From Sulfuricurvum sp. (GTDB lineage: Bacteria > Campylobacterota > Campylobacteria > Campylobacterales > Sulfurimonadaceae): a stretch of 64,000 nt of DNA. The position numbers and the translations under genes were made by a program. Positions within the stretch are counted from its first letter, which is position 1. Every line of letters starts with the position of its first letter. Positions 1-64,000 of the stretch are shown in pieces. The stretch is taken from assembly GCF_028681615.1 (NCBI RefSeq), contig NZ_JAQUHV010000003.1, positions 62,001-126,000 of the forward strand. Reading direction: 5' to 3'. Under the pieces are notes generated by a model. The model did no database searches. It had not been told where the DNA came from and saw only the letters and a program-made list of their open reading frames with translations.

Positions 1-665
1 TTGTTATCCTTGAAAGCTATCCAGTCGGGATGAAGTTGTAGTTGTCCGAATCGTTGAGCGAGTATGAGTTTAGACTCGGTGATCATCCGTTTCCATAAGA
101 TTGCATCGTCTACCCGTGCGAAAGTATCGAAAATAAAAGGAATATAGTAGGAAGGGTTGAGTAGAAAAGTGTTGTCATGGACAAAACCATATTTGCCCGG
201 TAGCAACAAAAGCCGATCACCTGAAGAGAGGATGAGATGGCGTTTGATGGCCTCAAGATGCGTGATGGCTTTCTCCAATTGATCGGGATGTTTGAACACT
301 TTTGACGCTTTGATACGTGCATAAGCTATCCATAAGTCACCATCGGTCGCATTGTTTGAGTCAAGAATTTTCCATTCATGCGTGTTTGATTTACCCCATT
401 TCCATGGGTACAGCCCTTCGGAATTGCGCGGAAGGTTATTTTCAAGCCAGTGTTCAACACTCAGGTAGGTTGTTTCATCATTCATAGCTACGGCAAAAAA
501 TAGGGTATAGCCAATTGCTTCTGAATGGGTGATAGCTTCATTTTCACGATCGATGACCCGACCATCTTTTTGGAGATAGCGTTCTTTAAAGAGTTCCCAT
601 GTGATCGCGTTGAGTGAAGGTGAAAGTATCAATATCGCGATCAGGAGAAAAAAAACTTTAGACAT
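1..665 (-). CDS. bcsZ: Endo-1,4-beta-glucanase, glycoside hydrolase family 8 (BcsZ), 3' end outside window
   Basis: Periplasmic cellulase that accompanies bacterial cellulose synthase and trims glucan during export. The frame is open from the ATG at 665 to the window edge, so about 221 N-terminal residues are visible. A signal peptide (MSKVFFLLIAILILSPSLNA) is followed by the family-8 pattern HSEAIGYTLFFAV (general-acid Glu), NATDGDLWIAYA (conserved Asp) and LNPSYYIPFIF. Its ATG lies inside the last codons of bcsB (8-bp overlap), so it is the fourth gene of the bcs operon and probably translationally coupled. The family usually has about 340-370 residues, so a third or more is missing here. 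The family call is firm; the state of the C-terminus is unknown. Confidence 0.9.
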   Translation of the reverse strand, partial: MSKVFFLLIAILILSPSLNAITWELFKERYLQKDGRVIDRENEAITHSEAIGYTLFFAVAMNDETTYLSVEHWLENNLPRNSEGLYPWKWGKSNTHEWKILDSNNATDGDLWIAYARIKASKVFKHPDQLEKAITHLEAIKRHLILSSGDRLLLLPGKYGFVHDNTFLLNPSYYIPFIFDTFARVDDAILWKRMITESKLILAQRFGQLQLHPDWIAFKDN

Positions 666-2889
666 TCGGATGATGAGTCTTTTTGAAATGGTTTAGTAGT
701 CTGCGAATGACATAGACCATGAGGAGTAAAAGAATAACAGTCATTATGCCGAAAAAAAGAGCATTCTCGGTTAGATAAAAACGCATTTGATCGATGAGAC
801 TGAGTGATCCGAGGAAATATTTATCTGCAAGTTCGAAAGAGTGTATTGTCTCAAGTGTCGTATTTACAATCAGTGTATCGCTATTCCATCCGATTTCTTG
901 TTCGGGACTTAAAAGCATATCGATCCCTTTTTCAAGTGCGGATGGTGAGTCGTATTGGAATGAAATAACATTGCGCTCTTTGTTATAAGGGGAATGGAAT
1001 GCTTGGATGAGAAGGTTTTTTTCGATATTGCTTGATTCTTTGAGCGTTTTGTAGTTACGGAAAGGTTTGAGGCGATCCGTATCAAAAAAAGGAAGGTGAT
1101 CGACAAACCGATAAATGGAAGGGAATGTGGTTTCAAATTCCCCTCCAGATATTTTGACTTGCGATACTTCGGACAACTCTTGCGGCGTATGTCTGTAGGA
1201 ACCGATGAAAATAATCTCTTTATCTTTAACTTCGTCTATCTTGTCTGTGACATTTAGACGATACAATGGGTATTCAATCTCTTTTCCAAGGAAAAATCCA
1301 AGTTTCAAAGCGGCTTTGAGATTCGATGAGGAAAAATTGTCCATCACAATGGCACTATTCAAGCCGTCTGGATGGATAGAAAAGGGATAGGCTGCATAGA
1401 GAAAATAGCGGATGTAAGGCATTTCCAGCCAATGGGGAGCATCAGGTAGCTCAATGTAAGAAGTATCGAGGATGGTAGTCTGGAGATTTTCGAGATTGTA
1501 AAGTTCACAAAACCCTTTTTTGAATGGAATCATTGCTGGTTGTATCGCGAGTTTGTTTTTTCCTCCAGCAATTAGGTAAGCTGGAAAGTTATCTGACTTT
1601 TTAAAATTGAAGAACTTAGTGATACTAACCTCTTTAGATAGCTTTTCATCAAATGGTAGCTGAGTGGCAAATTTATTATTGACCAATATGTTTAAAACCG
1701 AATCGAATCGGACTTTGGAAGGATATATCCCATTAAGCCCAAGGATGATTTTTTGTTTGTCGTCAAAAAAGAAATCGGGATACATTTTAAAATCAATTTC
1801 CATCGGCGATGGGTACATATATTTGAATGTAGTTGTTTTGTGTCCAAGTTCGCGGAGTGTAATCCGTTGTCCAGTCGGCAGATAGTTGGGAGCAGTATAC
1901 GGTGAAGAAGGTTCTGGAAGTGTTATAGAATTAACCTGAATACCAAAACTTTTATGGAGGGTAAAGTTGTAGGAAGCAAAAGCGTATACTGAATCAAGGA
2001 GATCCTGAGAACTATCTGATGTAAGGCATATGATACCATATCCTGGATTGGCTGGATTATTGAAGAAAAGGATTGAGTTACGTTGAATTTTAGCCTGAAA
2101 CGCAACAGCTTGTTCAGGTGAAAAAGAAGCTTTTAACAGCTGCATGAGTTCTTGTCTTGGAGCAATGACGATGGCGTCACCATCTTTTGGAATTGTAGAG
2201 GCGATCTGAACATCGACATCCCGATATTTGAGTTTTTTTCCGATGACACTTGCGGCGATAACTGCTGATGTTACGAGCTTGCTATCTCTTTTTGGAGGTA
2301 GTACAAACGTCATTTTTTGGCGGGTGATATTTTTGGAATCGATGAGAAAACGGTCAATCGAACTCAAAGACCATGGAAGTGATCTGGGTAATACGGTCAG
2401 TTCGATATAACTTTTACGGGTATCGATTTTGGTCCACAATTCCGGTGCCGTTTCATCTTCGCAGTGATCGATCGTATAATGCTGATAGCTATTGATCGTG
2501 ATATTATTGAATGGTTCGAACTGGTCAACCGGAAGAGGAGTTTCTAGGGAAGTTGCCTCTCCGCGTTGAGATGCATTAATCCATTTTTGAATGATAGGCT
2601 TGTTGTTGATAGAAACTATAAGGGTTGAACGTTCCGGTATGATTGCCAATGAGGGCATGTAGTGAAGTTTGAGATTGGCAGACAACAGAACCCAGCGGGA
2701 TGCGATAGGAAGATTGAACGTATATTGGGCACGTGCACTTTGCAGTGTTGCCTGATTGACATTTTGTGCTTCATAGTTCAACGGAATTCGCAGAGTTTGT
2801 GTTCCATCGTTATTCGATTGAAGTATGATATCGCTTATGGCGAAGAGTTGGCTCATCAGTAAAAATAAAATCAAGATAAAGAAACGCAT
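658..2889 (-). CDS. bcsB: Cellulose synthase regulatory/periplasmic subunit BcsB
   Basis: Periplasmic partner of BcsA that guides the nascent glucan and anchors to the synthase. The protein has 743 residues. A signal peptide (residues 1-17, MRFFILILFLLMSQLFA) precedes the alternating carbohydrate-binding and flavodoxin-like domains of BcsB; LPPKRDSKLV and a TITINSY-like strand match the family. One C-terminal membrane helix (about 712-733, FFGIMTVILLLLMVYVI) is followed by a basic tail. Its ATG overlaps the bcsA stop by one base (TAATG), and its own end overlaps bcsZ by 8 bp, so bcsA-bcsB-bcsZ are coupled. The length is typical of the family. Confidence 0.95.
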   Translation of the reverse strand: MRFFILILFLLMSQLFAISDIILQSNNDGTQTLRIPLNYEAQNVNQATLQSARAQYTFNLPIASRWVLLSANLKLHYMPSLAIIPERSTLIVSINNKPIIQKWINASQRGEATSLETPLPVDQFEPFNNITINSYQHYTIDHCEDETAPELWTKIDTRKSYIELTVLPRSLPWSLSSIDRFLIDSKNITRQKMTFVLPPKRDSKLVTSAVIAASVIGKKLKYRDVDVQIASTIPKDGDAIVIAPRQELMQLLKASFSPEQAVAFQAKIQRNSILFFNNPANPGYGIICLTSDSSQDLLDSVYAFASYNFTLHKSFGIQVNSITLPEPSSPYTAPNYLPTGQRITLRELGHKTTTFKYMYPSPMEIDFKMYPDFFFDDKQKIILGLNGIYPSKVRFDSVLNILVNNKFATQLPFDEKLSKEVSITKFFNFKKSDNFPAYLIAGGKNKLAIQPAMIPFKKGFCELYNLENLQTTILDTSYIELPDAPHWLEMPYIRYFLYAAYPFSIHPDGLNSAIVMDNFSSSNLKAALKLGFFLGKEIEYPLYRLNVTDKIDEVKDKEIIFIGSYRHTPQELSEVSQVKISGGEFETTFPSIYRFVDHLPFFDTDRLKPFRNYKTLKESSNIEKNLLIQAFHSPYNKERNVISFQYDSPSALEKGIDMLLSPEQEIGWNSDTLIVNTTLETIHSFELADKYFLGSLSLIDQMRFYLTENALFFGIMTVILLLLMVYVIRRLLNHFKKTHHPNV

Positions 2890-5144
2890 TAGACTCCTTT
2901 TGTCCGAAGAAACGGGATAAATGAATAAATTTTTTGCATGAGTTGTATCCTTGTATGATTAAAAATAACCATAAGTTTTAGCTCATGGCGTATACGGCGA
3001 AGCAATGAGAGAAACGCTCCGGCTGGAGTTGGATGGACTTCGAGTTTTTCATATTCGATCCACTTTGTATTTTGTCCAAAAATAATTCCCAATAATACAC
3101 GTCGCAGGTTGAAATCGCTTTCTGCTTTGTTAAATCGGAAAATTGCGCTATTTTTGAAAGTGTGCAGGTATTTGCCCTGAATGAATACATTGCGACCATT
3201 TTCTTCTTGGATCAGCAGTGAACAGTGGCTATCGGTTTTGAGCTTTTCAATAACTACACGGAGCACCTGGTCTTCAAATGTGATGGCAATTCCCCCCATC
3301 GAAATATCCGAAATTATGCCGTAAAATGTTTCGAAGCCAATATTTAGAATAACGGTTTCATTCGATGGGATACGTGCGTAACGGCGTAACTGCCGTTTTT
3401 CATAAACAATGACAAGTGCTGAGAGGATGAGAAACAGGTTGAATATATTCCATATCATAGTTATGATTGTTACCGAAATGAGTTCTGGATCGGTAATGAG
3501 ACGATAGATTCCCATCGCAAATCCAAGAAGAATCAACGTAAAGATGATCACAAAAGGGGTATAGAGCTGGCTGATAAAATCCTCTTCAGCATTTTCTCCT
3601 TTGGGTGTCACAGCAAATTCTGGTGCGCGTGGATTCATGAAAACGGAAAAAATTGCGGGAAGGGTAAATAGTGAAAGCGCCGTTTCATATACTTCGGAAT
3701 AAAAATTCCATCTCACTTCTTTATACAAATAATAGGAAGTAAGAATCGAAAGGATCAGATGCGGAATAGGATAGACTAGGATTTCTATCGGTGTCGCGTG
3801 ATAGATACGAAGTCCGAAAAGAAGATATGCCAACGGTGCAACCAAGTAAACAACACGGGCGTAAGAGAAAAACCAGAAAAAGCTGGCGCTGAAATAACTT
3901 AATTTCTGATGCAGTTTGAGAGGCTTGAAAAGAGGGTTGCTGAGTAAAAATATTTGTACCATACCTTGAGACCAGCGAACTCTCTGCAGCACAAGAGCAC
4001 TGAAGGTTTCAGGTTGTAAGCCGCGGATCATCGGAATGGCGATATAAGCACTTTTGTAGCCCATGGCATGAAGTTTCAAGGCAGTTTCTGCATCTTCGGT
4101 AATCGTTTCCCCTGCAATTCCTCCCGCAAGGTCGAGATGACTGCGTCGAAGAAGGGCAGCTGAACCACAAAAAAAGGAACTTTCCCAAAAATCATGACCT
4201 TTTTGAATGTGGTAATAAAACATTTCATTTTCGGACGGTGCGTTTCGGAAAATTCCCATATTTTTTTCAATAGGATCGGGGTTGTAAAAAGCGTGAGGTG
4301 TTTGTACAAGGAATATTTGGGAATCGTTTAAAAATTCACCAACGGTGTTTTTGAGAAAATTCTGGGTTGGGATATGGTCGCAATCAAGAATTAAGATCAA
4401 TTCGCCGTCGAGTTGTTGCAATGCGCTGTTGATATTTCCTGCTTTAGCATTGAGATTTTTGGCACGTGTGATGTAAGTAAACTCATTTTTGGTACAAAAT
4501 TCTTGAAACCGCTTTCTCCTTTCAATGGCAACGGCGCGTTTGTCGGGATCAGAATCGTTGATTTTTTGATCGGATCCCCCATCGTCGAGAATACAGACTC
4601 GTAGTTTGTGTTGAGGATAGACCATCATGGAAGCTGCTAGCACCGTATCGACGACTATATCGAAATCCTCGTTATAGGTTGGGATGAGGACATCGACCGA
4701 AGGGAGTTCGTCAATAGGGACATTTTGGATATCGATCGGTTTACGCTCAAGCAGATGAAGCGAAGTGAATATCCCAAGGCTTGAAATGATAATACCGTAG
4801 AGCTCTGCTATTAAAAGTAAAAGTGTGCCGATATAATCAAGAAATCCAGTATAGAGGATGGTGCCCGTTATTCTCCAGAAAATGTATCGCCAGGAAACGA
4901 AGAGGGAAATTAATAAAAGTAACAGACGTATTTTGTCAGCAAAATTAAAAAAAAGTGCAAAAAGATAAAGCGATACTGCCCCATAGGCAACGAATCCTTG
5001 AGCGGAATTATTAAAATGGGACGATACAAAAAAAATGAGTGTTGAAAAAAAGAAGATACTAACGACCAAGGGGTGCTTGACAATCAAACTGTCAAGTACT
5101 CTTTTGTATTTTTTAAAGGATAATGTTACCCTTGGAAAAAACAT
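2889..5144 (-). CDS. bcsA: Cellulose synthase catalytic subunit (UDP-forming) BcsA with PilZ domain
   Basis: Processive family-2 glycosyltransferase that polymerises UDP-glucose into beta-1,4-glucan and moves it across the inner membrane. It has 751 residues. Membrane helices lie at about 26-130. The GT core contains DDGGSD (about 187), DCD (about 254), TED (about 350) and QRVRW (about 387, the QxxRW signature). Further helices cover about 410-575. A C-terminal PilZ domain has RRYAR (RxxxR) and DISMGG (DxSxxG), both intact, so activation by c-di-GMP is expected. It starts 10 bases after a small ORF and overlaps bcsB. No bcsC or bcsQ is visible; a bcsC could lie beyond the left edge. Confidence 0.97.
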   Translation of the reverse strand: MFFPRVTLSFKKYKRVLDSLIVKHPLVVSIFFFSTLIFFVSSHFNNSAQGFVAYGAVSLYLFALFFNFADKIRLLLLLISLFVSWRYIFWRITGTILYTGFLDYIGTLLLLIAELYGIIISSLGIFTSLHLLERKPIDIQNVPIDELPSVDVLIPTYNEDFDIVVDTVLAASMMVYPQHKLRVCILDDGGSDQKINDSDPDKRAVAIERRKRFQEFCTKNEFTYITRAKNLNAKAGNINSALQQLDGELILILDCDHIPTQNFLKNTVGEFLNDSQIFLVQTPHAFYNPDPIEKNMGIFRNAPSENEMFYYHIQKGHDFWESSFFCGSAALLRRSHLDLAGGIAGETITEDAETALKLHAMGYKSAYIAIPMIRGLQPETFSALVLQRVRWSQGMVQIFLLSNPLFKPLKLHQKLSYFSASFFWFFSYARVVYLVAPLAYLLFGLRIYHATPIEILVYPIPHLILSILTSYYLYKEVRWNFYSEVYETALSLFTLPAIFSVFMNPRAPEFAVTPKGENAEEDFISQLYTPFVIIFTLILLGFAMGIYRLITDPELISVTIITMIWNIFNLFLILSALVIVYEKRQLRRYARIPSNETVILNIGFETFYGIISDISMGGIAITFEDQVLRVVIEKLKTDSHCSLLIQEENGRNVFIQGKYLHTFKNSAIFRFNKAESDFNLRRVLLGIIFGQNTKWIEYEKLEVHPTPAGAFLSLLRRIRHELKLMVIFNHTRIQLMQKIYSFIPFLRTKGV

Positions 5145-5154
5145 TGGTTAAGGG

Positions 5155-5394
5155 TCATTTTCGGAAGAGTTTTCGAATATCAGAAATACTTGGCGTCTCC
5201 GACAAGTCGGCTGCAGAAGTTTCGGAATGCTTTAAACTAGAAAAACCAAATTTTTTCGATCCCCGACCACTATTGGAAAGTGTATTTAATTCTTGAATGT
5301 TTTTTTGATAGTGTTCAATAGAATGGGTAATCGGCATTTTTGTTTTGATAGTTGTGATTTCACGCGGTACCATCTGTCCAAATGTAATAGACAT
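5155..5394 (-). CDS. Small hypothetical protein, first gene of the cellulose operon
   Basis: I do not recognise this 79-residue protein. The ATG at 5394 (MSITFGQMVP) is chosen because GAAAGGA stands 7-8 bases upstream; a longer frame from 5439 has no ribosome site. It is polar and Ser/Thr/Lys-rich, with no signal peptide or membrane helix. Its C-terminus reads SISDIRKLFRK. It ends 10 bases before bcsA in the same direction, so it heads the bcs operon, where accessory proteins such as BcsR, BcsO or BcsP are common. The DI-x-x-LF-x-K ending loosely recalls short motifs in some of those accessory proteins, but that comparison is from memory and weak. Confidence 0.65.
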   Translation of the reverse strand: MSITFGQMVPREITTIKTKMPITHSIEHYQKNIQELNTLSNSGRGSKKFGFSSLKHSETSAADLSETPSISDIRKLFRK

Positions 5395-5544
5395 TAAAAT
5401 CCTTTCGTAATATTTATAATTCAATCTTCTTATCGGCAAATTCTAACATATTTTTAGCGATTTAGGGTAATTCTGTATCAAAGTATTAAAACTCCTATAC
5501 AATTTGAATTTTGTTTATTTTAAATTATAATTAAAGAAAATAAG

Positions 5545-5573
5545 CTCAATAAATCATCTATATATTTATTGAG
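5545..5573. repeat. 10-bp perfect inverted repeat, possible terminator or operator
   Basis: CTCAATAAAT (5545-5554) is repeated inverted as ATTTATTGAG (5564-5573) around a 9-base loop. On the minus strand the stem is followed by a T-rich stretch, so it could end transcripts entering from the 5780-5929 remnant before the bcs operon. It could equally be a regulator site about 150 bases upstream of the first bcs gene. Confidence 0.45.
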
Positions 5574-5779
5574 AAATATATCTATGCTAAATCATAGTCA
5601 AAGATGGAATGTGTATATCTTTCAAATATGCGCTCTATTTACGATTAAGTTTTGGAAAATCGTATTCGCCAGAATATTTATGAGTTCCTAATCGACAAAC
5701 AAACCTTAAAATATCCTATATTCTTGTTTATATCTGACAGCAAAAAATCATTCTAAATTTTCAAGAGAAATAAGAAATT

Positions 5780-5929
5780 TCATGCGCGCAGCTTTATAGT
5801 TCTAATAGTATTCACACCGCCTATTTTAGCTCCGCGTCTGACACATACCTTATCAGCAACTCTAAAAATAACTTTTTGTACATCAAGGGTTTTAGCGGCT
5901 ATGGTGAGAGTATAATGGACTATAATCAT
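5780..5929 (-). pseudogene. Possible gene remnant, 49-codon open frame
   Basis: An ATG at 5929 opens a 49-residue frame (starting MIIVHYTLTIAAKTLDVQ and ending TIRTIKLRA) that is basic and more GC-rich than its flanks. The codon mix looks coding, but there is no clear Shine-Dalgarno, the length is short and I recognise no family. Further open fragments follow in other frames on the same strand, which suits a decayed gene. It may also be chance. Confidence 0.25.
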
Positions 5930-6144
5930 CCGCAAAATCGTTTAGGAGTCGAGCTGTTAATTTTTAATTAAGTATAGGAAATACTTATTCTAATACAATA
6001 TTTTATTTAACAAAACTTACATGTTTTTTTCGTATAAAATACCAAGTTATGTTTTATACAAATATAACTATAATAAATACATATAATCTAATGTTAACAA
6101 TTAAGCAATAAAATGCTGATTGAAAACAAATTAAAGGAAACCAG

Positions 6145-6531
6145 ATGAAAATCTCAAAAGTGATTTTATCGATAGTGCTAAGTGTTACAGTGTTTGCCCA
6201 GATTTCATGGGCTCAAATGGCTTCAACAGAGGCAGTTTTAGTCCAGCCTGCTGCAGTTTCGTCACATGAAAAAGTGAGTCAATTTGTGGCGCGTGAAGAT
6301 GTTGCAAAAACATTTGAATCGATGGGAGTTGATCCTAAAATGGTTGAACAAAGAATTGCGCTGATGAGTGATGAAGAGGTATCTAAAATCTCTTCTCAAA
6401 TCGATACATTACCGGCCGGCGGTGATTTTGGAGGTATTGTAGGTGCGGTTGTTTTTGTGTTTATCGTTTTATTGATTACCGATATCCTCGGATTTACAAA
6501 AGTATTTGGCTTTACTCACTCAGCACGTTAG
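6145..6531 (+). CDS. PA2779 family protein (exported, single membrane helix)
   Basis: A 128-residue protein of the PA2779 family, whose biochemical role is unknown to me. A signal peptide (residues 1-23, ending QISWA) is followed by a helical segment (EDVAKTFESMGVDPKMVEQRIALMSDEEV) in which a Met-rich 'multiply and turn' pattern is typical of the family. A Gly-rich turn (PAGGDFGG) then leads into a C-terminal membrane helix (GIVGAVVFVFIVLLITDIL). The ATG has AAAGGAAACC upstream. It is followed within 5 bases by a PA2778-type cysteine peptidase, the partner with which this family is habitually found, so the two probably act together at the cell envelope. Confidence 0.85.
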   Translation: MKISKVILSIVLSVTVFAQISWAQMASTEAVLVQPAAVSSHEKVSQFVAREDVAKTFESMGVDPKMVEQRIALMSDEEVSKISSQIDTLPAGGDFGGIVGAVVFVFIVLLITDILGFTKVFGFTHSAR

Positions 6532-6535
6532 TCAA

Positions 6536-7495
6536 ATGCTGCATTACTACCGTATACTACTCTACGCACTCGTTGTCACTCTAATGGCAACGGGATGCGT
6601 CCCAAAAGAGCCGTTTCCTCCTGAGCAACATTACGCATCATCTTCTATCAATGTCCCTTTTATTCCGCCGCGTTCAGAGCTGTGCGGTTCAACATCGATT
6701 GAGATGGTCTCTTCGTATTGGCAATCAGCTGCCTCATTTACCCCTAAACTCTCCATGTCAGAGCTGGATGCGCATACATTGATTCCGGCAAAAGGGGGTA
6801 CGTTGCAGATAGAGATGATCACATCTGCCCGTGCCAACGGACTGATCGCCTATCCGATGGAGCCGACGTTTGAAGCGATGTTTTCTGAACTCTCGGCACA
6901 TCATCCCGTGATCGTATTGGTAAACCGCAGTTTTTCATGGCATCCGCTCTGGCATTATGCGCCGGTGATCGGTTATGATGAGCAAAAACGGCAAATCATC
7001 GTCCATTTTTCGGATCAGCCGAACGAAGCAGTGCCTCTCGCAACGTTTGCGGCATTGTGGAAACGAAGCGGAAACTGGGGTGTCGTCCTTCTTCCCCCTG
7101 GGGAACTCCCAGCATCGGTTTCACCGAAAACAGTGTTGCGATCCATGTATGAATTTGAGAAAACAGGGGATGGCTTGGGAGCGATTAGAGCGTATCAAAG
7201 TGCACTGAGCCGTTGGCCTGAAGATACCAATATCCTTTTTGCCTTAGCCAATGCCGAGTATAACGTCTCGAATTTCTCGGAAGCAGAGAAAAATTATCGA
7301 AAGCTTTTAGTACTAAAACCGTCGCACGCACTTGCATTGAACAATCTGTCAATGCTTTTATGTCGCAGCGGCAGATCTGATGAAGGATTAAAACTGCTCG
7401 ATCAGATTGTCAGTGACGATCCTAAAATAAACTCCTTGATTAAATCCTCACGGGAAGAGATTAAAGCAGGGTGTATCGCCTTTCCAGAAAAATAA
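6536..7495 (+). CDS. PA2778 family C39-like cysteine peptidase lipoprotein with TPR repeats
   Basis: Predicted outer-membrane or periplasmic lipoprotein. I start it at the ATG at 6536 (MLHYYRILLY), which gives a clean lipobox (LMATGC); a frame ten codons longer overlaps the previous gene. The C39-like papain fold shows a catalytic Cys in SELCGSTSIEM and a His in HPLWHYAPVIGYD, with an Asp/Gln-containing strand (HFSDQP) after it. The C-terminal third (about 200-319) contains TPR-like helices (GAIRAYQSALSRWPED, EAEKNYRKLLVLKPSH). The substrate is unknown; the constant pairing with a PA2779 protein makes that protein, with its Gly-Gly segment, a candidate, which is inference. Confidence 0.87.
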   Translation: MLHYYRILLYALVVTLMATGCVPKEPFPPEQHYASSSINVPFIPPRSELCGSTSIEMVSSYWQSAASFTPKLSMSELDAHTLIPAKGGTLQIEMITSARANGLIAYPMEPTFEAMFSELSAHHPVIVLVNRSFSWHPLWHYAPVIGYDEQKRQIIVHFSDQPNEAVPLATFAALWKRSGNWGVVLLPPGELPASVSPKTVLRSMYEFEKTGDGLGAIRAYQSALSRWPEDTNILFALANAEYNVSNFSEAEKNYRKLLVLKPSHALALNNLSMLLCRSGRSDEGLKLLDQIVSDDPKINSLIKSSREEIKAGCIAFPEK

Positions 7496-7546
7496 CCGAT
7501 AAACCGATAGAATACTAGAGCACATCTATTTTACTATGGGATTAAT

Positions 7547-7981
7547 ATGGCAACAGGTTTGGAATGGGGTGACCAGTATCTTTTAGGGATCAAAGGGATC
7601 GATGAACAGCATCGCTATCTTTTTGAAATAGTGGGACGAATCGCATCGCTGGATGCGGTAACGTCAAGTAAAGAGGAACTTCGTCAAATATTGGGTGAAC
7701 TGAGCCGCTATATGAGCGAGCATTTTCGGGATGAAGAGGCTTATTTGCAGCAAATCGGATTTCCGGAACTGGAATATCACAAAAAACTCCATCGTGAAAT
7801 CATTGAGTTTTTCAACGCATCGATAACGAATTCTCCGACGATAGCGATGATCCAAACCAAACTCAAATTCATCATCAAAAAAGCACTGATCGATCATATC
7901 ATCAACGAAGACATGAAAATCAAACTCTATTGTGCAACGCAACAGGTAGATACCGATGAGTATGTATATGATTTAGGATAG
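7547..7981 (+). CDS. Bacteriohemerythrin
   Basis: Cytoplasmic single-domain oxygen-binding diiron protein of 144 residues. All seven expected ligands are visible: His22 (DEQHRYLF), His59 and Glu63 (HFRDEE), His78 and His82 (YHKKLH), His117 and Asp122 (DHIINED). Such proteins store, sense or deliver O2 in microaerophiles and are abundant in this phylum. It stands alone, with its own leader, between the PA2778 peptidase and a soluble chemoreceptor. The next receptor carries a redox-sensing CZB domain, so a shared oxygen theme is plausible but not shown. Confidence 0.95.
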   Translation: MATGLEWGDQYLLGIKGIDEQHRYLFEIVGRIASLDAVTSSKEELRQILGELSRYMSEHFRDEEAYLQQIGFPELEYHKKLHREIIEFFNASITNSPTIAMIQTKLKFIIKKALIDHIINEDMKIKLYCATQQVDTDEYVYDLG

Positions 7982-8031
7982 AGTACGATACAATTGTTTA
8001 ACTCTGTTTAAAAATAACAATAGTAGATAAG

Positions 8032-8052
8032 GTTTCAAATGTGCTTTGAAAC
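8032..8052. repeat. Perfect 8-bp inverted repeat between hemerythrin and TlpD-like genes
   Basis: GTTTCAAA (8032-8039), a 5-base loop, then TTTGAAAC (8045-8052). It lies 43 bases upstream of the -10 box of the next gene and 51 bases after the hemerythrin stop. There is no T-run directly behind it, so an operator is as likely as a terminator. Confidence 0.4.
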
Positions 8053-8094
8053 GTTATTTAGAATTTAAATGATAGTTTTGTGATTTTATTGTTT

Positions 8095-8100
8095 TATAAT
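8095..8100 (+). promoter_or_regulatory. -10 box of the TlpD-like receptor gene
   Basis: TATAAT preceded by a T-rich tract, 33 bases before the ATG at 8134. It lacks a recognisable -35, as is usual for the main sigma factor in this phylum. Confidence 0.55.
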
Positions 8101-8133
8101 GTTCATTAACTATACAATTGCGAAGGATGCTTT

Positions 8134-9228
8134 ATGGGGTGGTTTGGCAATGACACAGCTCTGGAAAACGAACTGATTGATGTGAAGAAAGAGAATGAAT
8201 CTCTAAAAGAAGAGATCCGACGGTTGAATGAAGAACTCCAGACCAAAGAGAGTTTGCTCCAAGTGCAAAATACTGAATTTCAATGCAGCAATGCCTCATC
8301 GGTCATGATTTACCAAAATGAACAGCTCAAAAAAAATCTGATTGACGTCCAAGGGAATATGGCACAATCGGTTTCCTCTTCAAAAGAGAATATTTCCAAA
8401 TCAACGCTGCTGTTGAACAACATTGTTGAATTGGTCGGAAAATCATCCAATATCTCTGTTACGCTGGAGAATCTCAACCATTTGGCAGCCGACTCAATGG
8501 AAACCGTGCAGGCTCTCTCAATCAGAGCACAGGATGTAGCAAGCATTTTAGGATTAATCAAAGATATATCGGATCAAACCAATCTGTTGGCACTTAATGC
8601 CGCCATCGAAGCGGCCAGAGCGGGTGAACATGGACGAGGCTTTGCCGTTGTTGCGGATGAAGTACGTAAATTGGCCGATCGTACGGATAAAGCGATTAGT
8701 GAAATCAACATCTCCTTGCAATCAATGAAACAAGACGTAACGACGATCGGTGAAAAATTTGAGCAGATTCAAGAGAATATTTCGGAATCAAACCAATCTA
8801 TTCAGAGTTTCAACATGAATATGGAACAAAACGCATCGATGATGAATCAAACGTTTGAGAGCACAGCCCATACGGCGGAGCGGATATTTATGAGTTTGGC
8901 AAAACTCGATCATATTGTCTGGAAAGTGAATACCTATCTCTCAGCCGTGTCGAGAAAAGAGCAGTTTGCATTTGTCGATCACCACAATTGCCGTTTAGGA
9001 AAATGGTACCATCAGGGTGAAGGTGCCGACTTCTTCAACAAAACACCGAGTTACGGATTGCTTGATACACCCCATTCGGTTGTTCATAACTCAACGCATA
9101 AAATTTTTGATTTGATCCAGACGGAAAGTATCGGTTCTGAAGAATTTGTGAGAGTATTTAAAGAGATGGAACATGCCAGCGACGAAGTTTTTTCCATATT
9201 GGATCGAATGCTTCAAGAGAAGCAATAG
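8134..9228 (+). CDS. Cytoplasmic methyl-accepting chemotaxis protein with CZB domain (TlpD-like)
   Basis: Soluble chemoreceptor of 364 residues without membrane helices. An N-terminal coiled coil (about 10-50) is followed by the MCP signalling hairpin, whose tip is [22 protein letters not shown]-terminal chemoreceptor zinc-binding domain (about 270-350) has the Cys in [11 protein letters not shown] and His residues in [10 protein letters not shown] that form the Zn-thiolate site. Helicobacter pylori TlpD has the same architecture and reports oxidative or energy stress. GAAGGA before the ATG supports the start. No kinase genes are adjacent, so it feeds the main chemotaxis array. Confidence 0.95.
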
Positions 9229-9278
9229 TAGCTATTTAAGGTACAGGTAATCTTACGGAATTAAATAATTATTAAAAT

Positions 9279-9300
9279 AATAGTTATCATAATAACTATT
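9279..9300. repeat. AT-rich 9-bp inverted repeat, possible metalloregulator site
   Basis: AATAGTTAT and ATAACTATT flank a 4-base loop (CATA). Runs of AATAAT just upstream give the area a look broadly like Fur-type sites. It lies 71 bases before the PEB4-like gene and 51 after the receptor stop. A terminator without a T-run is the other reading. Confidence 0.3.
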
Positions 9301-9370
9301 TAAGAATTACTGCCATACAATCTCACATTTAAATCCCATCTAACACGTTGGGAACACTATGGGGATAACA

Positions 9371-10213
9371 ATGAAGCGATATTACAGCGCTTGGATTTTG
9401 GGTTTATTGTTGAGTGGAGCGAGTGCATCTGCAGCCGTATTGGCGACCGTCAACGGAGATGAGATTACATCGGATGAAGTGAATAAAGTATTGCTAGAGG
9501 GGACACAGGGTCGATTCGATTCTCTCCCGGCGGATAAACAAAACGAATTGCGCCAACGGATCATCGAAGGGATGATAGCTCAGGAGCTGGTATACGACGA
9601 TGCACAAAAGACAGGAGTACTGGATACCAAAGAGTACAAACAAGAATTAGAGAACCTGGTAAGCCGACTCAAAGTACAACTGGCGGCAAAAGTATGGGAA
9701 CAACAACAATTCGAATCGATTAAAATCGATGCGAAAGAGGTCAAAGCCTATTTCGACGCAAACCCGGATGAGTTCGTAGATAAAGAGAAAATCCACGCAC
9801 GCCATATCCTGGTAAAAACAGAAGCAGAAGCCAACGCGATTATCAAAAGTATGAAAGGGCTCAGCGGAGATCGATTGAGAAATGAGTTTATCGCACAGGC
9901 GAAATCAAAATCAACCGGACCGAGTGCGGCAAAAGGGGGCGACCTTGGATACTTCCCTCGCGGACAAATGGTACCGTCGTTTAACGATGCCGCATTCGCA
10001 ATGAAAGAGGGGACGATATCCTCTACTCCGGTTCAAAGCCAATTCGGGTATCACGTTATCTATGTCGAAGAGAGAAAAGCGGCTAAGAAATTCGGGTTTA
10101 ATTATGTAAAAGGCTTTATCGAACAGCGTTTGAAAATGGATAAATTTAAAGTCATTATGGATAAAAAAATGGCTCATTTGCACGAAAAAGCGAAAATTAC
10201 TTATTTAAAATAG
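9371..10213 (+). CDS. Periplasmic peptidyl-prolyl cis-trans isomerase, parvulin/PEB4 type
   Basis: Periplasmic chaperone-isomerase that helps outer-membrane proteins fold, similar in layout to Campylobacter PEB4 (Cj0596) and SurA/PrsA. I use the ATG at 9371 (GGGGAT 5 bases upstream), which gives a clean signal peptide MKRYYSAWILGLL...ASA; a start four codons earlier is possible. An N-terminal SurA_N-like helical domain (about 30-110, DEITSDEVNKVLLEG) is followed by the parvulin domain (about 130-235) with ARHILVKTE, GGDLGYFPRGQM and FGYHVIYVEER. The length (280) suits the family. It stands convergent to the rhodanese gene with only 3 bases between the stop codons. Confidence 0.93.
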   Translation: MKRYYSAWILGLLLSGASASAAVLATVNGDEITSDEVNKVLLEGTQGRFDSLPADKQNELRQRIIEGMIAQELVYDDAQKTGVLDTKEYKQELENLVSRLKVQLAAKVWEQQQFESIKIDAKEVKAYFDANPDEFVDKEKIHARHILVKTEAEANAIIKSMKGLSGDRLRNEFIAQAKSKSTGPSAAKGGDLGYFPRGQMVPSFNDAAFAMKEGTISSTPVQSQFGYHVIYVEERKAAKKFGFNYVKGFIEQRLKMDKFKVIMDKKMAHLHEKAKITYLK

Positions 10214-10216
10214 CGA

Positions 10217-10627
10217 TTAATGGATGACATTCAGCCCTTGGGCTTTCCATTCGGTAATTCCACCCTTGACATTGAGGGGAATGAAACCGTTTTTGGCCAG
10301 AATACGGGAAGCGACGACACTTCGGTTTCCGCTATGGCAATAGACAATAATCTTTTTGTCTTTGACGTTTTGCAGTTTTGATAGGTTTTCACCCAATACT
10401 TGAACCGGAATAAGCGTAGCTCCCTCGATATGATCCTGTGCGAACTCTTCAGGCGTTCGGACATCCAAAAGAAAGACATTATCATTCTTTTGCAAAAGAG
10501 CATTGGCTTCTTTCGGGGAGATGGATTCGAAGTTGGTGAATATCCACCCTTTTGAATAGGCGAAATAGAGGGCAATCGCGATAAATCCGACCCAGTAAAC
10601 AATGTTGAAAATCTCTTTTTTAGTCAT
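10217..10627 (-). CDS. Membrane-anchored rhodanese-like protein
   Basis: Single-domain rhodanese (sulfurtransferase fold) with an N-terminal membrane helix (IVYWVGFIAIALYFAYS, about 8-24). The active-site loop is VYCHSGNRS, with the catalytic Cys intact; LLDVRTPEEF is the conserved CH2-type segment. I start it at 10627 (MTKKEIFN), where TGGA is 7 bases upstream; a start at 10639 is less well supported. It is the second gene of a two-gene unit behind a 42-residue membrane protein. The domain probably faces the periplasm, where it could carry persulfide sulfur, which would suit a sulfur oxidiser, but the substrate is unknown. Confidence 0.9.
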   Translation of the reverse strand: MTKKEIFNIVYWVGFIAIALYFAYSKGWIFTNFESISPKEANALLQKNDNVFLLDVRTPEEFAQDHIEGATLIPVQVLGENLSKLQNVKDKKIIVYCHSGNRSVVASRILAKNGFIPLNVKGGITEWKAQGLNVIH

Positions 10628-10645
10628 TATAAATTCCATCTTTTT

Positions 10646-10774
10646 TTATAAGTGCGGGAAAGTTTGATCATCGCATTCATCGGGATCTTTGTCTTCTTTT
10701 GATCTGTGATAAACGATCTTTACGACAATGAACATCAGACAAAGGACCCCGAACAAAAGGGTAAAATTATCCAT
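10646..10774 (-). CDS. Small membrane protein (42 aa)
   Basis: A short gene with a strong ribosome site (GGAGGGAAGTGTT before the ATG at 10774). The product has one hydrophobic helix (FTLLFGVLCLMFIVVKIVY) and a charged, acidic tail (RSKEDKDPDECDD) with one Cys in the tail. I recognise no family. It ends 18 bases before the rhodanese start, on the same strand and behind a good promoter, so the two are co-transcribed and the small protein may be a membrane partner of the rhodanese. Confidence 0.75.
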   Translation of the reverse strand: MDNFTLLFGVLCLMFIVVKIVYHRSKEDKDPDECDDQTFPHL

Positions 10775-10790
10775 AACACTTCCCTCCATT

Positions 10791-10808
10791 ACTCTATAGA
10801 GTATTATA
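10791..10808 (-). promoter_or_regulatory. Promoter with palindromic operator before the 42-aa protein / rhodanese unit
   Basis: On the minus strand an extended -10 (TGCTATAAT, core 10803-10808) is followed at once by a perfect 12-bp palindrome ACTCTATAGAGT (10791-10802). The palindrome covers the expected transcription start (about 10796), which is where a repressor would bind. The ATG follows at 10774. Confidence 0.55.
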
Positions 10809-10826
10809 GCATTCTAATGGACGTTC

Positions 10827-11585
10827 TTAAATGCCTCGTGATTTTTTAATCATCTCATATGCGGCATTGATCTCTTGAACCTTCTCGGTTGCCTCTTTGA
10901 GATACTCATCCGATGCCCCTTGCGCTTTGATAATATCGGGATGATATTCACGTACAAGTGAACGGTAGGCTTTTTTAACCGCATCGTTCGTCGCATCCGA
11001 ACTTAGCCCCAAAAGGGTATAGGCTTGAGATATCGAATTCTCTTTGACACTGTGGCGATGGTAGGAACCGAACTGTTGAAGCATCGCTGAGAGCATGTCC
11101 GCACTCAAATACAAATGAATAGCGATGGTATGGAGCATCGCCTCTTCCGTAGTGCTTAAAACCCCGTCGATATAAGAAAGGTTGACGAGAAATTCCATCA
11201 TCTTTTGGCGTTTATGCGGATCATTGTGCAAAGCGTTATAGAGTGCTTGTGTTACAAGTACCAAATTGTCCGGTACCTGCTTTTCGATATCAAAAATTTG
11301 TTTTAGGATATTTTTGGCTGCTTCCGGATCGGGGAAGAGGGTACTGATATCATTAAACATATTGCTGACGAGTTCTGCTTCGAGTTCGTCAACCCGTCCG
11401 TCGGCTTTGGCGACTTTGGCGACGAGGGCAACAAAAAGTCCCAATTCACTTTTCGCCAGATGTTCTTTGGTAATAACGAAATGTTGAAACTGCTTTTTCG
11501 AATAAACGACCTGATTGCGTGAATAACCTTTGTACACCCAGTAAAAGATGGTGATGACAAAGATGAGGAGAAAGATTTGAGTCAT
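10827..11585 (-). CDS. Membrane-anchored TerB/DnaJ protein (DjlA-like co-chaperone)
   Basis: Type-III membrane J-protein of 252 residues. The ATG at 11585 (MTQIFLLIFVITIFYWVYKG) has AGGA 9 bases upstream and begins directly with the membrane helix; a longer frame from 11624 has no site. A TerB-like helical domain follows (about 45-160, LVAKVAKADGRVDELEAELV and VNLSYIDGVLS). A C-terminal J domain (about 185-252) contains YTLLGL and the HPD tripeptide (REYHPDI) needed to stimulate DnaK. The order helix-TerB-J matches DjlA. It would recruit DnaK to the inner membrane. Confidence 0.93.
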   Translation of the reverse strand: MTQIFLLIFVITIFYWVYKGYSRNQVVYSKKQFQHFVITKEHLAKSELGLFVALVAKVAKADGRVDELEAELVSNMFNDISTLFPDPEAAKNILKQIFDIEKQVPDNLVLVTQALYNALHNDPHKRQKMMEFLVNLSYIDGVLSTTEEAMLHTIAIHLYLSADMLSAMLQQFGSYHRHSVKENSISQAYTLLGLSSDATNDAVKKAYRSLVREYHPDIIKAQGASDEYLKEATEKVQEINAAYEMIKKSRGI

Positions 11586-11672
11586 ACGGTGTCCTGAGAT
11601 AAAGTAAAGCGGTAGTGTATCCATAAAACGCTAATGAATTGTAAGCTGGAATGGCGAATGTATACAGTTGGC

Positions 11673-11678
11673 TATAAT
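11673..11678 (+). promoter_or_regulatory. -10 box of the aldo/keto reductase gene
   Basis: TATAAT in the context TTGGCTATAATGAC, 32 bases before the ATG at 11711, in the divergent region shared with the DjlA-like gene. Confidence 0.5.
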
Positions 11679-11710
11679 GACAGCGATGAGTTACAAACAA
11701 GGATAATGGA

Positions 11711-12535
11711 ATGCAAAACACTAAAATGCCTCCCCTGATGTACGGTACGGCATGGAAAAAAGAGCATACGGCGGATCTGGTCGAAATGGCGATTATGAGC
11801 GGATTTCGCGGGATCGATACGGCATGTCAGCCCAAACATTACAATGAAGCGGGAGTCGGTGAAGCATTGGAGCGGTTGGCAGCTCAGGGCATAATGCGCG
11901 AAGAGCTGTTTTTGCAGACGAAGTTTACGCCTCTCAGCGGTCAAGACCCCGCACGTATCCCATACGATCCGAATGCCCCTTTGGAGATGCAGGTAGCCCA
12001 GTCTTTTGAAGCATCAAAGCGAAATTTGCGGACGGAGTATGTGGATTCTCTCGTTTTGCATTCTCCGCTGTTTCCCTATTCGCATCTGCAAAAAGTGTGG
12101 GAAGCCATGGAAGAGCTTTGCCGTTGCGGGAGTGCGCTCCGTCTCGGAATCAGCAATTGCTATGATGTGGAACTGCTCAAACGGCTCTATGCTAACGCCG
12201 AAATCAAGCCGACGGTAGTCCAAAACCGTTTTTACGCTGAGAGCGGATACGACATCGAACTGCGTGCATGGTGCGAGAATATGAACATTACCTATCAGAG
12301 TTTTTGGTCACTGACTGCCAATCCCCATATTTTGGGAAGTAAAACGGTATTCGCATTAGGACGAAAATACGATAAAACCGAAGCTCAGATTTTTTATCGC
12401 TATCTTTGCCACAAGGGAATCGTACCTCTGATCGGTTCGACATCGAAACATCATATCGATGAAGATTTGGCCATTTTTACATTTGAACTCGAGGCAAATG
12501 AAATCGCGGATATTAGCTCTCTTTTAGAGGCATAG
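11711..12535 (+). CDS. Aldo/keto reductase
   Basis: NAD(P)H-dependent oxidoreductase of the AKR TIM-barrel family, 274 residues. The catalytic tetrad is visible: Asp in GIDTA, Tyr in HYNEAG, Lys in LQTKF and His in LVLHSP. The coenzyme loops are represented by LGISNC, VVQNRFY and PLIGSTS. The substrate cannot be read from the sequence; short-chain aldehydes or ketones are typical. It is a monocistronic gene with AAGGATAATGGA before the ATG, followed after 37 bases by an unrelated exported protein. Confidence 0.92.
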   Translation: MQNTKMPPLMYGTAWKKEHTADLVEMAIMSGFRGIDTACQPKHYNEAGVGEALERLAAQGIMREELFLQTKFTPLSGQDPARIPYDPNAPLEMQVAQSFEASKRNLRTEYVDSLVLHSPLFPYSHLQKVWEAMEELCRCGSALRLGISNCYDVELLKRLYANAEIKPTVVQNRFYAESGYDIELRAWCENMNITYQSFWSLTANPHILGSKTVFALGRKYDKTEAQIFYRYLCHKGIVPLIGSTSKHHIDEDLAIFTFELEANEIADISSLLEA

Positions 12536-12538
12536 AGC

Positions 12539-12568
12539 TATAATCCCATCCTAAAAAAATGAGGATGG
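12539..12568 (+). promoter_or_regulatory. -10 box and overlapping 7-bp inverted repeat before the 12573 gene
   Basis: TATAAT (12539-12544) stands 28 bases before the ATG. CCATCCT (12546-12552) and AGGATGG (12562-12568) form an inverted repeat whose right arm contains the ribosome site. If transcription starts near 12551 most of the left arm is not transcribed, so an operator is likelier than an RNA hairpin. Confidence 0.4.
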
Positions 12569-12572
12569 TTTT

Positions 12573-12974
12573 ATGCTCCAACGTTTGGTTTTAATATCTT
12601 TTTTACTCTTTAGCACCGCCAACGCGGCGGAGCTTTCAACCATGGATTCTATCCGTTCCAAAATTCTCACTTCGGCGGTATCGCTTTACTTTAAAGCCCG
12701 CGGATACGGCAAAGTTGAAAACGTCACGGTCGATACATCGAAAAAAACACTCTGTTTCAATCTTTTACCCGAGGGAGAGACCCAAAAACTTTCTGTGGTT
12801 ATCGGATCCTACATGACGCTCACGATCGACAAAGAGGAGTACCTGATCCTGCAAAACGTGCAAACCAATCGCCTCTGGCTTAACCGTATTTTTGCCGATC
12901 ATATGCAAGAGGGGATTAAAGTTCCTATCGGTGTCGTGTCAAAAGGAGCGGGATCGTTATTGCTCAATATGTAA
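12573..12974 (+). CDS. Hypothetical exported protein (133 aa)
   Basis: I recognise no family. A signal peptide (MLQRLVLISFLLFSTANA, cleavage about residue 18) is followed by a small mixed alpha/beta protein. It has one Cys (TLCFNLLPEG) and a pattern of alternating strands (LSVVIGSYMTLTIDKEEYLIL) suggesting a compact beta-rich periplasmic domain. AGGATGG lies 5 bases before the ATG. It is followed after 51 bases by a DUF3108-type exported protein on the same strand; the pair may form an operon for an envelope function. Confidence 0.75.
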   Translation: MLQRLVLISFLLFSTANAAELSTMDSIRSKILTSAVSLYFKARGYGKVENVTVDTSKKTLCFNLLPEGETQKLSVVIGSYMTLTIDKEEYLILQNVQTNRLWLNRIFADHMQEGIKVPIGVVSKGAGSLLLNM

Positions 12975-13025
12975 TCTGCAAATCCTTCACGATTACATAT
13001 TACGCTTGCTTGAAAGGATGACACG

Positions 13026-13739
13026 ATGAAAAAAATAGTATTATTGCTTCTTGTACTGTCACAAATAGCGGGCGCCAAAGTGCTTACGGCCACCTATGAA
13101 GTCTCTTTCGGGGTTTTTCAGACGATGGGAATTGCGGACGCACGTTTTGAAACTAATGATGATGATACTTACTCTATCCGAATCGAAGCTCGTACAACTG
13201 GTATTGCTAAATTACTAACAAACAATCGTGTTGAAACGTATGAGAGCTATGGACATATCGTTAACGGAGTGCTTATTCCTCAAAAATACATTAAAATCAG
13301 ACGAACCGATTTGAAAAAAACGATAAAAATTTATACTTTTGATCATCCCAATAAAACAGTGTGGGTAGAAAATATCCAAAGTGATCAGTGGGATAAAGTT
13401 AAAAATGAATTTTATGCCTCTGAAGATATTCTTACACTCTTTTTTAATTTCAAAAACTATTTAAAAGTACGTGAAGATAGACCGTTTTATGTAATAGGTG
13501 GCAACCGAAAAGATGGACGTATCGATGTGGTTTTCCCTAATCCAAAAGTGTTGAAAGAGATGCAAAAGGAGATAGAGACGGAGGATGGAGATTTTATGAA
13601 AGTCGTTCTAAACGACCGAATCTTTAGCAGTGCGAACGGAGAACTCCTCATTAATCTAAGCCGTGACGGACTGTGCAACAAAGCGGTACTTGAAGACGTA
13701 TTGCTCTTCGGCGATATCGTAGGGGTACGGGTTCGTTAA
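13026..13739 (+). CDS. DUF3108 domain-containing exported protein
   Basis: A periplasmic protein of 237 residues with signal peptide MKKIVLLLLVLSQIAGA. The mature part matches the DUF3108 layout: a lipocalin-like series of strands beginning TATYEVSFGVFQTMGIADARFE, the middle segment VLIPQKYIKIRRTDLKK, the turn SEDILTLFFNF and a late DVVFPNPK strand. The family's role is not established; its shape suggests binding or transfer of a hydrophobic envelope component. Base use between about 13160 and 13500 is more AT-rich than in its neighbours. Its stop codon overlaps the converging Nudix gene by 4 bases. Confidence 0.85.
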   Translation: MKKIVLLLLVLSQIAGAKVLTATYEVSFGVFQTMGIADARFETNDDDTYSIRIEARTTGIAKLLTNNRVETYESYGHIVNGVLIPQKYIKIRRTDLKKTIKIYTFDHPNKTVWVENIQSDQWDKVKNEFYASEDILTLFFNFKNYLKVREDRPFYVIGGNRKDGRIDVVFPNPKVLKEMQKEIETEDGDFMKVVLNDRIFSSANGELLINLSRDGLCNKAVLEDVLLFGDIVGVRVR

Positions 13740-14308
13740 ATCTTCATCCCGAATATTTCGTGCAGGAGTACATCAAGGTCTTCGCGTGTTGCACCGGCAA
13801 AGCCGTTTTCGAGGAATCGGTTGATCCCTTTGTTTTCATGGTGGATCAGGGGGACGATTTTTATCCCGGTAATCTCGGACATAAAGTGTGACGTATCTCC
13901 CTCTTCATACGCGTGCAGGAGGATTGAGCGGGAAAAGTTGTTCAGGATATGATAGTAAATGTGCAAAAATTCCGCTTCGAGGACTTTGAGGCCGTAGAGA
14001 TGGGTAACGAGCTTGTTTTCATGGCTGGCGATCGGATGGACTTTATCCGGTTTGACTGTTATACCCACTTCTTCTTTGATCTCCCGCACCAGAGCTTCCA
14101 GTAGGCTCTCACCCTCATCCACCGTCCCTCCCGGGAACCCCATCCGTCCGTCCCATCGGTCGATCATGATGAGTGCGGGGCATTTCAGATGCTGCATATC
14201 GTCTTTGAAATATCTCCATGGGGAAATCGCATCGACATAGATGGCCAGAAATACGGCATTTTTTTTCTTTGGGTTTGTTTGGCCGAACGGCACTCGCTGT
14301 GTTTTCAT
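13736..14308 (-). CDS. Nudix hydrolase
   Basis: A cytoplasmic 190-residue Nudix enzyme. The 23-residue Nudix box begins GGTVDEGESLLEALV and continues with REIKEEVGI, so the G-x5-E-x7-REUxEExGU signature is complete and metal binding is expected. The substrate is unknown; the MGFPGGTVDEGES context resembles the NUDT16-like group, but that is weak. Its ATG overlaps the stop of the upstream coiled-coil gene (ATGA), so the two are translationally coupled, and its stop overlaps that of the DUF3108 gene on the other strand. Confidence 0.92.
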   Translation of the reverse strand: MKTQRVPFGQTNPKKKNAVFLAIYVDAISPWRYFKDDMQHLKCPALIMIDRWDGRMGFPGGTVDEGESLLEALVREIKEEVGITVKPDKVHPIASHENKLVTHLYGLKVLEAEFLHIYYHILNNFSRSILLHAYEEGDTSHFMSEITGIKIVPLIHHENKGINRFLENGFAGATREDLDVLLHEIFGMKI

Positions 14309-15576
14309 ACGGTTGGATCTTCATTGAGAATATGGGTGAGTCTCTGCGCAAAAACGTGCGGGGAGACATTGGTAGGGAGAAGATAACGGATATGAATTTT
14401 TTTGACCTGTTCCATAAAGCTTTCACTTACATTGTCTACGACTAAAACGACATTGCTCTTTTGCATAATTCCATGTGATTTTAACATTTTGATCAATGGT
14501 TTCAAACCTGATATCTGTTGATCGATGAAAAGGTAATGGGGTACTTCTTTCATGAGCGATTCGACCATTTTATCATAATTCATTGTTGTTTCCAGATCGA
14601 TGTATTTGTCGATTGAGGTGATAACCGATTTGAGCCGCATCGCATTTTCGACCTCTGTCGTCAAATAAAGAATTTTACGGCGGTGCAGGTTTTCAAGATA
14701 GGGGACAAGTGCGGCCAGTTCCTGCTGCTCTGCGGAAAAATTTTCATGGTTTAGCGATTGCAGATAGTATTTGAGGTATGTTAAGCTTGAGAGCTGACCT
14801 TTGACATAGGATTTTTGAAAATGCATTTTAATCGGTTTGGAATCTCTGGCATATTGCCATAACGAAACATCAAAGACATAGGCGGCTTTATTCAATAAAT
14901 CGGTAATTTTCTGATCAAAAATAATGGCTTGAACCGCGTATTTCTTGGCAAAACTCTCTTCATTTTCAGTGATGATCATGTCAATAAATTGGATAAGTTT
15001 GAAATTTTCCTCTTCCTGCGATCTTTTGGCATGGATTTCGTCGACGATAATCCCTTTCGCCTTTTTCATTCTTTCTTGAATAATGAGATAATAGTCAGAT
15101 GCCTCAGGCGTTTTTTTGATGTGATATTCCAGTTTGGCGATTGCAGCCTCCGCAACCGCTATGTTGGAATTGTGGTGTTCTATAGCGCTTTTATTGGATT
15201 CAACTCTCTTCTGAGCGTGTACGAATTCATCGTTACGACTGAGAAAAAGGTCGTAAAATGCTTTTTTGATCTGTTTGGATTTTTGCTTGAAGGCATCGTA
15301 AATCTCGCTTAACGACATCAAATCTTTCAGAATATCGGTTACCTGCGCGTTTTTTAGATCCAGATCCAAGTCGACGAGATTGTTATAGGTGGTGAGGAGA
15401 AAGCGGCGCAATTTTATAAAATCGATACTGTTCGGTGCATTCTCGTATCGGGTAAACGATTTTAGGGAATGATTGATTGTAGTGAAATAATCAACAATGG
15501 CACTTTCGGTACTGAAGAAAAGTTGGGCAGATTCATCGCCCTCTGTTTTATTGTCCGAAACCGACTCTATCCTCAT
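14305..15576 (-). CDS. Hypothetical coiled-coil protein, coupled to the Nudix gene
   Basis: A cytoplasmic 423-residue protein that I cannot place in a family. The start is set at the ATG at 15576 (MRIESVSDN); four codons upstream a TTG also opens the frame, and no strong ribosome site distinguishes them. The middle (about 100-290) is heptad-rich and helical (KRVESNKSAIEHHNSNIAV, then a long Glu/Lys helix). The last 70 residues (SNVVLVVDNVSESFMEQV, then IRYLLPTNVSPHVFAQRL) have the strand-helix rhythm of a receiver-like domain, but the phosphorylation Asp environment is not evident. It is coupled by ATGA to the Nudix hydrolase. Confidence 0.75.
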   Translation of the reverse strand: MRIESVSDNKTEGDESAQLFFSTESAIVDYFTTINHSLKSFTRYENAPNSIDFIKLRRFLLTTYNNLVDLDLDLKNAQVTDILKDLMSLSEIYDAFKQKSKQIKKAFYDLFLSRNDEFVHAQKRVESNKSAIEHHNSNIAVAEAAIAKLEYHIKKTPEASDYYLIIQERMKKAKGIIVDEIHAKRSQEEENFKLIQFIDMIITENEESFAKKYAVQAIIFDQKITDLLNKAAYVFDVSLWQYARDSKPIKMHFQKSYVKGQLSSLTYLKYYLQSLNHENFSAEQQELAALVPYLENLHRRKILYLTTEVENAMRLKSVITSIDKYIDLETTMNYDKMVESLMKEVPHYLFIDQQISGLKPLIKMLKSHGIMQKSNVVLVVDNVSESFMEQVKKIHIRYLLPTNVSPHVFAQRLTHILNEDPTV

Positions 15577-15723
15577 GTCAACAACCAATACATTAATTTG
15601 ATAGAGAAAAACAAATATATTATGGCATTGTTTTATTTAAAAATAGGAAATGTTTTTTTTACACATTTTTTACACACTTTAGCCATGATACCGTTCACTT
15701 ATTCTCTCTATAGGAGATTTATC

Positions 15724-16182
15724 ATGCGTTTAGCTCTTTTCATCTTAGTGTTTGCGGCTACGTTTACCTTTGCGGATACAAAAAAATTTATGATCGATCT
15801 GAAAACCGGTGATATGGAATCGTTTAGCAATCAGCTGTTGATCGGGGTTCCCGGAACGATCGATTATTTTACCGCTCAGGGAGATACGGTCGACGTGGCA
15901 GTCGTTATCCATGGCGAAGCCTATAAGTTTTTCGTCCAAAATCTCGAAAACACCCAGTACGGCGTGGATAAAAAATTGGTTGAAAACCAAGAAGCGATCC
16001 ATAAACGGCTCGAAGAGATCGAAAAGAAATACCATATCCATTTGGATATCTGCATGTCGGGAATGCACAAAAAAGGGATTTTGAGTGAAGATCTATACCC
16101 ATTTGTCACACCGATCAAATCGGCGATGGTCGGGTTGGTAAAATGGCAGAATGCAGGGTACGCCTATATCCCTGCCCACTGA
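15724..16182 (+). CDS. DsrE-family protein with signal peptide
   Basis: Exported 152-residue protein of the DsrE/DsrF-like fold. The ATG at 15724 follows TAGGAGATTTATC; the frame opens earlier, but without a site, and runs antisense to the upstream gene. The signal peptide (MRLALFILVFAATFTFA) is followed by the fold's strands (TVDVAVVIHGEAYKFFV) and the region IHLDICMSGMHKKG, where a single Cys sits at the position of the sulfur-carrying Cys in DsrE relatives. A periplasmic sulfur-handling role is possible in a sulfur oxidiser but not shown. It is monocistronic, upstream of a tRNA gene. Confidence 0.85.
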   Translation: MRLALFILVFAATFTFADTKKFMIDLKTGDMESFSNQLLIGVPGTIDYFTAQGDTVDVAVVIHGEAYKFFVQNLENTQYGVDKKLVENQEAIHKRLEEIEKKYHIHLDICMSGMHKKGILSEDLYPFVTPIKSAMVGLVKWQNAGYAYIPAH

Positions 16183-16209
16183 TAAAAGAACTTTTAAGGG
16201 ATTTTACTT

Positions 16210-16215
16210 TATAAT
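16210..16215 (+). promoter_or_regulatory. -10 box of tRNA-Gly
   Basis: TATAAT ends 11 bases before the first base of the tRNA, so transcription would begin a few bases upstream of the mature 5' end. Confidence 0.6.
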
Positions 16216-16226
16216 TCCCCAGTGAT

Positions 16227-16303
<77 letters not shown>

Positions 16304-16336
16304 CTCTCTTTCTTTTTAAAACAATCCTTTTTTTAT

Positions 16337-16795
16337 TTATACCATCGTTTTTCGTAACACATCGATCGGCATTACAAACATCGCTTTAAACAGCGGCGAT
16401 ACCCGTGTCGTTTTATCATCGATCACTTCCAATGCACTAAAACTAAACCCTTCGCCGTCAGCGGAATTTGTCGGGGTAACCGTAAATGTGAGCGGTTTGA
16501 GGGTGCGGATCATGTTGAGGATATTTTTGTGACGTTTGTCTTCTGCGGGAAGGAGGATATTGCCGTCTTTGGTACGTACTTTCGCCGATTCGACCAACAA
16601 TCTCCAGTTATCGGCATGGAGTGTTTTATTCCACGTCATGACACCATTGGAGTAGTTGATTTGTTTTTTTTCACCGACGATAATCCCCTCTCGGGTGGTT
16701 CGGATCGTTTCGGCAAGAGTGAGAAAAAAGTTTTTGCCTCCGACGGAATCGGCACATTCGCGCAAGAGTTCACCCAATGGTTGTTCAGTAGTCAT
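16337..16795 (-). CDS. Hypothetical protein (152 aa)
   Basis: I do not recognise a family. AAGGATAATTTT before the ATG at 16795 supports the start. The product is soluble, without signal peptide or membrane helix. It contains a conserved-looking segment TWNKTLHADNWRLLVESAKVR and a basic stretch (AEDKRHKNILNMIRTLK). It stands alone between the tRNA and the divergent ycgN gene and is probably monocistronic. Confidence 0.7.
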   Translation of the reverse strand: MTTEQPLGELLRECADSVGGKNFFLTLAETIRTTREGIIVGEKKQINYSNGVMTWNKTLHADNWRLLVESAKVRTKDGNILLPAEDKRHKNILNMIRTLKPLTFTVTPTNSADGEGFSFSALEVIDDKTTRVSPLFKAMFVMPIDVLRKTMV

Positions 16796-16880
16796 AAAAT
16801 TATCCTTTTCTTTATCCTCATCATATCCAAATAACGGTTCGAATAGAGGATTTTAACCCCGATTATGCTATTTTTCCGTT

Positions 16881-17339
16881 ATGAAACAACAAGAAACCGC
16901 CCCCTTTTGGGAAACAAAAACCCTCGAAGAACTGACCCCTGTCGAATGGGAAGCACTCTGTGACGGATGCGGGCTGTGCTGTCTGAACCGTCTGCAGGAT
17001 GAAGACGACGATACGGCTCCCATCTATTTGACACGTGTCGCGTGCCATTGTTACGATATTAAAGCAGGAAAATGCAGCGATTATGAGAACCGTTTTAAAC
17101 GGGTAGAGGGGTGCATGGGGCTCAATGTCGAACGTGCGGCCCAGTATGATTGGCTGCCTGAAACGTGTGCGTACCGCTTGCGCCATCTGGGCAAACCGCT
17201 TCCCTCATGGCATCCGCTGATCACCAAAGATCCCCTTTCGGTTCGCCCGTACGGGATGCATGCGTTGGATCCGATTTTGGAAAGTGATGACATCGAGTTG
17301 GAAGATTATATCGTCGATGAGGTTATCGAGGATTCGTGA
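16881..17339 (+). CDS. YcgN-family (UPF0260) cysteine-cluster protein
   Basis: A 152-residue cytoplasmic protein of the UPF0260/YcgN family. It carries the conserved cysteine cluster CDGCGLCCLNR near residue 32, followed by ACHCYDIKAGKCSDYENR and ETCAYRL. These suggest metal or Fe-S binding, but the function is not established. The C-terminus is acidic and Ile-rich (LEDYIVDEVIEDS). Its 3' end overlaps the converging flhX gene by 17 bases. Confidence 0.92.
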   Translation: MKQQETAPFWETKTLEELTPVEWEALCDGCGLCCLNRLQDEDDDTAPIYLTRVACHCYDIKAGKCSDYENRFKRVEGCMGLNVERAAQYDWLPETCAYRLRHLGKPLPSWHPLITKDPLSVRPYGMHALDPILESDDIELEDYIVDEVIEDS

Positions 17340-17574
17340 TTTTGTAGATAAAACTAAACACTTCCGCCACTGCGAGGTAGAGCTTTTCCGGAACTTCACG
17401 GTCCAGCTCCACTTTGCTCAACATCTCTACTAAATCTTCATCTTTTTTGATCGGCAGGTTGTGAAGCTCGGCGATTTTGATAATGTTTTCGGCAGTGACC
17501 CCTTGCCCTTTTGCGACGACGCGGGGGGCGTTTTCTTTTGCCGGATCATAACGCATTGCGACCGCTTTTTTCAT
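17323..17574 (-). CDS. flhX: FlhB C-terminal-domain homologue (FlhX)
   Basis: An 83-residue stand-alone copy of the cytoplasmic C-terminal domain of the flagellar export-switch protein FlhB. It reads KKAVAMRYDPAKENAPRVVAKG and continues IIKIAELHNLPIKKDEDLV. It therefore begins just where the segment released by FlhB autocleavage at NPTH begins, and lacks the NPTH itself. Similar FlhX proteins in Campylobacterota can substitute for the cleaved domain in controlling rod/hook versus filament export. Its ATG overlaps the FliK-like stop (ATGA), so hook-length control and the switch part are translated together. Confidence 0.9.
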   Translation of the reverse strand: MKKAVAMRYDPAKENAPRVVAKGQGVTAENIIKIAELHNLPIKKDEDLVEMLSKVELDREVPEKLYLAVAEVFSFIYKITNPR

Positions 17575-19040
17575 ACTTTCACCTCAAAGCCCAGATCGGA
17601 ACCGTTTGTGTCGCTGCCATAGGTCTCTTTCAACGGAGATTGTGTCTCTTTCATTTCAAAAACCCGTATCGCTCTGGGGGTTAATCCGGCATCGATGAGC
17701 AAGGACCGCAGGGTGCCGATATTGTCATGAATAAGGGTTTTGAGTTCCGGTTTTTCGGTATGGGCCTGGATTTCCAGCTGGTTACCCTCATACAGTGCCA
17801 TCATCAGATTCAGTTCTCCGTACTCTTTTAGGCGGAGATTGATTTCGCAGTAAAATTTTTTGTCCGAGGTTTTTTTAAACGCCATAGAGCCCTCTTCGAG
17901 CTGATCCCATGCGAAAGGGATGTAGATGGAGTTCGACGACCCGATATAGGAAGTGATTTGGTGATAATCGATTTGGGCTAAGAGTTTGTCGGTTTGTTCC
18001 AGCAGTTTCGGAGCATTCGGATCACTTGATTGGGTGAGCTCTTCGCGCAAAGAGAGGAGATTGGATTTCAGATCATTTTCCATCGATTCTTTGAGAAACG
18101 TGTCTGTAACCAGTGTTTTGGGATCGGTGAATGCATCCAGTTTCGTGATAATTTGAGAGAGTTCCTGGGTGATGTTTCCTTCTTTAACGGCACTTTTGAG
18201 ATTCTGGGTAAATGTCTTCAACTCTTCGCTCGGGGCATTATCCAAATTTTTGAGGAGTTTTTCGATGGAATCGAGCAACGTATTCGTATCGGAGGCATTG
18301 CTGGATAAGAGGGTTCCGTAAAGCTGTGAAAGGGCCGTCTTGATCTCCTGCACGGCACTGAGCTGATCGAGCTTTTGGGCTAGGGCGGAGACCTCTTTAG
18401 AATACAGCGGATCACTTTTGGAGATCAGTGTGTGGAGATTTTCGGTTACTTTTTTCAGTGTATCGGTCAGGACGAGGGCACTTTTTAAGTCGTGTGACGC
18501 TGTAGAGAGAACAGGGCTTTCCAAAAGGGTTGAAATCTGTTGATGAAGGGCTTTTGCCTCATTCAGGGGGCTTTTTGTGAGAAGAGTGCGAAGCTGCTCA
18601 AAGGTTTGGGTCAGATCAGGTATTTTTTGCAATGCGGCGGCAAATTTGGACTCCATGAAAACCCCGCTGGAAGCCATCTGCGTTTTAAGCGTTTTGCTGT
18701 CAATAAGATCGATATTTTTGAGAAATTTTTCCATCACGGCGATTTTAGGGGAGAGATCGGGAGATGTTTTGAGCTCTTTGAGAAGCGATTGCAGATTATC
18801 GGTGAGGCTCCCCATATTTTTAAATGCGGCAGAGTTTTTTAATATATCGAGCAATACGGCATCCGATTTTGTTGCGGTGATTTTATCCTGAAAAACCGAG
18901 GTGAGGAGGGATTTGATATCTTTCCCCTCTTTGAGCTGTGAGAGCTGTTCAGGGGTGGCATTTTTGATCGCCTCGGCTAGGGCTTTATTTGTATTGGGCA
19001 GGATGATATTGAGCCGGGCATCGGTGTTTAGATTGATCAT
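17571..19040 (-). CDS. Flagellar hook-length control-like protein (FliK C-terminal domain)
   Basis: A 489-residue protein whose C-terminal part (about 370-475) matches the Flg_hook/FliK domain: YIPFAWDQLEEGSMAFKK, LRLKEYGELNLMMALYEGN and LIHDNIGTLRSLLIDAGL. The long N-terminal part is helical and Leu/Ser/Thr/Lys-rich with repeated 'LxSLLxxLxx' rhythm, as expected of a molecular-ruler region. It overlaps flhX by 4 bases. It could be the main FliK or a second FliK-like protein, since the other flagellar genes are not here. Confidence 0.85.
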   Translation of the reverse strand: MINLNTDARLNIILPNTNKALAEAIKNATPEQLSQLKEGKDIKSLLTSVFQDKITATKSDAVLLDILKNSAAFKNMGSLTDNLQSLLKELKTSPDLSPKIAVMEKFLKNIDLIDSKTLKTQMASSGVFMESKFAAALQKIPDLTQTFEQLRTLLTKSPLNEAKALHQQISTLLESPVLSTASHDLKSALVLTDTLKKVTENLHTLISKSDPLYSKEVSALAQKLDQLSAVQEIKTALSQLYGTLLSSNASDTNTLLDSIEKLLKNLDNAPSEELKTFTQNLKSAVKEGNITQELSQIITKLDAFTDPKTLVTDTFLKESMENDLKSNLLSLREELTQSSDPNAPKLLEQTDKLLAQIDYHQITSYIGSSNSIYIPFAWDQLEEGSMAFKKTSDKKFYCEINLRLKEYGELNLMMALYEGNQLEIQAHTEKPELKTLIHDNIGTLRSLLIDAGLTPRAIRVFEMKETQSPLKETYGSDTNGSDLGFEVKV

Positions 19041-19148
19041 ACTGAAAATAATAACACAGATTCTGTTTTTATAAAATTGTTGAAATGAATATTATAAAAA
19101 ATTATTGCAAAAGAGGTCAAAAATGTTTTGAAAATGAAAGAAGACTGC

Positions 19149-19154
19149 TATAAT
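19149..19154 (+). promoter_or_regulatory. Extended -10 promoter of the PhnD-like / kinase / GGDEF operon
   Basis: TGCTATAAT (core 19149-19154) stands 31 bases before the ATG at 19186, with AAAGGA as the ribosome site. Confidence 0.6.
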
Positions 19155-19185
19155 CTTTTCATTCAGCTCCTTTAAAAGGAACCAT

Positions 19186-19995
19186 ATGCGCACTCTTATC
19201 ACTTTGTTTATCAGCACTGTTTTGATCGTTTCCCTTGAAGCAAGAGTATTGGTATTCGGTGTCGTTCCCCAGCAAAGTCCGATTGAATTAATAAAAGATT
19301 GGCAGCCTGTGATCGCCTATCTCGAAAATGTTACGGGTGAAAAAGTAGTACTCAAAATTGAGCGTTCTATTCCCGAATTTGAGAAAGTACTCTATAGCGG
19401 CGGATATGACATCGCCTATATGAATCCTTACCATTATGTGCTTGCCCATAAGCGTCAGGGGTATACTGCCGCAGTCAAAGATGAGAAAAAAGTTGTCGGG
19501 ATTTTAGTCGTCCGCAAAAACAGCGGGATCAACGACGTCTCTATGCTCAAAGGCAAACAGTTTCTTTTCCCTGCACCCGACGCGTTTGCCGCGACACTGC
19601 TGACAAAATATGAGTTGTTAAAGAAATACGGGATCGATGTAAACGGAGAAAAGAAGTATCGTTATGTTAATTCGCATGATTCGGTTTATAAAGGTATTGC
19701 AAGGGGGGTAGGTGATGTGGGAGGCGGTGTTGAACGAACCTATAACAGCCTTGATGACCAAGAAACCAAAGAATCGCTCACCATTTTGTACAAAACGAAA
19801 GGGTATCCCAGCCATCCGATAGCATTTAACCCGTCTCTCCCCGCCCATATCAGAACAAAGATAACAAAAGCACTGTTGGAGATGCCCGTACAACTGGTCA
19901 CATCGATCAATATGAAACATCTTGTTGCAGTGGATGACACATCGTATGACGAGATACGGGATATCGCGGTCGCACTTCCGTTAACACAAGACTAA
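19186..19995 (+). CDS. PhnD-like periplasmic substrate-binding protein
   Basis: A 269-residue type-II periplasmic binding protein of the phosphate/phosphonate (PhnD) class. The signal peptide MRTLITLFISTVLIVSLEA is followed by VLVFGVVPQQSP (first strand and anion loop), GGYDIAYMNPYHYV and the hinge region SHDSVYKGIARGVGDVGG. No ABC permease or ATPase is near. Instead a hybrid histidine kinase begins 3 bases downstream. PhnD-like proteins paired with kinases (for example AioX with AioS) act as ligand receptors, so sensing rather than uptake is the likely role. The ligand is unknown; oxyanions are plausible. Confidence 0.9.
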   Translation: MRTLITLFISTVLIVSLEARVLVFGVVPQQSPIELIKDWQPVIAYLENVTGEKVVLKIERSIPEFEKVLYSGGYDIAYMNPYHYVLAHKRQGYTAAVKDEKKVVGILVVRKNSGINDVSMLKGKQFLFPAPDAFAATLLTKYELLKKYGIDVNGEKKYRYVNSHDSVYKGIARGVGDVGGGVERTYNSLDDQETKESLTILYKTKGYPSHPIAFNPSLPAHIRTKITKALLEMPVQLVTSINMKHLVAVDDTSYDEIRDIAVALPLTQD

Positions 19996-19998
19996 ACT

Positions 19999-22932
19999 AT
20001 GAAACTCTCATTTCGATATCGCTTTATTCTCTCGTTTTTAAGTATAGAGATTATTTTTATATCGTTAATCGTCTTTTTTAATTTTTCCTCACAGGCCAAA
20101 TTATCCCGCGCTCTCATCGATGAAAAAATTCAGACGGGGATAACCCTTTTCGCCGAAATGGCAAAAACACCTTTGGCGGTTTACGATCTCGGTACGCTTG
20201 ATGATCAAGCCGAAAGTTTCGTACATTTAAAAAATGTTGTTGCACTCCAAGTTTACGATAACCAGCAGAGAGTTATTTCCCATGCAACGTCGGATCCGAC
20301 GCTTGATCTTGACACTTTCACAGACGCATCAAATGATATCGTGCGGGGGGATAGAGCCTTTAGGCTGAAAATTTTTCCGATTGCCATAGATGGCGAAGTG
20401 CTTGGAAAAGCGAAAATTTTGTTTGAGATTACCGAAAGCCTGCATGCGATCGAGAAAAACAGATATTTGACGTTTTTACTCATCTTGATTGAGATCAGTA
20501 TCAGTTCGTTCGTCGCATATATTATCGGTAGAAAACTGACGAATGCTTTGAATGATCTGACTTCGTATGCTCAAAGTATTGCGCAAGATGATGACGCAGA
20601 TGCGATGGAAATCGGGACCAAAGGGGATGAAATATCGGTTCTCTCCGATACGCTGTACCTCATGCAGCTACGCATCACTGAACGTAATACAAAATTGAAT
20701 GAAGCCGTCAAAAAGCTTAAGGAAGACATCGTTCAACGAAATGAGCTCGAAAATAAACTGATTTATGAAAAAAGTATCAATAAAACATTGGTAGACAGCG
20801 CCAATGCCATCATTGCGATTATCGACCGTCACGGAGTCATGATCAATCTTAATCCGTTTGGTGAACGTTTCTGCGGATATAGCCAGGAAGAGGTGGCCTC
20901 CGAACCTTATTTCTGGGCCCGTTTTTTGCATCCGGAAATGCAGGATAAGGTATTTGGGATCATACAAAATGCTATTGACGGAAATATAACCGAAAGCTTT
21001 CAAAACTCATGGACATCCAAAGAGGGCGAAGAGAGGATATTTGAATGGTCGAATGCCCTGGTTTTGGATGAAGACGGAGAGATGCAGTATGTAACGACTA
21101 TCGGGCTTGATATTACAGAGCAGAGGGAACGTCAATTAGAACTCGAAAAAGCAAAAGAGGCGGCTGAAGCGGCGGCAAAAGCAAAATCGGATTTCTTGGC
21201 CAATATGTCTCATGAAATCAGGACTCCGCTTAATGGGATCATCGGTTTGACCGAATTGGTTCTGAACACCGAATTAGAGCCAAAGCAACGAGATTTTCTG
21301 GAAAAATCGAACATATCGTCTCATGCATTATTGGACGTTATCAATGATATCCTCGACTACTCAAAAATCGAAGCGGGCAAATTCGATTTGGAATATAAAC
21401 CTTTTGACCTTAACAGTGTAATGAATAACATTATGAGTCTTTTTGAATTTCAGGCACACCGAAAAGGGGTGGCTCTAACTTTGGATGTCACTATCAAAGA
21501 AAGCGTCATGATCGGGGATGCTTTGCGTTTGACCCAGATTCTGACCAATCTGGTCGGAAATGCGGTTAAATTCACCGAATCCGGGACAATCACGATTCAT
21601 GTTATTCAAGTAGATGATAATGAGGAGTGTTATACCCTGAAGTTCAGTATCGAGGATACGGGTATCGGGATGAATCTGGAGGCACAAGGGAAACTCTTTC
21701 AGGAATTCTCTCAAGCCGATACGTCTATTACGCGCCAATTCGGCGGGACAGGGCTGGGGCTGGCCATTTCCAAACAGCTTGTGCAGATGATGGACGGGGA
21801 TATCGGAGTAGAGAGTGAATCAGGGGTCGGAAGCACCTTTTTCTTTACAGTTAAATTCGGAAAGATGAAATCATTGCCGTATCAGCCATCAGATGAAAAA
21901 ATACTGATCAGTAAGGAGAGTTTGAACGGTCTGCGGGGTGCGCGTATTTTATTGGTAGAGGACAATAAAATCAACCAGGTTGTCGTAACGGGAATCTTGG
22001 AAGATATGGAGATTATTGTCGATGTCGCCGCAAACGGGATGGAAGCACTAAACCGGGTCGCAACAACGCTTTATGATTTGATATTGATGGATTTGCAAAT
22101 GCCGGTAATGGACGGTTTCGAAGCGACTAAAGTGATCAGGGCCATCCCTGAGTATAAAGAAGTTCCGATTATAGCTTTGAGTGCCGCCGTAATGCAAAAA
22201 GATAAAGAGCTGACTTCGGATGTCGGTATGAATGCGCATCTCTCCAAACCCATCAACAGCGATTTGTTGATTGAAATGTTAGTTCGATGGATAGAACCGA
22301 AGCAGCGTCTTGTCACAGAGAGCAAAACGATAAATAAAGCGGGTAATACATCGGAGAGCTTTGAAGGGATTGAGGGGATTAATACTAAAGAGCTCCTTGA
22401 GCGGATCGGAAATGATACCGAACGGATAAAACGGTATTTACTCTATTTTTGCGACGAATATGAAATGATCGATTCCAAACTTACCCCCGAAATGACAGAA
22501 ACGGAATCATTTAAACACACGATACATACATTAAAAGGGATCAGCGGGAATCTATCGATGGAAAAAATATTTGCACTCTCCGGAGCAATCGAATCGTCAA
22601 ATGATTCGGAGCAAATTAAATCACTGATGCCGCAGCTTTTTGAATCGGTAGGAAAAATGGTTCGGGATATACGAACTTATTATCAGGATAACGTTTCGGC
22701 TGTATCCGATACCATCTATAGTGAGGAAGAGATTGCAGAATTTATGGAGAGACTCATAATAGATTTGGAACACTCTTCCATTATCCAGGAAGAAAGAATG
22801 ACAACACTGGAGAATATGTTATATACTATCTGTAAGGAAGATGTACGTCAACAAGTTATTAAGCATTTGCGCGAGTATCAATACGATGAAGTATTAGTAA
22901 TACTTCGAAACATATTAGGTTCCATGAAATGA
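19999..22932 (+). CDS. Hybrid sensor histidine kinase (sensor-PAS-HisKA-HATPase-REC-Hpt)
   Basis: A 977-residue inner-membrane kinase. Membrane helix about 8-28, periplasmic domain about 30-152, helix about 156-176, then a HAMP-like linker, PAS (about 258-375), HisKA with [10 protein letters not shown] (His405), and HATPase with [12 protein letters not shown] and the loops DTGIGM and [10 protein letters not shown] receiver follows ([13 protein letters not shown], phospho-acceptor Asp near 700), then an Hpt domain (HTLKGISGN near 845), giving a full internal phosphorelay. It starts 3 bases after the PhnD-like gene and overlaps the next response regulator (ATGA). The Hpt probably passes phosphate to that regulator. 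Confidence 0.95.
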
Positions 22933-24224
22933 AAGAAAATACTAAACAAAAAGTTTTAATGGTTGACGATGAACCGTTGAATATTTCGGTAGTGGCGGAA
23001 ATACTGTTCCATAAATACGACCTTATGGTCGCAACCAATGGTGAAAAAGCTCTCCAAATCATCACTTCGGAGACAAAACCCGATCTCATATTACTCGATA
23101 TTTTAATGCCGGGAATGAATGGATTTGAAGTGGCAAAACGGATCAAAGAGAATCACAACACCAGCCATATCCCTATTATCTTTTTGACTGCGAAACATGA
23201 TAATGAAAGCATTGTAAAAGGATTTGAACTCGGTGCTGCAGATTATGTTTCAAAGCCGTTTCAAAAAGAAGAGCTGCTCGTCCGTCTCAAGAATACCTTG
23301 CAAACGTTTAATCTCCGGAATACGTTAAACCGCGCCTTGGAAAAGAGCCAATCGTATGCAAAAACCATCGAAAAACAAATGGCGCTCATCGATAAAAATA
23401 TCATCATTTCTTCCACCGATTTAAATGGAAAAATCACCGAAGTCTCAGATGCGTTTTGCAGAGTATCAGGATTTAAAAAAGAACAGCTAATAGGCAGTAA
23501 TCATCGAATCGTAAGACATCCCGAGACGAAAACGGCGAAATTCGTAAAATTATGGGAGACCATCACGCAGGGGGAAACGTGGTGCGGAGAGCTCAAAAAC
23601 AGGGGTAAAAACGGCTCTTTTTATTGGTTGGATACAATGATTTATCCAATCTTTAACGAGTTGGGCGAAAAGATCGGATACACCGCAATAAGCCAAAATA
23701 TCACCGATAAAAAGCGGGTTGAAGAACTCTCCGTTACGGATCAGTTGACACGGCTGCATAATCGCATGTATTTAGAAAACAGTTTTCATAGGGAAATAAA
23801 ACGTTCAAAACGCTACAACTACCCTTTTTCCGTCATTATGCTGGATATCGACAATTTTAAAGAGGTAAATGATACCTACGGGCATGATGTCGGAGACCGC
23901 GTATTGATTGCGATCTCGGCCATATTGTCGGGGCATATACGGGAAACGGATATCCTCGGACGATGGGGCGGTGAGGAGTTTTTAATTATCTGCCCTCATA
24001 CAAACGTTTCGGATGCATCGGTTCTGGCAGAAAAATTGAGAAGCTCCATTGAAGAATATCCGTTTGAAACCCTAGGCCATAAGACATGCAGTTTCGGTAT
24101 ATCCGAATTTGATTTAAAAGATGATGATTACAAAGAGGTGAGTAAAAGAGCGGATGAAGCCCTTTATTCTGCCAAAAAGAATGGTCGAAACCGTGTCGTT
24201 GTATTTGAATCCATGCACGAATAA
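22929..24224 (+). CDS. Response regulator with PAS and GGDEF domains (diguanylate cyclase)
   Basis: A 431-residue cytoplasmic output protein. The receiver (residues 8-125) has the acidic pair VDDEP and phospho-acceptor Asp57 (LILLDILMPGMNG). A PAS domain follows (about 145-260). The GGDEF domain (about 270-430) has LTRLHNRMYLE, a RETD inhibitory site and RWGGEEF, so it should be an active, product-inhibited diguanylate cyclase. It overlaps the hybrid kinase by 4 bases and is its obvious partner. The operon therefore converts a periplasmic ligand into c-di-GMP. Confidence 0.95.
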   Translation: MKENTKQKVLMVDDEPLNISVVAEILFHKYDLMVATNGEKALQIITSETKPDLILLDILMPGMNGFEVAKRIKENHNTSHIPIIFLTAKHDNESIVKGFELGAADYVSKPFQKEELLVRLKNTLQTFNLRNTLNRALEKSQSYAKTIEKQMALIDKNIIISSTDLNGKITEVSDAFCRVSGFKKEQLIGSNHRIVRHPETKTAKFVKLWETITQGETWCGELKNRGKNGSFYWLDTMIYPIFNELGEKIGYTAISQNITDKKRVEELSVTDQLTRLHNRMYLENSFHREIKRSKRYNYPFSVIMLDIDNFKEVNDTYGHDVGDRVLIAISAILSGHIRETDILGRWGGEEFLIICPHTNVSDASVLAEKLRSSIEEYPFETLGHKTCSFGISEFDLKDDDYKEVSKRADEALYSAKKNGRNRVVVFESMHE

Positions 24225-24330
24225 ATCGAGGTTTAAACTTTTCCCATTCACGATACCGTTTTAAAAATATTGCCTAACTTAGAGTTGGAAATTGGTAGAA
24301 AAAGTATACCGATTTGTATGATTTTTGCTC

Positions 24331-24336
24331 TATACT
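24331..24336 (+). promoter_or_regulatory. -10 box of the phasin-like / ABC1 operon
   Basis: TATACT in GCTCTATACTTC, 27 bases before the ATG at 24364, which has CAGGAGAG as ribosome site. Confidence 0.45.
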
Positions 24337-24363
24337 TCTCTATTACTCAACAGGAGAGACACC

Positions 24364-24618
24364 ATGCTAAAAGAGTTGTTTTATACGGGAATGGGCGGAG
24401 CGTTATTGTTAAAAGAACGGGTTGAAGAGGAACTCAAAAAGCTCGAAGAGAAAGGGAAACTCAGTGCTACGGATTCCAAAAGCTTCTTGGAAGGGTTGAA
24501 AACACGGGGCGAAGATGAAGAGAAACGGGTGAAAGAAGAACTGAAAACTGCAATCAAAGAGGTGATTGAAGAACTCGGCATTGCTACGAAAAAGGATATT
24601 GAAGCGTTACGAGGGTGA
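24364..24618 (+). CDS. Phasin-like coiled-coil protein
   Basis: An 84-residue, highly charged helical protein. CAGGAGAGACACC before the ATG at 24364 fixes the start. After a short hydrophobic N-terminus (MLKELFYTGMGGALLLKE) it is almost all Glu/Lys helix (RVEEELKKLEEKGKL), resembling the PhaF/PhaI-type 'phasin' group that often stands next to ABC1/UbiB kinases. A granule role is not implied, as no polyester synthase is in the window. It overlaps the kinase gene as GTGA, so the two are co-translated. Confidence 0.8.
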   Translation: MLKELFYTGMGGALLLKERVEEELKKLEEKGKLSATDSKSFLEGLKTRGEDEEKRVKEELKTAIKEVIEELGIATKKDIEALRG

Positions 24619-26147
24619 ATTCTTTGTATTCGCCGTATCGTCTTTGGAGTGTATTCCGGCTCTTACTGTCGTTTTATCTGCTGCTGAAAAAGAGGGAGCA
24701 TTTTTTAGGAATTCCCCCCCTTACTCCTGAGAAGCTGGCAGTAACAATCACGGAATTGGGGGCAAGTTTTATCAAACTGGCTCAGGTATTGGCGACCCGA
24801 AACGATTTTTTCGATGAAGCGTATTTAAATGCGCTCAAAACACTGCATGATGATTTGCCTCCTATGCGTTCCACCGCATATGAGAGGGTGATGGCAAAGG
24901 CGTTTCCTACTCTTCCGTTTGTCCGTTTTAATCCACAGCCTATCGCATCCGCATCGATCGGTCAGGTACATGAAGCGTGGCTGGATGAAGATACCAAAGT
25001 AGCGGTAAAACTTCGGCGTGAAGGGATCGAAAAACGTGTTCGTGCGGATATTCGGATACTCTCAATCTTTAACCGACTCTTTAAACCTCTCTTTTCCCAT
25101 ACGACCCGCCATTCCATCGAATCGGTCATCGCCGAATTTTCGACAATGATCGTCCAAGAGTGCAGTCTGAATCAGGAACGGATGAATTTGGAAAAATTCT
25201 CTCTCATGTATGCAGATGCGGGGATCATTTTTCCGAAAAGCTACGGAGCGTTCAGTTGTGACGATGCATTGGTGATGAGTTTTGAAGAAGGGTGGCGGTT
25301 TGATGACCGCGCCAGTATCCTATCACGCGGTTTTGACATCAAATCCCTAATCGATAAACTGGTACGGTTTTACACTGATCAAATGCTGGTCAAAGGGTAT
25401 TTCCATGCCGACCCTCATCCGGGGAATCTGCTGGTCAATCCGGAGGGCAAACTCGTATTACTCGATTTCGGGATGGTGAAACGGGTGCCGAATGATACCC
25501 GTATCGCAATTATCGAACTGATCCGTGCCGCGAACGAGCGGGATTTCGAAGGGTATGTGAGTGCCGCAAAACGATTGGGGACGGTAGCGTACGATGCTCC
25601 CGCGGCAGAACTTGCCGAGTTTACGGAACGGATGTTCGATATTTTCGGAAATGATGCCCTCGATAGCGGAAGTATGCAAAAACTGGCTTTTGAGGTATTG
25701 GAGCAAACCCGAAACCTCCCCTTTAAACTCCCGCAAGAGGCGATCTATATTCTGCGTGTGAGTGCCATCGTCGAAGGGCTCGGGACAACGTATATCGAAA
25801 ATTTCAACGGCATCAAAGACATTCTCCCGATTCTGCAGCGTAATATTCCCCGGGCGTTGGGGATGAAAGAATCGATCTTCGAGGCGTTGATCGATGAGAT
25901 CAAACATATTCCCGACGATATAGCTGCGTTTCGTCATCTGATCCGCAGAGCAAGCAAAGGGGAACTGCAAGTGGAACTCTCACCGCAGCAATATGAGCTG
26001 ATGAAAAAAGAGTTGCGGGATGCAACTGCACCTCTTTATATTGCACTGGTTTTACTTTTGGGAGCAGTCGGGTCATGGATGGCAGGAATGAGCGAGATTG
26101 CCTATATCCTATTGGGTGCTGCTATGATGCGGCTTTGGTATCGATAG
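24615..26147 (+). CDS. ABC1/UbiB-family atypical kinase
   Basis: A 510-residue membrane-associated protein of the ABC1/UbiB/AarF family, which supports quinone biosynthesis or lipid handling. The start is GTG at 24615, overlapping the phasin-like stop. Family motifs are visible: FIKLAQVLATR (KxGQ-like segment), ASASIGQVHEAWL, VAVKLRREG (Lys), YFHADPHPGNLLV and LLDFGMV (metal-binding DFG). Two hydrophobic C-terminal helices (LYIALVLLLGAVGSWMAG and IAYILLGAAMM) anchor it. In this phylum menaquinone is the main quinone, so a UbiB role is by homology only. Confidence 0.93.
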   Translation: MNSLYSPYRLWSVFRLLLSFYLLLKKREHFLGIPPLTPEKLAVTITELGASFIKLAQVLATRNDFFDEAYLNALKTLHDDLPPMRSTAYERVMAKAFPTLPFVRFNPQPIASASIGQVHEAWLDEDTKVAVKLRREGIEKRVRADIRILSIFNRLFKPLFSHTTRHSIESVIAEFSTMIVQECSLNQERMNLEKFSLMYADAGIIFPKSYGAFSCDDALVMSFEEGWRFDDRASILSRGFDIKSLIDKLVRFYTDQMLVKGYFHADPHPGNLLVNPEGKLVLLDFGMVKRVPNDTRIAIIELIRAANERDFEGYVSAAKRLGTVAYDAPAAELAEFTERMFDIFGNDALDSGSMQKLAFEVLEQTRNLPFKLPQEAIYILRVSAIVEGLGTTYIENFNGIKDILPILQRNIPRALGMKESIFEALIDEIKHIPDDIAAFRHLIRRASKGELQVELSPQQYELMKKELRDATAPLYIALVLLLGAVGSWMAGMSEIAYILLGAAMMRLWYR

Positions 26148-26149
26148 AT

Positions 26150-27013
26150 TCACCCTTTGTTCTGCCGTGAGAGGTAGTTGTATATTCCAGTACCGACGAT
26201 GAGCATTGTAACACCGACAATAAGATAAAAAGCATTGATGATTTTACTGTAGTCGTCCAGCACGATTTTAAAGACGGCCATCAATGATTCGATTGAAAGT
26301 GCGATGATAATGGAAGTGAGAAACTTGCTGAGTGCTTTACTTTGCACATCGTTTCCGTATTCGAGTGATTTATATAAAACCTCGTTCTCAATCATTGTTT
26401 TGGCCAGATCATAAATCGCCAGCCCGATTGTAATCGAGATGATAGAGGTAAATATCTCGTGCATTACCTCGTTTTGCAGATGCGATGCAAAAAGCATAGC
26501 ACCAAAGATATAAGCACCGTACAAAATCAAAAAGACAGAAACAATCCCCAGTAACGAACCTCCCAACCCCATAACTATTTTATTGATTTTTTCGACAAAA
26601 CTGTTATGCTCAATAAGGCGAAGATCTTCCAAGAGTTTGAGCATATCGAAATCGGCAACAAGATAGCCGCTCTCTTCTTGTTTTACCGCTGTAAGTGTAG
26701 GACGTCCGGTCATATGATGGAGATACGGGTTACTGATGTGAATCGGTTCATCTACAAAACTGACCCACTTGAAATAAAATGACTTATCGGCTCCTTGTCG
26801 GCTCTCGTCATCTTCTTTTCTACCGTAACTGGGCGTAGACTGGATAAATTTTGCAGATACAGCATAAATAATTTCTGCGGCTTTTTCAAACTCAAAAAAG
26901 CGTTTCATATCATTACGCTCATGTGAGATCGGATGAAAGCTTCCTAATGAAGTGCGCAGATAAAATTGGATGGTATTTTTATGCTCCGTATAGATCGTAA
27001 TAACCCGTTTCAT
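26150..27013 (-). CDS. Hypothetical inner-membrane protein (four helices, soluble N-terminal domain)
   Basis: I recognise no family for this 287-residue protein. The ATG at 27013 (MKRVITIYTEHKN) is chosen because GAGGAGTCTTCA precedes it; a longer frame from 27073 lacks a site. The N-terminal 150 residues are soluble and end in YLVADFDMLKLLEDLRLIEHN, which recalls the last part of Cache-type sensors. The remaining part has about four membrane helices (GSLLGIVSVFLILYGAYIFG, ISITIGLAIYDLA, FLTSIIIALSIESLMAVF, FYLIVGVTMLIVGTGIYNYL). Neighbours are signalling genes; no output domain is seen. Confidence 0.75.
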   Translation of the reverse strand: MKRVITIYTEHKNTIQFYLRTSLGSFHPISHERNDMKRFFEFEKAAEIIYAVSAKFIQSTPSYGRKEDDESRQGADKSFYFKWVSFVDEPIHISNPYLHHMTGRPTLTAVKQEESGYLVADFDMLKLLEDLRLIEHNSFVEKINKIVMGLGGSLLGIVSVFLILYGAYIFGAMLFASHLQNEVMHEIFTSIISITIGLAIYDLAKTMIENEVLYKSLEYGNDVQSKALSKFLTSIIIALSIESLMAVFKIVLDDYSKIINAFYLIVGVTMLIVGTGIYNYLSRQNKG

Positions 27014-27197
27014 TGAAGACTCCTCTATATGAGTTTTCAGTGTATGTTGTACATCTCTTTGGATTAAGAACAATACGGAATAGTAAGATAGGAAAGAATT
27101 TTAAGGTTAAACACCGATGAAAAGGCGCTTTTCATATAATTTAGTCTTAATATTGAATAGATGATAATTGTACATATATGTAAAAGGTGTTGAGAAT

Positions 27198-28229
27198 TTG
27201 AAGAGAGTAGTCCGAAGAGTTATAAACCATAAATACACAGCTGTCAATCCGAATATATTAATTGTAGGCAGTGTTATTAATTTTGATTGCTTTATCAAGC
27301 GATTTGGGGATTATGTCATCATTATTGAAGCCGGAACATTGATTACTTCCGAACTTGCCCATATCATTAATCAGAATCAGGATATTTATATTGCCGTACA
27401 CGATATGGAAAAAGTAAAGGTGTATAAAACACAATTCGGTGAAGATGAACATAGTAAAGAGTTAAATCAAATTCGAAGTGTAGAAGAAGCGATGCACTCT
27501 ATGTTTGCCGTTAAAGAAGAACTGAAAGAACTTAAAAGTTTAGAAAAACAGATTACAAAAGCATATCAAAGAACAGTTGATCTAATGGAAGCAATTTTCA
27601 ATGAAAAAAGTGAAACACTCCCTTTGAATGCATTGTTCGTTGCTACAGAAGTATTGGTTGATTATTTATATAGCGAAGAGATCAATGTTATGCCTATCGT
27701 TTTGCCGTTGATGCCGCACGAATACAGTACGCATCATCACAGTACGAATGTCGCTGTTTTTTCAATTATTCTCGCTAAAACACTCGGTTTGCCGAAAGCA
27801 GATTTACTGGACGTCGCGTATGCCGGATTGCTTCATGACATCGGAAAAATTCGGATAGATCGGTTCATACTGCTTAAACCCGCTTCGTTGGAAGATGATG
27901 AATACGAATTAATTAAACGTCATTCGGAATACGGTTTTGAGATTCTCCAAAACAACGGTATAACGAACCGAAAAATATTAGACGGTGTCCGATTTCATCA
28001 TGAAAAATTAGACGGCAGCGGATATCCTGAAAAATTGCGGGGAATACGTATACCGAAATTTGCCCGTATAATCGGTATGTGTGATGTTTTTGATGCCTTG
28101 ACCACACGCCGTACATACCGTTCGAACTATAGCACCTATGAAGCACTTATGCTTATTAAACAAGAGATGGCGGAGCAGTTCGATGTCCGTTATACGGATA
28201 CCTTTATTCGTCTATTAGCATCTCGATAG
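27198..28229 (+). CDS. HD-GYP domain c-di-GMP phosphodiesterase
   Basis: A cytoplasmic 343-residue protein. I use the TTG at 27198 (reads KRVVRRVINHKY), with AAAGG about 10 bases upstream; an earlier TTG at 27168 is possible. The N-terminal half (about 1-140) contains ILIVGSVINFDCFIKR and no known domain. The HD-GYP half has LLHDIGKIR (HD pair), HSEYGFEIL and FHHEKLDGSGYPEKLRG (the GYP motif), all intact, so it should degrade c-di-GMP. It stands divergent from the four-helix membrane protein and upstream of Cache and GGDEF genes that would make the same messenger. Confidence 0.92.
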   Translation: MKRVVRRVINHKYTAVNPNILIVGSVINFDCFIKRFGDYVIIIEAGTLITSELAHIINQNQDIYIAVHDMEKVKVYKTQFGEDEHSKELNQIRSVEEAMHSMFAVKEELKELKSLEKQITKAYQRTVDLMEAIFNEKSETLPLNALFVATEVLVDYLYSEEINVMPIVLPLMPHEYSTHHHSTNVAVFSIILAKTLGLPKADLLDVAYAGLLHDIGKIRIDRFILLKPASLEDDEYELIKRHSEYGFEILQNNGITNRKILDGVRFHHEKLDGSGYPEKLRGIRIPKFARIIGMCDVFDALTTRRTYRSNYSTYEALMLIKQEMAEQFDVRYTDTFIRLLASR

Positions 28230-28324
28230 GCAGAATATTGCCGATTTTTGTTGAAATTCTTTTCGTCTGAAGAGAGTTTAATAATATTCTTGTTTTATTA
28301 TGTGTTTCTTTTTATCTTTAGGAG

Positions 28325-28330
28325 TATAAT
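28325..28330 (+). promoter_or_regulatory. -10 box of the Cache-sensor / GGDEF operon
   Basis: TATAAT in GGAGTATAATAA, 40 bases before the ATG at 28371. Confidence 0.5.
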
Positions 28331-28370
28331 AAAGTAAGGTAAGAATATAAATAAATTTTTTGGTGAAGAG

Positions 28371-29429
28371 ATGAAGCACTCTACAAACTTACAGCGTATC
28401 ATACAAGCTCTGTCAGGACAGGGCGATCACCTTTCCAATTCTTTAGCGCGCCGTTTTTTGATTTTTGTATCGATGGCAGTTTTTATCCTTGCCGTTGCGA
28501 CAGAATTATTCGTCTTTCAACAGCATCAACTGGTTTTAGAAAAACGATTCGAAACCCATATGGATGAGGTTCAAAACGGATTTAAAGTTTTGCTGGACAA
28601 ACATGCAGCCGCTATGGCTGTGACGCTTCATTCAATCGTTAATGACAGTACGGTCAAAAAAGCACTGATGGATAATGATCGTAACCGTCTTTTGTCGGAT
28701 TGGGAAAGTGTCTTTAAGCGAATGAAAAAAGAAAATCAGATTACCCATATGTATTTTCTTGATAAACACCGAGTCTGTTTACTGCGTGTGCACAAACCCG
28801 AAAAACGGGGAGACATGATTAACCGTTTTACTGCTTTGGAAGCGGAATGGACACGTAAGCCTTCATCCGGAATTGAAGTCGGACCGATGGGTACCTTTAC
28901 TCTTCGGGTCATTCAGCCGGTGTTTGAGGGCAAAGAACTGATAGGATATGTTGAGCTGGGCAAAGAGATAGAAGATGTTGTTTCTCCTCTACATGAATTC
29001 ATGCACAATGAGATGGCAGTAGTGCTTCATAAAGAGTATCTCAATCGCCAGGGATGGGAAGAGGGGATGGCAATGCTCAACCGTCAGGTATTTTGGGATC
29101 AGATGCCGTATGATGTCGTCATTTATACTTCGCAAGGCCGGTTGCCGGATCCTTTTGTTTCGACAATAATGCAGCAGCATGCCGATCATCTTCGAGATCA
29201 CAAAGTTTTGTATAACGGCAGTCCATGGATGGTATCGATAATGCCGATCAAAGATGCTTCAGGCAAAGAGGTCGGTGATTTGGTCATTATGAACAATATA
29301 ATGGCAGAAGAATCTAAAGTGAGCCGTTTTGTTGTACGAAACATCCTCGAAGGTATCGTATTTTTAGGGCTGTTTTTTAGCATTATCGGGCTCTTGTTGC
29401 GTCGAATTGATAGAAGTGAAAAAAAATGA
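28371..29429 (+). CDS. Stand-alone double-Cache sensor protein without output domain
   Basis: A 352-residue inner-membrane protein: helix about 26-50, a large periplasmic domain about 52-322, helix about 325-346, then only a short basic tail (RRIDRSEKK). The periplasmic part carries dCache_3-like features (ITHMYFLDKHRVCLLRVHKPEK, TLRVIQPVFEGKELIGYVELG). No HAMP, kinase, GGDEF or MCP part follows. Its stop overlaps the start of a GGDEF protein with the same kind of sensor domain (ATGA). It may act as a co-receptor for that cyclase, which is inference. Confidence 0.85.
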   Translation: MKHSTNLQRIIQALSGQGDHLSNSLARRFLIFVSMAVFILAVATELFVFQQHQLVLEKRFETHMDEVQNGFKVLLDKHAAAMAVTLHSIVNDSTVKKALMDNDRNRLLSDWESVFKRMKKENQITHMYFLDKHRVCLLRVHKPEKRGDMINRFTALEAEWTRKPSSGIEVGPMGTFTLRVIQPVFEGKELIGYVELGKEIEDVVSPLHEFMHNEMAVVLHKEYLNRQGWEEGMAMLNRQVFWDQMPYDVVIYTSQGRLPDPFVSTIMQQHADHLRDHKVLYNGSPWMVSIMPIKDASGKEVGDLVIMNNIMAEESKVSRFVVRNILEGIVFLGLFFSIIGLLLRRIDRSEKK

Positions 29430-31264
29430 AGACGAATCGTTTAAAAAGCAAAATATTGCTCACTCTTGTAAGTGTTATTCTAGGTGTTGCAACGATTGTC
29501 ACCCTTTATAATATTATCCATGATAAAGGACAAAATGATCTCCGTATGGAAGAAGCATATCAAAATGTCCGTCTAAACTATGAAGAGAGCATTTATGAGA
29601 CCGTACATTTTTATACAGCGCGTGCCCATTCCAATTTAAATTCTCCCGGGGTAATGGATGCCATTCTCTCCCGAGATCACGACCGATTGTATCAACTCAT
29701 TCTGCCTCGTTGGAAAGTTATTTCGCATGAGAACTCCTCCTTGGTTGTTATGCAGTTTCACAATGCGGACGGAACCTCTTTGTTGCGAATGCATCAACCC
29801 GACGTGTTCGGTGACCCGATAGCTTTACAGCGTCCTATGGTTGCGTACATTCATAAACACCATACACTCGTGTATGGGTTCGAGGAGGGGCGGCAGGGGC
29901 TTGCATTACGGATACTGGTCCCTATTCTCAATCAGGGAACGTATGTAGGTGCAGTTGAATTCGGTTTGTCTACTCCATTTATAATCGATAAAATCCATCG
30001 ACATACCGGATACGACGCTTTTTTCCTCATAAAGGAAAAGATTCTGGGTACTTTCTCGCATGTTGACCGCTATCTTGCCGTCGGCGAATACCGGGCAATC
30101 GATGTAGACCCGGAACTGGTCCCTTTGGTCAAACTGTATCAAAGCAAGTACGATCGTCTCCAAGACACCATAATCAAATATAAAAATCAAACGTTTGCGA
30201 TTACAACCGTTCCCGTAAACAACTATCTTAATCAGCCTATCGGTGCCATCATATTTGTCCATGCCGCGCCTGATTTTTGGGAACATGTTCTCCAAATGGT
30301 GACGGCTACAGGGCTGATAGCACTAATAATGATGGGTATATTAGGATGGCTGATCAGTCGCTTGTATGATTCTATCAGTACTCAAATGAATTTTCAGCAG
30401 ATGTATAATCAGACAATTCTTGATGCGATCCCTTCACCTGTGATTGTAACCGACGGACACCAGCTTGTTGCTGCGAATCAAACTTTTTTAGCCTATTTCC
30501 ATTACGAAAGCGTCCTTGATTTTAAACGGGATCATGCCTGCGTCTGCGATTATTTTGAAGAAGGTGATACACATGATTATCTGATGCCGATGCTGAATGA
30601 ACAACGTTGGACCGATTATGTCAGCGACCATCCTCTAATAAATCATAAAGTAAAAATCACCATAGATCATAAGACGACAATCTTTGATGTAAAGCTCTCC
30701 GTTTTGCGATTTCAAGAAGAGAAACGCTATGTAGTTATTTTTACCGATATCTCGTCGATGCAATCGATCTCGATGACCGATCCGTTGACCGGTATTGCCA
30801 ATCGTCTTCATTTTACCATGGTTTACGAGCATGCAATCAATGTAGCGTTCCGCGAGAAAAGACCGCTTGGGGTTATATTTTTCGATATTGATTATTTTAA
30901 ACATATCAATGATAAATATGGGCATTTAGCCGGCGACAAGGTTCTAAAACATATTTCCCAAGTTGTCAGTAAACGACTTCGTAAAAGCGATATTTTTGCA
31001 CGCTGGGGAGGCGAAGAATTTGTTGCATTGCTTCCTGATACTTCTTTAGAGGAGTCTTACCAGATAGCTGAAACACTCAGACAAACGATCGAAGCGGAAA
31101 ATTTTGAGATAGCCGGAAAAATTACGTGTTCATTCGGTGTTGCAATGCTGGAAGAAAATGAATCCGCCGATATGTTGTTGAAACGTGCGGATGAACTTTT
31201 GTATGAAGCAAAAGCAAGCGGACGCAACCGAGTCATCCGGCAGGAATTAAGAGAGACACATTAA
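29426..31264 (+). CDS. Diguanylate cyclase with double-Cache sensor and PAS-like domain
   Basis: A 612-residue membrane cyclase. Helix about 10-28, periplasmic Cache domain about 30-285 (VVMQFHNADGTSLLRMHQPD, LRILVPILNQGTYVGAVEFG), helix about 293-312, a PAS-like region (about 330-440, LDAIPSPVIVTDGHQLVAAN) and a GGDEF domain (about 445-610) with LTGIANRLHF, RKSD inhibitory site and RWGGEEF. Catalysis should be intact. It overlaps the lone Cache sensor by 4 bases, and its sensor domain looks like a relative of that protein, so the pair may have arisen by duplication. Confidence 0.94.
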   Translation: MKTNRLKSKILLTLVSVILGVATIVTLYNIIHDKGQNDLRMEEAYQNVRLNYEESIYETVHFYTARAHSNLNSPGVMDAILSRDHDRLYQLILPRWKVISHENSSLVVMQFHNADGTSLLRMHQPDVFGDPIALQRPMVAYIHKHHTLVYGFEEGRQGLALRILVPILNQGTYVGAVEFGLSTPFIIDKIHRHTGYDAFFLIKEKILGTFSHVDRYLAVGEYRAIDVDPELVPLVKLYQSKYDRLQDTIIKYKNQTFAITTVPVNNYLNQPIGAIIFVHAAPDFWEHVLQMVTATGLIALIMMGILGWLISRLYDSISTQMNFQQMYNQTILDAIPSPVIVTDGHQLVAANQTFLAYFHYESVLDFKRDHACVCDYFEEGDTHDYLMPMLNEQRWTDYVSDHPLINHKVKITIDHKTTIFDVKLSVLRFQEEKRYVVIFTDISSMQSISMTDPLTGIANRLHFTMVYEHAINVAFREKRPLGVIFFDIDYFKHINDKYGHLAGDKVLKHISQVVSKRLRKSDIFARWGGEEFVALLPDTSLEESYQIAETLRQTIEAENFEIAGKITCSFGVAMLEENESADMLLKRADELLYEAKASGRNRVIRQELRETH

Positions 31265-31275
31265 TAAGATAAGGC

Positions 31276-31281
31276 TATAAT
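31276..31281 (+). promoter_or_regulatory. -10 box of the MgtC/SapB-type gene
   Basis: TATAAT in GGCTATAATTGC, 40 bases before the ATG at 31321. Confidence 0.5.
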
Positions 31282-31320
31282 TGCTCTAAGACGTTTGAAA
31301 TAATTTTCAAAGGAAACGGA

Positions 31321-32574
31321 ATGGATGAATTGTTTGTCCAAAACAGTGTTTTAGCATTGATACTCGGTTTTATCATTGGATTAGAGCGTGAAATGCATAC
31401 GATTTATGCGCAAAAAAAGAGAGACTTCGGAGGCTCTAGAACGTTTTCCATGATCGCATTGCTGGGGTTTCTTTCCTCTTGGTTCTCTTCGTTTATTCCC
31501 CATTTTTTTCTTGTTGTTACCGCTATCATCGGGCTTTTCCTCATCAGTACCTACATCGTCAACAGTATCGATAATACCGATAAAGGTTCAACAACCGAGT
31601 TTTCGGCTTTAGTGACATTTTTGATCGGGGCCATGCTCACTTTCTCAACGCCGATGCTTTCTGTTTTTATGGCCATTATCGTGCTGTTTGTCTTGAATCT
31701 AAAAGATAAAATCCAAGAGTATGAAAAAACGATTGCAAAACACGAACTCAATGCTGCGGTTATGTTTATGATGATGACCTTTGTGATACTGCCGATTCTG
31801 CCTGATCGGGCTATCGATCCGCTCGGCTTGGTCAACTTCTATCGGATATGGATTATGGTTGTTCTGGTGGCGGGGATTTCATTTTTCGGCTATATTATGA
31901 TACGTTTTTTCGGTGCGACGCACGGTATCGGTGCGGCAGGACTTTTCGGCGGACTCATTTCCTCAACTGCTGTAGCGATGAATATGGCCAGACGTCTCAA
32001 TGAGAACGGTTTTTTTGCCAAAAATTTTGCTATCGGGATTACATTGGCTTCATCGATGATGCTTATCCGTGCCGGGGTAGAGATATGGGTCATTAATCCT
32101 CCTCTGGCACGCGCATTTTTGATCCCGATACTTTTAGGGAGTCTCAGCGGATACGGATATATAGGATATCTATACGTCACCACAAAACGTGAAAAGATCT
32201 CGCAGGATCTAAAATTTAACAATCCGTTCGATCTAAAAGAGGCGTTAATGATGGGATTGATATTCGGTGCGACATTAGCGGTTATAGGCATCGTCAATCG
32301 CTACATGGGCGATATCGGAGTATTGGCCGCTTCATTCGTTTCCGGCTTCGCCGATGTAGATGCGATTATCCTTTCGTTATCGACATTATCCAAAACGACT
32401 CTAAACCCGTTGACTGCCCAGTATGCCATCATCATTGCCATTGTCAGTAATACGCTGACGAAGATGGCCCTCGTGCTGATCTTAGGGAAAATGGTACTGT
32501 TTCGATTGGTTTTCCTATATTATCTTATTGCTATCGGAACGTTTACAGTAGCGGCTTATTTTACATTGGGATAA
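31321..32574 (+). CDS. MgtC/SapB family membrane protein with DUF4010
   Basis: A polytopic inner-membrane protein of 417 residues. The N-terminal third is the MgtC/SapB fold (LALILGFIIGLERE, with the conserved GLERE, then SRTFSMIALLGFLSSWF). The rest matches DUF4010 (FGATHGIGAAGLFGGLISSTAVAMNMA, GFADVDAIILSLSTLS). Around ten or more helices are predicted by eye. Related proteins affect Mg2+ homeostasis or membrane-potential stress, but the transported species is unknown. CAAAGGAAACGG precedes the ATG. It is monocistronic among signalling genes. Confidence 0.92.
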   Translation: MDELFVQNSVLALILGFIIGLEREMHTIYAQKKRDFGGSRTFSMIALLGFLSSWFSSFIPHFFLVVTAIIGLFLISTYIVNSIDNTDKGSTTEFSALVTFLIGAMLTFSTPMLSVFMAIIVLFVLNLKDKIQEYEKTIAKHELNAAVMFMMMTFVILPILPDRAIDPLGLVNFYRIWIMVVLVAGISFFGYIMIRFFGATHGIGAAGLFGGLISSTAVAMNMARRLNENGFFAKNFAIGITLASSMMLIRAGVEIWVINPPLARAFLIPILLGSLSGYGYIGYLYVTTKREKISQDLKFNNPFDLKEALMMGLIFGATLAVIGIVNRYMGDIGVLAASFVSGFADVDAIILSLSTLSKTTLNPLTAQYAIIIAIVSNTLTKMALVLILGKMVLFRLVFLYYLIAIGTFTVAAYFTLG

Positions 32575-32664
32575 AGAGCATTATTATAAGGAGTTTTAAT
32601 GTTATATGAATCGGTTTTAAGAGTTGTTTTGCTATTCTCTACGCAAAGATAAAGGATAATATAA

Positions 32665-34182
32665 ATGGTTGAACCCGGCGTATTAAAACAGTTGCGAAGC
32701 ATTTTGCAGCCGTATGTTTTATTATATGTTGAAGATAATAAAATGCTAAACACGCAGGTCACTATTTTGTTCAAAAAAATATTTGAAACGGTTTATACGG
32801 CGTATGACGGAGAAGAAGGGCTATTACTTTTTAAAGAGCATCATCCGAGCATTGTCATTACTGATATTGAAATGCCGAAAATGGATGGCCTTGCAATGTC
32901 AAAAGCCATAATGAAGATTGATCCCGAAGTAAAAATAATTGTCACTACGGCACATGACGATGCAAATCTGCTTCATCAGGCGATCCGTATCGGTGTATTT
33001 GATTATCTGATTAAACCGATGCGCGTAGAGATGCTTGCCAAAACACTCGCACGTTGTGCCCATGTTCTCAAAGAAGAACTCCATCGCAAAATTTTTAACG
33101 CCAATTTGCATTCTATTTTTAATTACCAGAATAGCCTTACCCTTTTGTTGCAAGGTCAAAATGTCGTTATGGCAAATCAGCCGTGTCTCGAATTTTTTGC
33201 GGTAGAGAGCGTCGAAATGTTACGCAAAAATTTTGTCTCTTTTGGAAGCATGCTGCTCAAACACAACGGATTTTTATACAATCATGACGGGTATGAGTGG
33301 TTTAACGAAATCTCTACAAATCTCGGTAAATTATATAACGTCAAAATTGCGGCCAGTGACGGAGATCATCACCATTTTATTCTCAGATATCAGAGTATCC
33401 CGGATCGAGAAGGGTATGGGGTACTTACACTGAACGATGTGACGGAGCTGGGGCTGTTAAAACTCTATGATGCCAATGCCGTCGAACAGGAACGTTTGCT
33501 CCAAGATGAGAAAATGGTATACGGGCTCTTGGAAATGGCAATGCTTAACGGAGCCAAAATCCGGGCCCATAATCTTTATAAAGGACTGAGCATCACAAAC
33601 GATGCCCTTATTACATCGCTCAATCATCAGGAAGCTACACTCCAAACCCCTTATGTCCAACTCAAAGCAATGCAGCTTGAGGAGGAGTTTTATCTTACTT
33701 CCGAGTTATTCCCGGTAACGATTTTATGCACAGGAATTATTCGGATTGATTTTGATGAACAACGAGTTTATTTTAATCACTACCGAATGGTTCAAACCTC
33801 ACCGACTCGAAGGGCGGCCATCCGTGTGATTCCGGATTCGAGCTTAACGATCACCTTATTGTATGAGGGGCATAAATATGATGCGGAGATCATAGTAATG
33901 GATATTTCGATAAATGCGGTGCGCCTTCAGTTACCGTCTCTGCCTGCAGGATTTGAGCCTAAACAGTCTGTCGTGTTGGATATGGTATTTGCTACACCTC
34001 CTCGTCCGACAATTATCAATTCATCTGCAGAGGTGTTCCGTATCAAAGAGAATCAGCGTAGTTACGAGGTGGTATGCAAGTACGATCTGCATGGTCAGGC
34101 ACAAAAAAATATTATCGACTATATTGCGAAACAGCAAATGGTCTTAATCCGCGAATTTAAAGGAATGCAATATGAAAAATGA
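32665..34182 (+). CDS. Receiver-PAS-PilZ response regulator
   Basis: A 505-residue cytoplasmic protein. The receiver (about 15-130) has VEDNK, phospho-acceptor Asp67 (IVITDIEMPKMDG) and YLIKPM. A PAS-like domain follows (about 150-275, GQNVVMANQPCLEFFAVESV). The C-terminal third (about 385-495) is a PilZ domain with RRAAIR (RxxxR) and DISINA; the last position of the second motif is Ala where Gly is usual, so c-di-GMP affinity may be altered. AAAGGATAATATAA precedes the ATG. Its end overlaps the ODP-type gene by 11 bases, so the two are coupled. Confidence 0.88.
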   Translation: MVEPGVLKQLRSILQPYVLLYVEDNKMLNTQVTILFKKIFETVYTAYDGEEGLLLFKEHHPSIVITDIEMPKMDGLAMSKAIMKIDPEVKIIVTTAHDDANLLHQAIRIGVFDYLIKPMRVEMLAKTLARCAHVLKEELHRKIFNANLHSIFNYQNSLTLLLQGQNVVMANQPCLEFFAVESVEMLRKNFVSFGSMLLKHNGFLYNHDGYEWFNEISTNLGKLYNVKIAASDGDHHHFILRYQSIPDREGYGVLTLNDVTELGLLKLYDANAVEQERLLQDEKMVYGLLEMAMLNGAKIRAHNLYKGLSITNDALITSLNHQEATLQTPYVQLKAMQLEEEFYLTSELFPVTILCTGIIRIDFDEQRVYFNHYRMVQTSPTRRAAIRVIPDSSLTITLLYEGHKYDAEIIVMDISINAVRLQLPSLPAGFEPKQSVVLDMVFATPPRPTIINSSAEVFRIKENQRSYEVVCKYDLHGQAQKNIIDYIAKQQMVLIREFKGMQYEK

Positions 34183-34933
34183 AACGCTGCTTTATGAAGA
34201 TGACAGCCACAAATGTGTGATGTTCAGTCTCGAAGATGAAGAACATAAGGATCACTCTCTCTCGGTCAATCAGTTTTTGATCATTCAGCATGAGAGTGCT
34301 ATTTTGATCGATCCGGGGAGCGGTGGAATATTCGGCGAACTGTACGATGCCGTAGCACGACATATCGATCCGAGTAAGATCAAGTTTATCTTTTTTTCGC
34401 ATCAAGATCCTGACGTTGCCGGTGCTATTGCAGAATGGAGTGTCGCCACATCGGCAAAGCTCATAATGTCACAGTTGTGGACCCGTTTTATGGGACATTA
34501 CGGTTTGATGGATATGGGACGGATTATCGCACTTGAAGATCATGGCGCGCGAATTAAATTCGAGCACGATTTTTTACAATTCATACCGGCTCATTTTCTC
34601 CACAGTCCGGGGAACTTTTCACTCTATGACAGCCGTTCTAAAATCCTTTTTTCCGGTGATATCGGCGCAGCTGTCCTTTCTCCTCAAAATCTGAATAAAA
34701 ATGTAGATGATTTTGAAGAACATCGTCCGTTTTTAGAGAGTTTTCATGGACGTTATATGGCGGCAAACCAATTTTGCCGGGCATGGGTGAAATGTGTACG
34801 GAAATATGAGATTTCTATGATAGCACCTCAGCACGGTTCATTGTTTAAAGAAAAAATGGCACAACACTTTTTGGAATGGTTTGAAAAAGTTGAGGGGGGG
34901 TATGAGCATTGCGAGGAACTTTATGGGTGTTGA
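34172..34933 (+). CDS. MBL-fold diiron protein of the ODP (oxygen-binding diiron) type
   Basis: A soluble 253-residue metallo-beta-lactamase-fold protein. Instead of the hydrolase HxHxDH it has SHQDPDVAGA, an H-x-D-x-D variant close to the HxExD motif of flavodiiron proteins. Later ligands appear in HFLHSPGNF, FSGDIGAA and PQHG. This pattern matches the ODP family, which binds iron and O2 and reports to chemotaxis or c-di-GMP proteins rather than hydrolysing substrate. It overlaps the receiver-PAS-PilZ gene by 11 bases, which supports a shared oxygen-sensing complex. No flavodoxin or rubredoxin domain is attached. Confidence 0.88.
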   Translation: MKNETLLYEDDSHKCVMFSLEDEEHKDHSLSVNQFLIIQHESAILIDPGSGGIFGELYDAVARHIDPSKIKFIFFSHQDPDVAGAIAEWSVATSAKLIMSQLWTRFMGHYGLMDMGRIIALEDHGARIKFEHDFLQFIPAHFLHSPGNFSLYDSRSKILFSGDIGAAVLSPQNLNKNVDDFEEHRPFLESFHGRYMAANQFCRAWVKCVRKYEISMIAPQHGSLFKEKMAQHFLEWFEKVEGGYEHCEELYGC

Positions 34934-35099
34934 TGGCTGAAAGTTCCGTTGTAATAACGAAATACAGGGCTTATCGAGTAAGAGTATGGTAAAATGCCAA
35001 AATTATCTGCGCCTACGGTTGGCGCCGCTACGAACTTGCGCTCAACTGCACTTTTCACCCTATTTTTTCCCCTTGCCTAAAACCGTCCTGAGTTACGAC

Positions 35100-35125
35100 T
35101 TTGGTTGGGCCGAACCACCAAAGGA
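35100..35125 (+). promoter_or_regulatory. Possible hairpin over the rhlE ribosome-binding site
   Basis: TTTGG (35100-35104) can pair with CCAAA (35118-35122), with an inner TTGGGCCGAA element (35105-35114) extending the stem. The right arm overlaps the Shine-Dalgarno AAAGGA (35120-35125) of rhlE. Such a structure could adjust translation, for example with temperature. Confidence 0.35.
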
Positions 35126-35133
35126 ATACCTTT

Positions 35134-36426
35134 ATGACATTTACCGATTTAAATCTAGTCGAGCCGTTGCTCAAAGCCATTCATGATCAAGGCTATACGA
35201 TTCCCACTCCCGTTCAGGCACAAGCGATCCCATGTATTTTAGAGGGGCGCGATATGCTTGCCGGAGCACAAACCGGTACGGGTAAAACTGCAGGATTTAC
35301 GTTGCCGTTGCTGCAAATTCTCAGTGCTCAAAAAAACCCGAAAACGCATCGAAAAATTCGTGCGTTAATCCTTACTCCGACACGTGAACTTGCAGCACAG
35401 GTAGGTGAGAGCGTCAAACTCTACGGAAAATATCTCCCTCTTAAAAGTGCCGTTATTTTCGGCGGTGTGGGGATAAATCCTCAAATTACAATGCTGCGCA
35501 ACGGGATCGATATCCTCATCGCTACACCGGGCCGTCTGCTCGATCATGTAGGGCAGGGTACGGTTGATCTCAGCGGAGTGGAAGTTTTCGTCCTTGACGA
35601 AGCCGACCGTATGCTTGATATGGGATTTATACGCGATATCCGCCGTGTCATTACCATCCTCCCGAAAAATCGTCAAAACCTTCTTTTTTCGGCAACCTAT
35701 TCGGATGAGATCAAAACATTGGCAAATACTTTGCTTCGTAATCCTGCCGAGGTTGAAGTGGCACGTCGAAATACTTCGAGTGAGTTGGTTAAACAAAGTG
35801 TCATTCTTGTCGATTGCAAACGCAAAAGCGCATTGCTCGGAGAAATGATCGGAAAACATAAATGGGAACAGGTTCTCGTCTTTACCCGTACCAAACACGG
35901 TGCCAATAAACTGACTGAATACTTCCAAAAAATCGGGATCACTTCCGCAGCGATTCACGGTAATAAAAGTCAGGCTGCACGGACAAAAGCACTCGATGAT
36001 TTTAAACGCAGTTCGGTAAGAGTCCTCGTTGCAACTGATATTGCCGCACGCGGGATCGATATTGATGCACTGCCTCATGTCGTTAATTTCGAACTCCCGA
36101 ACATTGCAGAAGACTATGTCCACCGTATAGGTCGCACAGGCCGCGCGGGATGTGAGGGGGAAGCCATTTCACTGGTATGTGTCGATGAAGCCGATTACCT
36201 CAAAGGGATCGAAAAATTGATTAACAAAAAGCTTGATAGCCGCATTATAGAAGGGTATGAACCGGATCCTTCGATCAAAGCAGAACCGATTCAACGGGGC
36301 CGAGGCGGTGCAGGCGGAGGTGGAAACCGTGGAGGAAACGGCGGAGATCGCGGTGGAAAACCGACACAAAAACGAGACAGCGGACGGCATGAACCGAAAC
36401 GTCGCGATAACGATCGACGACATTAA
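35134..36426 (+). CDS. rhlE: DEAD-box ATP-dependent RNA helicase (RhlE type)
   Basis: A cytoplasmic RNA helicase of 430 residues. I use the ATG at 35134 ([13 protein letters not shown]), preceded by AAAGGAATACC; a longer frame from 35101 lacks a site. Motifs in order: Q motif ([10 protein letters not shown]), AQTGTGKT (Walker A), [18 protein letters not shown] (DEAD), [16 protein letters not shown] and [10 protein letters not shown]. The C-terminus is a Gly/Arg-rich RNA-binding tail ([14 protein letters not shown], then basic residues). RhlE helicases act in ribosome assembly and mRNA turnover, often in the cold. The leader of about 200 bases is longer than for most genes here. Confidence 0.95.
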
Positions 36427-36514
36427 ATCAAATTATTTCGCAATAAGGATAACTTTTATCTTTAGCGTTGTACAATAAAATAAATACTCTTTGGAAAAGA
36501 TTGTCGGAGTGAGA

Positions 36515-38779
36515 TTGATACGGGTTTTCCTTTTTCTACTTATAAGCATAACGAGCGTTCTAGAGGGGAGTACTCTGGAAAAAGTCTCTGTTCAGCTTGA
36601 TTGGAAATATCAGTTTGAATATGCAGGTTATATTGCAGCAAAAGAAAAAGGATATTATCGCGATGCCGGACTGGATGTCGAATTGCGTGAATATCGTGAA
36701 GGGACGGATGTCGTCACTGACGTTTTAAATCGAAAAAGCAACTACGGTATCTATAACAGCAGTATTGTTGTGGATAACGGAAAAATCAAACCGATTATTG
36801 TGATGGCAACCTATTTACAACATTCTCCTTTGGTACTCATTACCCGAAAGGGGATTGATAATCCGGCTGCTTTAGTCGGAAAAACAATCATGGTAACCCA
36901 AAATGAACTCAAGCACAGTTCACTGTCGCTTCTCTTATCTCATTTCGATATCACCTCACGTAATGCCCGTTTTGTCGATCAGACATTCAGTATCGATCCT
37001 TTTGTCCGGGGTGAAGTTGATGCAATGAGTGCGTATCGTTCTAACCAGCTTTATTTTCTCGATAAGATGCAGATACCTTATGAAATCATTGATCCGGTGG
37101 AATACGGATTTATTATGAATGCCGGAAATTTATTCACTTCACAAAAAGAAGCGATCGAATATCCCCAAAGAACACAGAAATTTATCGATGCCACGAATCG
37201 TGGATGGGAATATGCGATGCAGCACCCTGGAGAAATGATCGATATTTTGATTCAGAAATATCACGTACCGAAATCTTCTGAGGCTCTTGCATACGAATCC
37301 AAAGTGATTCAAAAATTAATGATGACCGATTTGTACACTATCGGAGAAACCAATGAAGAGTTGACAACCCGTTTGTATAAACAGCTTATACGGGCGGGTA
37401 TAATACGTGAGGATCAGCAACTCGGACATTTTTTATTCCGTGATATTGCAGCCGCTTCAACGAACAGTATTCAGCTCACTGCAAATGAAAAGCTCTACCT
37501 TCTACAAAAGAAAAAATTGTTGATGTGTACTGACCCGGAATGGTATCCGTTTGAAGCGATTCGTAATGGACAACATATCGGGATTGCCGGGGATGTCATT
37601 AAAATATTCGAACAAAAGATCGGGATCTCGATCACACTTGTTAAAACGACTTCATGGGATGAGTCGTTACGTTTGGCTAAAAATCGGCAGTGTGATATTC
37701 TTTCATTGGCTTCTGCAACTCCGAGCCGTTTAAAATATATGAATTTTTCTACCCCCTATATTACACTTCCAATCGTTATGGCGACGACTATGGATAAACC
37801 GTTTACCGGGGATATTGCAACACTTACGCATCAAAAACTGGGTGCTGTAAAAGGGTATGCAATTACGGAAAAACTAAAAACACTTTATCCTGAACTTGAA
37901 ATTGTTGAAGTTAAGACGATAACTGAGGGACTCCGTAAAGTAGAAAACGGAGAGATATATGGATATATCGATAATCTCATCGTGATTTCTGCGTATATTC
38001 AAAAAGAATACACCGGTGTCTTAAAAGTTTCGTCTCGTCTGGATGATAAAGTTGAACTTGCAATAGCGACCCGTAATGATGAGCCTGTATTAGGGGATAT
38101 TTTCCAGAAACTTGTCAATCAGCTTGATGATTCTATGATGCAGAAGATTTATAACCGTTGGACATCAACGATAGAACAGGTAGCCTGGATAGATCAGAAA
38201 GTTGCTTGGAAAATTTTTGCTGTTGTTTTATTGGGAATCTTAGCATTTATGTGGAGATATTATATTCTTAAGAGATATAACGTCAAGCTTCTTGAACTGT
38301 CAGTGACCGATAAACTCACAGGATTGTATAATCGACAAAAAACGGATGAAAAGCTGGGCGAAGAACAGCGGAAAGTGGATCGCTATCCAGACTACCTCTG
38401 TAGTATTATGTTAATTGACGTCGATTATTTTAAATCGGTGAACGATCGGTACGGTCATCAGACCGGAGACACTGTTTTACGGCTGCTTGCTCATATTTTC
38501 AAAACAGCCCTTCGTGAAACCGATGTAATTGGACGATGGGGAGGAGAAGAGTTCATTGTTATTCTTTCTCATACGTCGAGTGAGCAGGCGAGTATTGTTG
38601 CCGAAAATCTTCGTCAGACGGTAGAAACATATCCTTTTGATTTGGATCAGCCTATTACGATCAGTGTCGGTATCGGAAGACTTAAACAGTCTCAGTCCGT
38701 CCATGAAAATATTGCGTATATCGATGAAGCTCTGTATGAAGCTAAAAAAAGTGGACGTAATAGAGTATGTACAGGATGA
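36515..38779 (+). CDS. Diguanylate cyclase with two periplasmic binding-protein domains (NMT1/THI5 + SBP3)
   Basis: A roughly 754-residue membrane protein. I prefer the TTG at 36515, with GGAG 5 bases upstream and the signal sequence IRVFLFLLISITSVLEG directly after it; a TTG at 36491 is possible. First comes an NMT1/THI5-like domain (about 20-310, VQLDWKYQFEYAGYIAAKEKG). Second is a family-3 binding domain (about 320-550, CTDPEWYPFEAIRNGQHIG, AVKGYAITEKLK). Then a membrane helix (IFAVVLLGILAFMWRYY) and a GGDEF domain with LTGLYNRQKTDE, RETD inhibitory site and RWGGEEF. Two different small-molecule sensors thus control one cyclase. Confidence 0.93.
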   Translation: MIRVFLFLLISITSVLEGSTLEKVSVQLDWKYQFEYAGYIAAKEKGYYRDAGLDVELREYREGTDVVTDVLNRKSNYGIYNSSIVVDNGKIKPIIVMATYLQHSPLVLITRKGIDNPAALVGKTIMVTQNELKHSSLSLLLSHFDITSRNARFVDQTFSIDPFVRGEVDAMSAYRSNQLYFLDKMQIPYEIIDPVEYGFIMNAGNLFTSQKEAIEYPQRTQKFIDATNRGWEYAMQHPGEMIDILIQKYHVPKSSEALAYESKVIQKLMMTDLYTIGETNEELTTRLYKQLIRAGIIREDQQLGHFLFRDIAAASTNSIQLTANEKLYLLQKKKLLMCTDPEWYPFEAIRNGQHIGIAGDVIKIFEQKIGISITLVKTTSWDESLRLAKNRQCDILSLASATPSRLKYMNFSTPYITLPIVMATTMDKPFTGDIATLTHQKLGAVKGYAITEKLKTLYPELEIVEVKTITEGLRKVENGEIYGYIDNLIVISAYIQKEYTGVLKVSSRLDDKVELAIATRNDEPVLGDIFQKLVNQLDDSMMQKIYNRWTSTIEQVAWIDQKVAWKIFAVVLLGILAFMWRYYILKRYNVKLLELSVTDKLTGLYNRQKTDEKLGEEQRKVDRYPDYLCSIMLIDVDYFKSVNDRYGHQTGDTVLRLLAHIFKTALRETDVIGRWGGEEFIVILSHTSSEQASIVAENLRQTVETYPFDLDQPITISVGIGRLKQSQSVHENIAYIDEALYEAKKSGRNRVCTG

Positions 38780-38797
38780 TTTCAAATCATAGATTAA

Positions 38798-39400
38798 ATG
38801 GGTGATATGAAAGCTCTGACTAACGCGAAAATCATTTTAATCGGAGCCTCTACCGGGGGGCCAGGTATAATTGAAAAGCTAATCACCGCATTGCCTCGAA
38901 ACTTCTCCGTGCCTGTATGCATCGTACAGCATTTCCCCTCTGAACTAACTCCCTCATTTGTTGCACGGCTTCAAACCTGTACCTCCAATCGTGTAGTTGA
39001 ATCCGTAGACGGATTGATTTTAGAAGCGGGAATGATGGTTGTGGCAAAAGGGGGTGTCCATCTGGGCTTTAGTGTCGGTGACGATAGACGGCCGATAATA
39101 CGCCAAAGCATGAATGGAATTCGACATGATTTTATACCGAGCGTAGATGTAATGATGCTCAGTGCTGCAGAGGTATATGAACCCAACTCCATTTTATCCA
39201 TTCTTCTTACCGGTATTGGAGATGACGGGGCTGATGGGATGGTACAAATCAAAACCTTAGGGGGACTGAGTGTTTGTCAGGATGAAAAAAGTTGTGCGGT
39301 GTTCGGGATGCCGGGACGGGCGATTGAACGCGGCGGTGCAAATGCAGTCTTATCCGTGGATGAGATTATCGAAACGATCATACGGTTTGGTACGCGATGA
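38798..39400 (+). CDS. cheB: CheB-type methylesterase domain protein without receiver
   Basis: A 200-residue protein consisting only of the CheB catalytic domain, which removes methyl groups from (and deamidates) chemoreceptors. The catalytic triad is visible: Ser18 (IGASTGGP), His45 (VQHFPS) and the Asp in LLTGIGDDGADG. The phosphorylated receiver that normally gates CheB is absent, as in Helicobacter/Campylobacter-type CheB, so activity would not depend on CheA phosphorylation. The start is uncertain between 38798 and an ATG at 38807. It overlaps cheR by 4 bases. Confidence 0.93.
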   Translation: MGDMKALTNAKIILIGASTGGPGIIEKLITALPRNFSVPVCIVQHFPSELTPSFVARLQTCTSNRVVESVDGLILEAGMMVVAKGGVHLGFSVGDDRRPIIRQSMNGIRHDFIPSVDVMMLSAAEVYEPNSILSILLTGIGDDGADGMVQIKTLGGLSVCQDEKSCAVFGMPGRAIERGGANAVLSVDEIIETIIRFGTR

Positions 39401-40158
39401 AAGAAACCGTAATAACATCTCTTTTGGAACGGATACAAAAAGAGACGGGCATTGTTCTCTCCCGCCAAACGGACCGCGATAGAATTAGCCGATATCTCGA
39501 TAACGGAGGCGAAATTCCGGGCTCCGCTGAGGTTCTTCCTGTCTCATTGATCAATCTTGTGACGACAAACGAGACCTATTTTGAACGTGAAGCACACCAT
39601 TTTGATCGTTTGATCGAAGAGATTCTACCCAATTTAGACGCTCTTGATCCTCAAAAACCGATCCGTATACTCTCGGCTCCGTGTTCAAGCGGAGAGGAGA
39701 GTTATTCAATTGCATTACGATTGTCTGCCTCTTCGGTGAAATTTTCACGTCCCATTGAAATAATCGGTATTGATATCTCTGAAGAGATGATACAGAAAGC
39801 ACGTAAAGGGGTCTATTCGCCACGATCGGTACATGCTTTAGGCCAAAGTGTACTGGAACGTTATTTTACTTGTGTGGACGGTTACTATCACATTCTCCCT
39901 TTTTCATCTCTAAGCGTTCGATTTGTATCCGGAAATGTATTTGATCCGGCGTTGTGGAATTCATTAGGGAGTTTCGATGTCATTTTTAGCCGAAACATGA
40001 TGATCTATTTTGATTCGCTAAAAAACAGAGAACTGCTAAAACGGTTTAAGGAACATTTGAGAGGCTATTTGATCCTTGGACATGCCGATGATCATATGCA
40101 GGCAAAAGAGTTATTTACCCCTCTGCGTACAGAGCGAGGGGTAATTTATCATGTTTAG
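39397..40158 (+). CDS. cheR: Chemotaxis protein methyltransferase CheR
   Basis: A 253-residue SAM-dependent methyltransferase that methylates glutamates on chemoreceptors. A short N-terminal helical domain is followed by [15 protein letters not shown], the SAM-binding loop [30 protein letters not shown] and [14 protein letters not shown]. It overlaps cheB (ATGA) and converges on the MCP gene with overlapping stop codons. Together with the receiver-less CheB it forms an adaptation pair; kinase and coupling genes must lie elsewhere. Confidence 0.95.
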
Positions 40159-41759
40159 GTTCTAAAAACGGTGATTTGAGCGGTTAACTGCTCGGTCATC
40201 TGGTGCAGATGCTCTGCCGCTGCGGCAATCTCTTCGACACTGCGGGCATTTGAAGTGGACAGTTCATTGATATTACCGATTTTCTTGATGATCGATTCGG
40301 TAGTGGCTGCATTGTTTTGTGTATCGTTGGAGAGTTTTTCAATCGCATTGACAGTGTCAGCTAACGCTTCAACTGCAATTTCGGTATGATCATTTACTTC
40401 AGCCGATGCTTCTACCAAACTCTCGATACGTTTGGTATTGTGGTTCATTTGATCGGTAATGTCATTGATCGACTGGACAATGACATTGACGGTAGCATTC
40501 GTTTCGACGAGACTTTTTTGGGTTCGTTCAGCCAGTTTGCGTACTTCATCGGCAACGACGGCAAACCCGCGTCCGTGTTCTCCGGCCCGTGCCGCTTCGA
40601 TTGCTGCATTAAGCGCGAGAAGATTGGTTTGATCGGCGATATCTGCGATAACGGTCAGAACCTGTTTGACTTGAGACGCTTCTTGGGAAAGTGAGTTGAG
40701 GCGGTCATTAATCTCTCCTTCCATTTGTACGGTAAGGGAAAGCTGCTCAATAGTGTTATGTAGAGCCGATTGTGCTTCTTGGAGATTTTCACGGGCACCG
40801 ACCGCTTTTTCACGTACGATTTTTGATTCAGCGGCAGAAGCTTTCATCGTCTCTTTCATTTGATCGGATTCGGTTGTGGTTTGTGCCACGATTTTAGCTT
40901 CCGATTCTGCCGCTTTACCGATACTGAGTGTCGTAGCCGAAAGTTCGGCAGAGACAGAGAGATTTTCACTCGAAGCAGAGCGGATACCTTGGAATGCCTG
41001 ACGGAGCATTTTTACGAGCTCATTAAGATTACGGCCCATTTGTGAAAGTTCATCGTTTCCTTCGACTTTAGCATCTTTAGTAAAGTCTCGATTTTTAGCC
41101 ACTGCTTCTATCGTCTCTTCCAAACGTGAGATAGAATTCATGATATTTTGGATGAGTAAATAAAACATTCCCAGCATAAAAATTGCAATCACTGCGATAA
41201 TAATTTCGATTGTTATTGCATTAGAATTAAGGGTTGCCAGATTTTTTTCTTGCATTGATTTTACTAATGACAAAATATCATTATTTAATGTATCATGTTT
41301 TACTTTTGCACCTTTGATAACTTTTTCGAATTCCTTCCCTTCTACTGATTCTTTAAAAGAAGCTGTAAAAATATTACTTTTGTATTGTGACATAATATCG
41401 ATACGGGGTTTATTAAATTCATCCCATTTCTGAACATCAGATTTTAATTTTTCCAAGCGATCTTTATTCTCTTTTGAACGGGTAATAGCTGAAAGATCAT
41501 CTAATGCTTTTGTTAATTTTTGAATTCTTGTATGATAGTTATCTAAGCTATTTTGATCAAAATGTATTTGATACCCCCGAATTTCCATCAATGCACCATT
41601 TGTGTGTGCCCGGATATCAGCCAGTAAAACCATTCTTTCGGCAGTTTTTATAGCATCTTTATTATTACTTGAAGCTAGATAGCCTAAGACTAAAAAAGTC
41701 GTAAAGCTTAGCGCCATTAAAGCGATCAGTTTACCTTTGATTGTAGAAAGATTAAACAT
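40155..41759 (-). CDS. Methyl-accepting chemotaxis protein (transmembrane)
   Basis: A 534-residue inner-membrane chemoreceptor. Helix 1 (about 10-28), a periplasmic helical-bundle sensor (about 30-185, rich in [10 protein letters not shown]-like helices), helix 2 (about 186-208, [20 protein letters not shown]), HAMP (about 210-262) and the signalling domain with tip [19 protein letters not shown]. The C-terminus ends in ITVFRT, without the CheR-binding pentapeptide. The ligand is unknown. It faces the cheBR pair with overlapping stop codons, which may reflect functional linkage. Confidence 0.95.
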
Positions 41760-41788
41760 ATGTATCCTCTGTCCGAATTAATTGTTAA

Positions 41789-41794
41789 AGTATA
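41789..41794 (-). promoter_or_regulatory. -10 box of the MCP gene
   Basis: TATACT on the minus strand in ATGATATACTTTAAC, 29 bases before the ATG at 41759; GAGGATAC is the ribosome site. Confidence 0.45.
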
Positions 41795-42025
41795 TCATAG
41801 ACGATTAAGCTTCTGCTCAAAGATTCAAATAAATCGCTAGTCGAATCATCATTATTTCTGTATCTAAAGGTTTTGGAAACAGATAGCTTTGAGCCTGTAA
41901 ACAGCCGTTTTCGGGCAGATTTTTTTTTGCTTTATAGTCTCGATAACCCAAATTTTCTATCCATTTTATGATCATTGACGTTATAATTGCTTAAAAAAGT
42001 ATCTGCTACAGGATAAACAAAATTT

Positions 42026-42220
42026 TTACTGGTTCGCCGGGGGAGGAGTGAACTGATTTTCTTTATATTCTTTGGATATTTTCCGAAGTTCTGAATCCAT
42101 GGTTTTTGGGGGTACTTTGGGAGGATAAACAGGAAGAACAAAAGCCAATAGGATAAAAATCAGACTAAAGATGATACCGCTTAGAAGTGCGAGTACAATT
42201 TTTAGTTTTTCATCATCCAT
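42026..42220 (-). CDS. Small membrane protein (64 aa)
   Basis: A strong ribosome site (GGAGGGATAC) precedes the ATG at 42220. The product has one long hydrophobic helix (VLALLSGIIFSLIFILLAFVLP), then a Pro-rich hinge (PVYPPKVPPK) and a charged cytoplasmic or periplasmic tail (ELRKISKEYKEN). I recognise no family. It lies 44 bases downstream of the SLT-type gene on the same strand and may share its transcript. Confidence 0.7.
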   Translation of the reverse strand: MDDEKLKIVLALLSGIIFSLIFILLAFVLPVYPPKVPPKTMDSELRKISKEYKENQFTPPPANQ

Positions 42221-42264
42221 GTATCCCTCCGCGCTGTGTGTGGAGGTATTATACTATAAATTAA

Positions 42265-42801
42265 TTAGGAGAGTTTGCCGGAAGAGACAAGATGGTTGAC
42301 GATATCCATGTTTTTCATAACACGTGCGTAATAAGGGTGATTGACCGACCCACCGTTATAACCGCTGATAGCATTGAATTTATCAGGGCGCTGTTGATGC
42401 AGTAAGATGACATAATAGGTTGCAACTTTTGCGGAGAGTTTGATATCGCCCAATAACCGTCCGGCTAATTGCACATCGGTAAGGCTATTGAGCCAGCGGA
42501 GTTTTTTGACATTTTGTGCCACATGGCGTGCTGTAGCAACTTGAATTTGCATTGGCCCCAAGGATGCTTTGGTAAATGATTTTTTATGTCGGAAGTCACC
42601 GATGGTATTTTTTCCTGCACTACTCTCTGTTAAACAAATCGCACTTACAGTATTTTCGTAGGTTTTGCCGTTTTTATCAGGGATAGATTTTGCAACGTCT
42701 CGTACGGTTTGTAAAACATGAAGTTGTTTAGGGGTCATCGTGTCACCGAAAAGCGACAAGGTCAGTAGTAGAATAAGGGAAAGAAATCTCAAAAGTTGCA
42801 C
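42265..42801 (-). CDS. Exported lytic transglycosylase-like (SLT domain) protein
   Basis: A 178-residue periplasmic protein with signal peptide MQLLRFLSLILLLTLSLFGD. The SLT fold is indicated by the catalytic Glu in ICLTESSAGKN, the motif ASLGPMQIQVATA and, near the end, FNAISGYNGGSVNHPYYARV. It would cleave peptidoglycan glycan strands. Small size and the absence of further domains suggest a dedicated enzyme, for example for inserting an envelope machine; no such machine lies adjacent. Confidence 0.87.
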   Translation of the reverse strand: MQLLRFLSLILLLTLSLFGDTMTPKQLHVLQTVRDVAKSIPDKNGKTYENTVSAICLTESSAGKNTIGDFRHKKSFTKASLGPMQIQVATARHVAQNVKKLRWLNSLTDVQLAGRLLGDIKLSAKVATYYVILLHQQRPDKFNAISGYNGGSVNHPYYARVMKNMDIVNHLVSSGKLS

Positions 42802-43146
42802 CTCGTAAATGGAATGTGAAATTTTAGGGTACTACGGAGCGGATAACAATGGTGTGACCTTTCTAAATGAATATGTTAAGAAAATGTAATAGAAAAGGTG
42901 GATGTACCACCTTGTAGAGGGAAAGCTGTGATTAAGTTTGGCTTAATTAACTGGTAAATAGCGTTATAAAATATTATAAATGCATGCTGTTGTTTAAGTT
43001 TCAATGTATAAAGTTTTATAAAAGTGTCAAAAAAAAAGGTAAAAAAATAGCTCATGAGTAAAAATGAAACATTTTTTTGAGACTCATTAATAAAAATAGT
43101 GGAGCAGATGAAACAAGGGAAGAAGTGTTGGAAAGATTACGATCGA
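42802..43146. other. Intergenic region with two inverted repeats (345 bp)
   Basis: No gene is supported. It holds a perfect 7-bp stem-loop (42895-42913) and an A/T-rich hairpin (43054-43087, ATGAGT-AAAAATG against CATTTTT-ACTCAT with a 5-base bulge). A plus-strand frame begins at 43099 but runs antisense to a well-supported membrane protein gene. The region separates two minus-strand units and must contain the promoter of the SLT-type gene. Confidence 0.55.
42895..42913. repeat. Perfect 7-bp inverted repeat
   Basis: AAGGTGG, loop ATGTA, CCACCTT. It is GC-richer than its surroundings and has no T-run on either side, so a terminator is unlikely; it lies 94 bases upstream of the SLT-type start. 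Confidence 0.45.
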
Positions 43147-43440
43147 TTAAGAGTCATTGCTGGTAAGATAGATCCAGTACTCTTTATGACTTTTTCCCTG
43201 ATCAAGAAAGTAGAGTTGCAAAATTGCAACCCGATACAGGGTGATTATCATTTTGGCAAAAGGTATTGCCAGGGAGATAGAAAGCCACCAAGGCTGCTGA
43301 CGATCTCCTTTTGAGAGCATCATCTCTTCGACGCCGATATTCTTGCTTAAATAGAGCCCAAATGCAATTGAAAAGACAAAATTTAAAATAAGTCCGAAAA
43401 TCGCGTACGCAAAAATATCTGGTGAGCCGAAATCGATCAT
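43147..43440 (-). CDS. Small inner-membrane protein (97 aa), downstream of ppa
   Basis: I do not recognise a named family. The protein has two hydrophobic segments: IFAYAIFGLILNFVFSIAFGLYLS (about 9-32) and LSISLAIPFAKMIITLYRVAILQLYFL (about 53-79). They are separated by a polar loop with RQQPWW. It begins 6 bases after the pyrophosphatase stop on the same strand, so it is co-transcribed. An opposite frame from 43099 overlaps it but lacks these features. Confidence 0.75.
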   Translation of the reverse strand: MIDFGSPDIFAYAIFGLILNFVFSIAFGLYLSKNIGVEEMMLSKGDRQQPWWLSISLAIPFAKMIITLYRVAILQLYFLDQGKSHKEYWIYLTSNDS

Positions 43441-43446
43441 GTTTGT

Positions 43447-43968
43447 TTACTCTTTATAGTTTTTAATAGCGTCTTCAAGGATTCTAGCAGCAGAAGCTTT
43501 GTCTTCAAATCCTTTTACTTTAACCCATTTACCCGGTTCAAGCATTTTGTAGGTTTCAAAGAAGTTTTTGATTTTTGCCAATGTATGTTTAGGGATATCG
43601 GCAAGATCTTGAATCTCTTCAAATGTTGGATCAATTTTTGAAGTCGGAACGGCAAGAAGTTTTTCATCGATTCCGCTTTCGTCTTCCATAATTAAAACTC
43701 CGACTAAACGGCAATTTGTTACGCATCCTTCTACCATAGGATATTCGGTAAGGATCAAGATGTCCGCCGGATCACCGTCTTGTGAAAGTGTTTTGTTGAC
43801 AAAGCCGTAGTTTGCCGGATAGTACATAGCCGAATGCATAACGCGGTCAAGTACCAATGCACCGCTCTCTTTTTCAACTTCATACTTGATGTTTGATCCG
43901 CATGCAATCTCAATAATTGCTTTGACTTTATCCGGATTTTCTCCGTAACCGATTTTGCTAAGATCCAT
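43447..43968 (-). CDS. ppa: Inorganic pyrophosphatase
   Basis: Soluble family-I pyrophosphatase of 173 residues, hydrolysing PPi to two phosphates and so pulling biosynthetic reactions forward. Conserved elements are visible: the Lys/Glu strand IKYEVEKESG, DRVMHSAMYYPANYGF, the metal-binding DGDPADILIL and a late VKVKGFEDK. Length and order are normal for the family. GGAGAGAT precedes the ATG. A small membrane protein gene follows closely. Confidence 0.96.
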   Translation of the reverse strand: MDLSKIGYGENPDKVKAIIEIACGSNIKYEVEKESGALVLDRVMHSAMYYPANYGFVNKTLSQDGDPADILILTEYPMVEGCVTNCRLVGVLIMEDESGIDEKLLAVPTSKIDPTFEEIQDLADIPKHTLAKIKNFFETYKMLEPGKWVKVKGFEDKASAARILEDAIKNYKE

Positions 43969-44122
43969 GATATCTCTCCGTCTTAAAAAATGATGCGGAT
44001 TGTAACGAAAGAAACTAAAAGGTTCATTGAAATGAGATTCAGTAAATCTTTTTTAATGAACTTTGTAATAGAATCACGAATCGTGTTACGAATACGCGTG
44101 CAAATTATACAGGGGATAGCGA

Positions 44123-44443
44123 GTGGGATTACTCAATAAAGTAATGAAATATTTTTCAGTATTTCAATCCAACAATGCCCCGAAATCTCTAAACTTTGCA
44201 AGTGAGGGTGCCGTAATGGCTTCTGAAACATCATCGTTAGATCGTATAGAGGGTGCTAAAATAGCAGCAATAGCTGCAGCTTTGCATCATCATGATCTGG
44301 AAAATAATGATGTGAGAGCAAAAGTAGCTGCAATTGCAGCAGCGATCCACCACCATGAAACCGAGAATTCGCAAAATGGCGGTTTACTCGGTGTGGCTGC
44401 AGTGATTGCGGCGATCCACCACCACAACAATCTAATGAAGTAG
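44123..44443 (+). CDS. OadG-tail-like protein with three AAxAAxHHH repeats
   Basis: A 106-residue soluble protein with a GTG start (GGGGATAGCGA upstream). After about 40 polar residues it has three near-copies of one motif: AAIAAALHHH (HHH at 55-57), AAIAAAIHHH (76-78) and AAVIAAIHHH (99-101), spaced 21 and 23 residues. From memory, the same motif occurs once at the C-terminus of the OadG (gamma) subunit of oxaloacetate decarboxylase, where it contacts the alpha subunit and binds zinc. Here the OadG membrane helix is absent and the tail is triplicated. oadA starts 11 bases downstream. I infer an OadA-binding or metallating partner. Confidence 0.8.
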   Translation: MGLLNKVMKYFSVFQSNNAPKSLNFASEGAVMASETSSLDRIEGAKIAAIAAALHHHDLENNDVRAKVAAIAAAIHHHETENSQNGGLLGVAAVIAAIHHHNNLMK

Positions 44444-44454
44444 GGATGACGTAA

Positions 44455-46290
44455 ATGGCAAAAAAATACATCGATATTATGGACACTACTTTCCGTGACG
44501 GTTTTCAGTCAGTTTTCGGCGGTCGTGTACTTATGGAAGATTTCTTCCCTGCCCTTGAGGCAGCCAAAGAGGCAGGAATCCGACATTTCGAATTTGGAGG
44601 CGGTGCCCGTTTCCAAAGCCTTTTTTTCTATCTGAATGAAAATGCATTTGATATGATGGACCGTTTCCGTGCCATCGTAGGACCGGATGCGAACCTTCAA
44701 ACATTGGCGCGTGGAGTCAATACGGTAATGCTTGATACCGGCAGTCGCGAGATGGTTGATTTACATGCCAAGATGTTTAAAAAACACGGAACAACTACAA
44801 TTCGTAATTTCGACGCACTCAATGATGTCGAAAATCTCAAATATTCCGGTGAACGAATCGTCCATCACGGGTTGAAACATGAAGTGGTCGTCACTATGAT
44901 GGATCTTCCTCCGGGGTGTGTCGGTGCACATGATGTTGCATTCTACGAAAAAACACTTCGTGAAATTTTAGATTCCGGTATCCCGTACCACTCTATTTGT
45001 TTTAAAGATGCAAGTGGAACTTCGAGTCCTCAAAAAGTCTTTGAAACCATTCAAATGGCTCGACGCTTAGTTCCGGAAGGGACTCATTTGCGTCTTCATA
45101 CGCATGAGACCGCTGGTGTGAGCGTAGCATGTTATCTTGCTGCTCTGGATGCGGGTATTGACGGTATCGATATGGCTGCGGCTCCTGTGAGCGGCGGTAC
45201 ATCACAACCCGATATTTTAACGATGCTGCACGCAGTAAAAGGTAAAAATTTCGATCTCGGCGGACTTGAACTCGAAAAAATTCTAAAATACGAAGATGTA
45301 TTGGGTGATTGTTTAAAAGATTACTTCATGCCTCCTGAAGCAACACAGGTTTCACCTCTTATTCCGTTCTCTCCGATGCCGGGTGGAGCGTTGACAGCGA
45401 ATACGCAAATGATGCGCGACAACAATATGTTGGATCGTTATCCTGAAGTTATTCGTGCAATGCGTGAAGTAGTTGAAAAAGGGGGATACGGTACATCGGT
45501 AACTCCGGTTTCTCAATTTTATTTCCAACAAGCGCTTAACAATGCACTGATGGGGCCATGGAAAAAAATTGCACCGGGCTATGGAAAAATGGTTTTGGGT
45601 TACTTCGGTAAAACTCCTACTGCTCCGGATCCGGAAGTGGTGCGTATAGCAGCGGAACAACTCAAACTCGAACCGACGACCGATAATGCGATCGATATTG
45701 CAGACCGAGATGAGACCAAATCGGTAGCGTATTGGACTAAAAAATTGAGCGATGAAGGCATCGAAGCTACAGATGAAAATATTTTCATCGCCGCTTCATG
45801 CGATGTCAAAGGAATTGCATTCCTCAAAGGGGAAGCAACCGTTAATGTTCGCAAAAATAGCCCGAAAACGGCTGAATCAACACAATCAAATCAATCACAA
45901 CAGGAGAATCTTCTTATGGCAAACGGCACTTACACAGTTATCGTAGACGGACAACAATATAATGTACAAATCGTAGGCGGCAACGCAAGCGTTCAAGTAG
46001 CACCGACTGTAGTCGCGGCACCTGCGGCAGTAGCGGCACCGGTCGCTCCGGCAGCACCTGCAGCCCCAGCGGTTAATGCAAATGCTATTTGTGCTGAGCT
46101 TCCGGGTTCAGTATTTAAATTGGTTGCATCTGTAGGCGACAGTGTAAATGTCGGTGATAAAATCATGATTCTTGAAGCGATGAAAATGGAGATCGACGTA
46201 GTTGCTCCGCGTGCAGGTAAAGTTACATCCATTAATGTAAATGTTAATGACAAAATCGAGGCTGGCCAAGTATTGGCTGTCGTAGAGTAA
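44455..46290 (+). CDS. oadA: Oxaloacetate decarboxylase alpha / pyruvate carboxylase B-type carboxyltransferase with biotinyl domain
   Basis: A 611-residue biotin enzyme. The carboxyltransferase TIM barrel begins with DTTFRDGFQS (metal and catalytic residues) and includes LHTHETAGVSV. The PYC_OADA association domain spans about 320-460. A Gln/Ser then Ala/Pro linker (about 480-535) leads to the biotinyl domain with EAMKMEID. It may act as OadA with a membrane OadB or, as in Campylobacter, as PycB with a biotin carboxylase PycA; neither partner is in the window. It follows the His-repeat gene by 11 bases. An internal Shine-Dalgarno and ATG at 45916 mark the start of the biotin part. Confidence 0.93.
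   Translation: MAKKYIDIMDTTFRDGFQSVFGGRVLMEDFFPALEAAKEAGIRHFEFGGGARFQSLFFYLNENAFDMMDRFRAIVGPDANLQTLARGVNTVMLDTGSREMVDLHAKMFKKHGTTTIRNFDALNDVENLKYSGERIVHHGLKHEVVVTMMDLPPGCVGAHDVAFYEKTLREILDSGIPYHSICFKDASGTSSPQKVFETIQMARRLVPEGTHLRLHTHETAGVSVACYLAALDAGIDGIDMAAAPVSGGTSQPDILTMLHAVKGKNFDLGGLELEKILKYEDVLGDCLKDYFMPPEATQVSPLIPFSPMPGGALTANTQMMRDNNMLDRYPEVIRAMREVVEKGGYGTSVTPVSQFYFQQALNNALMGPWKKIAPGYGKMVLGYFGKTPTAPDPEVVRIAAEQLKLEPTTDNAIDIADRDETKSVAYWTKKLSDEGIEATDENIFIAASCDVKGIAFLKGEATVNVRKNSPKTAESTQSNQSQQENLLMANGTYTVIVDGQQYNVQIVGGNASVQVAPTVVAAPAAVAAPVAPAAPAAPAVNANAICAELPGSVFKLVASVGDSVNVGDKIMILEAMKMEIDVVAPRAGKVTSINVNVNDKIEAGQVLAVVE
45902..45918 (+). promoter_or_regulatory. Internal ribosome-binding site and in-frame ATG within oadA
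   Basis: AGGAG (45902-45906) stands 9 bases before an in-frame ATG (45916-45918, codon 488). Translation from here would give a 124-residue biotin-carrier protein starting MANGTYTVIVDGQQ. The preceding linker (TQSNQSQQENLL) looks like translated intergenic sequence. Confidence 0.5.
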
Positions 46291-46303
46291 AACTTTCTTT
46301 TTT

Positions 46304-46324
46304 TCTCCCTTTTATTGAGGGAGA
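46304..46324. terminator. Stem-loop between convergent oadA and cheV
   Basis: TCTCCCT (46304-46310) and AGGGAGA (46318-46324) form a 7-bp stem with a 7-base loop. Outer AAACTT and AAGTTT sequences can extend it. It covers the end of cheV on the minus strand. T-richness is modest on either side, so termination efficiency is uncertain. Confidence 0.5.
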
Positions 46325-47274
46325 AGTTTCAACGCAATATCATTCATTTTTTCTACTATCAGCGGTAAAATATTTTCACTCTTCGTTTTATCTATAAATC
46401 CATCTGCTCCCAGACTAGCCGCTTCACGTTTATTATTATCTCCCGTCATGGAACTGTTAACAATGATCGGGATAAATTTTGTTTCCGGATTGGCTTTAAG
46501 ACGTTGGATAACGGTAAAGCCTGACATTTCAGGCATTTCAATGTCGGTAATGATCGCTGGGATTGAAGAGGGGTTCGGATGTCGCGCAATAAATTCAATC
46601 ATATCTCTACCGTTATTAAAAATTTGATATCCGATATGGGCATGTTCAAAAATATGGGTTAAATGCCGCTGCGCAGTTTTAGAATCTTCAGCGATAAGAA
46701 CAACACCGTTTTTCAGTTTTTCTGGAATTGTGATATTCGATAATGATTTTGCGGCTAAATCAACATTGACCATCGCTTGAGGGATGACTTCTGCGAGAAG
46801 CTTTTCATAATCCAGTACAAGGCACAAACTGCCGTCATCTAGCCGTGTATCATTAATAACGACACCGTCATCCCCTAGGCGGTACGAATCCGGCGCGTGC
46901 ATTTCGTTCCAGTTCTTTTTTATGACGCGGTATGCGTACATGATTCGAATTCCGATAATAATCCCGTTAAAATCGCAGATAAGAAGATTGGACGCTTTTT
47001 TCTTCGTATCATCAAGTTCTACACCCAACCATCTAGGAAGATTAAGAATCGGTATTTGCATTTCCCGTAAGACAATTGTCCCTTCTAAAAGAGAATGAGC
47101 ACCCGGAATTTGGGTGAGGTGGTGGCGTTTTGCTTCGACGACTTCACGGGTTTTAAAAACATTGATAGCGTAATAGGGAGATGTTTCTGCTGCATCGATT
47201 TTAAAGACTAACAGTTGGACTTCATTATTTTTTGCTAAATTGGTTGCGGCATCGACATGTTCCAAAAGAGACAT
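46312..47274 (-). CDS. cheV: Chemotaxis coupling protein CheV (CheW-receiver fusion)
   Basis: A 320-residue cytoplasmic protein. I start it at 47274 (MSLLEHVDAATNL), where CGAGG lies 5 bases upstream; a frame 11 codons longer is possible. The CheW-like domain (about 20-165) includes REVVEAKRHHLTQIPGAHS and GTIVLREMQIPILNLPRWLG. A receiver domain (about 185-310) has VLIAEDSKTAQR and the phospho-acceptor Asp in AIITDIEMPEMSG. CheV couples receptors to CheA, with phosphorylation-dependent adaptation. It stands apart from the other chemotaxis genes here. Confidence 0.95.
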   Translation of the reverse strand: MSLLEHVDAATNLAKNNEVQLLVFKIDAAETSPYYAINVFKTREVVEAKRHHLTQIPGAHSLLEGTIVLREMQIPILNLPRWLGVELDDTKKKASNLLICDFNGIIIGIRIMYAYRVIKKNWNEMHAPDSYRLGDDGVVINDTRLDDGSLCLVLDYEKLLAEVIPQAMVNVDLAAKSLSNITIPEKLKNGVVLIAEDSKTAQRHLTHIFEHAHIGYQIFNNGRDMIEFIARHPNPSSIPAIITDIEMPEMSGFTVIQRLKANPETKFIPIIVNSSMTGDNNKREAASLGADGFIDKTKSENILPLIVEKMNDIALKLLPQ

Positions 47275-47442
47275 AGTAACCTCGATTATTTTATATTTGT
47301 TTATCATATCCTAATTCGGGTATTTTTTTTACTAAAATCTAAAGGGTGAGGAGGGTAAAATACTTTTAAATTGTTTAGAAAAAAAGGAATTGGTGTGAAG
47401 CTGTTTCTTTTGATGTGCGTTATGAAAGTTGAGTAGTAAAAA

Positions 47443-49182
47443 ATGAATCAAACCACTGCGTGTCCGCTCGATTGTTATGATGCATGCCGTATTCATATCG
47501 ATGAAAACGGAAAGATCAAGGGAGATAAAACACACCCTGTAACGAGTGGATATTTATGTCCTCATCTTAATCACTTCGCGCAGCAAGACCGTATCCAGTT
47601 TCCGAGATTGCATGGTAAAACGGTTACGATGGAGAAAGCGCTTGAAACGTTGATTGATGCACTTCAAAAATCCAAGCCCGATCAGCTGCTTTATTATCGC
47701 GGAAGCGGCAATATAGGTTTGATGCAACGTGTGTCCGAACATTTTTTTGCTTCTATCAAAGCGGTCGGTACTTCAGGATCGTTATGTGACGGGGCGGGTG
47801 AAGCAGGTGTTCTTCTCGGACGCGGAAAAAATGAGATCCTTTCTCCTCAAATGATCCGAGAGAGTGAAGTCGTTGTGTTTTGGGGGCGAAACCCACATAC
47901 GACGCATTCGCATCTGTTGCCTTTTTTAGAGGGCAAAAAGATCATTGTCATCGATCCGTTTAAAACGGCGATTGCACAAAAAGCTGATTTGCATATTCAA
48001 ATTAAGCCTCATTGTGACTTGCATTTGGCGTTGTTATTGAGCCGATTTGCAGTCATCGAAGGGTTGCTTGATAGCGAATTTTTACAAAATCATGCAAGTG
48101 AATACAATGATTTCTATGAGTTGACTCAAACGGTACGAATTAAAGCAACACTGGATGCCATTGATGTCACACTTGGTCAGATCGGTGCGGTATTGGAACT
48201 GATGCAGGGAAAAAAGACGGCTATTCTAGTCGGGGTAGGGGTACAAAAATATCAAAACGGTGCCGACGTACTTCGCGCAATCGATGGGTTCGGAGCGATA
48301 ATGGGACTTTTCGGCAAATCCGGATGCGGGGTGAGTTATGTCGGTGATTCGCTCTATGGCATTGAACTGCCGTTTAAAAGTATAACCCATCGGGTGAGTA
48401 AGCCGACGGTTGATTTTTCAAAGTATAATTGCGTTTTCATTCAAGGTGCGAATCCACTTTCGCAAATGCCCAATTCGAGTGGGGTAAAACATTTGTTTGC
48501 TCTTGCAGGATTTAGCGTTTATTTCGGATTGTATGAGAACGAAACCTCTCAAGCAGCTGATTTGGTTATTCCGGCTAAAACGTTTTTAGAAAAAGATGAC
48601 ATTCGAAGCTCTTACGGTGATTATACGCTCCAAGAAATGTGTAAAGTTACTGAGGGTACAATCGGATTGAGTGAATATGAGTTGACACGTGCGTTGTGCG
48701 ATGCATTCGGGATTGCTCTGGAAAGTGAATCATTTTATCTGGAATCTCTACACTCTCAGATCGATTATCAAGAGGGTGTCGGATATCGTCAGAAGAGACC
48801 TGATATTCCTTATGAAGATGGGTTTGAGAACGGTGAATTTGAATTTTTAGATGAGATTGATCTGAGTGTCGATAGCTCTGAAGGGTTTTATCTTATCACA
48901 TCGAAATACTCCAAAGGGCTTAACTCGCAGTTTAAAAGAGCTGAGGGAGTTTATTTCCATCCGGAGGCGGGATTTGACGAGGGGGAGTTAGTTCATCTCT
49001 CATCGCACGCCGGAGCAGTTGATATGATAGTAAAATATGATGCGTGTTTAAGGCGTGACTGTTTGATGATTTATTCAGGGACCGTTGATGGGAATGTATT
49101 AACTCCGGCACTGCTCAGTTATGAAGGTGAGAGTGCCGTATATCAAGAATATAAAATAAAGGTGACTAAAAAAAATGACTAA
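47443..49182 (+). CDS. Molybdopterin-dependent oxidoreductase, short form
   Basis: A 579-residue member of the DMSO-reductase superfamily. An N-terminal 4Fe-4S site (CPLDCYDAC, then YLCPH about 30 residues later) precedes the molybdopterin domains. SLCDGAGEAG may supply a Cys ligand to the metal. Cofactor-binding segments include VVFWGRNPHTTH and FIQGANPLSQMPNSSG. There is no twin-arginine signal, so it is cytoplasmic. It is shorter than typical catalytic subunits (about 650-800), and no electron-transfer subunit is adjacent, so the substrate is unknown. Its 3' end overlaps argD by 8 bases. Confidence 0.88.
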   Translation: MNQTTACPLDCYDACRIHIDENGKIKGDKTHPVTSGYLCPHLNHFAQQDRIQFPRLHGKTVTMEKALETLIDALQKSKPDQLLYYRGSGNIGLMQRVSEHFFASIKAVGTSGSLCDGAGEAGVLLGRGKNEILSPQMIRESEVVVFWGRNPHTTHSHLLPFLEGKKIIVIDPFKTAIAQKADLHIQIKPHCDLHLALLLSRFAVIEGLLDSEFLQNHASEYNDFYELTQTVRIKATLDAIDVTLGQIGAVLELMQGKKTAILVGVGVQKYQNGADVLRAIDGFGAIMGLFGKSGCGVSYVGDSLYGIELPFKSITHRVSKPTVDFSKYNCVFIQGANPLSQMPNSSGVKHLFALAGFSVYFGLYENETSQAADLVIPAKTFLEKDDIRSSYGDYTLQEMCKVTEGTIGLSEYELTRALCDAFGIALESESFYLESLHSQIDYQEGVGYRQKRPDIPYEDGFENGEFEFLDEIDLSVDSSEGFYLITSKYSKGLNSQFKRAEGVYFHPEAGFDEGELVHLSSHAGAVDMIVKYDACLRRDCLMIYSGTVDGNVLTPALLSYEGESAVYQEYKIKVTKKND

Positions 49183-50350
49183 AAATTTTGAACAATATGT
49201 ATTACCGACGTACGGACGACAGAATGTCAGTTTCACGTCAGGGAAAAATGCCGTGTTAATTGACAGCGAAGGCAAAGAGTACATTGATTTTGCTGCCGGT
49301 ATTGCAGTGTGCAGCGTGGGCCATGCGAATGAACGTCTGACGAAAGCGATATGCGATCAAGTGAGCAAGGTGATCCATGTCTCTAACCTCTATTACATAG
49401 AACCTCAAGCAGAGTGTGCACGCCGTATAGTAGAGCTCAGCGGTTACGACATGAAATGCTTTTTCGGTAACAGCGGTGCCGAAGCAAATGAAGGGGCGAT
49501 TAAAATCGCTCGAAAGTACGGAGAGGTGGAAGGACAGCCGAAGCGCTATAAAATTATTACGCTGGATCATTCGTTTCACGGACGTACAATTACGGCTCTT
49601 AAAGCAACAGGACAAGAATCGATGCACAACTACTTCGGTCCGTTTCCGGATGGATTTGTGTATGCCAAAAACATCGACGAGATAGAATCTCTGATCGATG
49701 ATCATACGGTTGCAGTGATGATCGAACTGGTACAAGGGGAAGGCGGAGTTCAGCCGCAGGATCGTGCTAAAGTACAAGCGTTGGCAGCGATGTTGAAATC
49801 ACGCGATATTTTACTCATGGTGGATGAAGTTCAGACCGGTATTTATCGTACGGGTGAGTTTTTGGCATCAAACCTCTACGGTATCGAACCGGATGTGATC
49901 ACGTTGGCCAAAGGTTTAGGAGGGGGTGTTCCGATCGGTGTCGTAATGACGTCTAAAAAAGATATTTTTGCGCCCGGTGATCACGGCTCTACGTTTGGCG
50001 GGAATTACCTCTCGACAGCTGCGGCAAATGAAGTACTCGATATTCTGGAAGAGCTGAAAGTGAGTGGCGAATTGGATGAGCATCTCCTTTATTTTGAAAC
50101 TGCATTGGCAGCGTTTGCAAAGGTTCATCCAGCAATCTTTCTGGAACATGTCGGACTCGGTATGATGCGCGGATTACGCGTTGTAGACGCCGATACATTA
50201 GCCAAAATCATCAACGCAGCCCGTGAATCGGGAGTTATCGTCCTTAAAGCGGGACGTAATACTCTCCGTTTTCTACCGCCGCTTACGATCACGAAAGCCG
50301 ATATCGATGAGGGGTTTGCGCGTCTTGAAAAAGCGATTGCAGCACTCTAA
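49175..50350 (+). CDS. argD: Acetylornithine aminotransferase
   Basis: A PLP enzyme of 391 residues, class-III aminotransferase. It converts N-acetylglutamate semialdehyde to N-acetylornithine in arginine synthesis, and may also serve the DapC step. Typical elements: FAAGIAVCSVGHANE, GNSGAEANEGAIKIARKYG, HSFHGRTITALKATGQ, LMVDEVQTGIYRTG, the Lys in TLAKGLGGGVPIG, and GSTFGGNYLS. It overlaps the molybdoenzyme by 8 bases and is followed by a MidA-like gene after 8 bases, so it sits in a mixed operon. Confidence 0.95.
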   Translation: MTKNFEQYVLPTYGRQNVSFTSGKNAVLIDSEGKEYIDFAAGIAVCSVGHANERLTKAICDQVSKVIHVSNLYYIEPQAECARRIVELSGYDMKCFFGNSGAEANEGAIKIARKYGEVEGQPKRYKIITLDHSFHGRTITALKATGQESMHNYFGPFPDGFVYAKNIDEIESLIDDHTVAVMIELVQGEGGVQPQDRAKVQALAAMLKSRDILLMVDEVQTGIYRTGEFLASNLYGIEPDVITLAKGLGGGVPIGVVMTSKKDIFAPGDHGSTFGGNYLSTAAANEVLDILEELKVSGELDEHLLYFETALAAFAKVHPAIFLEHVGLGMMRGLRVVDADTLAKIINAARESGVIVLKAGRNTLRFLPPLTITKADIDEGFARLEKAIAAL

Positions 50351-50358
50351 GGCTATCC

Positions 50359-51348
50359 GTGCACTTTAGCGAATACATGCATGAATGGCTCTACGGAGCG
50401 GATGGGTATTATGCCTCTTATCGTCCGATCGGTAAAAAAGGGGATTTCTATACTGCGGTGAGTACCTCGAAATTTTTCGGCGGGACGATTGCAAAACATA
50501 TTATTGCCCGTATTGATGAGGGCTTTTTACGTCCTGATTCATTGATTTGCGAGATCGGTGCCCATCATGGATATCTTCTTGCCGATATTATTGAATTTAT
50601 CCATACCTTGCGGCCCCAATTACTGCAAACCCTTCGTTTCGGCATTGTAGAGCGTTTTGAACAGTTGCGCGAAGCACAGCAAACTTATTTTGACGAATCA
50701 TTCGGTAATGCTGTGAGATTGGAACACTATTCTGATCTATCCGAATTGGATGAGAGATGTGTCTTTTTTCTGGCAAATGAAATTTTCGATGCATTTGGAT
50801 GCGAATTGGTTTACAAAGGTAAAATCGGTCGTGTTGAAAATCACAAGGTGATCTTTGACGTCGAATCCCCTGAAACCATCGCACTAGCACAGAAATACAA
50901 GCAAGATCGCGGGGAAATTTCCGTAGGATACGAATCCTTCGCCGAGGCGATGGCAAAGACGTCCCAACGGTTTGAATTTATGAGTTTTGATTACGGGGAA
51001 CTCGATGCACGGAGTGATTTTTCGATTCGGGTGTATCAAAATCATCAAGTATTTCCTCTGTTTGATGAAGGGTTAAATCTCGCGGAGGCTTTCGGTATGT
51101 GTGACATCACGTATGATGTTAATTTTACCCATGTTAAAGAAGCATTTGAGGCACAGGGGATAGCCTCTATCCAATACGCTACACAACTTGTAGCACTGGT
51201 TGAGATGGGGATTCTGGAGCTTTTAGCAATGCTCAAAGAACATGCAAGCGAAGAGATTTATATGCAAGAACTCGAAAAAGTAAAAATTTTGATCACCCCT
51301 TCTTTAATGGGGGAACGATTTAAAATGATTCGATTTGTAAAGGGGTAA
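50359..51348 (+). CDS. SAM-dependent methyltransferase, MidA/NDUFAF7 (DUF185) family
   Basis: A 329-residue protein starting with GTG (MHFSEYMHEWLYG). The DUF185 pattern is clear: FSEYMHEWLYGADGYYAS, GDFYTAVSTSKFFGG, the SAM-binding CEIGAHHGYLLADI, and FFLANEIFDAFGCELV. Eukaryotic members methylate an arginine of respiratory complex I; bacterial roles are not settled. It lies between argD (8-base gap) and the ankyrin gene (3-base gap) on the same transcript. Confidence 0.9.
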   Translation: MHFSEYMHEWLYGADGYYASYRPIGKKGDFYTAVSTSKFFGGTIAKHIIARIDEGFLRPDSLICEIGAHHGYLLADIIEFIHTLRPQLLQTLRFGIVERFEQLREAQQTYFDESFGNAVRLEHYSDLSELDERCVFFLANEIFDAFGCELVYKGKIGRVENHKVIFDVESPETIALAQKYKQDRGEISVGYESFAEAMAKTSQRFEFMSFDYGELDARSDFSIRVYQNHQVFPLFDEGLNLAEAFGMCDITYDVNFTHVKEAFEAQGIASIQYATQLVALVEMGILELLAMLKEHASEEIYMQELEKVKILITPSLMGERFKMIRFVKG

Positions 51349-51351
51349 GTA

Positions 51352-51864
51352 ATGCGCGGGTTTTTTGTCGTGTGTATCTGTGTTGCACTCGCTTTTGGCG
51401 GGGTTTTACATGATGCCGTCTATGATGGAAATATCGAAAAAATCCAAAATTATCTCAAAGTAAACCCTAATGTTGATGAACAAAATAAAGCAGGTCTTAC
51501 CGCACTGCATGTGGCAATAAAATTGGGAGACTTGAAAATCGCACAACTGCTTCTTGATCAAGGTGCAGATATTAACGCTCAGGACTTTAACGGCAATACG
51601 CCGCTTATTTTGGCCGTCAAGAAAAAAAATATTGAGCTTGTCATCTTTGTAATACTTCACGGTGCAGATGTCAATTTGGCCAATAATGACGGGATTACAC
51701 CGCTGCATCAGGCTGCTTTTAGCGGGAATGAAGAGGTAGCCGACTTTTTACTCAAATCCAAGGCGGATACCCATCTAAAAAATAATGACGGTGCGACTCC
51801 GTATGATTTTGCAATTGCAAAGAAAAATATGCTCGTAGCTCAAATGATAAAACTTTATATGTAG
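51352..51864 (+). CDS. Exported ankyrin-repeat protein
   Basis: A 170-residue protein with a signal peptide (MRGFFVVCICVALAFGG) followed by about four ankyrin repeats: AVYDGNIEKIQNYLK, AGLTALHVAIKLGDLKIAQ, NGNTPLILAVKKKNIELV and DGITPLHQAAFSGNEEVAD, then DGATPYDFAIAKKNM. Periplasmic ankyrin proteins of this kind in related bacteria can protect catalase or peroxidase partners, but no partner is seen here. The gene is 3 bases behind the MidA-like gene and 10 bases ahead of thiS. Confidence 0.9.
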   Translation: MRGFFVVCICVALAFGGVLHDAVYDGNIEKIQNYLKVNPNVDEQNKAGLTALHVAIKLGDLKIAQLLLDQGADINAQDFNGNTPLILAVKKKNIELVIFVILHGADVNLANNDGITPLHQAAFSGNEEVADFLLKSKADTHLKNNDGATPYDFAIAKKNMLVAQMIKLYM

Positions 51865-51874
51865 AGGAAATGGT

Positions 51875-52075
51875 ATGCAGATCAAAGTAAACGGTGAAAT
51901 GAGAGAGATCCCGGAAGGCTCGGCGATGCTGGATTTGATCCGATCGCTTGGATTGGAAGAGAGGGTTATGGCCTCAGCGCTAAATATGGAGATTGTGAAG
52001 CAGGATGCATGGGGTAACACTCTGCTCAAAGAGGGAGACACAATCGAATTGCTGGATTTTGTGGGTGGCGGATGA
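51875..52075 (+). CDS. thiS: Sulfur carrier protein ThiS
   Basis: A 66-residue ubiquitin-like sulfur carrier. It reads MQIKVNGEMREIPEGSAM at the start and ends LLDFVGGG, with the C-terminal Gly-Gly that is adenylated and thiolated to supply sulfur for the thiamine thiazole. AGAGGAAATGGT precedes the ATG. No thiF, thiG or thiH is adjacent. It is the last gene of the argD-containing unit. A related carrier such as a MoaD-like protein is a minor alternative. Confidence 0.9.
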   Translation: MQIKVNGEMREIPEGSAMLDLIRSLGLEERVMASALNMEIVKQDAWGNTLLKEGDTIELLDFVGGG

Positions 52076-52212
52076 CGTATTGAATCATCATGGGAGCAAT
52101 GAGATATTCTGAACCATTGCTGAATTTAAATTCCGGAGTACTTTTTTTTTATAACATTTTATAAGTATAAGTTACTATGTTCGTGAATACTTTCTTTGAA
52201 GGGGAAGATAAA

Positions 52213-52893
52213 ATGAAACATGAACTTATGACATTGCCTTATGAGCAATCCGCATTAGAACCTTATATCTCTGCCGAAACACTTTCTTATCATTACGGTA
52301 AACACCATGCCGGTTACGTTAATAAACTCAACACGCTGATCGAAGGGACTCCGTACGCGGAGAGTTCTTTGCATCAAATTATTATGGAAGCGAAAGACGG
52401 TATTTTTAATAATGCCGCTCAGGTCTATAATCATGATTTTTACTGGAAAGGGTTACTTAACAGTACTACAGAAGCGTCAGCGGAACTTGCCCTTTTGATT
52501 GAACGGGATTTTGGATCGATGGAAACGTTTAAAGAGAAATTCTTGGCCGCAGCAACCGGATTCTTCGGCTCAGGATGGATATGGCTGGTTATCACGAAAG
52601 AAGGGAAATTAGAGATCCAAACAACCGGCAATGCCGATACGCCGATACGTCACGGAAACATGCCGCTGCTCACATGTGATGTTTGGGAGCACGCGTATTA
52701 TATCGATTATCGAAATGGGCGTCCTGATTATCTTGCAAACTGGTGGAAGCTGATCAATTGGCATTTTGTTTCGGATAATCTTGCTGAATTCCAAAATGAT
52801 CCGATTTCAGGCTATTCGGAACCCTGCAATGAAAATACTATTGTTTGCGAATACGTTGACAGTATGCAAGAAAATGAGCATACGCCATCTTAA
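52213..52893 (+). CDS. sodB: Superoxide dismutase, Fe type
   Basis: A cytoplasmic superoxide dismutase of 226 residues. The ATG at 52213 (MKHELMTLPYEQ) follows AAGGGGAAG; a frame 12 codons longer is not supported. Metal ligands are His in TLSYHYGKHHAGYV, His in VYNHDFYW, and Asp and His in CDVWEHAYYIDY. FNNAAQVYNHDF is typical of the iron form. The C-terminus extends about 25 residues past the usual end (DPISGYSEPCNEN onward). The gene is flanked by a strong terminator. Confidence 0.95.
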   Translation: MKHELMTLPYEQSALEPYISAETLSYHYGKHHAGYVNKLNTLIEGTPYAESSLHQIIMEAKDGIFNNAAQVYNHDFYWKGLLNSTTEASAELALLIERDFGSMETFKEKFLAAATGFFGSGWIWLVITKEGKLEIQTTGNADTPIRHGNMPLLTCDVWEHAYYIDYRNGRPDYLANWWKLINWHFVSDNLAEFQNDPISGYSEPCNENTIVCEYVDSMQENEHTPS

Positions 52894-52909
52894 ACGAGAT
52901 CAAAAATTC

Positions 52910-52934
52910 AAGGAAACGGTTTAGCCGTTTCCTT
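52910..52934. terminator. Bidirectional terminator between sodB and the 52921 gene
   Basis: AAGGAAACGG (52910-52919), loop TTTAG, CCGTTTCCTT (52925-52934): a perfect 10-bp stem. On the minus strand it is followed by GAATTTTTG, giving a T-run; on the plus strand TTGTTGTT follows. It overlaps the last codons of the minus-strand gene. Confidence 0.75.
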
Positions 52935-53214
52935 GTTGTTCGAGCAGCTTTTCGTATTTTGTTTTGAGAAGCAGATAGTCACGGTGAAGCTGTTCATATT
53001 CTTTTTTATAATCGATTTCATCAAAACTTTCAGAAGGTTCGGAAGCGGAAAGAGGCTGTTTGGACTCTGAAAGGATGATATACGTGACCTCTTTGCCATC
53101 CTCGTTTTTTACAAGTGTAGGTAACTCGCCGTTCATTGTCTTTTTAATAACGGTATGGATGCTGAGACGATTTTTCGCCGCGTACTTTGGGATACTGATT
53201 AATTCGGAATTCAT
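52921..53214 (-). CDS. Small protein with DNA-binding-like N-terminus and coiled coil
   Basis: A 97-residue protein. The first 45 residues (LISIPKYAAKNRLSIHTVIKKT, then NGELPTLVKNEDGKEVTYI) look like an excisionase/MerR-like winged-helix segment, where 'SIHTVIKK' would be the recognition turn. After a Ser/Glu-rich linker comes a C-terminal coiled coil (YKKEYEQLHRDYLLLKTKYEK). No named family is certain. It lies 4 bases after the acpS stop on the same strand, so it is part of the fliL-acpS unit. Confidence 0.75.
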   Translation of the reverse strand: MNSELISIPKYAAKNRLSIHTVIKKTMNGELPTLVKNEDGKEVTYIILSESKQPLSASEPSESFDEIDYKKEYEQLHRDYLLLKTKYEKLLEQQGNG

Positions 53215-53218
53215 AATT

Positions 53219-53578
53219 CTAGTGCCTTTTTATACGTTCTAATGCAACAACAGCTATAGCATAGTCACCATCATGTGTGATGGATACAGACATGTCGGTA
53301 ATATCGAAATACTCACGCACTTTTGATGTTAGAGAGATGAGTGGAGCCCCTTTTGGGGTTTTGGACAGGATAATGTCGTGGAAACTGCATTCTGCGCCTA
53401 TACCGCAGCCTAAAGCTTTGGCACATGCTTCTTTGGCAGCCCAGAATCCTGCCGCATTGCGATTGTTTTTTATCAGTTCTATTTCACTTTTAGATAAAAA
53501 CTTTTGCAATCCGCGATCGCCGAAACGCTCTATAAAGCGTTCCATACGATCCATTTTGATGAGGTCAATACCAATCAT
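53219..53578 (-). CDS. acpS: Holo-[acyl-carrier-protein] synthase
   Basis: A 119-residue phosphopantetheinyl transferase that activates the acyl carrier protein. The two family motifs are GIDLIKMDRMERF (metal-binding Asp) and FWAAKEACAKALGCGIG (Glu and Lys), followed by SITHDGDYAIAVV. Its start overlaps the fliL stop by 4 bases, the same fliL-acpS coupling seen in Helicobacter. Confidence 0.96.
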   Translation of the reverse strand: MIGIDLIKMDRMERFIERFGDRGLQKFLSKSEIELIKNNRNAAGFWAAKEACAKALGCGIGAECSFHDIILSKTPKGAPLISLTSKVREYFDITDMSVSITHDGDYAIAVVALERIKRH

Positions 53579-54138
53579 TGCACCACAAAGTCTGTAAAGT
53601 AAACATGTTGAACTTTACCGTCTTTAAGATGTCTATTGAGTTCATGCACGATCTCTTCTTTGAGTTTTTCTTTTCCTTTGACCGTGGAGATCTCTTCCAA
53701 CGATTTAGAAGAGAGGATACGGATAATAATATCTCTAAAGACCGGTTTTTTCTCTTCGAGTTCAGGGCTGAGTTCTTTACCGCCCATTTCGAGATTCATC
53801 TCAACTTTGAGATAGCGTCGGCCGCTTTCTGAGAGGAGATTGACGGTAAAAGTCTCAAGTGGGAACATCAAGCCGATCTCTGTCGATGTTTCTTCTCCCC
53901 CTCCGGAGGATTCACCGCCGCTTGCATGTTCGGCTTCAGCCGGAGCCGGAGCTTCTTTATGAGAAGCTTCGGCATTTTTTGCCGCTGCCTCGTCATTTCC
54001 CATCATTAAAAAAGCAACTACACCGCCGATGATTAAAATCAGAACCAAAACTCCGATGATAATCACGAGGAGCATATTCCCCTTTTTCTTCTTTCCCTCT
54101 TCTTCCGGGGCAGTCTCTTCTTTCTCTTTTTCAGCCAT
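53575..54138 (-). CDS. fliL: Flagellar basal body-associated protein FliL
   Basis: A 187-residue inner-membrane protein that supports stator function around the flagellar motor. A charged N-terminus (AEKEKEETAPEEEGKKKK) precedes one membrane helix (LLVIIIGVLVLILIIGGVVAFLM). A Ala/Glu/Ser-rich linker follows, then the conserved periplasmic domain (FPLETFTVNLLSESGRRYLKVEM, LRDIIIRILSSKSLEEI-like). It ends in VQHVYFTDFVVQ, typical of the family. GAGGAGC precedes the ATG. It is coupled to acpS and divergent from mlaE. Confidence 0.95.
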   Translation of the reverse strand: MAEKEKEETAPEEEGKKKKGNMLLVIIIGVLVLILIIGGVVAFLMMGNDEAAAKNAEASHKEAPAPAEAEHASGGESSGGGEETSTEIGLMFPLETFTVNLLSESGRRYLKVEMNLEMGGKELSPELEEKKPVFRDIIIRILSSKSLEEISTVKGKEKLKEEIVHELNRHLKDGKVQHVYFTDFVVQ

Positions 54139-54251
54139 CCATAGCTCCTCGATAAAGTTAATCCTTTATTGTAGCAAGAAAGTTATGAAAATTGCCACGT
54201 CTCATAATGGAAATTTTGGTAAACTTAGCGGATGAAAAGAAGGATTCCCTT

Positions 54252-55046
54252 ATGGTAGAGACATTATTAGGTTACATCGGCCGTCCGTTTGTTCAGGTTT
54301 ATGAGACAATTACACGGTTCGGACTATTTATATTATTTCAATTGCAATTATTCAAGCTGTATCCGCTTGCGTTTAAACGGTATAGAATTGTTTTAAAACA
54401 GATTGAAGTGATCGGATTTGGATGTATAGGGGTTGTTTCTCTGACAGCACTATTTACTGGAATGGTTTTGGCGATACAGCTTTATAATGGATTTCATCAA
54501 TTCGGGGCTGAGAGCTTTATCGGATATACGGTCTATTTCTCGATTACCCGTGAACTTGGACCGGTATTCGCTTCTTTGATGTTGATATCCCGTTCCATTA
54601 GTGCTATGGCGGCAGAATTGGGTACGATGCGGGTGAGCGAACAGATTGATGCTATCGATATCTTGGGTGTTGACTCCAAGGAATACCTGATCACTCCGCG
54701 TATTATCGCAACGGTTATCTCATTGCCTCTTTTGGTCATATGGTTTGATTTTATCGCGATTGGTGCAGGTTATATGATTTCGACAGGAGTGTTAGGGATC
54801 AATCCGATTACCTATCAGGATACGTTGATGCGTTTGGGAGAATTTCGTGACATCATGAGCGGTGTGATCAAAGCGGCAGTATTTGGCTTTATTGTCAGTT
54901 CGATCGGAAGCTATATCGGTTATCACACCAACGGCGGAGCACGCGGTGTAGGACAATCAACGATTCTAGCCGTTGTTTACTCAGCCGTAGCGATTTTCGT
55001 CACCAACTATTTTATCTCTTCTCTCTTTTTATACTTGGATTGGTAA
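54252..55046 (+). CDS. mlaE: MlaE-family lipid ABC transporter permease
   Basis: Inner-membrane permease of 264 residues from the Mla (phospholipid trafficking) system. I use the ATG at 54252 (MVETLLGYIGRPF), with AAGGA upstream; the frame opens 20 codons earlier without support. Typical elements: an amphipathic N-terminus, ALFTGMVLAIQLYNG, the conserved RELGPVFASLMLISR, GTMRVSEQIDAIDILGVD and GARGVGQSTILAVVYSAV. Five or so membrane helices are present. The ATPase (mlaF) and MCE protein (mlaD) are not in the window, since a convergent carbonic anhydrase follows. Confidence 0.94.
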   Translation: MVETLLGYIGRPFVQVYETITRFGLFILFQLQLFKLYPLAFKRYRIVLKQIEVIGFGCIGVVSLTALFTGMVLAIQLYNGFHQFGAESFIGYTVYFSITRELGPVFASLMLISRSISAMAAELGTMRVSEQIDAIDILGVDSKEYLITPRIIATVISLPLLVIWFDFIAIGAGYMISTGVLGINPITYQDTLMRLGEFRDIMSGVIKAAVFGFIVSSIGSYIGYHTNGGARGVGQSTILAVVYSAVAIFVTNYFISSLFLYLDW

Positions 55047-55049
55047 AAA

Positions 55050-55730
55050 TCAATCCACAAGCTCACTTAGAGGTCGGAATTGAAAACTATCCGGATCATA
55101 GTAGTCGATCGCTCCGGTCTCGATATCATAATACCAGCCATGAATAAACAGCTTATCTTCTTCTACCATTTTTTTCACGTATGGATAGGTAAGAAGGTTT
55201 TCGATTTGGGTTACGATGGAGAGTCGTTCTGTTGCACGTAGCAGTTCTTCATGCGGTGCATGTACACCTAATGCGAGAATTGCCATAGATTTTGCTTTTT
55301 CCCCCAACGTGAGCCATTTAGCCGTATGGATCATAGAGGTATTGCATGATGTTTTATAGAGTGCTTCGATTGCTCCGCAGTGGGAATGTCCGCAGATAAT
55401 GATTTCTGAGACTTCTAACACCATTACGGCATACTCTATCCCCGCCGCTGTCGAGTGGAAATCTTCATCCGGTTTGTAAGGGGCGACAAAATTTCCGACG
55501 TTTCGAACAACAAACAGATCACCTGGATTCGATTGAACGATAAGATCGGGGATAACACGCGAATCAGAACAACCGATAAAAAGGGCACGCGGATTCTGCC
55601 CTTCTTTCACGAGGCTAAGTAGTTGAGTCTCATGTTTTTTAAAATAGGTTTGCTGAAATGTTTCATTGCCGTCAGCAAACTCTTTGAGACGTTCGACGCT
55701 TAAATCAGCGGCATTCTTACTTAATGGCAC
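55050..55730 (-). CDS. Beta-class carbonic anhydrase
   Basis: A 226-residue zinc enzyme that interconverts CO2 and bicarbonate. The zinc ligands are visible: Cys and Asp in FIGCSDSRV, His and Cys in ICGHSHCGAIEAL. The N-terminus (KNAADLSVERLKEFADGNE) lacks a signal peptide, so it is cytoplasmic. It would feed carboxylation reactions in an autotroph with the reductive TCA cycle, as is general in this group. Its start overlaps the previous small gene by 10 bases, so the two are coupled. Confidence 0.95.
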   Translation of the reverse strand: MPLSKNAADLSVERLKEFADGNETFQQTYFKKHETQLLSLVKEGQNPRALFIGCSDSRVIPDLIVQSNPGDLFVVRNVGNFVAPYKPDEDFHSTAAGIEYAVMVLEVSEIIICGHSHCGAIEALYKTSCNTSMIHTAKWLTLGEKAKSMAILALGVHAPHEELLRATERLSIVTQIENLLTYPYVKKMVEEDKLFIHGWYYDIETGAIDYYDPDSFQFRPLSELVD

Positions 55731-55993
55731 TCTTCAATTCCTAGATGTTTAATAATTGCTTCGTACACTTTCCCGCCCTCACGGTCACAATCGTCATGAT
55801 ACTCAATCGTGATCATTTTTTTGCCGCCTGTAACATCACCACCGTAAATATTGGGTTTGATAGAACATAGAGGGCTGCACTCTGCGATCGCTTTTTCGAT
55901 CATTTGGTGTTCTTCTTCCGTTGAATAAGCAAGTGATAGTTTAGTGTATCGCTCTTCAGATTTATGATCGGCAACAATAGAACATACTGGCAT
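55721..55993 (-). CDS. Small hypothetical protein coupled to carbonic anhydrase (90 aa)
   Basis: I do not recognise a family. AAGGATCTTTT precedes the ATG at 55993. The product is soluble and acidic with Cys residues in PVCSIVADHK, AECSPLCSIK, DDCDREGG and EECH (five in total). These could bind metal or form disulfides, and there are His residues in EYHDDCD and IKHLG. Its end overlaps the carbonic anhydrase start by 10 bases, so it is translated with it and may assist zinc supply or regulation, which is inference. Confidence 0.75.
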   Translation of the reverse strand: MPVCSIVADHKSEERYTKLSLAYSTEEEHQMIEKAIAECSPLCSIKPNIYGGDVTGGKKMITIEYHDDCDREGGKVYEAIIKHLGIEECH

Positions 55994-56038
55994 AAAAGAT
56001 CCTTGTTTTATAATTACTCTATTATACGAAAATTTTGG

Positions 56039-57391
56039 TTAAAACCACTCCAAAAGTTTACTTACTTCATCGATTTCGTAACATTTAATCGCAGTTTTTT
56101 CGAGCGGTTTTTTCGGAATCAGGGCTTTTGTAATCTGTTGAGACGCCGCCTCTTTTAGCCGTTGATCAAGCTGATACACTTCGCGGATATCCCCTACGAG
56201 GGAAACTTCGCCGATAAAAACGGTCTCTTTTGAAATGGCACGATTACGGAAACTGCTGATAATAGCGGCAAGAATCGCCAAGTCGGCGGAGGTTTCGGTG
56301 ATTTTGATCCCTCCGGTGATGTTGATAAAAACATCGTAGCTGTTGAGAGGGAGTTCAAGCTTACGCTCTAAAAGTGCAAGAAGCATATTGAGACGGTTGT
56401 TTTCAAATCCTGTTGCTTGACGTTTCGGATTAGGGGCATGGGTATCGCTCACGAGGGCTTGCACTTCCAGAACGATAGGGCGTGTCCCCTCCATAATTAC
56501 GGTGAGGGCAGAACCGCTTTGAGATTTCGTACGGTTAAAAAATCGAGAGGAGAGATCTTTTGCCGACACGAGACCGTCGTGACGCATTTCGAATACCCCG
56601 ATTTCACTGGTTGGCCCGAAACGGTTTTTAAAGCCGCGCAGGATACGTAATTCATGTCCGCTGTCCCCTTCGAAATAAAGGACGACGTCCACCATGTGCT
56701 CCAATACGCGCGGCCCTGCGATGGAGCCCTCTTTGGTGATGTGTCCGATGATGAAGATGGCGATACGTCGTTCTTTGGCAATTCGCATCAGATCAAAGGT
56801 AATTTGGCGTACTTGCGTCACCGATCCCGGAGCCGAAGCGATGGTTTCGGAGTAGAGGGTTTGGATCGAGTCGATGATTATACATTCATAGGCACGCTCA
56901 TGCAGTTCTGCGAGTACCTGTTCGAGCCGTATTTCTGCAAGTAGATAGAGATTGTCGACATTCGCTCCCAGACGGTTGGCACGGAGCTTGATCTGTCCTT
57001 CGCTCTCTTCGCCGCTGACGTAGAGGACGTTTCGGTTTTGACGTGCCAGATTTGAGCCGATTTTCAGAAGCAGAGTCGATTTACCGACACCGGGGCTCCC
57101 CCCGATAAGAACCAATGAACCGGGGACAATACCGCCGCCGAGCACCATATCGAGTTCGGCATCGTCGCTGGAATAGCGTTCGGTATGCTCTTCTACGATT
57201 TGTGTGATCTCTTTGGCCTTTACCCCTCCTGAGGGCGAAGATGTAGAGGTGAGTTTGATCACCTCCTGCTGTTGTTCACTGAGTTCGACAAAACAATCCC
57301 ATCCGCCGCAGTTGGTACATTTCCCCATCCATTTCGGGGTGGTAAAACCGCAGTGCTGACATTCGAAGAGGACGTTTTTTTTCTTTGCCAT
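56039..57391 (-). CDS. radA: DNA repair protein RadA
   Basis: A 450-residue helicase-like recombination protein. An N-terminal zinc finger (CQHCGF, then CTNCGGW) precedes the RecA-like core with Walker A (GGSPGVGKST), IIIDSIQTL (Walker B) and the RadA-specific KNRFG. The C-terminal Lon-like domain (about 300-450) includes NINGTGGIKI-like FINITGGIKI and VFIGEVSLVGDIR. It promotes branch migration during recombination. Its ATG shares one base with the ftsY stop. The order radA-ftsY-TlpA is the same in Campylobacter. Confidence 0.97.
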   Translation of the reverse strand: MAKKKNVLFECQHCGFTTPKWMGKCTNCGGWDCFVELSEQQQEVIKLTSTSSPSGGVKAKEITQIVEEHTERYSSDDAELDMVLGGGIVPGSLVLIGGSPGVGKSTLLLKIGSNLARQNRNVLYVSGEESEGQIKLRANRLGANVDNLYLLAEIRLEQVLAELHERAYECIIIDSIQTLYSETIASAPGSVTQVRQITFDLMRIAKERRIAIFIIGHITKEGSIAGPRVLEHMVDVVLYFEGDSGHELRILRGFKNRFGPTSEIGVFEMRHDGLVSAKDLSSRFFNRTKSQSGSALTVIMEGTRPIVLEVQALVSDTHAPNPKRQATGFENNRLNMLLALLERKLELPLNSYDVFINITGGIKITETSADLAILAAIISSFRNRAISKETVFIGEVSLVGDIREVYQLDQRLKEAASQQITKALIPKKPLEKTAIKCYEIDEVSKLLEWF

Positions 57392-58278
57392 TATTTAGTC
57401 GCTTCTTCCCCAAATATTGCATCCAAAATACCGTCTACGAATTCGTATTTATTGAACACAACGAGGTGCTCAGGCTGTTCGCCGACACCGATGTAGAGGA
57501 TCGGAAGCTGCAATGCATAGGCGATACTGAACACTGATCCCCCTTTGGCGGTTCCGTCGAGTTTGGTGATGATGATTCCATCTACGCCAACCATCTCGTT
57601 AAAGGCTTTGGCCTGAGCAATGGCGGAACTTCCCTGCGTACCGTCGAGGATCAATATTTTGTGATGCGGTGCTCCGGTATGGGCTTTGTCGCAGATACGG
57701 ACGATTTTTTTCAACTCATTGCCGAGATTCGTTTGGGTATGAAGCCGTCCTGCAGTATCGATAATGACCTGCTCAAAACCGCGTGCTTTAGCGGATTCGA
57801 TCGTATCGTAGGCAACGGCGCTCGGATCATGTCCTTGACGTGAAGAAATGATAGGGACATCCAATTTATCCGCCCAGCGGGTAAGCTGCTCGATGGCGGC
57901 GGCACGGAAGGTATCGGCTGCACCTAGGATTACCCGTTCGCCGTTGTTGAGATGATGTTGAGCCAATTTGGCGATGGTGGTTGTTTTCCCGGCACCATTA
58001 ACACCGATAATGAGTGAAACCGTCGGCTTGTTTGGATTTTCAGGAAGAGTATTTTGGGCAAAACTCAGTGTTGCGAGGAGCTTGGAACGAAGCTGTTCTC
58101 GTGTAATATCGTTTTGGTACAGCTCTCGGAGGATGATCTCGACGAGATCGTATTCGACATCGGCTTCGAGGAGAATATTTTCCAATTCGTCTTTGGAAAT
58201 TTTGGCTTTTTTCTCCGGTGCGATAGCGGCTATCGCATCAATGGTTTTTTGTAAACCCCGTTTGATAAATCCGAACAT
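57391..58278 (-). CDS. ftsY: Signal recognition particle receptor FtsY
   Basis: A 295-residue SRP GTPase that docks ribosome-SRP complexes at the membrane. The N-domain (about 1-85) is short and lacks the long acidic A-domain of enterobacteria, as in other Campylobacterota. The G-domain has GVNGAGKTTTIAKLA (G1), DTFRAAAIEQL, DTAGR (G3), TKLDGTAKGG (G4/G5). It overlaps radA by one base and follows the TlpA lipoprotein gene after 4 bases. Confidence 0.97.
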   Translation of the reverse strand: MFGFIKRGLQKTIDAIAAIAPEKKAKISKDELENILLEADVEYDLVEIILRELYQNDITREQLRSKLLATLSFAQNTLPENPNKPTVSLIIGVNGAGKTTTIAKLAQHHLNNGERVILGAADTFRAAAIEQLTRWADKLDVPIISSRQGHDPSAVAYDTIESAKARGFEQVIIDTAGRLHTQTNLGNELKKIVRICDKAHTGAPHHKILILDGTQGSSAIAQAKAFNEMVGVDGIIITKLDGTAKGGSVFSIAYALQLPILYIGVGEQPEHLVVFNKYEFVDGILDAIFGEEATK

Positions 58279-58282
58279 AACG

Positions 58283-58834
58283 TTATTTTCCTAACGCTTG
58301 AGCGATGTCGTGGTCAATAATCTCTTCTTGGGTTGCTCCGGTGTAATGAGTGACATATTGTCCATTTTTATACATGACCATCAGAGGAATCGGGAAGTTT
58401 TGGCCAACACCGATCGTAGCGGCAATAGCCCGTGCGAGAGCCTGATTATCGGCTTTATTGGAAATAAGGTAATTGCCCCCACCGAATTTTTCACGGAATG
58501 CATCGAGTTCGGCATTACTTTTGTCTTCTTCAATGGTTACACCCATGACGATCAAATCATCCCCGTATTTTTTTTGCAAATTGCCCATATGGCGTATTTC
58601 AGCTTGACACGGAGGACACCATGTCGCAAAAATATCAAACAATACGACTTTGTCTTTTCCCGCATCAAGGCTAAAATTGGCTCCCCGTTTTTCAACGGTG
58701 TAGCTTTTACCCTGAGTATCCATAAGGGTAAATTCGGCTGTGGAAACTAACGGTTGGTCGGAGGACTCTTTATTGCATCCTTGGAATAAGAGTCCGAGTG
58801 CGAACAAAGGAATTAAAAAATGTGCAAAACGCAT
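58283..58834 (-). CDS. TlpA-like thioredoxin-fold lipoprotein
   Basis: A 183-residue periplasmic disulfide reductase-like lipoprotein. The ATG at 58834 (MRFAHFLIPLFALGLLFQGC) has AAAAAGG upstream and provides a lipobox (LFQGC); a longer frame from 59005 runs antisense to the next gene. The thioredoxin fold has FDIFATWCPPCQAEI, with the active CPPC, and FPIPLMVMYKNGQ with the cis-Pro. It is the first gene of the tlpA-ftsY-radA transcript, which matches Campylobacter order. Confidence 0.93.
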   Translation of the reverse strand: MRFAHFLIPLFALGLLFQGCNKESSDQPLVSTAEFTLMDTQGKSYTVEKRGANFSLDAGKDKVVLFDIFATWCPPCQAEIRHMGNLQKKYGDDLIVMGVTIEEDKSNAELDAFREKFGGGNYLISNKADNQALARAIAATIGVGQNFPIPLMVMYKNGQYVTHYTGATQEEIIDHDIAQALGK

Positions 58835-58888
58835 ACAAAACCTTTTTAGAGTAAAATAAGGAAGATTATAACGAAGCAAAGGTAAAAA

Positions 58889-59533
58889 GTGACCAAAAGC
58901 GATTTTAGGGCCTATTGTCTGGATCAGATCAAGAACGCAAACGCCAGTACCAAGAATTATCGCGATGAAAGGGTGCGGATGTTGCTTATAAAGGTGCTTA
59001 AACATCTGAAAGCAAAACGTATACTCGCATTTTGGCCGATGGGTTTTGAAGCGGATATTCGTAAGACGATTATTGCTTCGCGCGCGATGAGCGAAGTATA
59101 TTTGCCGTTTATGGATGGCGTCAGTTTCAAAATGGTACCATTGAGATACCCGTTGGAACGTAAGGCTTTTGGGATTTATGAGCCTCGGGATTCGTATAGA
59201 AAATATAATTTAATAGATGTAGCTATTGTTCCTGTAGTGGGAGTAGACGGGTCACTTCGCCGAGTAGGTTTCGGTAAAGGGATGTATGATCGATTTTTTC
59301 CGACCCTTAAAACCAAACCGTTTACAATTTTTATTCAATCATGCGCGTGTCGAACGATGCAAAATGTATGTGATGATTATGATGTGCAAGGAGATCTGGT
59401 AATTACTCCCCATGGGGTGCAAAGCATGAGGAACACCAATGTTGAACGAACTACTCGTAGGAAGCGGCATCGCCGCTGTAAGCGGGCTAGTCGGATTTTT
59501 AATTTCAAAAAAGATTACCGCAACCCATTTTGA
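58889..59533 (+). CDS. 5-formyltetrahydrofolate cyclo-ligase
   Basis: A 214-residue ATP-dependent enzyme that converts 5-formyl-THF to methenyl-THF. GTG start at 58889. Visible features: LAFWPMGFEADI, an ATP-binding region near VGVDGSLRRVGFGKGMYDRFF (typically GxGxGYYDR; here GFGKGMYDR), and DLVITPHGV, which is near the normal end. About 33 further residues, strongly basic (TTRRKRHRRCKRASR), are encoded entirely within the start of rny in another frame, a 95-base overlap. It stands divergent from the TlpA gene, as in Campylobacter. Confidence 0.92.
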   Translation: MTKSDFRAYCLDQIKNANASTKNYRDERVRMLLIKVLKHLKAKRILAFWPMGFEADIRKTIIASRAMSEVYLPFMDGVSFKMVPLRYPLERKAFGIYEPRDSYRKYNLIDVAIVPVVGVDGSLRRVGFGKGMYDRFFPTLKTKPFTIFIQSCACRTMQNVCDDYDVQGDLVITPHGVQSMRNTNVERTTRRKRHRRCKRASRIFNFKKDYRNPF

Positions 59534-61007
59534 TCTCTATTTGGAACAAGCACGTGCCAAATCGAAAGCGATTGAAAATGAAGCGCAAATGATTTTAGAG
59601 CGTGCATCGATTCGATCACGCGAAATCGAAAAAGAAGCACAAAAACGGTACGACGAAACGTATGAACAAGTCAAAAAAGATTTATCGGATCGAGAAGAAA
59701 AGATTCACCATAACGAACGAGAATTTGAGTTTCTTCGACGTTCCGAAGAAGAAAAACTTACATCAGAACGGGCTTTGATCGAAAACAGACGTCTGAATAT
59801 AGAACGAAACGAACGTGCTTTAGAGAAATTAAAAGAAGACTACCACCAAAAAAGCGAACAAATGAAGGTGATTGTTGAGCAGCGTGCACATCTTTCGGTA
59901 CACGAAGCAAAAACAATTTTATTAGAACAGGTACGTGAAGATGCACGCCTTGAATTGGCACGCAAGACGCGTGAGCTTGAAGAAGAGACCAAAGAGCAGC
60001 TTAAGCGTAAAGCGAACTATATATTAGCTCAAGCAACGTCGCGGTTTGCCGGAGAATACGCGGCAGAGCGTTTGATCAGCGTTATCCATTTGGATGATGA
60101 TGAGCTGAAAGGGCGGATTATAGGCAAAGAGGGACGGAATATCAAAGCCCTCGAGATGGTAAGCGGAGTGGATATTATTATCGATGAGACTCCCAATGCG
60201 ATCATCGTCAGTTCGTTCAATCTCTATCGTCGTGCAATTGCAACGAAAACGATTGAATTGTTAGTGCAAGACGGACGCATTCAACCTGCGCGTATCGAAG
60301 AGGTATATCAAAAAGTATGCGATGAGTTCGAAGAAGCGATGCAGCGTGAAGGAGAAGATATCATTCATGAAATGGGTCTTCAGGGGATTCATCCGGAGTT
60401 GATCAAACTGATCGGAAGGCTCAAATACCGATCCAGTTACGGACAAAATGCGCTTGCACATACGCTTGAAGTGGCCCATTTGGCAGGGATTATGGCGGCA
60501 GAGATGGGAGGCGATTCTAAACTCGCACGCCGAGCCGGATTGTTGCATGATATCGGTAAGTCATTAACTCAAGAACACGGCGGAAGCCATGTTGATATCG
60601 GAGTGGAACTTTGCCGTCGGTATAATGAAGACCCTGTCGTTATCAATGCTATTTATGCGCATCACGGACATGAGGATATCAAAAGTATTGAATGCGCTGC
60701 TGTTTGTGCCGCAGATACTCTCTCGGCTGCCCGTCCGGGGGCACGGCGTGAAGTGCTGGAAAGCTTTTTACGCCGTGTCAGCGAAATCGAAGAGATCGCT
60801 ACCCAAAAAGCGGGAGTGAAACAGGCGTATGCGATTAATGCCGGACGCGAAGTACGGGTGATCGTCAGTGCACAAAGTGTGAATGATGACGAAACAGTTT
60901 TGATTGCTCGTGAAATCGCTGATGAGATTTCTCAAAAGGTGCAGTTTCCGGGTGAGATAAAAGTCAGTGTTATACGTGAAAGCCGTGTTGTAGAATACGC
61001 GCGCTAA
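59439..61007 (+). CDS. rny: Ribonuclease Y
   Basis: A 522-residue membrane-anchored endoribonuclease that starts mRNA decay. AGGAACACC precedes the ATG. Order: N-terminal membrane helix (LLVGSGIAAVSGLVGFLIS), long coiled coil (about 25-200), KH RNA-binding domain (GRIIGKEGRNIKAL, about 212-260), HD catalytic domain (LLHDIGKSLTQEHGG, about 370; later HHGHED). All catalytic parts are intact. Its first 95 bases overlap the cyclo-ligase gene. Confidence 0.97.
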   Translation: MLNELLVGSGIAAVSGLVGFLISKKITATHFDLYLEQARAKSKAIENEAQMILERASIRSREIEKEAQKRYDETYEQVKKDLSDREEKIHHNEREFEFLRRSEEEKLTSERALIENRRLNIERNERALEKLKEDYHQKSEQMKVIVEQRAHLSVHEAKTILLEQVREDARLELARKTRELEEETKEQLKRKANYILAQATSRFAGEYAAERLISVIHLDDDELKGRIIGKEGRNIKALEMVSGVDIIIDETPNAIIVSSFNLYRRAIATKTIELLVQDGRIQPARIEEVYQKVCDEFEEAMQREGEDIIHEMGLQGIHPELIKLIGRLKYRSSYGQNALAHTLEVAHLAGIMAAEMGGDSKLARRAGLLHDIGKSLTQEHGGSHVDIGVELCRRYNEDPVVINAIYAHHGHEDIKSIECAAVCAADTLSAARPGARREVLESFLRRVSEIEEIATQKAGVKQAYAINAGREVRVIVSAQSVNDDETVLIAREIADEISQKVQFPGEIKVSVIRESRVVEYAR

Positions 61008-61041
61008 TAGCGTTTTAAATGATTATTTTATCAACAAATGT

Positions 61042-61047
61042 TATAAT
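61042..61047 (+). promoter_or_regulatory. -10 box of the CZB-domain gene
   Basis: TATAAT in ATGTTATAATCTT, 60 bases before the start codon at 61108. Confidence 0.5.
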
Positions 61048-61107
61048 CTTGTGATAGAAATACGCTATGATTGTTTATTTAAATGAAAAATTCAATGGAG
61101 AACAACC

Positions 61108-61557
61108 GTGAATAAAGAAGAGACTCTAACGCATTTACGAAATGCAAAAAAAGCACATATCACATGGGTTCACCGGGCGCATGCTTTGATTGAAGGGCTA
61201 CCGGTCGAAAAAGAGCAGGTTCCCGTGAGCTGTACCGATTGTAAATTTGGCCAATGGTTCTACGGTGAGGGACAAAGACTCAATATGATGCCGAGTATGG
61301 ATTGCTTAAAAGAGATCGAGACACTCCATTTTGAATTGCACGATACGTATATGAAAATTTTTAAGATTTATTTCGGAGATGAAGACCGATCTTTTTTCTC
61401 AAAAATTTTTGGGACTCGCAAAAAAGTCTCCTCATTCAACCATGATATCGCAAAAGACTATTACAATCAGCTCAAAATTATCTCAGAGAAATTGATCGCC
61501 ACGATTGAACGTCTGGAGAGAAGATTATTTGCTCTCCAAGACAGTAATTTCGTTTAA
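61108..61557 (+). CDS. Stand-alone chemoreceptor zinc-binding (CZB) domain protein
   Basis: A 149-residue soluble protein consisting of a CZB domain. The zinc ligands are His in TWVHRAHAL, Cys in CTDCKFGQWFYGEG and His residues in LHFELHDTY; an additional basic segment (FGTRKKVSSFNHD) and a helical tail follow. GTG start at 61108 with GGAGAACAACC upstream. CZB domains sense redox state, zinc or hypochlorous acid and usually sit in MCPs or diguanylate cyclases. Here no output domain is attached, so it may act in trans. Confidence 0.9.
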   Translation: MNKEETLTHLRNAKKAHITWVHRAHALIEGLPVEKEQVPVSCTDCKFGQWFYGEGQRLNMMPSMDCLKEIETLHFELHDTYMKIFKIYFGDEDRSFFSKIFGTRKKVSSFNHDIAKDYYNQLKIISEKLIATIERLERRLFALQDSNFV

Positions 61558-62105
61558 AAAGCGACGACGACCATCCCTCTCAAATCTCCCATTTTGTATC
61601 CGGTTGCATGATCTTCCGGATACGTCTCTTTGATCGCTTTGGCTAAAGGCGAATCTCCTGCAATATCACCGTGACATTTCAAACACGCTTCATTATTGAT
61701 AACAATCGGCTTATAATAGACGGTGTGACCATTGGAAAGTTTTGTGAGTTTATAAGGGGGAAGGGCTTCGCTCTTTTTGAGCATTTCCTGCCATTGGCTT
61801 AAAACAGCTTTTTCTTCAGGTGTTGCGGCATTAACCGGATTGCGATTTTGGAGACTGACCCGTTTGACGGAGGTACCTGATTCTTTGGCGATTTGGTCGG
61901 TTAAACTCAGCGCATTTTGTGAGCAAAAATGAAGTGCCGCTAACGGACCGCCTGATTGCATCTGTGTTTTAAGCTCACCTCCGAGTTTTTGGACCAGTGC
62001 GGTAGATACTTCTGTCCCTTTTTGGATCATTTGTTCTTGGCTTAAAGGTTCAGCCATGAGAAGCGATGAGATAAACAGGAGTGAAAAAAATGATTTTTGG
62101 TTCAT
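61554..62105 (-). CDS. Exported c-type haem protein with DUF3365 (Tll0287-like) domain
   Basis: A 183-residue periplasmic protein. Signal peptide MNQKSFFSLLFISSLLMA. The Tll0287-like domain has a haem-binding CxxCH: CLKCHG, near residue 143, preceded by HTVYYKPIVINNEA. RNPVNAATPEEKAVLSQWQ is typical of the family. It may act as a haem-based redox or gas sensor or as a soluble electron carrier. AAGGATATATAA precedes the ATG. Its stop overlaps the CZB gene by 4 bases on the other strand. Confidence 0.9.
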   Translation of the reverse strand: MNQKSFFSLLFISSLLMAEPLSQEQMIQKGTEVSTALVQKLGGELKTQMQSGGPLAALHFCSQNALSLTDQIAKESGTSVKRVSLQNRNPVNAATPEEKAVLSQWQEMLKKSEALPPYKLTKLSNGHTVYYKPIVINNEACLKCHGDIAGDSPLAKAIKETYPEDHATGYKMGDLRGMVVVAF

Positions 62106-62171
62106 TTATATATCCTTATATTATAGTTAGCATAATTTTAACGGATTAATATTGATCTCGTCATCTGACAT

Positions 62172-63056
62172 TTAATCTAAATGTGCCTCTTCAGAATCAT
62201 CATAAGGATCGAGATGGATAAGTGAGTATACGGTGTTGTCCGGAAAGAGGTTTTTAAAAGCCAGTTCGATTCGATCTCCGACCATATGGGCATCATAAAG
62301 AGAGGTGCTGATGTTAAAAACGACATGAACACTAATATAAATTTCCGATCCTGACTGGCGTGTTCTAAGGTCATGATGACTGCTGATGTCAAGTTGGTTA
62401 TTTAACACTTTATTGATTTTAGTGACACTTTTAGTATCCAAGGCAGCATCCAGAAGCATCAATATGCCCTCTTTTATGAGGGGAAAAGCAGAGTAGATCA
62501 TATAGATACTGATACCGATCCCTAAAAGAGGGTCTATAAAGGTATATTCAGTAAAAGAGATCACGACCAAAGAGAGTAAAACCGCTCCGTTACTGAGTAA
62601 ATCGGTTTTATAGTGCAGCGCATCAGCCTGAATGACCATATTCCCGGTTTTTTTGGCTACGAGATTTAGAAAAAAGACCAATCCGGCAGTGATGATGAGA
62701 GATGCTATCATCACTCCGATAGAGATACTCAGATGATCAATCTCACTTCCCTGTACCATTTTAGAAATAGCGGTATATAAGATAAAAAGTGCCGAGAGGC
62801 TGATAATCGTCCCTTCGATTACTGCAGCGAGTGGTTCGAGTTTTTTTCGACCGAAATTGAAATTTTCATCAGGTTCTTTATCGGAATTATGCAATGCAAA
62901 ATAGTTAAAGATAGAAACAACCATATCGAGTAGGGAATCAATCGCAGAGGCTAATACAGCAACGGAACCGCTAATAATTCCAACGGTCAGTTTAAAGGCT
63001 ACCAATAAAAAGGCAATGGTTGTGGAGACAAGGGTGGCTTTTTTTTCTATACGCAT
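62172..63056 (-). CDS. Cation diffusion facilitator family exporter (FieF-like)
   Basis: A 294-residue inner-membrane metal/proton antiporter. Six membrane helices are expected. Metal-site residues appear in ASAIDSLLDMVVS (helix 2, DxxxD) and ADALHYKTDLLSN (helix 5, HxxxD), the pattern of zinc/iron exporters. The C-terminal cytoplasmic domain includes HDLRTRQSGSEIYISVHV and ends in an acidic DPYDDSEEAH. The specific metal (Zn or Fe) cannot be read. It stands divergent from cmoB. Confidence 0.93.
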   Translation of the reverse strand: MRIEKKATLVSTTIAFLLVAFKLTVGIISGSVAVLASAIDSLLDMVVSIFNYFALHNSDKEPDENFNFGRKKLEPLAAVIEGTIISLSALFILYTAISKMVQGSEIDHLSISIGVMIASLIITAGLVFFLNLVAKKTGNMVIQADALHYKTDLLSNGAVLLSLVVISFTEYTFIDPLLGIGISIYMIYSAFPLIKEGILMLLDAALDTKSVTKINKVLNNQLDISSHHDLRTRQSGSEIYISVHVVFNISTSLYDAHMVGDRIELAFKNLFPDNTVYSLIHLDPYDDSEEAHLD

Positions 63057-63111
63057 GGTGCCATTTTAGCCTAATATAGATAAAATTTCGAGATTATTGC
63101 AAGGAGTCAAG

Positions 63112-64000
63112 ATGGATTTAAATGCGGTTCGGCAGGAACGTTCAAAATGGATGACATGGAAAAATATTGCTCCATTGCGGGATGCTTTGAATCATCTGCC
63201 GGATATCAATGCAACGGTCGATCTGGGAGACACGGTGAGCCTGAAAACCGATGCTACGGTTGATATTTCCGAACTTGAACGGATCGCACGTTTGATGATG
63301 CCGTGGCGAAAAGGGCCGTTTGATCTGTTCGGTCTGTTTATCGATACGGAATGGCGCAGCGATCTTAAATACAATTTTCTCCGTCCCCATTTTAATCTTA
63401 GCGGTAAAAAAGTGGCCGATATCGGGTGTAATAACGGCTATTATATGTTCCGATTTCTTGAAGATTCACCTGCAAAAATGGTCGGTTTTGACCCATCCGC
63501 CCTTTTTAAATCCCAATTTGATTTGATAAACCATTATGTAAAAAGCGATATCGTATATGAGTTGCTGGGTGTAGAGCACCTCCCGTTTTATGAAGAAAAA
63601 TTCGATGTTATTTTTTGTCTGGGGGTTTTGTACCATCGCAGCGATCCGATAGCCATGCTTAAAACGCTTCGTCAAGGATTGGAAGAGGGGGGCGAAGTGT
63701 ATCTCGATACCTTTATCATCGACGGGAACGAACCGGTTGCTCTTTGTCCGAGTGAGAGTTATTCGAAAATCACCAATGTCTATTTTGTTCCCACACTCAA
63801 AGCATTGGAAAATTGGTGTATTCGTGCCGGATTTACCTCTTTTGAAGTATTAGGGACGGTATTGACGACGTCGGATGAACAACGTAAAACCGATTGGATC
63901 GAATCGCAAAGTCTTGAAGATTTTCTCGATCCTGCCGATAGTACCAAAACAGTTGAAGGGTATCCCGCACCGAAGCGCGGATATATCCGGATTAAAAAGG
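63112..64000 (+). CDS. cmoB: tRNA U34 carboxymethyltransferase CmoB, 3' end outside window
   Basis: SAM-like (carboxy-SAM) dependent enzyme that makes the wobble base cmo5U in tRNA. AAGGAGTCAAG precedes the ATG at 63112. The frame stays open to the window edge, giving 296 residues, close to full length. Visible features: [34 protein letters not shown], the SAM loop [35 protein letters not shown] and KRGYIRIKK near the C-terminus. The partner CmoA is not present. Confidence 0.93.

Follow-up and report, generated by a model that had tools for sequence, protein, structure and literature searches.

Sodium-pump decarboxylases and soluble pyruvate carboxylases use the same kind of carboxyltransferase subunit, and to our knowledge no change between pump and soluble carboxylase, in either direction, has been documented at the level of a small assembly subunit. 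The locus studied here, part of a 64,000-nucleotide stretch (the window) of the genome of Sulfuricurvum sp., a sulfur-oxidising bacterium, raises the question of what a protein without a membrane helix does when it is encoded directly before oadA and repeats three times a unit resembling the tail of OadG, the gamma subunit and small membrane anchor of the oxaloacetate decarboxylase Na+ pump. The gene has a GTG start and encodes 106 amino acids, and 11 intergenic bases separate it from the oadA ATG at 44455 (see table). Its units each consist of an Ala-rich helix followed by HHH (residues 55-57, 76-78 and 99-101). No transmembrane segment was found in the protein: its best 19-residue hydropathy is 1.08, whereas the canonical OadG of this genome reaches 1.90 and further canonical OadGs 2.2-3.0. 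In line with the preliminary description of the locus, the open reading frame, coordinates and hydropathy thus agree on three units, 106 residues, no membrane helix and a position 11 bases before oadA. The three HHH runs are not due to chance, since three never appeared together when the protein was shuffled 200,000 times, no other frame of at least 60 amino acids in the window (316 frames) has more than one, and 26 genomes keep all three units.

Coordinates of the features at the locus (window positions)
Feature	Position	Strand	Details
Inorganic pyrophosphatase gene	43447..43968	-	upstream neighbour of the soluble gene
Gene for the three-unit soluble derivative of OadG	44123..44443	+	ORF, Pfam, 26/41 genus genomes, dN/dS
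Tail unit 1, GAKIAAIAAALHHH	44252..44293	+	residues 44-57; dN/dS 0.06
Tail unit 2, RAKVAAIAAAIHHH	44315..44356	+	residues 65-78; dN/dS 0.06
Tail unit 3, LLGVAAVIAAIHHH	44384..44425	+	residues 88-101; dN/dS 0.08; HHR in six relatives
oadA / pycB	44455..46290	+	carboxyltransferase, association and biotin-carrier domains; Pfam HMGL-like, PYC_OADA, Biotin_lipoyl
OadA association-domain beta-sheet, predicted	45922..45999	+	residues 490-515; low-confidence model strands
OadA biotin attachment motif EAMKMEI	46174..46194	+	Biotin_lipoyl match

A relation to OadG tails, as first suggested from the repeats, was confirmed by the Pfam profile OAD_gamma (PF04277), which the protein matches with 30 bits, reaching the cut-off of 27. 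This weak but significant match pairs residues 7-57 with profile positions 31-75 only and so starts past most of the membrane-helix part of the profile. Most soluble orthologs score lower or are missed by the same profile, TIGR01195 gives 27.7 bits, below its cut-off of 36.05, and a PDB sequence search with the protein returned nothing significant. The protein is like OadG in having an Ala-rich tail helix followed by a His cluster and in the position of its gene directly before oadA. It differs in being soluble, without the N-terminal transmembrane helix of OadG, and in carrying three tandem units in all 26 genomes that have it, whereas OadG has a single C-terminal tail. A further OAD_gamma match in the window, at 53911-54078, was rejected as an OadG; it is weak, covers mainly the membrane-helix part of the profile, and is a false positive within FliL (53575-54138, minus strand).

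The soluble form is present in 26 of 41 Sulfuricurvum genomes and lies directly upstream of oadA in every one of them, so that the conservation beside oadA on which the preliminary description depended does hold in relatives. The gap between the two genes is 11 or 12 bases in most carriers, with extremes of 5 and 104. Nine other Sulfuricurvum genomes have at the same place a canonical OadG, with one membrane helix and one HHH tail, and oadB after oadA. The inorganic pyrophosphatase gene found upstream in the window also stands upstream of the canonical oadGAB in one of these, the sister-clade genome G035, which identifies the two arrangements as the same locus. The OadA tree puts the soluble carriers into a single clade, to which G016 is the nearest outside branch; their sister within the genus is the set of operon genomes. 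A wider distribution over the Campylobacterota was not borne out: of 397 genomes from this phylum, only those of the one Sulfuricurvum clade have the three-unit form, and no viral contig carries it. Outside the clade oadG-oadA-oadB is usual, with exceptions, among the 80 Campylobacterota loci that were read; four OadA loci (L120, L132, L135 and L145) have neither gamma nor oadB by the pattern used and may be further pump-free forms.

Because the sister genomes have oadG-oadA-oadB at the same locus, it is well supported that the 106-residue protein is an OadG without its helix, its alpha-binding tail triplicated, in one lineage. Synteny and tree support a sodium-pump operon, oadG-oadA-oadB, at this locus in the Sulfuricurvum ancestor. 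One lineage has since, in whichever order, lost oadB and the helix of oadG and multiplied the C-terminal alpha-binding tail to three tandem units. No natural soluble OadG was found in papers mentioning both OadG and soluble. The tail and the subunit are known; what is new is their combination, without a membrane helix, in three copies and fixed in one lineage.

Related changes occur elsewhere. Membrane OadGs with two tails, for example RIIAAITAAIMYHRSKQDNKKVIAAVTAAIMHH, are encoded at L082 (about 4650-4998) and at L189 of G131 (minus strand), apparently by separate duplications of the tail unit. In Sulfurimonas sp. S03.Bin072 (L112), just upstream of position 5001, a helix-less gamma of 39 residues with one tail overlaps the oadA start, with no oadB nearby and with the same CheV and molybdopterin-oxidoreductase neighbours as in the window; here the membrane helix was lost independently. 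Each of these genes, also placed before oadA, shows one change, tail duplication or helix loss, whereas the Sulfuricurvum form unites both and has three copies.

As the soluble form arose where oadB was lost, it could be asked whether it is a functionless, decaying remnant of oadG whose repeats grew by slippage. The linker (residues 21-42) fits such decay, drifting nearly freely (pN/pS 0.72 in 22 genomes) and being mostly lost in G007, G033 and G040. The rest of the gene does not: it is intact, with three units, just ahead of oadA in all 26 genomes, and in 22 genomes its median dN/dS is 0.145, compared with 0.046 for OadA, while the units themselves stand at only 0.06-0.08, all estimated from pairs with pS between 0.05 and 0.6 and with synonymous sites near saturation in many pairs. 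These unit values indicate that selection preserves the sequence of each unit individually, and we regard decay as highly improbable. The His clusters, by comparison, are less uniform than first described: the HHH units are present, but HHH is not invariant, HH being constant while the third His varies and becomes Arg in unit 3 of six genomes.

This variation bears on a reading in which the protein is no scaffold but a booster, each unit speeding carboxyl transfer on its own, perhaps in a metal-bound state, with three copies raising the local concentration. OadG reportedly stimulates carboxyl transfer and contains Zn2+ (PMC2881705), and selection at the level of the unit is compatible with such a role. 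Nevertheless, a three-His metal site is not conserved, given HHR in unit 3 and canonical OadG tails that, in other Campylobacterota genera, mostly have R, K or another residue after the final HH. The copy number is moreover constantly three, which a dosage effect would not demand, and we consider this reading quite improbable. A metal-chaperone role was rejected, the clusters being short and their third His variable, and the metal delivery envisaged earlier is likewise unsupported.

Which enzyme the protein accompanies depends on what OadA does in these organisms. OadA is present once in the window's genome (a single PF02436 match). In the model of its ortholog from L074, the closest fold is 5ks8_D (Z 43.8, rmsd 2.4, 446 aligned), the beta subunit of two-subunit pyruvate carboxylase; transcarboxylase 5S and OadA folds are tied with it at slightly lower Z. 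Three biotin carboxylase-type genes occur in the window's genome, among them accC (L063), which adjoins accB, and a stand-alone PycA-like biotin carboxylase of 495 amino acids (L064). PycA orthologs are found in all soluble carriers except the very incomplete assemblies G033 and G040. None was found in the operon-clade genomes G001, G022 and G037, as expected of a pure pump. The comparison with two-subunit pyruvate carboxylase (PycA + PycB) is therefore close on two counts: OadA is of the beta type, with carboxyltransferase and biotin carrier, and all reasonably complete carriers have a stand-alone biotin carboxylase as partner.

OadG works with OadB in the membrane, but 23 of the 26 soluble carriers have no OadB anywhere and no membrane OadG, which excludes a sodium pump of the known type for their OadA, and this lineage has mostly given up the pump. 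With OadB missing from these 23 and PycA kept, OadA in the carriers is probably a soluble enzyme of the pyruvate carboxylase type, as judged from gene content; a soluble enzyme, as proposed earlier, is accordingly the likely case. A similar case without OadB, in Sulfurospirillum cavolei, has been called pyruvate carboxylase (PMC6242987). The closest solved relative of the PycA found here is the small subunit of 2-oxoglutarate carboxylase, and 2-oxoglutarate carboxylation or the reverse decarboxylation may be putative alternatives for the OadA reaction. OadA function does not strictly depend on the soluble OadG-derived protein, as G016 keeps OadA and PycA and no gamma was found there.

In total, OadB occurs in 13 of the 41 genomes: the nine operon genomes, G027, and three soluble carriers, G000 (the window's genome), G012 and G030, in which it is accompanied by a canonical OadG elsewhere than at the soluble locus. 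The earlier remark that no oadB is adjacent thus stands, but the window's genome does hold a canonical oadG-oadB pair on another contig (contig 13, 19491-21091, L001). This pair adjoins a predicted transporter gene and has no oadA of its own. The OadB tree places the pairs of G000 and G012 beside G018, and G030's pair beside G027, a grouping that makes at least two fresh gains of the pair probable; the one in the window's genome was probably re-acquired within the genus. In the window's genome one OadA may therefore serve two systems.

Known complexes suggest how the protein could engage OadA. In the oxaloacetate decarboxylase (OAD) of Salmonella, OadB and OadG assemble as a beta3gamma3 hexamer (PMC7274780). 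According to that paper, which cites Balsera 2011, deletion of the OadG tail releases alpha, and the isolated tail binds alpha at 1:2 and promotes tetramers; the same account describes beta3gamma3 as displaying three tails, to which up to six alpha could bind (PMC7274780). In two-subunit pyruvate carboxylase, the C-terminal helix of PycA, all-hydrophobic and mainly Ala, is sandwiched by sheets that two beta subunits contribute (PMC5059739). These two papers give the region of OadA residues 490-515 its socket role, and the modelled association-domain sheet there is expected to form the socket for the tail helices. Given the 1:2 ratio and the Ala-rich helix common to the OadG tail and PycA, we infer that one socket could be filled by either. 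The units resemble the PycA helix (BT-like domain, 5ks8, PMC5059739) in being Ala-rich, and OadA resembles the beta subunit in whose socket that helix sits; but the PycA helix is single and part of the biotin carboxylase chain, whereas the three copies here are on a separate small protein that would dock by analogy. A non-OadG subunit has also been proposed as a functional stand-in for OadG, namely OadH of Enterococcus faecalis (PMC6193673), although OadH belongs to a membrane pump with OadB and a separate OadD.

On these grounds the 106-residue protein probably serves OadA as a soluble accessory subunit, and by analogy with the known complexes a scaffold function would follow. We favour, with some reserve, a remodelled OadG that gives OadA dimers a plug or a scaffold. 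Ala-rich helices with a terminal HH(H/R) would each fill one beta-sheet socket between the association domains of two OadA chains, one three-unit chain could hold up to three OadA dimers, and it would thereby imitate, without a membrane, the three tails of the beta3-gamma3 OadB-OadG complex. PycA would supply the biotin carboxylase, and OadA would make oxaloacetate as a soluble enzyme of the pyruvate carboxylase type. A more far-reaching proposal, that this soluble three-pronged scaffold replaces the OadB-OadG platform and that the window's OadA is shared by carboxylase and re-acquired pump according to which helix fills the socket, appears to us possible but doubtful.

The main rival starts from the PycA C-terminus, a helix-like segment with a pattern similar to that of the tail units (for example MKHIAAVIEAINKNN compared with KVAAIAAALHHH). 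As this helix may fill the same socket, the tails would compete rather than scaffold, displacing it or, in the window's genome, the tail of membrane OadG; like a switch, the protein would then set the share of OadA open to carboxylation or to the sodium pump and would not build up a larger enzyme. The window's genome, with one OadA, one PycA, one oadG-oadB pair and the soluble protein, indeed offers one socket and three possible plugs. In 23 of the 26 carriers, however, there is no OadG or OadB to compete with, and the spacing of 11-12 bases before oadA, which most carriers share, favours a stoichiometric subunit over a regulator. We hold competition to be unlikely.

Structure prediction contributes little to this choice. 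The oadA and tail genes of L074 were tethered in frame by reading through the stop codons, a computational device, and modelled with AlphaFold2 (55 rows); a canonical OadG-OadA pair of L087 served as control. The L074 model has three helices (33-46, 52-71 and 79-94) that stop close to their respective His clusters, at a pLDDT of about 40-56; the association-domain strands are below 50, and the tails were placed without confidence on the one OadA chain. Confidence was likewise low in the control, with tails again placed without confidence, and the PDB alignments of both models did not extend to the tails. Since a single OadA chain cannot form a two-chain socket, the docking result carries little weight.

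In conclusion, Sulfuricurvum holds within one genus the oadG-oadA-oadB operon, the gamma-less G016, the remodelled form and a probably re-acquired pump, which makes the transition between these states directly testable. The three-unit protein is, in addition, a natural soluble reagent for the effect of the OadG tail on OadA, which has so far been studied with truncated constructs.
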